Source: Brachybacterium sp. | Lineage (GTDB): Bacteria; Actinomycetota; Actinomycetes; Actinomycetales; Dermabacteraceae | Assembly (NCBI GenBank): GCA_027322375.1 | Contig: DAHVRS010000303.1 | Coordinates: forward strand, 1 to 15,265 | Reading direction: 5' to 3' | Length of the DNA: 15,265 nt | Part shown: one piece after another, positions 1 to 15,265 of the stretch | How the letters are laid out: each line of letters begins with the position of its first letter | Numbering within the stretch: the first letter of the stretch is position 1 | The notes under the pieces: model-generated | What the model was told of the DNA's origin: nothing | Databases searched by the model: none | What the model saw: only the letters and a program-made list of their open reading frames with translations | Position numbers and translations under genes: made by a program

Positions 1-126
1 CGCGAGGTCGCCGACCAGGTGGTGTTCATGGACGAGGGCCGCATCCTCGAGCGCGGCACCCCCGAGCAGGTCATCGACCACCCCGAGTCGGATCGCCTGA
101 AGGGCTTCCTCGCCTCGGTGCTGTGA
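1..126 (+). CDS. ABC transporter ATP-binding protein, C-terminal fragment
   Basis: Only the last 41 codons are in the window; the gene begins to the left. The visible part runs from REVADQVVFMDEGRI, followed by ERGTP and PEQVIDHP, to SDRLKGFLASVL and a TGA stop. The 'ADQVVFMDEGRILERGTPEQV' type of segment is the region just after the switch (H-loop) histidine in ABC ATPases, where the nucleotide-binding domain ends. The ending with P-x-x-x-R-x-x-x-FL is typical of the polar amino-acid importer ATPases (GlnQ/HisP type), which energise uptake at the cytoplasmic face of the membrane. Walker A, Walker B and the signature motif lie outside the window, so substrate class is inferred from this tail alone. 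A strong hairpin 27 bp after the stop closes the transcription unit. Confidence 0.85.
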   Translation, partial: REVADQVVFMDEGRILERGTPEQVIDHPESDRLKGFLASVL

Positions 127-153
127 GCACCCGCCGGCAGCACCGGCACAGCC

Positions 154-193
154 CAGCGCGCCCCCGCACCGGCATCGGGACGGGGGCGCGCTG
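154..193. terminator. Bidirectional hairpin terminator between convergent genes
   Basis: A perfect 13-bp inverted repeat, CAGCGCGCCCCCG (154-166) and CGGGGGCGCGCTG (181-193), is separated by a 14-nt loop. It lies between the stop of the ABC ATPase gene (plus strand, 126) and the stop of the lipoprotein gene (minus strand, 208), so it can serve both. There is no clear T-tract on either side, which is common for actinobacterial terminators. Confidence 0.8.
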
Positions 194-207
194 AGTCGGG
201 GCCCGGG

Positions 208-933
208 TCAGGCGGCGGGGATCTCGAACTCGCCGCGGAACTCGGGGACGGTCTCGTCCTCGCCGAGGATCTTCATCTCGGGTCGCACGTAGGCACCCTG
301 GAGGGTGTCGCCGGTGGTCTCGACGTAGATCGGGATGTACCCGGTGGCCTCGCCGTCGCGGCGGGAGGGGCCGTCGAAATACTCGAAGCCGGCCTCGATC
401 ATCTCGTCGTCGGCGCTCGCGGCGTAGTTGACCTCCTCGCCGTCGTCATCGAGCAGGAAGTCTCTCTGGCTGATGACGCCGCCGTAGACGTCGCCGGGGG
501 TCACCATCACCTCGAGGTAGATCATCTCCCCGTCGGGGTTGTCGCTGGCCATGTAGTACTCGGTGGGGTTGTGGCGCACCGCGGAGACGATGGTGATGAC
601 GTCCCCGGTCTCCTCGTCGGTGAACTCGGTGCCGATCTCCACCACGGCGCCCTCGCCGGCGGCGTCAGCACCCTCGGAGCCCTCGGCGTCCTCCTCAGAG
701 GCGTCCTCCTCAGCGGCGTCGTCCTCCGCGGCGCTGGTGTCGGCCTCGGTGTCCTCCTCGGCACCGGCCTCTGCGTCCTCCTCCGCACCGGTGTCGGCGT
801 CCTCCTGCTCCTCCACCCCGGCGGCCGGAGCGTCAGGCGTCTCGGTGGTCTCGTCGGTGCCGCCGCAGGCGGTCAGCGCGAGCATGGTGGCGGCGGCCAG
901 GGCGGCGCCGCGGGCGATGATCGTGCGTGACAT
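208..933 (-). CDS. Secreted lipoprotein with long acidic linker
   Basis: The product is 241 aa. I chose the ATG at 931-933 because it gives a complete lipoprotein signal peptide and follows a GAAGGGGAC ribosome-binding site; an earlier in-frame ATG would put 34 unlikely residues in front. The order is: a short charged start (MSRTIIARG), a hydrophobic stretch to about residue 20, lipobox LTAC with Cys23 as the predicted lipidated residue, an Asp/Glu/Ala-rich linker from about residue 28 to 97, then a folded domain from about 98 to 241 (starting VVEIGTEFTDEETGDVITI). That domain has the feel of the immunoglobulin-like telokin/DUF4352 group of extracytoplasmic lipoproteins, but I cannot confirm it. 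It is expected to be anchored on the outer face of the membrane. The gene stands alone, with two palindromic sites upstream that recur before the LppM-like gene. Function unknown. Confidence 0.8.
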   Translation of the reverse strand: MSRTIIARGAALAAATMLALTACGGTDETTETPDAPAAGVEEQEDADTGAEEDAEAGAEEDTEADTSAAEDDAAEEDASEEDAEGSEGADAAGEGAVVEIGTEFTDEETGDVITIVSAVRHNPTEYYMASDNPDGEMIYLEVMVTPGDVYGGVISQRDFLLDDDGEEVNYAASADDEMIEAGFEYFDGPSRRDGEATGYIPIYVETTGDTLQGAYVRPEMKILGEDETVPEFRGEFEIPAA

Positions 934-961
934 GGTGTCCCCTTCAGTAGTCGTGGGAACG

Positions 962-967
962 ACTGTA
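962..967 (-). promoter_or_regulatory. -10 element of the acidic lipoprotein gene
   Basis: On the minus strand this reads TACAGT (TAnnnT), about 28 bp before the ATG at 933, giving a likely transcription start near 955. The region 17 bp upstream has no good -35 hexamer (TCGACG), which fits a promoter that needs an activator bound at the adjoining palindrome (991-1006). Confidence 0.45.
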
Positions 968-990
968 GAAGACCCTGCGAGCACCGTCGA

Positions 991-1006
991 TGGGAAGGAC
1001 TCCCCA
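991..1006. promoter_or_regulatory. Palindromic operator, proximal copy
   Basis: The sequence TGGGAAGGACTCCCCA is a near-perfect palindrome of the form TGGGGA-N4-TCCCCA. It matches 15 of 16 bases of the site at 13933-13948. It ends 23 bp before the proposed -10 element (962-967), centring near -43, a classic position for an activator that touches RNA polymerase. The binding protein is unknown. The alternative that it is a small terminator hairpin for the upstream YibE/F gene is less attractive because the bases themselves, not only the pairing, are conserved. Confidence 0.5.
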
Positions 1007-1018
1007 GTCAGAGGAGCC

Positions 1019-1034
1019 TGGGGACCTCTCCCCA
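1019..1034. promoter_or_regulatory. Palindromic operator, distal copy
   Basis: The sequence TGGGGACCTCTCCCCA is a 6-bp perfect inverted repeat with a 4-nt centre. It differs from the site at 13933-13948 only in three central bases. It lies 28 bp (centre to centre) upstream of the copy at 991-1006, so two dimers could bind in tandem. It also lies 20 bp after the YibE/F stop codon, so it could alternatively act as a weak hairpin. Confidence 0.45.
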
Positions 1035-1053
1035 TGGGCCGCGGCGGTGCCGC

Positions 1054-2394
1054 TCAGAAGCGCGACCGGCGCTCCTCGAGCTGCTGCCGCAGCGACCTGC
1101 CCTGCCCCTCGTCGGGACGCGTGGCGAGGGCCGCGGCGATCGCGGTGGTCAGCGGGATCGCGAGCACCAGGCCGATCGAGGCGATGAGCGTCCGGAAGAT
1201 CTCCGCGGCGATCTCGCCGGAGGTGAGGGTGTCCATCAGGGAGCGGTTGATGGTGCTCGCGTACATCAGCAGCGGCAGGGCGGAACCGATGTAGGCGTAG
1301 GCCAGGGTGTAGACGGTCGAGGCGATGTGGTCGCGGCCGATCCGCATGGTGGCGGTGAACACCTCGAGGCGGGAGGCCTGCGGCATCGCCGCCCGCAGCT
1401 CCCAGGCGGAGGAGGCCTGGGTGATGGTGACGTCGTTGAGCGCACCGAGCCCCGAGATAATCACGCCGGCCAGGAACACCGTGGACAGCGAGAGATGCGG
1501 GTGGGTGGAGTACAGGATCTGCGCGGCCTCCCCGTCGGCCCCCGTCATGCCGGTGGGCCGTCCGGCGGCCAGTGCGATCAGCACCGTCACCGCGATCCCG
1601 CCGAAGGTGCCCAGCACCGCGGTGGTGGTGCGCACCGAGATGCCGTGCGCGAAGTAGACGCAGGGGAAGATCATCGCCGAGGCCGCGACCAGCGCCACCC
1701 GGACGGCGTTCTCCCCGGCGAAGATGGCCGGCAGCATGAACCACAGCACGATCGCGACACCGGCGGCGAGGCCCGCCATCGCTCGCAGACCGCTCCCGCG
1801 CGCGACCAGCGCCACCAGCAGCAGATAGGCCAGCAGCAGGAGGCCCAGCGGCAGCGTGCGGTCGTGATCGAAGTAGTACAGCGCCTGCGCGGCCTCGCCG
1901 CTCTCGCCGCTGGGAGCGCCGACGCGCAGCACCCGGATCCGATCTCCCTCGTGGATCCCTCCGGACGCGACCTCGGGCGGCACCTCGACGGAGAGGGTCC
2001 GGTCCTCTAGCGGTGCGGCGCGGCCCACGGCCTCGATCACCGCGATCTCGTCGGCGCTCGCCGCAGGGGAGGTGCTGGTGACCGTGGCCGGCACGATCTC
2101 CACGCCCGGGGCGAGGAACTCGGCGCTGTCCACCCGGGCGTCGGGTCCGGGCCACAGCATGGCCACACCGATCGCCGTGGCGAGCAGCAACGCCCCGGTG
2201 AGGGCTGCGAGCACGGTCCGGGCACGGCGGCCGACGGGCGCTGCCACGCCGCCGGAGGCGTGGGAGTGCGCGTGGGAATGGGAGTGTCCGTGCGAGTGGG
2301 CTGCGGCCGACGCCGGCTCGCGCCTCGGCAGCGGCTCGCGCGTCGGAGCTGCCGGGTCGCCGTCGCGCCGGGCGCGCTTGCCGCGGGTCACCAC
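1054..2394 (-). CDS. YibE/F-family membrane protein with His-rich N-terminus
   Basis: The 446-aa product has a basic cytoplasmic-type start, a histidine cluster at residues 33-45 (HSHGHSHSHAHSH, seven His), a membrane segment at about 60-80, an extracytoplasmic beta-like domain at about 85-175 containing the V-x-V-x-x-G-D-R-I-R pattern at 146-155, then roughly seven further membrane segments between 181 and 424. The core pattern (HPHLSLSTVFLAGVIISGLGALNDV near 298-321, and TSTVYT-like and YAYIGSALPLL stretches) is that of the YibE/F family, found in many Gram-positive bacteria and without a settled biochemical role. The start overlaps the end of the acyl-CoA reductase gene: GTG at 2392-2394 or, giving a GTGA stop/start overlap, GTG at 2389-2391. 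Translation is therefore probably coupled. The His tail could bind metal ions; that is inference. The start is uncertain by one codon. Confidence 0.85.
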   Translation of the reverse strand: MVTRGKRARRDGDPAAPTREPLPRREPASAAAHSHGHSHSHAHSHASGGVAAPVGRRARTVLAALTGALLLATAIGVAMLWPGPDARVDSAEFLAPGVEIVPATVTSTSPAASADEIAVIEAVGRAAPLEDRTLSVEVPPEVASGGIHEGDRIRVLRVGAPSGESGEAAQALYYFDHDRTLPLGLLLLAYLLLVALVARGSGLRAMAGLAAGVAIVLWFMLPAIFAGENAVRVALVAASAMIFPCVYFAHGISVRTTTAVLGTFGGIAVTVLIALAAGRPTGMTGADGEAAQILYSTHPHLSLSTVFLAGVIISGLGALNDVTITQASSAWELRAAMPQASRLEVFTATMRIGRDHIASTVYTLAYAYIGSALPLLMYASTINRSLMDTLTSGEIAAEIFRTLIASIGLVLAIPLTTAIAAALATRPDEGQGRSLRQQLEERRSRF

Positions 2395-4661
2395 TCGAGG
2401 ATCTGCCAGCGCTTCTTCTTCGCCACCGCGTACAGGCCCAGGTCCGGTGCGACCGCGGCGGGGGTGCCCACGAGCGAGAGCCAGGCGGCGTCCGCGTGGG
2501 AGTCGCCGTAGCCGTAGGAGGTGGACAGGTCCGCTCCGTGCAGGTCCGCGTACTTCCGCAGCCAGTTCGCGCGAGCCTCGTCGACCAGCGGAGGAGTGGC
2601 GAGGAAGCCGGTCATCACACCATTCTCGTCCTCGTCCATGTGGGTGGCCACGACCTCGTCGAAGAGGTCCGCGAGCGGCGCGACGAGTACGTCCAGCGCG
2701 CCGGAGACGAGCACGGTGCGGTGCCCGGCGGCGCGGTGGCGCTCGATGGTCTCCAGCGCCTCGGGGCGGATCGAGGCGCGGATTCGGCGTCCGGCCTCCC
2801 CGTCCATGAGGGCGCGCAGCTCAGCGCTGCGGAAGCCCTTGTATCGGCGGTTGACCAGGCGGATCAGCTCGGAGCGGTCGCGCTGGTCGGCGCGCAGGTA
2901 GCCGGGGACCGCGGCGAGCAGGCCGCCGATCTCGGCGGGCCAGGTGCGGCGCGGCTTCGTCGCGCGGACCACGGCGAAGTACTGCTGGACGATGTTCGTG
3001 GCGAGCACGGTGCCGTCCAGGTCGAAGATCGCCAGCGAGTTCTCCGAGGGCTTCAGCTGCGGGGCGGGACGGTCCGCACGGCGCTTCTGCGCGGACTTCG
3101 CCCGCGAGTACGCCTTGGTCAGCTCAGTGACGGCGGGCAGGTGCTGCTTCTGGAAGTAGTCCTTCCATACGATCTTCGTGATGTCGAAGTCGTGGGTCTC
3201 GAGGAACTCCGCGGGCAGCTCCGCGCGCAGCGCGCGGGTGTTCGCGTCATCGAAGACCATCTCGGTCTTCGTGTAGTGGCGGTACAGCTCGATGTACTTG
3301 CGCAGCATCGTCAGGCCCGAGGTGGCCTTGTGCAGGCCGGAGGTCCACTCGCGGGTGCGCTTGGTGGCGGGGAGATATGCGACGGCGGCCGCGCCGAGCT
3401 TCGCGCCGAGCTCCTTGGCGCGGAATCGCTGCTCGACCATCTCGACGGCGGGGAAGGACCACTCGGGCACCTGGATCGGGCGGCCCTTGTCGTCCTCGAG
3501 GGGGTGCTCGGTGAAGTACTCGCGCACCGCCGTGACCATCTCGTGGAAGGGCAGCGGGTTCGAGGCGCCGGAGACCACCTGGTAGTAGGCCTCGTCGCCG
3601 CGGCGGGAGACGTCCTGGGTGGCGAGCGCGACGATCACGTTCACGACATGGTCCACGGGGATCACGTCGAGGATCGAGTCGGCCAGGCCCGGGAACTCGG
3701 GCAGCATGCCGCGGCCGTACGCCATGATCAGCGGGTCGGCGACCTTGTAGCCGTCGATCCAGCCCGGGTAGGGCTTCTTCATGGCGGACTCGATGATCGA
3801 GGGCCGCACGAAGGAGACGCGGTGGCCGTTGCCGGCCCACAGCTCCTCGGCGACCTGCTCCGCCATCGCCTTGGTGAAGGTGTAGATGTCGGTCCAGCCC
3901 ACGGACTGGGCGCGGGTGCGGCCGAAGTCGATCAGACGCTCGGTGACCCAGTCGCGGCGCGCGTCCTCGCTGGTGGCGGCGACGGTCTTCGGGCCCATGC
4001 GGCCCACCTGCAGCTTCGCGGCACGGATCTGGGAGCGCAGCGTCTCCGGCTTGCGGGACTCCGCCTCCACGCGGGCGCGGGCGGCGAGCGCCGCGTCGTA
4101 CTCGGCGCGCCAGTCGACGTCGGCCCGCAGGGAGCCCTCCTGGCGCAGGCCCTTGGAGATGCCGCCGACATAGGCGGTGGAGACGTGGATGACGTGCGGG
4201 TCCTGGCCGGAGGCGAGGAGTGCCTCGTAGAGGTTCTGCGCACCGCCGACGTTCGTGCGGAACGCCTCGTCGATCGGCGGGTCGAAGGAGACCGAGGACG
4301 CGGAGTGGATGACGGTGTCGACGGGCTCGGTGATCTCGGGCATGTCGGTGAGGTCGCCCTCGAGCACGCCCACCCGGGTGTCGAAGATCTCCTTCAGCTG
4401 AGCCTTCCCGTCGGCTCCCAGCTCCTCCGCCCAGGAGGCGAAGACGGGCTTGCGCAGCAGCTGCTCGAGGCGCTTGCGGCCGGTGACCGAACCCTTGGGG
4501 CGCACGACGGCGGTGACGTGCACGTCCTCGGTGGTCTCCAGCAGGGAACGGAGCACGGCCTGGCCGAGGAAGCCGGTGACTCCGGTGAGGAGGATCCTCC
4601 GACCCCCGCGAGGAGCGACGCCATCGGCGGTCGATGCGGCAGGGGTGGTGGTGTGCGTCAT
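2388..4661 (-). CDS. Fatty acyl-CoA reductase fused to HAD-IB phosphatase-like domain
   Basis: The 757-aa product joins two enzymes. Residues 20 to about 380 are an extended SDR of the NAD_binding_4 / male-sterility type: the nucleotide loop TGVTGFLG (26-33), HSASSVSFDPP (119-129), the catalytic-type STAY (161-164) and YTFTK (Tyr260, Lys264). Residues about 440-515 (NTRALRAELPAEF, DFDITKIVWKDYF) resemble the 'sterile' C-terminal domain of alcohol-forming fatty acyl-CoA reductases. These enzymes reduce acyl-CoA with NADPH to fatty alcohol. Residues about 540-757 are a HAD-IB domain: FDLDGTV (motif I, Asp547/Asp549), LVSGA (Ser653) and GYGDSHAD (Asp720, Asp724). All catalytic positions seem intact in both halves. 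The ATG at 4661 follows AGAGGA. It is the first gene of a minus-strand unit with YibE/F and is divergent from the SDR-PlsC-flavoprotein operon, which supports ether-lipid metabolism. The substrate of the HAD half is unknown. Confidence 0.88.
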   Translation of the reverse strand: MTHTTTPAASTADGVAPRGGRRILLTGVTGFLGQAVLRSLLETTEDVHVTAVVRPKGSVTGRKRLEQLLRKPVFASWAEELGADGKAQLKEIFDTRVGVLEGDLTDMPEITEPVDTVIHSASSVSFDPPIDEAFRTNVGGAQNLYEALLASGQDPHVIHVSTAYVGGISKGLRQEGSLRADVDWRAEYDAALAARARVEAESRKPETLRSQIRAAKLQVGRMGPKTVAATSEDARRDWVTERLIDFGRTRAQSVGWTDIYTFTKAMAEQVAEELWAGNGHRVSFVRPSIIESAMKKPYPGWIDGYKVADPLIMAYGRGMLPEFPGLADSILDVIPVDHVVNVIVALATQDVSRRGDEAYYQVVSGASNPLPFHEMVTAVREYFTEHPLEDDKGRPIQVPEWSFPAVEMVEQRFRAKELGAKLGAAAVAYLPATKRTREWTSGLHKATSGLTMLRKYIELYRHYTKTEMVFDDANTRALRAELPAEFLETHDFDITKIVWKDYFQKQHLPAVTELTKAYSRAKSAQKRRADRPAPQLKPSENSLAIFDLDGTVLATNIVQQYFAVVRATKPRRTWPAEIGGLLAAVPGYLRADQRDRSELIRLVNRRYKGFRSAELRALMDGEAGRRIRASIRPEALETIERHRAAGHRTVLVSGALDVLVAPLADLFDEVVATHMDEDENGVMTGFLATPPLVDEARANWLRKYADLHGADLSTSYGYGDSHADAAWLSLVGTPAAVAPDLGLYAVAKKKRWQILEW

Positions 4662-4773
4662 GGGATCCTCTGTGGACGGTGGCGGCGGGGCGAGGGGGCC
4701 GGTGCCCGGCGCGGTCCGGGCCGCTCTGCGGCGCTCCCACCTGGGTGCTTCTCCGCGCTGGTCAGGGCGGCGC

Positions 4774-4785
4774 TAGTGTATCGTA
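4774..4785. promoter_or_regulatory. Divergent promoter core shared by reductase and SDR operons
   Basis: The bases TATCGTA at 4779-4785 contain a TAnnnT -10 element on both strands: TATCGT (4779-4784, plus) and TACGAT (4785-4780, minus). The plus-strand element would start transcription at about 4791-4792, the A of the SDR start codon, giving a leaderless mRNA; this agrees with the absence of a ribosome-binding site before that ATG. The minus-strand element would give a leader of about 110 nt for the acyl-CoA reductase gene. A second plus-strand candidate, TAGTGT (4774-4779), overlaps. No clear -35 hexamers are visible. Confidence 0.4.
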
Positions 4786-4791
4786 GCGGCC

Positions 4792-5568
4792 ATGCATAGG
4801 GCCCTGATCACCGGCGGCACTGCAGGCATCGGGGCGGCTTTCGCCAGGGCGTTCGCCGGACGGGGGACCTCCCTCGTGCTGGTCGCGCGGGACCCCGCGC
4901 GCCTGGAGGAATCCGCCCAGACGCTGCGTCGCGAGCACGGCGTTGAGGTCGAGACGATGGTCGCGGACCTGTCCGATCGCGACGCCCAGCAGAAGGTCGC
5001 CGACCGCCTCGAGTCCGAGACCGATCCCGTCGACGTCTTCGTCAACAACGCAGGCTTCTCCGTGCGCTCGAGCCTGCTGGACCCCGACCTCACCCAGCAC
5101 GACCTCGGCTTCGAGGTGATGATCCGCGCCGTCCTCAAGCTGGGCGGTGCCGCCGGCCGCGCCATGAGCTCGCGCGGGCACGGCTGGATCATCAACGTCG
5201 GCTCCGTCTCGGCGCTGGTCACCCAGAACAACTACTCGGCCATCAAGGCGTGGGTGGGCAACTACTCCGAGTCCCTCGGCGTGCAGCTGGCCGGCACCGG
5301 CGTGAAGGTCGCTGCGCTCATGCCCGGCTGGGTCCGCACCGAGTTCCACTCCCGCGCCGGGATCAAGGGCTCCTCCATCCCGGGCGTGCTCTGGCTGGAC
5401 GCGGACCGTCTGGTCGAGGACTGCCTGCGCGATGTCGCCCGTGGCAAGCCCGTCTCCATCCCCTCGAAGCGCTGGAAGCTGATCTCCGCCGTGCTGCGCA
5501 CCACGCCGCGCGGCCTCGTCGCGAGGCTCAGCGCGCTGCTCAGCCACCGCCGCAACCGGGAGAAGTGA
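4792..5568 (+). CDS. Classical short-chain dehydrogenase/reductase (SDR)
   Basis: The 258-aa product is a full-length classical SDR: cofactor loop TGGTAGIG (7-14), Asp59 in VADLSD, NNAG (85-88), GSVS (137-140) with the catalytic Ser, YSAIK (Tyr148, Lys152) and PGWVRT (178-183). Arg33 after VA suggests NADPH preference. The C-terminus (about 225-258) is basic and amphipathic, so the enzyme may sit on the membrane. It is the first gene of a plus-strand operon, 4 bp before the acyltransferase. Relatives with this profile include mycobacterial Rv2509/CmrA-like lipid ketone reductases. In this context a role as acyl/alkyl-DHAP reductase is plausible, because the animal enzyme for that step (PexRAP/DHRS7B) is also an SDR. 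That role is inferred; the reductase family is certain. No ribosome-binding site precedes the ATG, which suggests leaderless translation. Confidence 0.88.
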   Translation: MHRALITGGTAGIGAAFARAFAGRGTSLVLVARDPARLEESAQTLRREHGVEVETMVADLSDRDAQQKVADRLESETDPVDVFVNNAGFSVRSSLLDPDLTQHDLGFEVMIRAVLKLGGAAGRAMSSRGHGWIINVGSVSALVTQNNYSAIKAWVGNYSESLGVQLAGTGVKVAALMPGWVRTEFHSRAGIKGSSIPGVLWLDADRLVEDCLRDVARGKPVSIPSKRWKLISAVLRTTPRGLVARLSALLSHRRNREK

Positions 5569-5572
5569 TCGC

Positions 5573-6388
5573 GTGACCGCCGAGGACTCACCCAAGGACC
5601 TCTCGCCCAAGGCGCCCGCCAGCGCGAAGCGGCTGCTGGGCTCGCTCTCCGCGCGCTCGCGCGGCGAGGGCTGGGAGAAGCCGACGGGGGAGCTGGCGAA
5701 GTACCGCTCCCGCTGGCGCGCCGCGATGCGCTTCGGTCTCCAGCGGATCGCGTTCCGGGCCGTGGTGAACTCCGCCGTGACCCCGCAGGTTCGGGTGCAC
5801 CGCCGCGTGAAGAGCATCCGCGGCCCCTTCGTGCTGGTCGCGAACCACACCAGCCACGTCGACGGCCCGCTGCTGGCGATGAGCCTGCCCTGGACGCAGG
5901 CCCGCTTCCTCAGCACAGGGGTGGCCGCGGACTACTGGTTCGATCACTGGCATCGTCGGCTCTTCGTGCGACTGATGATGAACGCCTTCCCGATCGATCG
6001 CGGCGGCTCCCGCAAGCATTCGGGCACCTCCCGGAGGCTGTTGCGCGCGGGCGTACCGATCCTGGTGTTCCCCGAGGGCGGCCGCCAGCAGACGGGCCGC
6101 ATGGCGGACTTCAAGCCGGGCGGCGCGGCGCTCGCGATCGGGGTGGGCGTGCCCGTCGTGCCCGCGGCGATCATCGGCGGCTACGAGGCGATGCCCAAGG
6201 GCCGCTCCTGGCCCGTGCCCGGCCGTCCGCCGGTCCGCGTGGTCTTCGGGGATCCGATGATCGCGCATGAGGACGAGTCCGCCGTCGACTTCTCGACGCG
6301 GATCCATGACAGGGTGGCCGCTCTGTACGAGGAGCACCACGACGAGGTCCTGGGCAGCGCTGTCCGGGACGAGGAGGGAAACGCATGA
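5573..6388 (+). CDS. PlsC-type glycerophosphate acyltransferase
   Basis: The 271-aa product carries the lysophospholipid acyltransferase (PlsC) signature: NHTSHVD (HX4D, His92 and Asp97), a basic middle region with DRGGSRK (142-148), VFPEGGRQ (165-172) in place of the more usual FPEGTR/S, and VPVVPA (193-198). Such enzymes transfer an acyl chain from acyl-CoA or acyl-ACP to a glycerol-phosphate backbone at the inner membrane face. There is a 70-residue N-terminal extension rich in basic residues before the catalytic block, and no clear membrane helix. The GTG start at 5573 follows GGGAGAAG at the end of the SDR gene, and the stop overlaps the flavoprotein start (ATGA). The position between an SDR and an alkyl-DHAP-synthase-like gene makes DHAP or 1-alkyl-glycerol-3-phosphate possible acceptors, but ordinary lysophosphatidic acid acyltransferase activity cannot be excluded. 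Confidence 0.87.
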   Translation: MTAEDSPKDLSPKAPASAKRLLGSLSARSRGEGWEKPTGELAKYRSRWRAAMRFGLQRIAFRAVVNSAVTPQVRVHRRVKSIRGPFVLVANHTSHVDGPLLAMSLPWTQARFLSTGVAADYWFDHWHRRLFVRLMMNAFPIDRGGSRKHSGTSRRLLRAGVPILVFPEGGRQQTGRMADFKPGGAALAIGVGVPVVPAAIIGGYEAMPKGRSWPVPGRPPVRVVFGDPMIAHEDESAVDFSTRIHDRVAALYEEHHDEVLGSAVRDEEGNA

Positions 6389-8091
6389 GTGATCGGCTGA
6401 GCGCCCGCGAGGTCAAGCGTCACAAGTGGTGGGGGTGGGGCCTGGACGACGTCACCTTCCGCTACGACAACAAGCCGGCGTTCCCGAAGCTCGCGAAGAA
6501 CAAGGTGGGCGTCGACCTCGACTCGAAGCAGCCGGTCGAGCCCGTGCTCACCGATCACGAGGTCCCCGCCTCGCGCCTGCCCGCGGAGACCCGGGCGAAG
6601 CTCGTCGCGCTGGTCGGCGAGGAGAACCTGCTCGATGACGACGAGTACCGCGTCGTGCACTCCTTCGGCCGCTCCCTGCCGGACCTGTTCCGCGTGCGGG
6701 GCGGCCACTTCGAGCGGCTCGTCGACGCGGTCGTCTACCCCGCGAACGAGGAGGAGGTCGCGGCGGTGCTGCGCCTGGTCCTGGACGAGGACCTCGTGCT
6801 GATCCCCTACGGCGGCGGCTCCTGCATCTCCGGCTCCGTCACCCCGGATGTGAACGAGAAGCGCCCGATCCTCACCATGAACCTCGGCCGCATGCGCGAG
6901 GTCATCGAGATCGACGACACCGCGGGCCTCGCCCGCGTCGAGGCCGGCGTGTACGGCCCCGACCTCGAGGAGCAGCTGAACGCGCTGGGCTGGACCGTCG
7001 GCCACTTCCCCGACTCCTTCACCTACTCGACCCTCGGCGGCTGGGCCGCGACCCGCTCCTCCGGCATGCAGTCGGACAAGTACGGGGACATCGAGGACAT
7101 CGTGCGCGGCATGCGCCTGGTCCACCCCGAGGGCGTCGCCGTCACGAAGCCGATCCCGGGCCGCGACTCCGGGCCCAGCGTGCACGAGATGATCCTGGGC
7201 AGCGAGGGCCGCCTCGGCGTGATCACGGAGGCGACCGTGCAGGTGCACCGCATCGCCCCGGTCCGCCAGGTCATCGCCTACATGTACCCCGACTGGGAGC
7301 ACGGCATCCGCGGCATGCACGCGATCGCCCGCTCCACCGACGTCCACCCCACCTTCACCCGCCTCTCCGACGGGCCGGAGACCGAGTTCAGCCTCGCCAT
7401 GGTCAAGGAGCCCACCTCCACCAAGGGCAAGGTCGCCGCGAAGGTGCAGGACGGGCTGTTCGCCTACCTGCGCTCGAAGGGCTGGGACACCACCAACGAG
7501 ATGTCGATCTCCTACGTCTGCTTCGAGGGGACGAAGGAGACGGTCGAGCACCAGAAGGCGATCGTGAAGAAGATCGTCAAGCAGTCCGGCGGCATCACGC
7601 TGGGCGCGGGCCCCGGCGCGATCTACGACCAGAAGAAGTTCGACACCCCCTACCTGCGCGACTTCCTCATGAACTACCAGGTCTTCGGCGACGTGTGCGA
7701 CACGGGCGCGACCTGGTCGAACATCAACGAGGTCCACTCCAAGGTGTACGACGCGTTCTACGCGGCGCAGGAGGAGCAGGGCCTGCCCGGCTTCATGTTC
7801 TGCCACATGTCGCACAGCTACCACGGCGGCGCGTGCCTCTACTTCACCTTCGCCTTCCCGTACACCTCGGACGAGCTGGCGCTCGAGCAGTACTACCGCG
7901 CGAAGAACGCGGTCCAGCAGACCTTCGTGGACCTCGGCTCGACCGTCTCGCACCACCACGCGGTGGGCACCGAGCACCAGCCGTGGATCACCGAGGACAT
8001 CGGCGAGGTCGGCGCACGCATGGTCCGCGGCCTCTTCGCGGACAACGATCCGGGCCGGAACCTCAACCCCGGCAAGATCCTCCCCTCCTGA
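6385..8091 (+). CDS. Alkyl-DHAP-synthase-like FAD-linked oxidase family protein
   Basis: The 568-aa product belongs to the vanillyl-alcohol-oxidase flavoprotein family and closely follows animal alkyldihydroxyacetonephosphate synthase (AGPS). The N-terminus has KWWGWG (14-19). The FAD domain has PYGGGSCISG (141-150), PDSF followed by STLGGWAATRSSG (209-227) and LGSEGRLGVITE (271-282). In the cap domain RLSDG (Arg326) lines up with the AGPS Arg (human R419) needed for activity; SHSYHGGACLYF (Tyr486) and SHHHAVG (His523-525) line up with its active-site Tyr and His triplet. These alignments are from memory. AGPS swaps the acyl chain of acyl-DHAP for a fatty alcohol, forming the ether bond, without net redox change. 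The ATGA overlap with plsC and the GAGGAGGGA ribosome site show tight coupling. A different oxidase function (D-lactate or glycolate type) is less likely given the conserved AGPS-specific blocks. Confidence 0.88.
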   Translation: MSDRLSAREVKRHKWWGWGLDDVTFRYDNKPAFPKLAKNKVGVDLDSKQPVEPVLTDHEVPASRLPAETRAKLVALVGEENLLDDDEYRVVHSFGRSLPDLFRVRGGHFERLVDAVVYPANEEEVAAVLRLVLDEDLVLIPYGGGSCISGSVTPDVNEKRPILTMNLGRMREVIEIDDTAGLARVEAGVYGPDLEEQLNALGWTVGHFPDSFTYSTLGGWAATRSSGMQSDKYGDIEDIVRGMRLVHPEGVAVTKPIPGRDSGPSVHEMILGSEGRLGVITEATVQVHRIAPVRQVIAYMYPDWEHGIRGMHAIARSTDVHPTFTRLSDGPETEFSLAMVKEPTSTKGKVAAKVQDGLFAYLRSKGWDTTNEMSISYVCFEGTKETVEHQKAIVKKIVKQSGGITLGAGPGAIYDQKKFDTPYLRDFLMNYQVFGDVCDTGATWSNINEVHSKVYDAFYAAQEEQGLPGFMFCHMSHSYHGGACLYFTFAFPYTSDELALEQYYRAKNAVQQTFVDLGSTVSHHHAVGTEHQPWITEDIGEVGARMVRGLFADNDPGRNLNPGKILPS

Positions 8092-8099
8092 GGTCGGGC

Positions 8100-8681
8100 A
8101 TGGGCTGCGTCTGGGTGCTGCGCCACGGCGAGTCCACCGCGAACGTCGAGGGCGTGATCGTCTCCGCCCCCGGTCCGCGCGCGCTCGTCGAGGTGGGGCT
8201 GACGCCGCGCGGCCGTGAGCAGGCGCGCGAGGCCGCTCGGGCGGCGCTGGAGCAGGGCCTCGGCCCGGGCACCGTGCTCATCGCGAGCGACTTCGCGCGC
8301 GCCCGGGAGACGGCGGAGGAGTTCGCCACCGGGCTCGGCGCGGAGCCGCCCCGGATCGATCAGCGCCTGCGCGAGCGCGGCTTCGGTGCGCTCGAGGAAG
8401 GGCCCGCGAGCGCGTACGACGGCGTGTGGGCCCGGGATCGCGCGCGCGAACAGCCGGCCGACGGGGTCGAGCCCGTCGGCGCGGTCGCTGCACGCGTGCG
8501 GGAGGCGCTTCTCGCGGCCGACGGACTAGCGCGTGAGTCGGGCGCCGACGTCGTCCTCGTCGCCCACGGCGATGTTCTCCAGATCGCGCTCGCTCTCGGG
8601 GCCGGCATGGATCCGCATGATCACCGGGAGGTGCCGCACCTGGGCAATGCCGAGCTGCGGGTCCTGGGCAGTGAGCGCTGA
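8100..8681 (+). CDS. Histidine phosphatase (phosphoglycerate mutase-like) family protein
   Basis: The 193-aa product is a branch-1 histidine phosphatase. The RHGE motif (8-11) supplies the phospho-accepting His9; SDFARARETAE (63-73) supplies the second Arg; LRERGFG (90-96) contains the acid/base Glu92; and VAHGD (154-158) supplies the second catalytic His156. The ATG at 8100 was chosen because it begins right before RHGE as in the family and lies 8 bp after the flavoprotein stop; the open frame extends further upstream but only inside the previous gene. The family ranges from phosphoglycerate mutases to broad-specificity phosphatases; the short size and lack of mutase-specific inserts favour a phosphatase. 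It is co-transcribed with the ether-lipid-like genes, so a phosphorylated lipid intermediate is conceivable, but no substrate can be read from the sequence. Confidence 0.87.
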   Translation: MGCVWVLRHGESTANVEGVIVSAPGPRALVEVGLTPRGREQAREAARAALEQGLGPGTVLIASDFARARETAEEFATGLGAEPPRIDQRLRERGFGALEEGPASAYDGVWARDRAREQPADGVEPVGAVAARVREALLAADGLARESGADVVLVAHGDVLQIALALGAGMDPHDHREVPHLGNAELRVLGSER

Positions 8682-9069
8682 GCCTGCTGGCGAGGTCGTT
8701 CTGCGTGTGCGCGTGGAGCGTGAGGCGGTGCGCGTGCTGGTGGGGGAGTTCTTCGCTGCCCGCGGCTGGCGCGTCGCAGAGGGCGAGAAGGGGTATCTCC
8801 TCGTGGAGCAGGGGAGCCTGCGCCGCACGGTGGCGCTCGGCGGCCTGGCGGGACGTGGCTTTCACATGAGGGCGCGGCTCGAGCTGAGCGAGGATCCTGA
8901 TCTGACGGAAGGCGCGGGCGGGACGCGGATCCGCTATCGCTGGGGCGGGAACGCCGGGCGCGTCCTCGGCGGTGCGGTCGGGGCGGCGCGCGCCCGGCGG
9001 CGGCACGCCGAGACGTCGGCCGCCCTCGCCGCGCACCTGCGCGCCCAGGGACTCCTGCGCGAGGGGTGA
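8671..9069 (+). CDS. Small hypothetical protein at operon end
   Basis: I do not recognise this 132-aa product. The GTG at 8671 overlaps the phosphatase stop by 11 bp, and the frame stays open to TGA at 9067-9069. The frame is open further upstream, but only within the phosphatase gene. Residues 1-90 alternate hydrophobic and charged residues like a small alpha/beta domain (VVLRVRVEREAVRVLVGEFFAARGW and then GYLLVEQGS). Residues 90-106 are Gly/Ala-rich (WGGNAGRVLGGAVGAA), and a very basic patch (RARRRH) precedes a C-terminal helix ending LLREG. There is no signal peptide or catalytic motif. The overlap suggests translational coupling to the phosphatase. The stop is only 6 bp from the stop of the convergent esterase gene. 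Existence as a gene is likely from coupling and the absence of a competing frame; function unknown. Confidence 0.65.
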   Translation: MSAEPAGEVVLRVRVEREAVRVLVGEFFAARGWRVAEGEKGYLLVEQGSLRRTVALGGLAGRGFHMRARLELSEDPDLTEGAGGTRIRYRWGGNAGRVLGGAVGAARARRRHAETSAALAAHLRAQGLLREG

Positions 9070-9070
9070 G

Positions 9071-9083
9071 CCGCCTCAGGCGG
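9071..9083. terminator. Short hairpin at convergent gene ends (weak)
   Basis: CCGCCT-C-AGGCGG is a 6-bp inverted repeat centred on the 6-bp gap between the two convergent stop codons and includes the stop of the esterase gene. The one-base centre would open to a three-base loop with a 5-bp stem. It is the only candidate terminator here and is short, so read-through and antisense overlap are likely. Confidence 0.25.
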
Positions 9084-10173
9084 TGAGGGTCCGCATCATC
9101 TCGGGCAGGTCTTCGGCGAGGTTCTCACGCCACAGGCCCCACTCGTGCGTCGCCCCGGGGATCAGGGCGTAGTCGTGCTCGATGCCGGCGCTGTCGAGAG
9201 CGTCGGAGAAGCGCTCGAGCGTCGGATGGACGACGTTCTCGATGAGATCTGCGCCCACCTCGCCGAGCTTCCGCTCGACCGCCCGCAGCAGATCCGGCTG
9301 CTGGCCCAGATCATCGAAGAAGTCGGACCACGGGCCGTCGCCGGTGCGGAGGAAGACTCGCTTGCCGCGATACGTCTCCACGTTGTCCATCGGGTTGTAG
9401 CCCTTCGCGATCTCCGGGTAGAGCCGCGGCCCCCAGGTGGCGCCGACGGTGTTCGTCGTCGCCCAGTACTTCTCGATGTCTAAGGCGGGGCAGGCCCAGA
9501 TCGCGGCGGCGACCCCCGCGCCCGAGAGGGTCGCGGGATTGCAGTCCGCAGGGCCGGAGTAGGAGCTCACGGAGCGGAAGTGGCCCCAGTAGCGCTGGCC
9601 GAGCGCGAGCGCACCCCAGCCGCCCATGGACAGCCCGCCGATCGCCATCCGCGACCGGTCGGTGCGGAAGTTCTCGTGCACGAACGGCAGCACCTGGGTC
9701 ATGATGAACGACTCCCAGGCCGCCTCCCGGCCCGGCAGTGGGAAGTTCGCATTCGAGTAGAACGAGCCTGCGCCGCCATCCGGCATCACGACGATGACCT
9801 CATGCTTCTCGGTCTGCTCGACGACGCCGCCGAGGTTCGTCCAGTCCTGGTAGAAGTCGCCGCGCCCGTGCAGGAGCAGCAGCACCGGGTAGCGCCGCTC
9901 GGGGTCCTCCCCGTAGCTCGGCGGGACGGTCACGCGCACGGAGGGGTGGAAGGTCCGCACCATGCCGCCGGTGTCGACGCGGAAGTCGACCGAGCGGATG
10001 TCCTCGTGGATCCGCGGGCTGCCGTCGACCATGCGGAGCCCCGCCGCGTCGCGGAAGTCGCCGAGCCCGGCGGCGCTCGCGCTGCCCGCGCCGAGCGCGA
10101 CGAGCGGAGCGACGGCTGCGGCAGCGAGGAGGAGGGAGCGGCGCGAGGGAGAGGGGGTGCTGCGGGGTGACAC
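9076..10173 (-). CDS. Tat-exported antigen-85/esterase-D-like alpha/beta hydrolase
   Basis: The 365-aa product starts with a twin-arginine type signal (SRRSLLLAAAAVAPLVALG, residues 10-28) and a likely cleavage site at SASA-AG (about 34/35), so it is probably exported folded. The mature part is a putative-esterase alpha/beta hydrolase: YPVLLLLHGRGD (95-106), nucleophile elbow GLSMGG with Ser182, and a C-terminal GATHEWGLW with His343 that resembles the THSWxYW ending of mycobacterial antigen 85 mycolyltransferases. Glu320 or a nearby acid may complete the triad. Two cysteines (211 and 228) could form a disulfide. The GTG start has a GGAGG ribosome site 7 bp upstream. Likely substrates are cell-wall or lipid esters, but nothing in the sequence fixes this. 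It is convergent with the ether-lipid operon and divergent from the ThuA pair. Confidence 0.85.
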   Translation of the reverse strand: MSPRSTPSPSRRSLLLAAAAVAPLVALGAGSASAAGLGDFRDAAGLRMVDGSPRIHEDIRSVDFRVDTGGMVRTFHPSVRVTVPPSYGEDPERRYPVLLLLHGRGDFYQDWTNLGGVVEQTEKHEVIVVMPDGGAGSFYSNANFPLPGREAAWESFIMTQVLPFVHENFRTDRSRMAIGGLSMGGWGALALGQRYWGHFRSVSSYSGPADCNPATLSGAGVAAAIWACPALDIEKYWATTNTVGATWGPRLYPEIAKGYNPMDNVETYRGKRVFLRTGDGPWSDFFDDLGQQPDLLRAVERKLGEVGADLIENVVHPTLERFSDALDSAGIEHDYALIPGATHEWGLWRENLAEDLPEMMRTLTA

Positions 10174-10329
10174 GAGGGAGCCTCCAGGGGATCCGTGAGC
10201 AAGCAGGTGACTGTCCTCACATGATCACGCGAGGAGGCGCGCGGGCAAGCGGTGCTGGTCGGCCCGGCGCGTCGGGATACCCGCCGGTCACATCGGCCCG
10301 GGCTCCGCGGGAGCGCCCAGGAAGAAGAA

Positions 10330-10357
10330 CAGGCTCCTTCGCCATTGAAGGAGCCTG
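10330..10357 (-). terminator. Perfect 11-bp hairpin with T-rich tail in esterase leader
   Basis: CAGGCTCCTTC (10330-10340) pairs perfectly with GAAGGAGCCTG (10347-10357) around a 6-nt loop. Read on the minus strand the hairpin is followed by TTCTTCTTCC, giving it the form of an intrinsic terminator; on the plus strand no such tail follows. It lies about 157 bp upstream of the esterase start, between divergent genes, so it would terminate transcripts heading to the esterase (an attenuator) or an unseen antisense RNA. It could instead be a protein-binding palindrome. Confidence 0.45.
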
Positions 10358-10390
10358 GGCACGACCATAACCCTGTACAGATGAGGAACG

Positions 10391-10407
10391 GGTCACATCC
10401 CGGTCAC
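10391..10407 (+). promoter_or_regulatory. GGTCAC direct repeat with 11-bp period
   Basis: GGTCAC occurs at 10391-10396 and again at 10402-10407, one helical turn apart, directly upstream of the candidate -35 region of the ThuA-like gene. Eleven-base direct repeats beginning G(G/T)TCA are the form of PHO boxes bound by PhoP in Streptomyces and of other OmpR-type regulators. Identity of the regulator is inference. Confidence 0.3.
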
Positions 10408-10409
10408 GG

Positions 10410-10438
10410 TTCGCCCAAGCCGCCAGCGCCCCTACGAT
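10410..10438 (+). promoter_or_regulatory. Candidate promoter of the ThuA-like operon
   Basis: TACGAT (10433-10438) is a good actinobacterial -10 element, preceded at 17 bp by TTCGCC (10410-10415), a weak -35. Transcription would begin near 10445, about 50 bp before the proposed start codon. Confidence 0.4.
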
Positions 10439-10496
10439 GTATCCACCGTCACCGTGGACGACGCCGCGGTGAAGACAGACAAGGATGAAGGACACC

Positions 10497-11261
10497 ATGA
10501 CACTGCGCATCGCCGTCTACGGCGAGAACCGGCACGAGAAGGTCGACAAGAGGGTTCAGGAGCTGTACCCGGACGGCATGCACACCGTGATCGCGGAGGC
10601 GCTGCGGACCCTGCTCGCGGCCGACGGCATCGACGCCGAGGTGCGCATCGCCCTGCTCGACGACATCGAGGAGTCCCTCTCCGAGGAGGCGCTCGCCGAG
10701 ACCGACGTCCTCACCTGGTGGGGCCACATGGCCCACGAGGACGTGCCGGACGAGATCAGCGAGCGCGTGGTCCGCCGCGTCCACGAGGGCATGGGCTTCC
10801 TGCCGCTTCACTCCGCCCACTACTCCAAGCCCTTCAAGGCCCTCATGGGCACCACCTGCAACCTGCTGTGGCGCAACGAGGGCGAGGAGGAGCGGGTCTG
10901 GACCGTCAACGGCTCCCACCCGATCGCTCGCGGCGTGCCCCACCCGATCATCGTCCCCGAGCAGGAGATGTACGGGGAGATGTTCGACATCCCCGCACCG
11001 GACGAGCTCGTATTCGTCTCCTCCTTCGCCGGCGGCGAGGTGTTCCGCTCCGGCGCCGTGTTCCGTCGCGGCAAGGGCAAGGTGTTCTACTTCAGCCCCG
11101 GCGACCAGGAGTACCCCGTCTACCACCAGGCGGAGATCCAGCGCGTGCTCGCCAACGCCGCGGTCTGGGCCCGTCCCGAGGACCGCGAGGCGGCACCGGT
11201 GAAGATCGCCAACGCCCCCCGCGACTGGTACCGCGGCACCGAGGTCTCGCGTGTCATCTGA
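10497..11261 (+). CDS. ThuA-like (trehalose utilisation family) protein
   Basis: The 254-aa product has the ThuA domain, a glutamine-amidotransferase-like fold: MTLRIAVYGENRHE at the start, DVLTWWGHMAH (70-80), LHSAHYSKPF (104-113), QEMYGEMFDIP (156-166) and KVFYFSPGDQEYPVYH (195-210). The first methionine could also be at 10485, but AAGGA sits at the usual distance before ATG 10497 and none before the other. ThuA, with the oxidoreductase ThuB, was described in rhizobial trehalose/sucrose catabolism via 3-keto sugars. Here, too, a Gfo/Idh/MocA gene follows and overlaps by 11 bp, so a soluble two-protein system acting on a sugar or glycoside is likely. No sugar transporter is present in the window to indicate the substrate. 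Confidence 0.87.
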   Translation: MTLRIAVYGENRHEKVDKRVQELYPDGMHTVIAEALRTLLAADGIDAEVRIALLDDIEESLSEEALAETDVLTWWGHMAHEDVPDEISERVVRRVHEGMGFLPLHSAHYSKPFKALMGTTCNLLWRNEGEEERVWTVNGSHPIARGVPHPIIVPEQEMYGEMFDIPAPDELVFVSSFAGGEVFRSGAVFRRGKGKVFYFSPGDQEYPVYHQAEIQRVLANAAVWARPEDREAAPVKIANAPRDWYRGTEVSRVI

Positions 11262-12444
11262 GGCCACCCTGCTCACCAACCCGAGCCCCCGACCCACCGG
11301 CTTCCCGCGCCTGCCCGGCGACCGCCCCGCGAAGGTGGTCGTCGTCGGCGCCGGCGGGATGGGCTCGTGGTGGGCGCGCGAGATAGTCGCGAGCGACGTC
11401 GCCGAGCTCGTCGGCGTCGCGGACCTCGTCGAGGGCGCGCCCCAGAAGGTCATCGAGCAGTCCGGGGCGGAGGACCCCTCCGCGATCGCCGTCGGCACCG
11501 ACGGGGTGGACCTCGCGCTCGAGCTCGGCGCGGACCTGCTCGTGGACCCGACGGTCCCCGTCGCGCACCACCCCGTCACGGTGAAGGCGCTGCACGCCGG
11601 GATCCCCGTGCTCGGCGAGAAGCCCGTCACCGAGACGCTGCCCGAGGCGATCAGCCTCATGGCTCACTCGGAGCTGACCGGGGTGCCGTTCATGGTCTCT
11701 CAGTCCCGGCGCTTCTTCCGCCAGGTGCGGCAGCTGCGCGACTTCGTCGCGGAGCACGGGCCGACGGTGATGACCAGCGCTTTCTTCTCCCTGTTCACGG
11801 AGATGGAGGGGTACCGCCGCACGCAGGCGCATCCGTTGCTGCGCGATATGGGCATCCACGCCTTCGACACCGCGCGGTACATGCTGGGCACCGACCCGGT
11901 CGCGGTGACCGCCGTCGGTGCCCGGCCCGAGTGGAGCGTGTACAGCCACGACGCGACCGTCTCGGCGACCTTCGAGATGTCCGACGGGTCCCTCTTCGCC
12001 TACCACGGCACGTGGAACGCGCGAGGGCTCGCGACCTACTGGAACAGCGAGTGGCGGATCGGTGCACGCACCGGCTCCGCGACGTGGGACGGCAAGGGCG
12101 CGCCGGTGCTCGGCACCGAGGACGCGGAGGAGACCGCCGAGCTCCAGGCCCGGATCGACGCGGAGACCGCGCCGGAGAAGGACCAGATCGCGGCCTCCCT
12201 CGTGGAGTGCGTGAGCGCGCTGCGCGAGGGCCGCACCCCGATGTGCGAGGTCCACGAGAACCTGCTGAGCTTCGCGATGGTCGAGGCGGCCGTCGCAGCG
12301 GTTGAGACCGGCGCGCGCGTCGAGATCGATGCCCTGCTCGAGCAGGCCCGTGATGACGCGATCGCGGCGGAGACCGACCCGGCCGCGCGCGAGATCATGC
12401 AGGGCTGGCCCTCGGTGCGCGAGGCGATCCGCGCCCGCGCCTGA
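11251..12444 (+). CDS. Gfo/Idh/MocA-family oxidoreductase
   Basis: The 397-aa product has an N-terminal Rossmann domain with KVVVVGAGGMG (28-38), the dinucleotide-binding glycine motif at 33-38, then the family's GEKPVTE (122-128) with catalytic-type Lys124, and the second-domain motif DMGIHAFDTARY (199-210) with His203 and Asp206. It is a normal length for the family, which oxidises or reduces sugars and polyols with NAD(P). An N-terminal tail of about 25 residues precedes the domain. The GTG start at 11251 overlaps the ThuA-like stop, so the two are probably translated together. By analogy with ThuB, oxidation of a glycoside at C3 is plausible; the exact substrate is not visible. A strong terminator follows 16 bp after the stop. 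Confidence 0.9.
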   Translation: MSSEATLLTNPSPRPTGFPRLPGDRPAKVVVVGAGGMGSWWAREIVASDVAELVGVADLVEGAPQKVIEQSGAEDPSAIAVGTDGVDLALELGADLLVDPTVPVAHHPVTVKALHAGIPVLGEKPVTETLPEAISLMAHSELTGVPFMVSQSRRFFRQVRQLRDFVAEHGPTVMTSAFFSLFTEMEGYRRTQAHPLLRDMGIHAFDTARYMLGTDPVAVTAVGARPEWSVYSHDATVSATFEMSDGSLFAYHGTWNARGLATYWNSEWRIGARTGSATWDGKGAPVLGTEDAEETAELQARIDAETAPEKDQIAASLVECVSALREGRTPMCEVHENLLSFAMVEAAVAAVETGARVEIDALLEQARDDAIAAETDPAAREIMQGWPSVREAIRARA

Positions 12445-12460
12445 GCGCCTGCTCTGAACC

Positions 12461-12496
12461 CGTCGGGGCCCGGTCCACGCGGACCGGGCCCCGACG
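12461..12496 (+). terminator. Strong intrinsic terminator of the ThuA-like operon
   Basis: A perfect 16-bp stem, CGTCGGGGCCCGGTCC (12461-12476) with GGACCGGGCCCCGACG (12481-12496), closes a 4-nt loop ACGC and is followed by TTCTTCAT. It lies 16 bp after the stop of the oxidoreductase gene. Confidence 0.92.
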
Positions 12497-12547
12497 TTCT
12501 TCATGGGCTCTGCGAGGTCAGGGCGGAGGCCAGAGCGTGGGAACGAA

Positions 12548-12586
12548 GAAGCCCCCGCCGCACCGGAGAGGTGCTGCGGGGGCTTC
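12548..12586 (-). terminator. Hairpin terminator downstream of tRNA-Arg
   Basis: GAAGCCCCCGC (12548-12558) pairs with GCGGGGGCTTC (12576-12586); after one mismatch GCACC/GGTGC extend the stem to a 5-nt GGAGA loop. On the minus strand it lies 9 bp after the tRNA 3' end and is followed by TTCGTTCC. It may also back up the terminator of the convergent oxidoreductase operon. Confidence 0.75.
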
Positions 12587-12595
12587 GTCCTGAAG

Positions 12596-12668
12596 TGCGC
12601 CCGGAGGGATTCGAACCCCCAACCTTCTGATCCGTAGTCAGATGCTCTATCCGTTAAGCTACGGGCGC
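12596..12668 (-). tRNA. tRNA-Arg (anticodon ACG)
   Basis: The 73-nt cloverleaf folds fully on the minus strand: acceptor stem GCGCCCG/CGGGCGC with discriminator A, D arm GCTT/GAGC, anticodon stem TCTGA/TCAGA around the loop CTACGGA (anticodon ACG, wobble A normally deaminated to inosine, reading CGN codons), and T arm with loop TTCGAAT. The 3' CCA is not encoded. No integrase or duplicated 3' end is present nearby, so it is not being used as an attachment site in this window. Confidence 0.97.
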
Positions 12669-12679
12669 TTGTCAGTCGC

Positions 12680-12760
12680 GCTGACCTGAGTAACTCTAGT
12701 CGCCGGGTCGGATCTGCGCCAATCCACAGCCCATGACCCTGCTCACATGCTCAGGTCAGC
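12680..12760. repeat. 11-bp inverted repeat flanking the tRNA-Arg promoter
   Basis: GCTGACCTGAG (12680-12690) is the exact reverse complement of CTCAGGTCAGC (12750-12760). The arms are 59 bp apart and bracket the promoter at 12693-12722: the first arm covers the likely transcription start, the second lies about 65-75 bp upstream, just after the LppM-like gene's stop. They could be paired operator sites or a long-range hairpin in read-through RNA. Confidence 0.4.
12693..12722 (-). promoter_or_regulatory. Promoter of tRNA-Arg
   Basis: On the minus strand TTGGCG (-35, 12722-12717) and TAGAGT (-10, 12698-12693) are separated by 18 bp. Transcription would start near 12686, about 18 bp before the mature tRNA. 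Confidence 0.6.
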
Positions 12761-12773
12761 ACGTCTGAGGGGC

Positions 12774-13838
12774 TCACCAGCTGGGGTTCTGAGGGCCCTG
12801 ACCGCCCTGGTCCGGGTGGTCCCAGGGGTTGCCGCCGGGGTTCTGCTGCCCGGGCTGATCCGGCTGACCGGGCTGGTTCTGCTGGCCCGGCTGACCGCCC
12901 TGACCCGGCTCCGGCGGGCGGCTCCACGGCTGATCCTGCTGCGGTGCGGGCGGCGAGGGCTGGCCCCACGGCTGCTGCTCCTGCTGCGGTGCGGCAGGGG
13001 AGGGCTGCTGGCCCCACGGCTGATCCTGCTGGGGCGCGGGCGGGGAAGCCTGCTGGCCCCAGGGCTGCTGCTCCTGCTGCGGTGCCGCAGGTGACATCGC
13101 GCTTCCGGCCGCGCCGGCAGCTGCGGCACCGCCGGCGGCGCCGAAAGCAGCCGGGGCATTCACGCCAGCGGCGTTCTTCTTCGAGCGCGAGCGGAGCACG
13201 AAGAAGATGACGGCCGCGAGGATCACGAGGAAGAAGAAGCCCACCACCAGCAGCGCGACGACCACGATGACCCACGGGAAGGTGTTCGCCTTGGCGCGGA
13301 TGTCCACGCCGCTGGCGAGCTCGCTGATGTCGGTGTAGGTGACGGTGTTGCCGTCGATCTCGCCGCCGGCGGACTCGATGATCTTGCCGGGGAAGGTGAA
13401 GGACATCTGGAAGTCGATGTCGAGCATGCCCATGTCCGAGGCGGTCACGCCGTCCACGGTGGTCTCGTCACCGGCGATCGTGAAGTGGTACTCCCCATCC
13501 TTTTCGACGAGGTTGAAGTCGGAGCCGAAGTCCTCGCTCTTGATGACGCCGTTCATGCGGCAGCCGAACTGGCTGTCCGCCTCGTAGGGCTCGATGGTCG
13601 GCGCGGAATCGCCCACCAGGTCCAGCTCGTCGGCGAGGTCGTCGCACATCTCCGATGCCGAGTCGAAGGACGTGCCAGCGAACTCCTCATCGATGGCGAG
13701 GTCGATGGAGAGGTGGATGGTGTCCGCATCCTTGATCTCGAAGTCGGCGTGCAGCTTCCCGCAGCCCGCGAGGACGAGCAGCAGGGGCAGCACGAGCAGG
13801 GCGGCGAGGCGCCGTCGAGTCGCGGCGATGGTGGTCAT
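12774..13838 (-). CDS. LppM-like lipoprotein with TM anchor and Pro/Gln-rich repeat tail
   Basis: The 354-aa product starts with a basic, hydrophobic signal (RRRLAALLVLPLLLVLAGC) and lipobox LAGC with Cys26. The ATG at 13838 gives a complete signal peptide and follows an AGGGGA ribosome site; upstream in-frame codons lack these. Residues 27-185 form an extracytoplasmic domain (ADFEIKDADTIHLSIDLAID; FPGKIIESAGGEIDGNTVTYTD) matching the LppM domain known from Mycobacterium tuberculosis. A membrane helix spans about 188-214 and is followed by a basic stop-transfer RSRSKK. The cytoplasmic tail is Ala/Gly-rich (224-248), then four Pro/Gln repeats (249-309), then a Gly/Gln/Pro-rich end. Two cysteines (65, 93) could pair. 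Mycobacterial LppM affects phagosome processing; in other actinobacteria its role is unknown. The gene is monocistronic, with a palindromic site upstream shared with the acidic lipoprotein gene. Confidence 0.85.
   Translation of the reverse strand: MTTIAATRRRLAALLVLPLLLVLAGCGKLHADFEIKDADTIHLSIDLAIDEEFAGTSFDSASEMCDDLADELDLVGDSAPTIEPYEADSQFGCRMNGVIKSEDFGSDFNLVEKDGEYHFTIAGDETTVDGVTASDMGMLDIDFQMSFTFPGKIIESAGGEIDGNTVTYTDISELASGVDIRAKANTFPWVIVVVALLVVGFFFLVILAAVIFFVLRSRSKKNAAGVNAPAAFGAAGGAAAAGAAGSAMSPAAPQQEQQPWGQQASPPAPQQDQPWGQQPSPAAPQQEQQPWGQPSPPAPQQDQPWSRPPEPGQGGQPGQQNQPGQPDQPGQQNPGGNPWDHPDQGGQGPQNPSW
12912..13094 (-). repeat. Four in-frame Pro/Gln repeats in the LppM-like tail
   Basis: Residues 249-309 are four units of 15-16 residues that alternate between two types: SPAAPQQEQQPWGQ (249 and 280) and SPPAPQQDQPWGQ/S (265 and 295). 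The A-B-A-B order implies that an A-B pair was duplicated as a block. The motif resembles the Pro/Gln/Trp-rich cytoplasmic tails common in actinobacterial membrane proteins. Confidence 0.85.
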
Positions 13839-13903
13839 GAGGGTCCCCTGTCGAGTGGGTCGCTGGTTGAGGAGGGCCTGCGTGAGGCAGGCGACACGCA
13901 GCC

Positions 13904-13909
13904 AGCGTA
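13904..13909 (-). promoter_or_regulatory. -10 element of the LppM-like gene
   Basis: The minus strand reads TACGCT (TAnnnT), giving a likely transcription start near 13897 and a leader of about 60 nt. The -35 region at 17 bp (CTGCGT) is poor. The palindrome at 13933-13948 begins exactly 23 bp upstream, the same distance as at the acidic lipoprotein promoter. Confidence 0.42.
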
Positions 13910-13932
13910 CCTGGACGGGTGTCGGTACGCAG

Positions 13933-13948
13933 TGGGGAGGACTCCCCA
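13933..13948. promoter_or_regulatory. Palindromic operator upstream of the LppM-like gene
   Basis: TGGGGAGGACTCCCCA is a perfect 7-bp inverted repeat with a 2-bp centre. It shares 15 of 16 bases with the site at 991-1006 and 13 of 16 with that at 1019-1034. It is centred near -43 relative to the inferred start of the LppM-like transcript. It is 53 bp after the crgA stop codon, so a terminator role was considered but the strict base conservation favours a protein-binding site. Confidence 0.5.
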
Positions 13949-14000
13949 TCCGCGAGGTCTGAGGATCTGGGGCAGAGGGCCCGAGAGAAGGCGGAGCGGC

Positions 14001-14480
14001 CTACTTCCAGAACATGAGCATGCCGCCGCCGACCATCAGCACGCCGAAGCCGGCCGCGAGGTTCCAGTCGCCGATCGGCAGCGGCAGCGTGCCAGCGGAG
14101 ATGTAATACATGACGAGATAGGCGAGGCCCAGGATCAGCAGCACCACCGCGGTCGGGGCGAGCCACTCCGGGTTCTGCGTCGACGCGGCGACGCGGCGAC
14201 CGGAGGTGCGGGAGCTCTCCGCGGCCGCGGCCTTCTTCACGGAGGTGGAGCGAGTGGAGTCCTTCGCCTTCTCCGCAACCTCGCCGCCGCGCGGCGCAGC
14301 ATCCTTCGCGGAGCTCTTGGACTTCGCGGCGTCCTTGCCTGCGTTCTTGCTCTTCGGCGCGTCCTTGGCGGCGTCCTTCGCCGAGCTGGCGACGGGGTCC
14401 TTCGCGGTGCTCGTGACCTCGGCGGTGTCCTTCGCGGTGGACGCCTTGCGAGAGGACGACTTCTTCCTGCTCTTGGCCAT
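14001..14480 (-). CDS. crgA: Cell division protein CrgA with long basic N-terminal extension
   Basis: The 159-aa product ends in the CrgA domain: NPEWLAPT (103-110), membrane helix about 108-126 ending VMYY, a short loop TLPLPIGDWN (131-140), and a second helix about 141-157 ending MFWK. CrgA is a septal membrane protein that helps bring together FtsZ, FtsI and other divisome partners in mycobacteria and streptomycetes. Most relatives are about 80-95 aa; here about 100 residues rich in Lys, Ala, Ser and Asp (repeated AKDAAK/AKD motifs) precede the domain. The ATG at 14480 is the first in-frame start. The gene is divergent from a DUF881 gene, the same pairing seen in mycobacteria (Rv0011c/Rv0012), which supports orthology. 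Confidence 0.92.
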   Translation of the reverse strand: MAKSRKKSSSRKASTAKDTAEVTSTAKDPVASSAKDAAKDAPKSKNAGKDAAKSKSSAKDAAPRGGEVAEKAKDSTRSTSVKKAAAAESSRTSGRRVAASTQNPEWLAPTAVVLLILGLAYLVMYYISAGTLPLPIGDWNLAAGFGVLMVGGGMLMFWK

Positions 14481-14550
14481 GAAACGATGCTCCTCGACGC
14501 GACCGTGCGCACGGGCGTGCCGCGCGGGCCCGCGGGTACGGGCCGTGGCC

Positions 14551-14557
14551 TAGGGTA
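14551..14557. promoter_or_regulatory. Candidate bidirectional promoter core, crgA / DUF881
   Basis: TAGGGTA contains TAGGGT on the plus strand and TACCCT on the minus strand, both TAnnnT -10 elements. It sits 39 bp before the DUF881 ATG and 71 bp before the crgA ATG. No good -35 hexamers are visible at 16-18 bp on either side. Confidence 0.35.
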
Positions 14558-14595
14558 ATGGTCGTCGAGCGACGGCGCGAAAAGAGGAGCTGGGA

Positions 14596-15265
14596 TGGGG
14601 GCGCAGGACGACGACAACACCCCCCGCGCGAGCGACGGGGCAGCAGACCACGCGGCCGACGGGCTCGCGACCGACGGGGCCGACAGCGCAGCAGGACGCG
14701 AGCGTGGTGCGCGTCACCGTGCGCCCGGACGGGCTGGTGTCGCCGTCGTCATGGTGCTGTGCGGCGTCCTCTTCGCCTCCACCGCACGCCTCGCCGGTGG
14801 CGGCTCCATCCGCGACGAGAGCGGCGACGTGGTCGGCGTGCTCCAGGACCGCGGCCGCGAGATCGAGGACCTCACCGCGGACAATTCTGCCAAGCGCGAC
14901 GAGATCGAGAAGCTGCGCGGCCAGAGCGCCGGCGCGGACATCGCCGCGCGCACCACGCAGGTGGGCGACGCCGTCGGCCTCAGCGAGGTCAGCGGGCCCG
15001 CCCTCCGCATCACCCTCACCGACGCGCCCACCAGCGCCCTCGCCTCCGTGCCCGGCGCCGAGGCGAACGATCTCGTCGTCCACCAGCAGGACCTCGAGGC
15101 CTATATCAACGCCCTCTGGGCCGGCGGTGCGGAGGCGATGATGCTGCAGGACCAGCGGGTCGTGAACGGCAGCGCGTTCCGCTGCGCGGGCAACACCCTC
15201 CTGCTCGAGGGCCGGGTCTACTCCCCGCCATTCGTCATCACCGTCATCGGCCCGATCGACGAGAT
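14596..15265 (+). CDS. DUF881 family membrane-anchored protein (partial, runs off window)
   Basis: The first 223 codons are present and the stop lies beyond the window. The ATG at 14596 follows GAGGAG. A disordered acidic start (about 1-40) leads to a membrane helix at about 48-68 (GVAVVMVLCGVLFAST), then an extracytoplasmic coiled-coil-like stretch (DRGREIEDLTADNSAKRDEIEKLR, about 85-110 in parts), then the DUF881 domain: SGPALRITLTDAP (about 133-145), VHQQDLEAYINALWAGGAEAMML (about 160-182) and a conserved ending in VYSPPFVITVIGPIDE. DUF881 proteins (YlxW-like) occur beside division and cell-wall genes; a biochemical role is not established. The position divergent from crgA matches the mycobacterial Rv0012 locus. 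Tight coiled-coil limits were not computed. Confidence 0.9.

Follow-up and report, generated by a model that had tools for sequence, protein, structure and literature searches.

Does a compact gene group in a Brachybacterium contig encode an aerobic route to ether lipids? An earlier note on the window (the whole 15,265-nucleotide stretch of contig DAHVRS010000303.1 analyzed here) had read it as carrying a candidate aerobic ether-lipid locus, and that reading is supported by the identity of its alkyl-DHAP synthase (AGPS) homologue and by the co-occurrence of its genes across related genomes. The four genes concerned, hereafter the quartet, are FAR-HAD, SDR, the PlsC-type acyltransferase, and the AGPS homologue (Table 1).

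Table 1. Features of the locus and their assignments.
Feature	Coordinates	Strand	Length	Assignment or remark
FAR-HAD	2388..4661	-	757 aa	Putative alcohol-forming fatty acyl-CoA reductase with HAD-IB phosphatase-like domain, by Pfam/NCBIfam
Divergent intergenic region	4662..4791		130 bases	Separates FAR-HAD from the SDR-PlsC-AGPS unit
SDR	4792..5568	+	258 aa	Short-chain dehydrogenase, proposed acyl/alkyl-DHAP reductase
PlsC-type acyltransferase	5573..6388	+	271 aa	Proposed DHAP or 1-alkyl-G3P acyltransferase
AGPS homologue	6385..8091	+	568 aa	Putative alkyl-DHAP synthase
Histidine-phosphatase-like gene	8100..8681	+		Presumed phosphoglycerate-mutase family; directly downstream of AGPS; start taken at the first ATG of the frame

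Gene families of the locus

The open reading frames and their strands, the 4-base gap between the SDR stop and the PlsC start, and the 4-base overlap of PlsC with AGPS are as the earlier note gave them, and HMM search against Pfam confirmed its family assignments for all four proteins. FAR-HAD matches NAD_binding_4 (1.1e-46), Sterile, the FAR C-terminal domain (4.1e-9), and HAD (7.1e-35), the first two above cut-off, as well as the fatty acyl-CoA reductase 7eoz in the PDB (4.8e-47). By its domains, it would be the alcohol-forming FAR of a peroxisome-type pathway. The earlier note is silent on the terminal HAD domain of FAR.

The SDR matches adh_short (2.4e-36, Pfam); its top NCBIfam match is mycolate reductase at 153.7 bits, under the cut-off of 380 for that family, and its other matches are generic SDRs. 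We infer acyl/alkyl-DHAP as its substrate. The acyltransferase matches Acyltransferase PF01553 (9.1e-20, Pfam), a family found at four places in the window's own genome, and in the PDB it matches PlsC 5kym at 4.8e-13 and glycerol-3-phosphate acyltransferase at just 0.079, so that it looks like PlsC rather than GNPAT. The locus had been described as a complete set, which holds for the presence of the four families and falls short at the acyltransferase, which looks PlsC-like instead of GNPAT-type, and at the proposed role of the SDR.

Identity of the AGPS homologue

Pfam places FAD_binding_4 (1.1e-32) and FAD-oxidase_C (1.7e-28), both above cut-off, in the AGPS homologue, and its best PDB matches are solved AGPS enzymes (2uuu, 3.1e-100; 4bby, 3.4e-84). 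It is 32% identical to guinea pig AGPS over 534 aligned columns. As counted from this alignment, Arg326, Tyr486, and His523-525 correspond to guinea pig Arg419, Tyr578, and His615-617, in agreement with the catalytic positions named in the earlier note, and Arg425 likewise falls on the position of guinea pig Arg515. We take guinea pig Arg419, Arg515, Tyr578, and His616/617 to be active-site residues. These residues are kept in 111-112 of 112 cluster-type loci, the single miss being a gap, and are mostly lost in the GlcD-like paralogue of the same genome. In a tree, the window's protein groups with the solved AGPS enzymes, apart from that paralogue, which sits on a very long branch.

By sequence, then, the flavoprotein is an AGPS. 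The grouping with lactate/glycolate oxidases that would have spoken against the earlier note was not found; bit scores, residues, and tree favor AGPS. Another AGPS-like subfamily with the same residues is widespread without this gene set, which counts against the ether-lipid reading. AGPS homologues in Actinobacteria are already in print, according to the excerpted text of PMC11868695.

Conservation and co-occurrence of the quartet

The earlier note had also proposed surveying the neighborhood in relatives. Among the best 80 of 289 confirmed stretches, with related copies kept in, all four genes are present in 71 loci (FAR-HAD in 74/80, SDR in 79/80, PlsC in 76/80), and the gene grouping is thus not a matter of chance. 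Representative quartet loci span nine families, with the orientation of FAR reversed in some lineages. Three loci with a missing gene stop at a contig edge (L029, L054, and L082). The cluster lacks PlsC in three loci from Propionibacteriaceae (L051, L055, and L059); in L074, L079, and L080, no FAR-HAD turned up near AGPS despite sufficiently long flanks.

The linkage of the four genes into one pathway, previously offered as inference, is now backed by co-occurrence: among 297 genomes of the window's order, FAR-HAD is present in all 62 with cluster-type AGPS (62/62) vs 9 of the 235 without it, and in 16 of the 62 they sit on separate contigs or at a distance from each other. The nine order genomes with FAR-HAD and without this AGPS type count against the ether-lipid reading. 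Across the phylum, cluster-type AGPS is rare, found in 3 of 396 sampled genomes at E <= 1e-150, the window's own included.

Apart from the quartet and the F2-F1 pair described below, no neighbor family exceeds 5 of 26 loci, a count reached by a regulator of TetR-like appearance. YibE/F was considered as a FAR partner and set aside, being found in the fetched flanks of L030 alone among the 80 loci. The downstream histidine-phosphatase, esterase, ThuA, and Gfo/Idh genes were rejected as members on matches almost solely in Brachybacterium-type loci. By tblastn, the histidine-phosphatase-like gene, assigned to its family from the look of its sequence, is matched in Brachybacterium-type loci and in part in L054, and it is probably outside the core set.

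The F2-F1 gene pair

F2-F1 lies near the quartet in eight genera and on a separate contig in the window's own genome, which placed it beyond the view of the earlier note. As a companion of the quartet, it is new here. Dermabacter hominis has the quartet with no F1 in its neighborhood, whereas Subtercola lobariae has both the quartet and F1/F2. F1 has the ligands of a diiron center within a ferritin-like helical bundle, with the predicted fold of an acyl-ACP desaturase, and its fold searches listed diiron families; F2 is a degenerate partner of F1. F1 differs from the soluble acyl-ACP desaturases (FA_desaturase_2) in having this partner, in its low identity to them (12-19% over aligned residues), and in its Pfam score, which for the sole F1 scanned (that of L049) is 20.4 bits against PF03405, under the cut-off of 22.7.

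Among the order genomes, F1 is present in 37 of the 62 with AGPS vs 5 of the 235 others, and in 21 of the 37 it lies away from AGPS. Kinship among the genomes, 23 of the 62 with AGPS being from the window's own family, means that p-values overstate independence. Counted by genus, this AGPS is found in 10 of the 12 genera that have F1 (p = 5e-8). Two loci were scored F1-positive from tblastn, one with a mis-called F1 frame (L066) and one with F1 cut by a contig end (L045). In L069 and L074, seeming members of the F1/F2 families had no tblastn support and were dropped as gene-calling artefacts.

Searches for other plasmalogen routes, both of them weak tests, gave no match to PF10520 (CarF) in nine genomes (0/9), Subtercola lobariae among them, a search without a positive control, as 14 control genomes gave no match either. 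PF09989 (PlsA-like), which we take to be part of PlsA, was found in none of eight genomes (0/8), again including S. lobariae and with the window's own genome 74% complete; controls matched in 4 of 14.

Proposed pathway

Taken together, the quartet probably makes alkyl (plasmanyl) ether lipids by an aerobic, DHAP-based pathway of the animal/myxobacterial type; this rating covers the alkyl (plasmanyl) part, and F1/F2 is rated separately. The FAR domain would convert a fatty acyl-CoA, probably branched, to the alcohol, and an acyltransferase, either the cluster's PlsC-type enzyme or another, would supply 1-acyl-DHAP. On its FAD, the AGPS homologue would then replace the acyl group with the alcohol, yielding 1-alkyl-DHAP, whose ketone the SDR would reduce to form 1-alkyl-glycerol-3-phosphate, and sn-2 acylation would lead to plasmanyl lipids. 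The HAD domain may dephosphorylate a lipid phosphate intermediate, the least certain step. Finally, F2-F1, encoded elsewhere in the window's own genome and in many relatives, may use O2 to form the vinyl-ether double bond, yielding plasmalogens. The sequences themselves establish the protein families, the AGPS active-site residues, the conserved neighborhood, co-occurrence, and the predicted fold of F1; from these, we infer each reaction, each enzyme's substrate, and ether lipids in the cells.

Alternative readings and the Subtercola dimethylacetals

The AGPS homologue might instead be a flavin dehydrogenase of D-lactate, glycolate, or a lipid hydroxy-acid, with the cluster serving general lipid or hydroxy-acid metabolism. 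FAD_binding_4 and FAD-oxidase_C are common to it and GlcD, and its top NCBIfam match is glcD, albeit at 118 bits and under the cut-off of 568. However, the PDB bit scores are 340 and 287 for AGPS structures vs 69 for the best D-lactate dehydrogenase, and together with the retained residues, the tree placement, and the constant company of FAR, this makes the dehydrogenase reading very improbable. Production of wax esters or free fatty alcohols, with FAR supplying the alcohol, the PlsC-type enzyme esterifying it, and AGPS and SDR peripheral, is just as hard to credit. FAR and an acyltransferase would suffice in principle for wax esters, but the acyltransferase matches PlsC, no gene accompanies AGPS more constantly than the SDR, and apart from F1/F2 no further family recurs near the cluster beyond 5 of 26 loci.

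The choice is less clear for F1/F2. We tentatively suggest, as a serious possibility, that the pair is a non-CarF vinyl-ether desaturase, in which a soluble diiron enzyme resembling acyl-ACP desaturases is joined by a catalytically dead protein. It would act downstream of the AGPS pathway in aerobic actinobacteria and be the source of Subtercola dimethylacetals; it would then be a third, previously undescribed way to the vinyl-ether bond. Dimethylacetals are a plasmalogen signature, and AGPS is present in 12 of 12 Subtercola genomes, as is F1 with an F2-like match. The quartet could also make alkyl ether lipids while F1/F2 desaturates or hydroxylates chains or oxidizes aldehydes and the dimethylacetals arise by another route, a somewhat doubtful but still plausible alternative. 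ACP thioesters are the substrates of the known enzymes in the fold family of F1, and five genomes carry F1 without cluster-type AGPS, three having F2-F1 without FAR-HAD (G225, G268, and G623) and two having F1 with FAR-HAD (G398 and G429). The dimethylacetal link is based on Subtercola alone; our literature search found no Brachybacterium lipid data, which counts against the proposed pathway as a whole, and we know of no report of dimethylacetals in Brachybacterium, an F1 carrier.

Against a role in chain modification, dimethylacetals sum to 20.7-28.6% of peak area in four Subtercola species (PMC5945732 Table 2; sums computed here), whereas unsaturated fatty acids appear as a trace in one species only, so that no product of a chain desaturase is visible. 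Likewise, 14:0 2-OH is confined to S. lobariae and absent from the other three species (PMC5945732 Table 2), although all 12 Subtercola genomes searched carry F1. PF09989 and PF10520, furthermore, each had no match in eight genomes (0/8 each, the latter without a positive control).

Comparison with known systems

The closest known system is the Myxococcus xanthus MXAN_1676-1674 operon, which, in the excerpted text of PMC9131029, is a single operon of an aerobe that has in common with the quartet its AGPS, its FAR and acyltransferase domains, and a protein of the NAD-dependent dehydrogenase family. In that account, the FAR carries a fused GNPAT-like acyltransferase, and the remaining protein belongs to the epimerase/dehydratase family, whereas here FAR is joined to HAD, a gene of its own encodes the PlsC-type acyltransferase, and the dehydrogenase belongs to the classical SDRs. 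M. xanthus additionally uses ElbD and CarF. The same text describes the operon's AGPS as contributing to ether lipids, with its deletion lowering them only slightly (PMC9131029), and an AGPS homologue is therefore not necessarily the main route.

The animal peroxisomal route (FAR1, GNPAT, AGPS, and AGNPR/PexRAP, then PEDS1) has the same order of activities as that proposed here, and the window's AGPS shares its active-site residues. It differs in that the cluster's acyltransferase looks more like PlsC than GNPAT, the cluster's SDR is a candidate orthologue at most, and a search of nine genomes, run without a positive control, gave no match to a CarF/PEDS1-type domain. The anaerobic PlsA/PlsR route also yields plasmalogens, but by reducing an acyl ester of the finished phospholipid, without AGPS; the excerpted text of PMC9702350 reports its genes in some Actinobacteria.

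Significance

Where excerpted, reviews present myxobacteria as an exception among bacteria in having the aerobic route (PMC9131029) and assign bacterial plasmalogens to anaerobes, along with some facultative anaerobes (PMC9702350). The actinobacterial set, with its 62 genomes in the order, 23 of them in the window's own family, and its three phylum-wide, would be the second bacterial home of the route, and it provides concrete candidate genes for the Subtercola dimethylacetals. Should F1/F2 make the vinyl ether, the pair would add a new class of enzymes for forming this bond, a soluble counterpart of the human membrane enzyme PEDS1.

Identity of the Quartet Proteins

Judged from its sequence, the flavoprotein of the window is an alkyl-DHAP synthase (AGPS). 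A phmmer search of the PDB matched it to Dictyostelium AGPS (2uuu; 3.1e-100, 340 bits) and guinea-pig AGPS (3.4e-84, 287 bits), versus 69 bits for the top D-lactate dehydrogenase match. Alignment bore out the residues claimed in the earlier note, with R326, Y486, and H523-525 corresponding to guinea-pig R419, Y578, and H615-617, and R425 also aligning with R515, all of which we take to be catalytic positions of AGPS. These residues are kept in 111-112 of 112 cluster-type loci (those with the window's type of AGPS, not de-duplicated and counting the window's own contig), the miss being an alignment gap. Of 29 rows with low identity, 27 represent AGPS-like proteins encoded by other actinobacterial genomes and retain these residues too; the remaining two (L002, L004), fragments of a GlcD-like paralogue in the window's own genome, lack most of them. 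Phylogenetically, the window's protein belongs to a clade of 16 cluster-type AGPS rows (100/99) close to the AGPS enzymes of known structure; the latter placement is weak, since guinea-pig AGPS and the GlcD-like outgroup both form long branches. Grouping with lactate/glycolate oxidases, the outcome that the earlier note had set against its own reading, was not found, as bit scores and tree both favor AGPS.

The four proposed genes match ORFs at their proposed positions, and a Pfam scan agreed with their domain assignments, adding a C-terminal HAD-IB phosphatase-like domain (PF12710, 7.1e-35; TIGR01490 above cut-off) to the 757-aa alcohol-forming fatty acyl-CoA reductase (FAR), hereafter FAR-HAD. 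This protein carries NAD_binding_4 and Sterile C-terminal domains, both typical of alcohol-forming reductases, and the closest solved structure to its FAR part is the fatty acyl-CoA reductase 7eoz (4.8e-47). The window's genome (G000) is a 2.7-Mb draft, 74% complete, whose nearest named relatives are Brachybacterium (AGPS identity up to 94%). The draft also contains a partial C-terminus of another FAR-HAD, which shares 83% identity with the window's copy and perhaps reflects a strain mixture.

Coordinates of the quartet, its neighbors, and related features
Feature	Sequence	Position (strand)
YibE/F membrane protein	window	1054-2394
FAR-HAD	window	2388-4661 (-)
SDR	window	4792-5568 (+)
PlsC-type acyltransferase	window	5573-6388 (+)
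AGPS	window	6385-8091 (+)
ThuA-like and Gfo/Idh/MocA-like genes (11-base overlap)	window	10485-12444
Partial second FAR-HAD	G000:C285	3019-3450
F2	G000:C240 (L173)	1602-2522
F1	G000:C240 (L173)	2524-3312
Diacylglycerol-kinase-like gene, second PlsC, and Lar_N protein around F1 and FAR-HAD	L083	707-5052
FAR-HAD and PlsC	L187	8606-14592
FAR-HAD and PlsC	L188	562-6523
F2-F1 pair, genome lacking FAR-HAD and cluster-type AGPS	L174	7151-8772
F2-F1 pair, genome lacking FAR-HAD and cluster-type AGPS	L175	7139-8865

Conservation of the Four-Gene Set

The four-gene set is a conserved unit. In a neighborhood survey across related genomes, a check named in the earlier note, all four genes were present in the fetched flanks of 71/80 loci (FAR-HAD 74, SDR 79, PlsC 76); a contig scan had confirmed 289 stretches, of which these loci are the best 80. 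Three loci with missing members (L029, L054, L082) stop at a contig edge; in flanks that were long enough, FAR-HAD was not found beside AGPS in L074, L079, and L080, nor PlsC in L051, L055, and L059. Representative loci carry full quartets in Dermabacteraceae, Brevibacteriaceae, Micrococcaceae, Ruaniaceae, Jiangellaceae, Allobogoriellaceae, Microbacteriaceae, Streptomycetaceae, and Intrasporangiaceae, and the Propionibacteriaceae loci examined lack one member. Some lineages, such as Jiangella, Georgenia, and Ruania, have FAR in the reversed orientation. One locus recorded as Kocuria sp. 36 (L037) has Brevibacterium-like AGPS, FAR, and F2 scores, unlike other Kocuria, through either transfer or mislabelling.

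Apart from the quartet, neighboring genes are hardly common between loci. The YibE/F gene, whose start shares 7 bases with the FAR-HAD stop, is probably a chance neighbor, since it was matched in the flanks of only 1/80 loci (L030). Matches to ThuA were confined to 18/80 loci, each closely related to the window; the ThuA-like and Gfo/Idh/MocA-like genes probably form a pair for sugar catabolism with no connection to the quartet.

We screened 297 genomes from the order to which the window belongs. Cluster-type AGPS (E <= 1e-150, a cut-off of our own setting, with the next weaker match at 6.6e-118) occurs in 62, 23 of them from the window's family, and FAR-HAD (E <= 1e-100) in 71. FAR-HAD is present in 62/62 genomes with cluster-type AGPS versus 9/235 without it. 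In 46/62 genomes, no more than 12 kb separates AGPS from FAR-HAD; in the other 16 they are farther apart or on separate contigs, and three of these (G464, G505, and G437) have them 0.68-1.43 Mb apart on one contig. With the 46 linked genomes excluded, the association persists (16/16 vs 9/235, p = 2.8e-19), keeping in mind that these and later p-values exaggerate independence because the genomes are related by descent. A phylum-wide sample gave AGPS-like matches (E <= 1e-40) in 85/396 genomes and the cluster type in only 3/396, G000 counted.

The F2-F1 Pair

In many related genomes, the quartet is accompanied by F1, a diiron acyl-ACP-desaturase-like protein, and its degenerate partner paralogue F2. 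The window's genome encodes the pair one base apart on a separate contig. F1 was found in 15/19 genomes of the window's genus, G000 counted, and in 0/4 genomes from the rest of the family. Where a Brachybacterium assembly is near-complete or a single contig, F1 lies far from AGPS (about 1.0 Mb in G503). Across the order, F1 (E <= 1e-15) occurs in 42/297 genomes, 37 of which have cluster-type AGPS (16 within 15 kb of F1, 21 not), and the association persists when linked genomes are excluded (p = 1.2e-14) and at the genus level (10/12 F1 genera, p = 5e-8).

Five F1 genomes lack cluster-type AGPS, which argues against strict dependence of F1 on it. Two (G398, G429) have FAR-HAD and PlsC in one AGPS-free neighborhood (L187, L188), perhaps a different lipid route; genes named by eye between them are MDR alcohol dehydrogenase-like (both) and LarA-like (L187). 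The others (G225, G268, G623) have F2-F1 and lack FAR-HAD as well, G268 encoding an AGPS-like protein of another kind (37% identity). An mfd-like gene adjoins the pair in L174.

Ether Lipids and Possible Routes

Acid methanolysis of vinyl ethers yields dimethylacetals. Table 2 of the Subtercola vilae paper (PMC5945732) lists these in four Subtercola species, at 6.9-17.0% of peak area for i-16:0, 3.2-11.0% for a-15:0, and 1.9-4.0% for a-17:0; with i-15:0 included, we added the values up to 20.7-28.6%. The sole unsaturated acid in that table is a-15:1, a trace in S. boreus. According to the paper, Agreia contains a single dimethylacetal, at most 4%, and Frondihabitans contains none. Among the four species is S. 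lobariae, with values cited there from Si et al. 2017; its locus (L083) carries the quartet, F1, and F2. AGPS, F1, and an F2-like match ~5.5 kb from F1 were found in 12/12 Subtercola genomes searched; the search of the other 11 covered these three, and FAR, SDR, and PlsC were seen in S. lobariae. PF09989, presumably part of anaerobic PlsA, had no match in eight genomes, S. lobariae and two Frigoribacterium among them, against 4/14 controls. PF10520 (CarF/PEDS1) had none in eight genomes either, but it also matched no control, which weakens that negative.

Ether lipids have been reported in Rubrobacter, and Mycobacterium tuberculosis has an annotated agpS. In PMC11868695, actinobacterial AGPS homologues are noted in Black Sea metagenomes. 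Papers screened by title and abstract, largely from outside subscription journals, included no prior description of the actinobacterial cluster. The nearest known system is M. xanthus MXAN_1676-1674 where, according to PMC9131029, AGPS disruption lowers ether lipids only slightly, ElbD is the main route, and CarF makes the vinyl bond.

The best-supported reading is that the quartet probably encodes an AGPS-based pathway to plasmanyl (alkyl ether) lipids. More tentatively, and with some doubt, F1/F2 may be an O2-dependent vinyl-ether desaturase. This second proposal is weakened by the five genomes that break the AGPS pairing and by the known members of F1's superfamily, which act on ACP thioesters; to our knowledge, Brachybacterium has not been reported to contain dimethylacetals, which also counts against it. 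A vinyl-ether desaturase would jointly explain the cluster membership of F1/F2, their unlinked co-occurrence with AGPS, the desaturase-like fold, and the saturated fatty acids and dimethylacetals of Subtercola.
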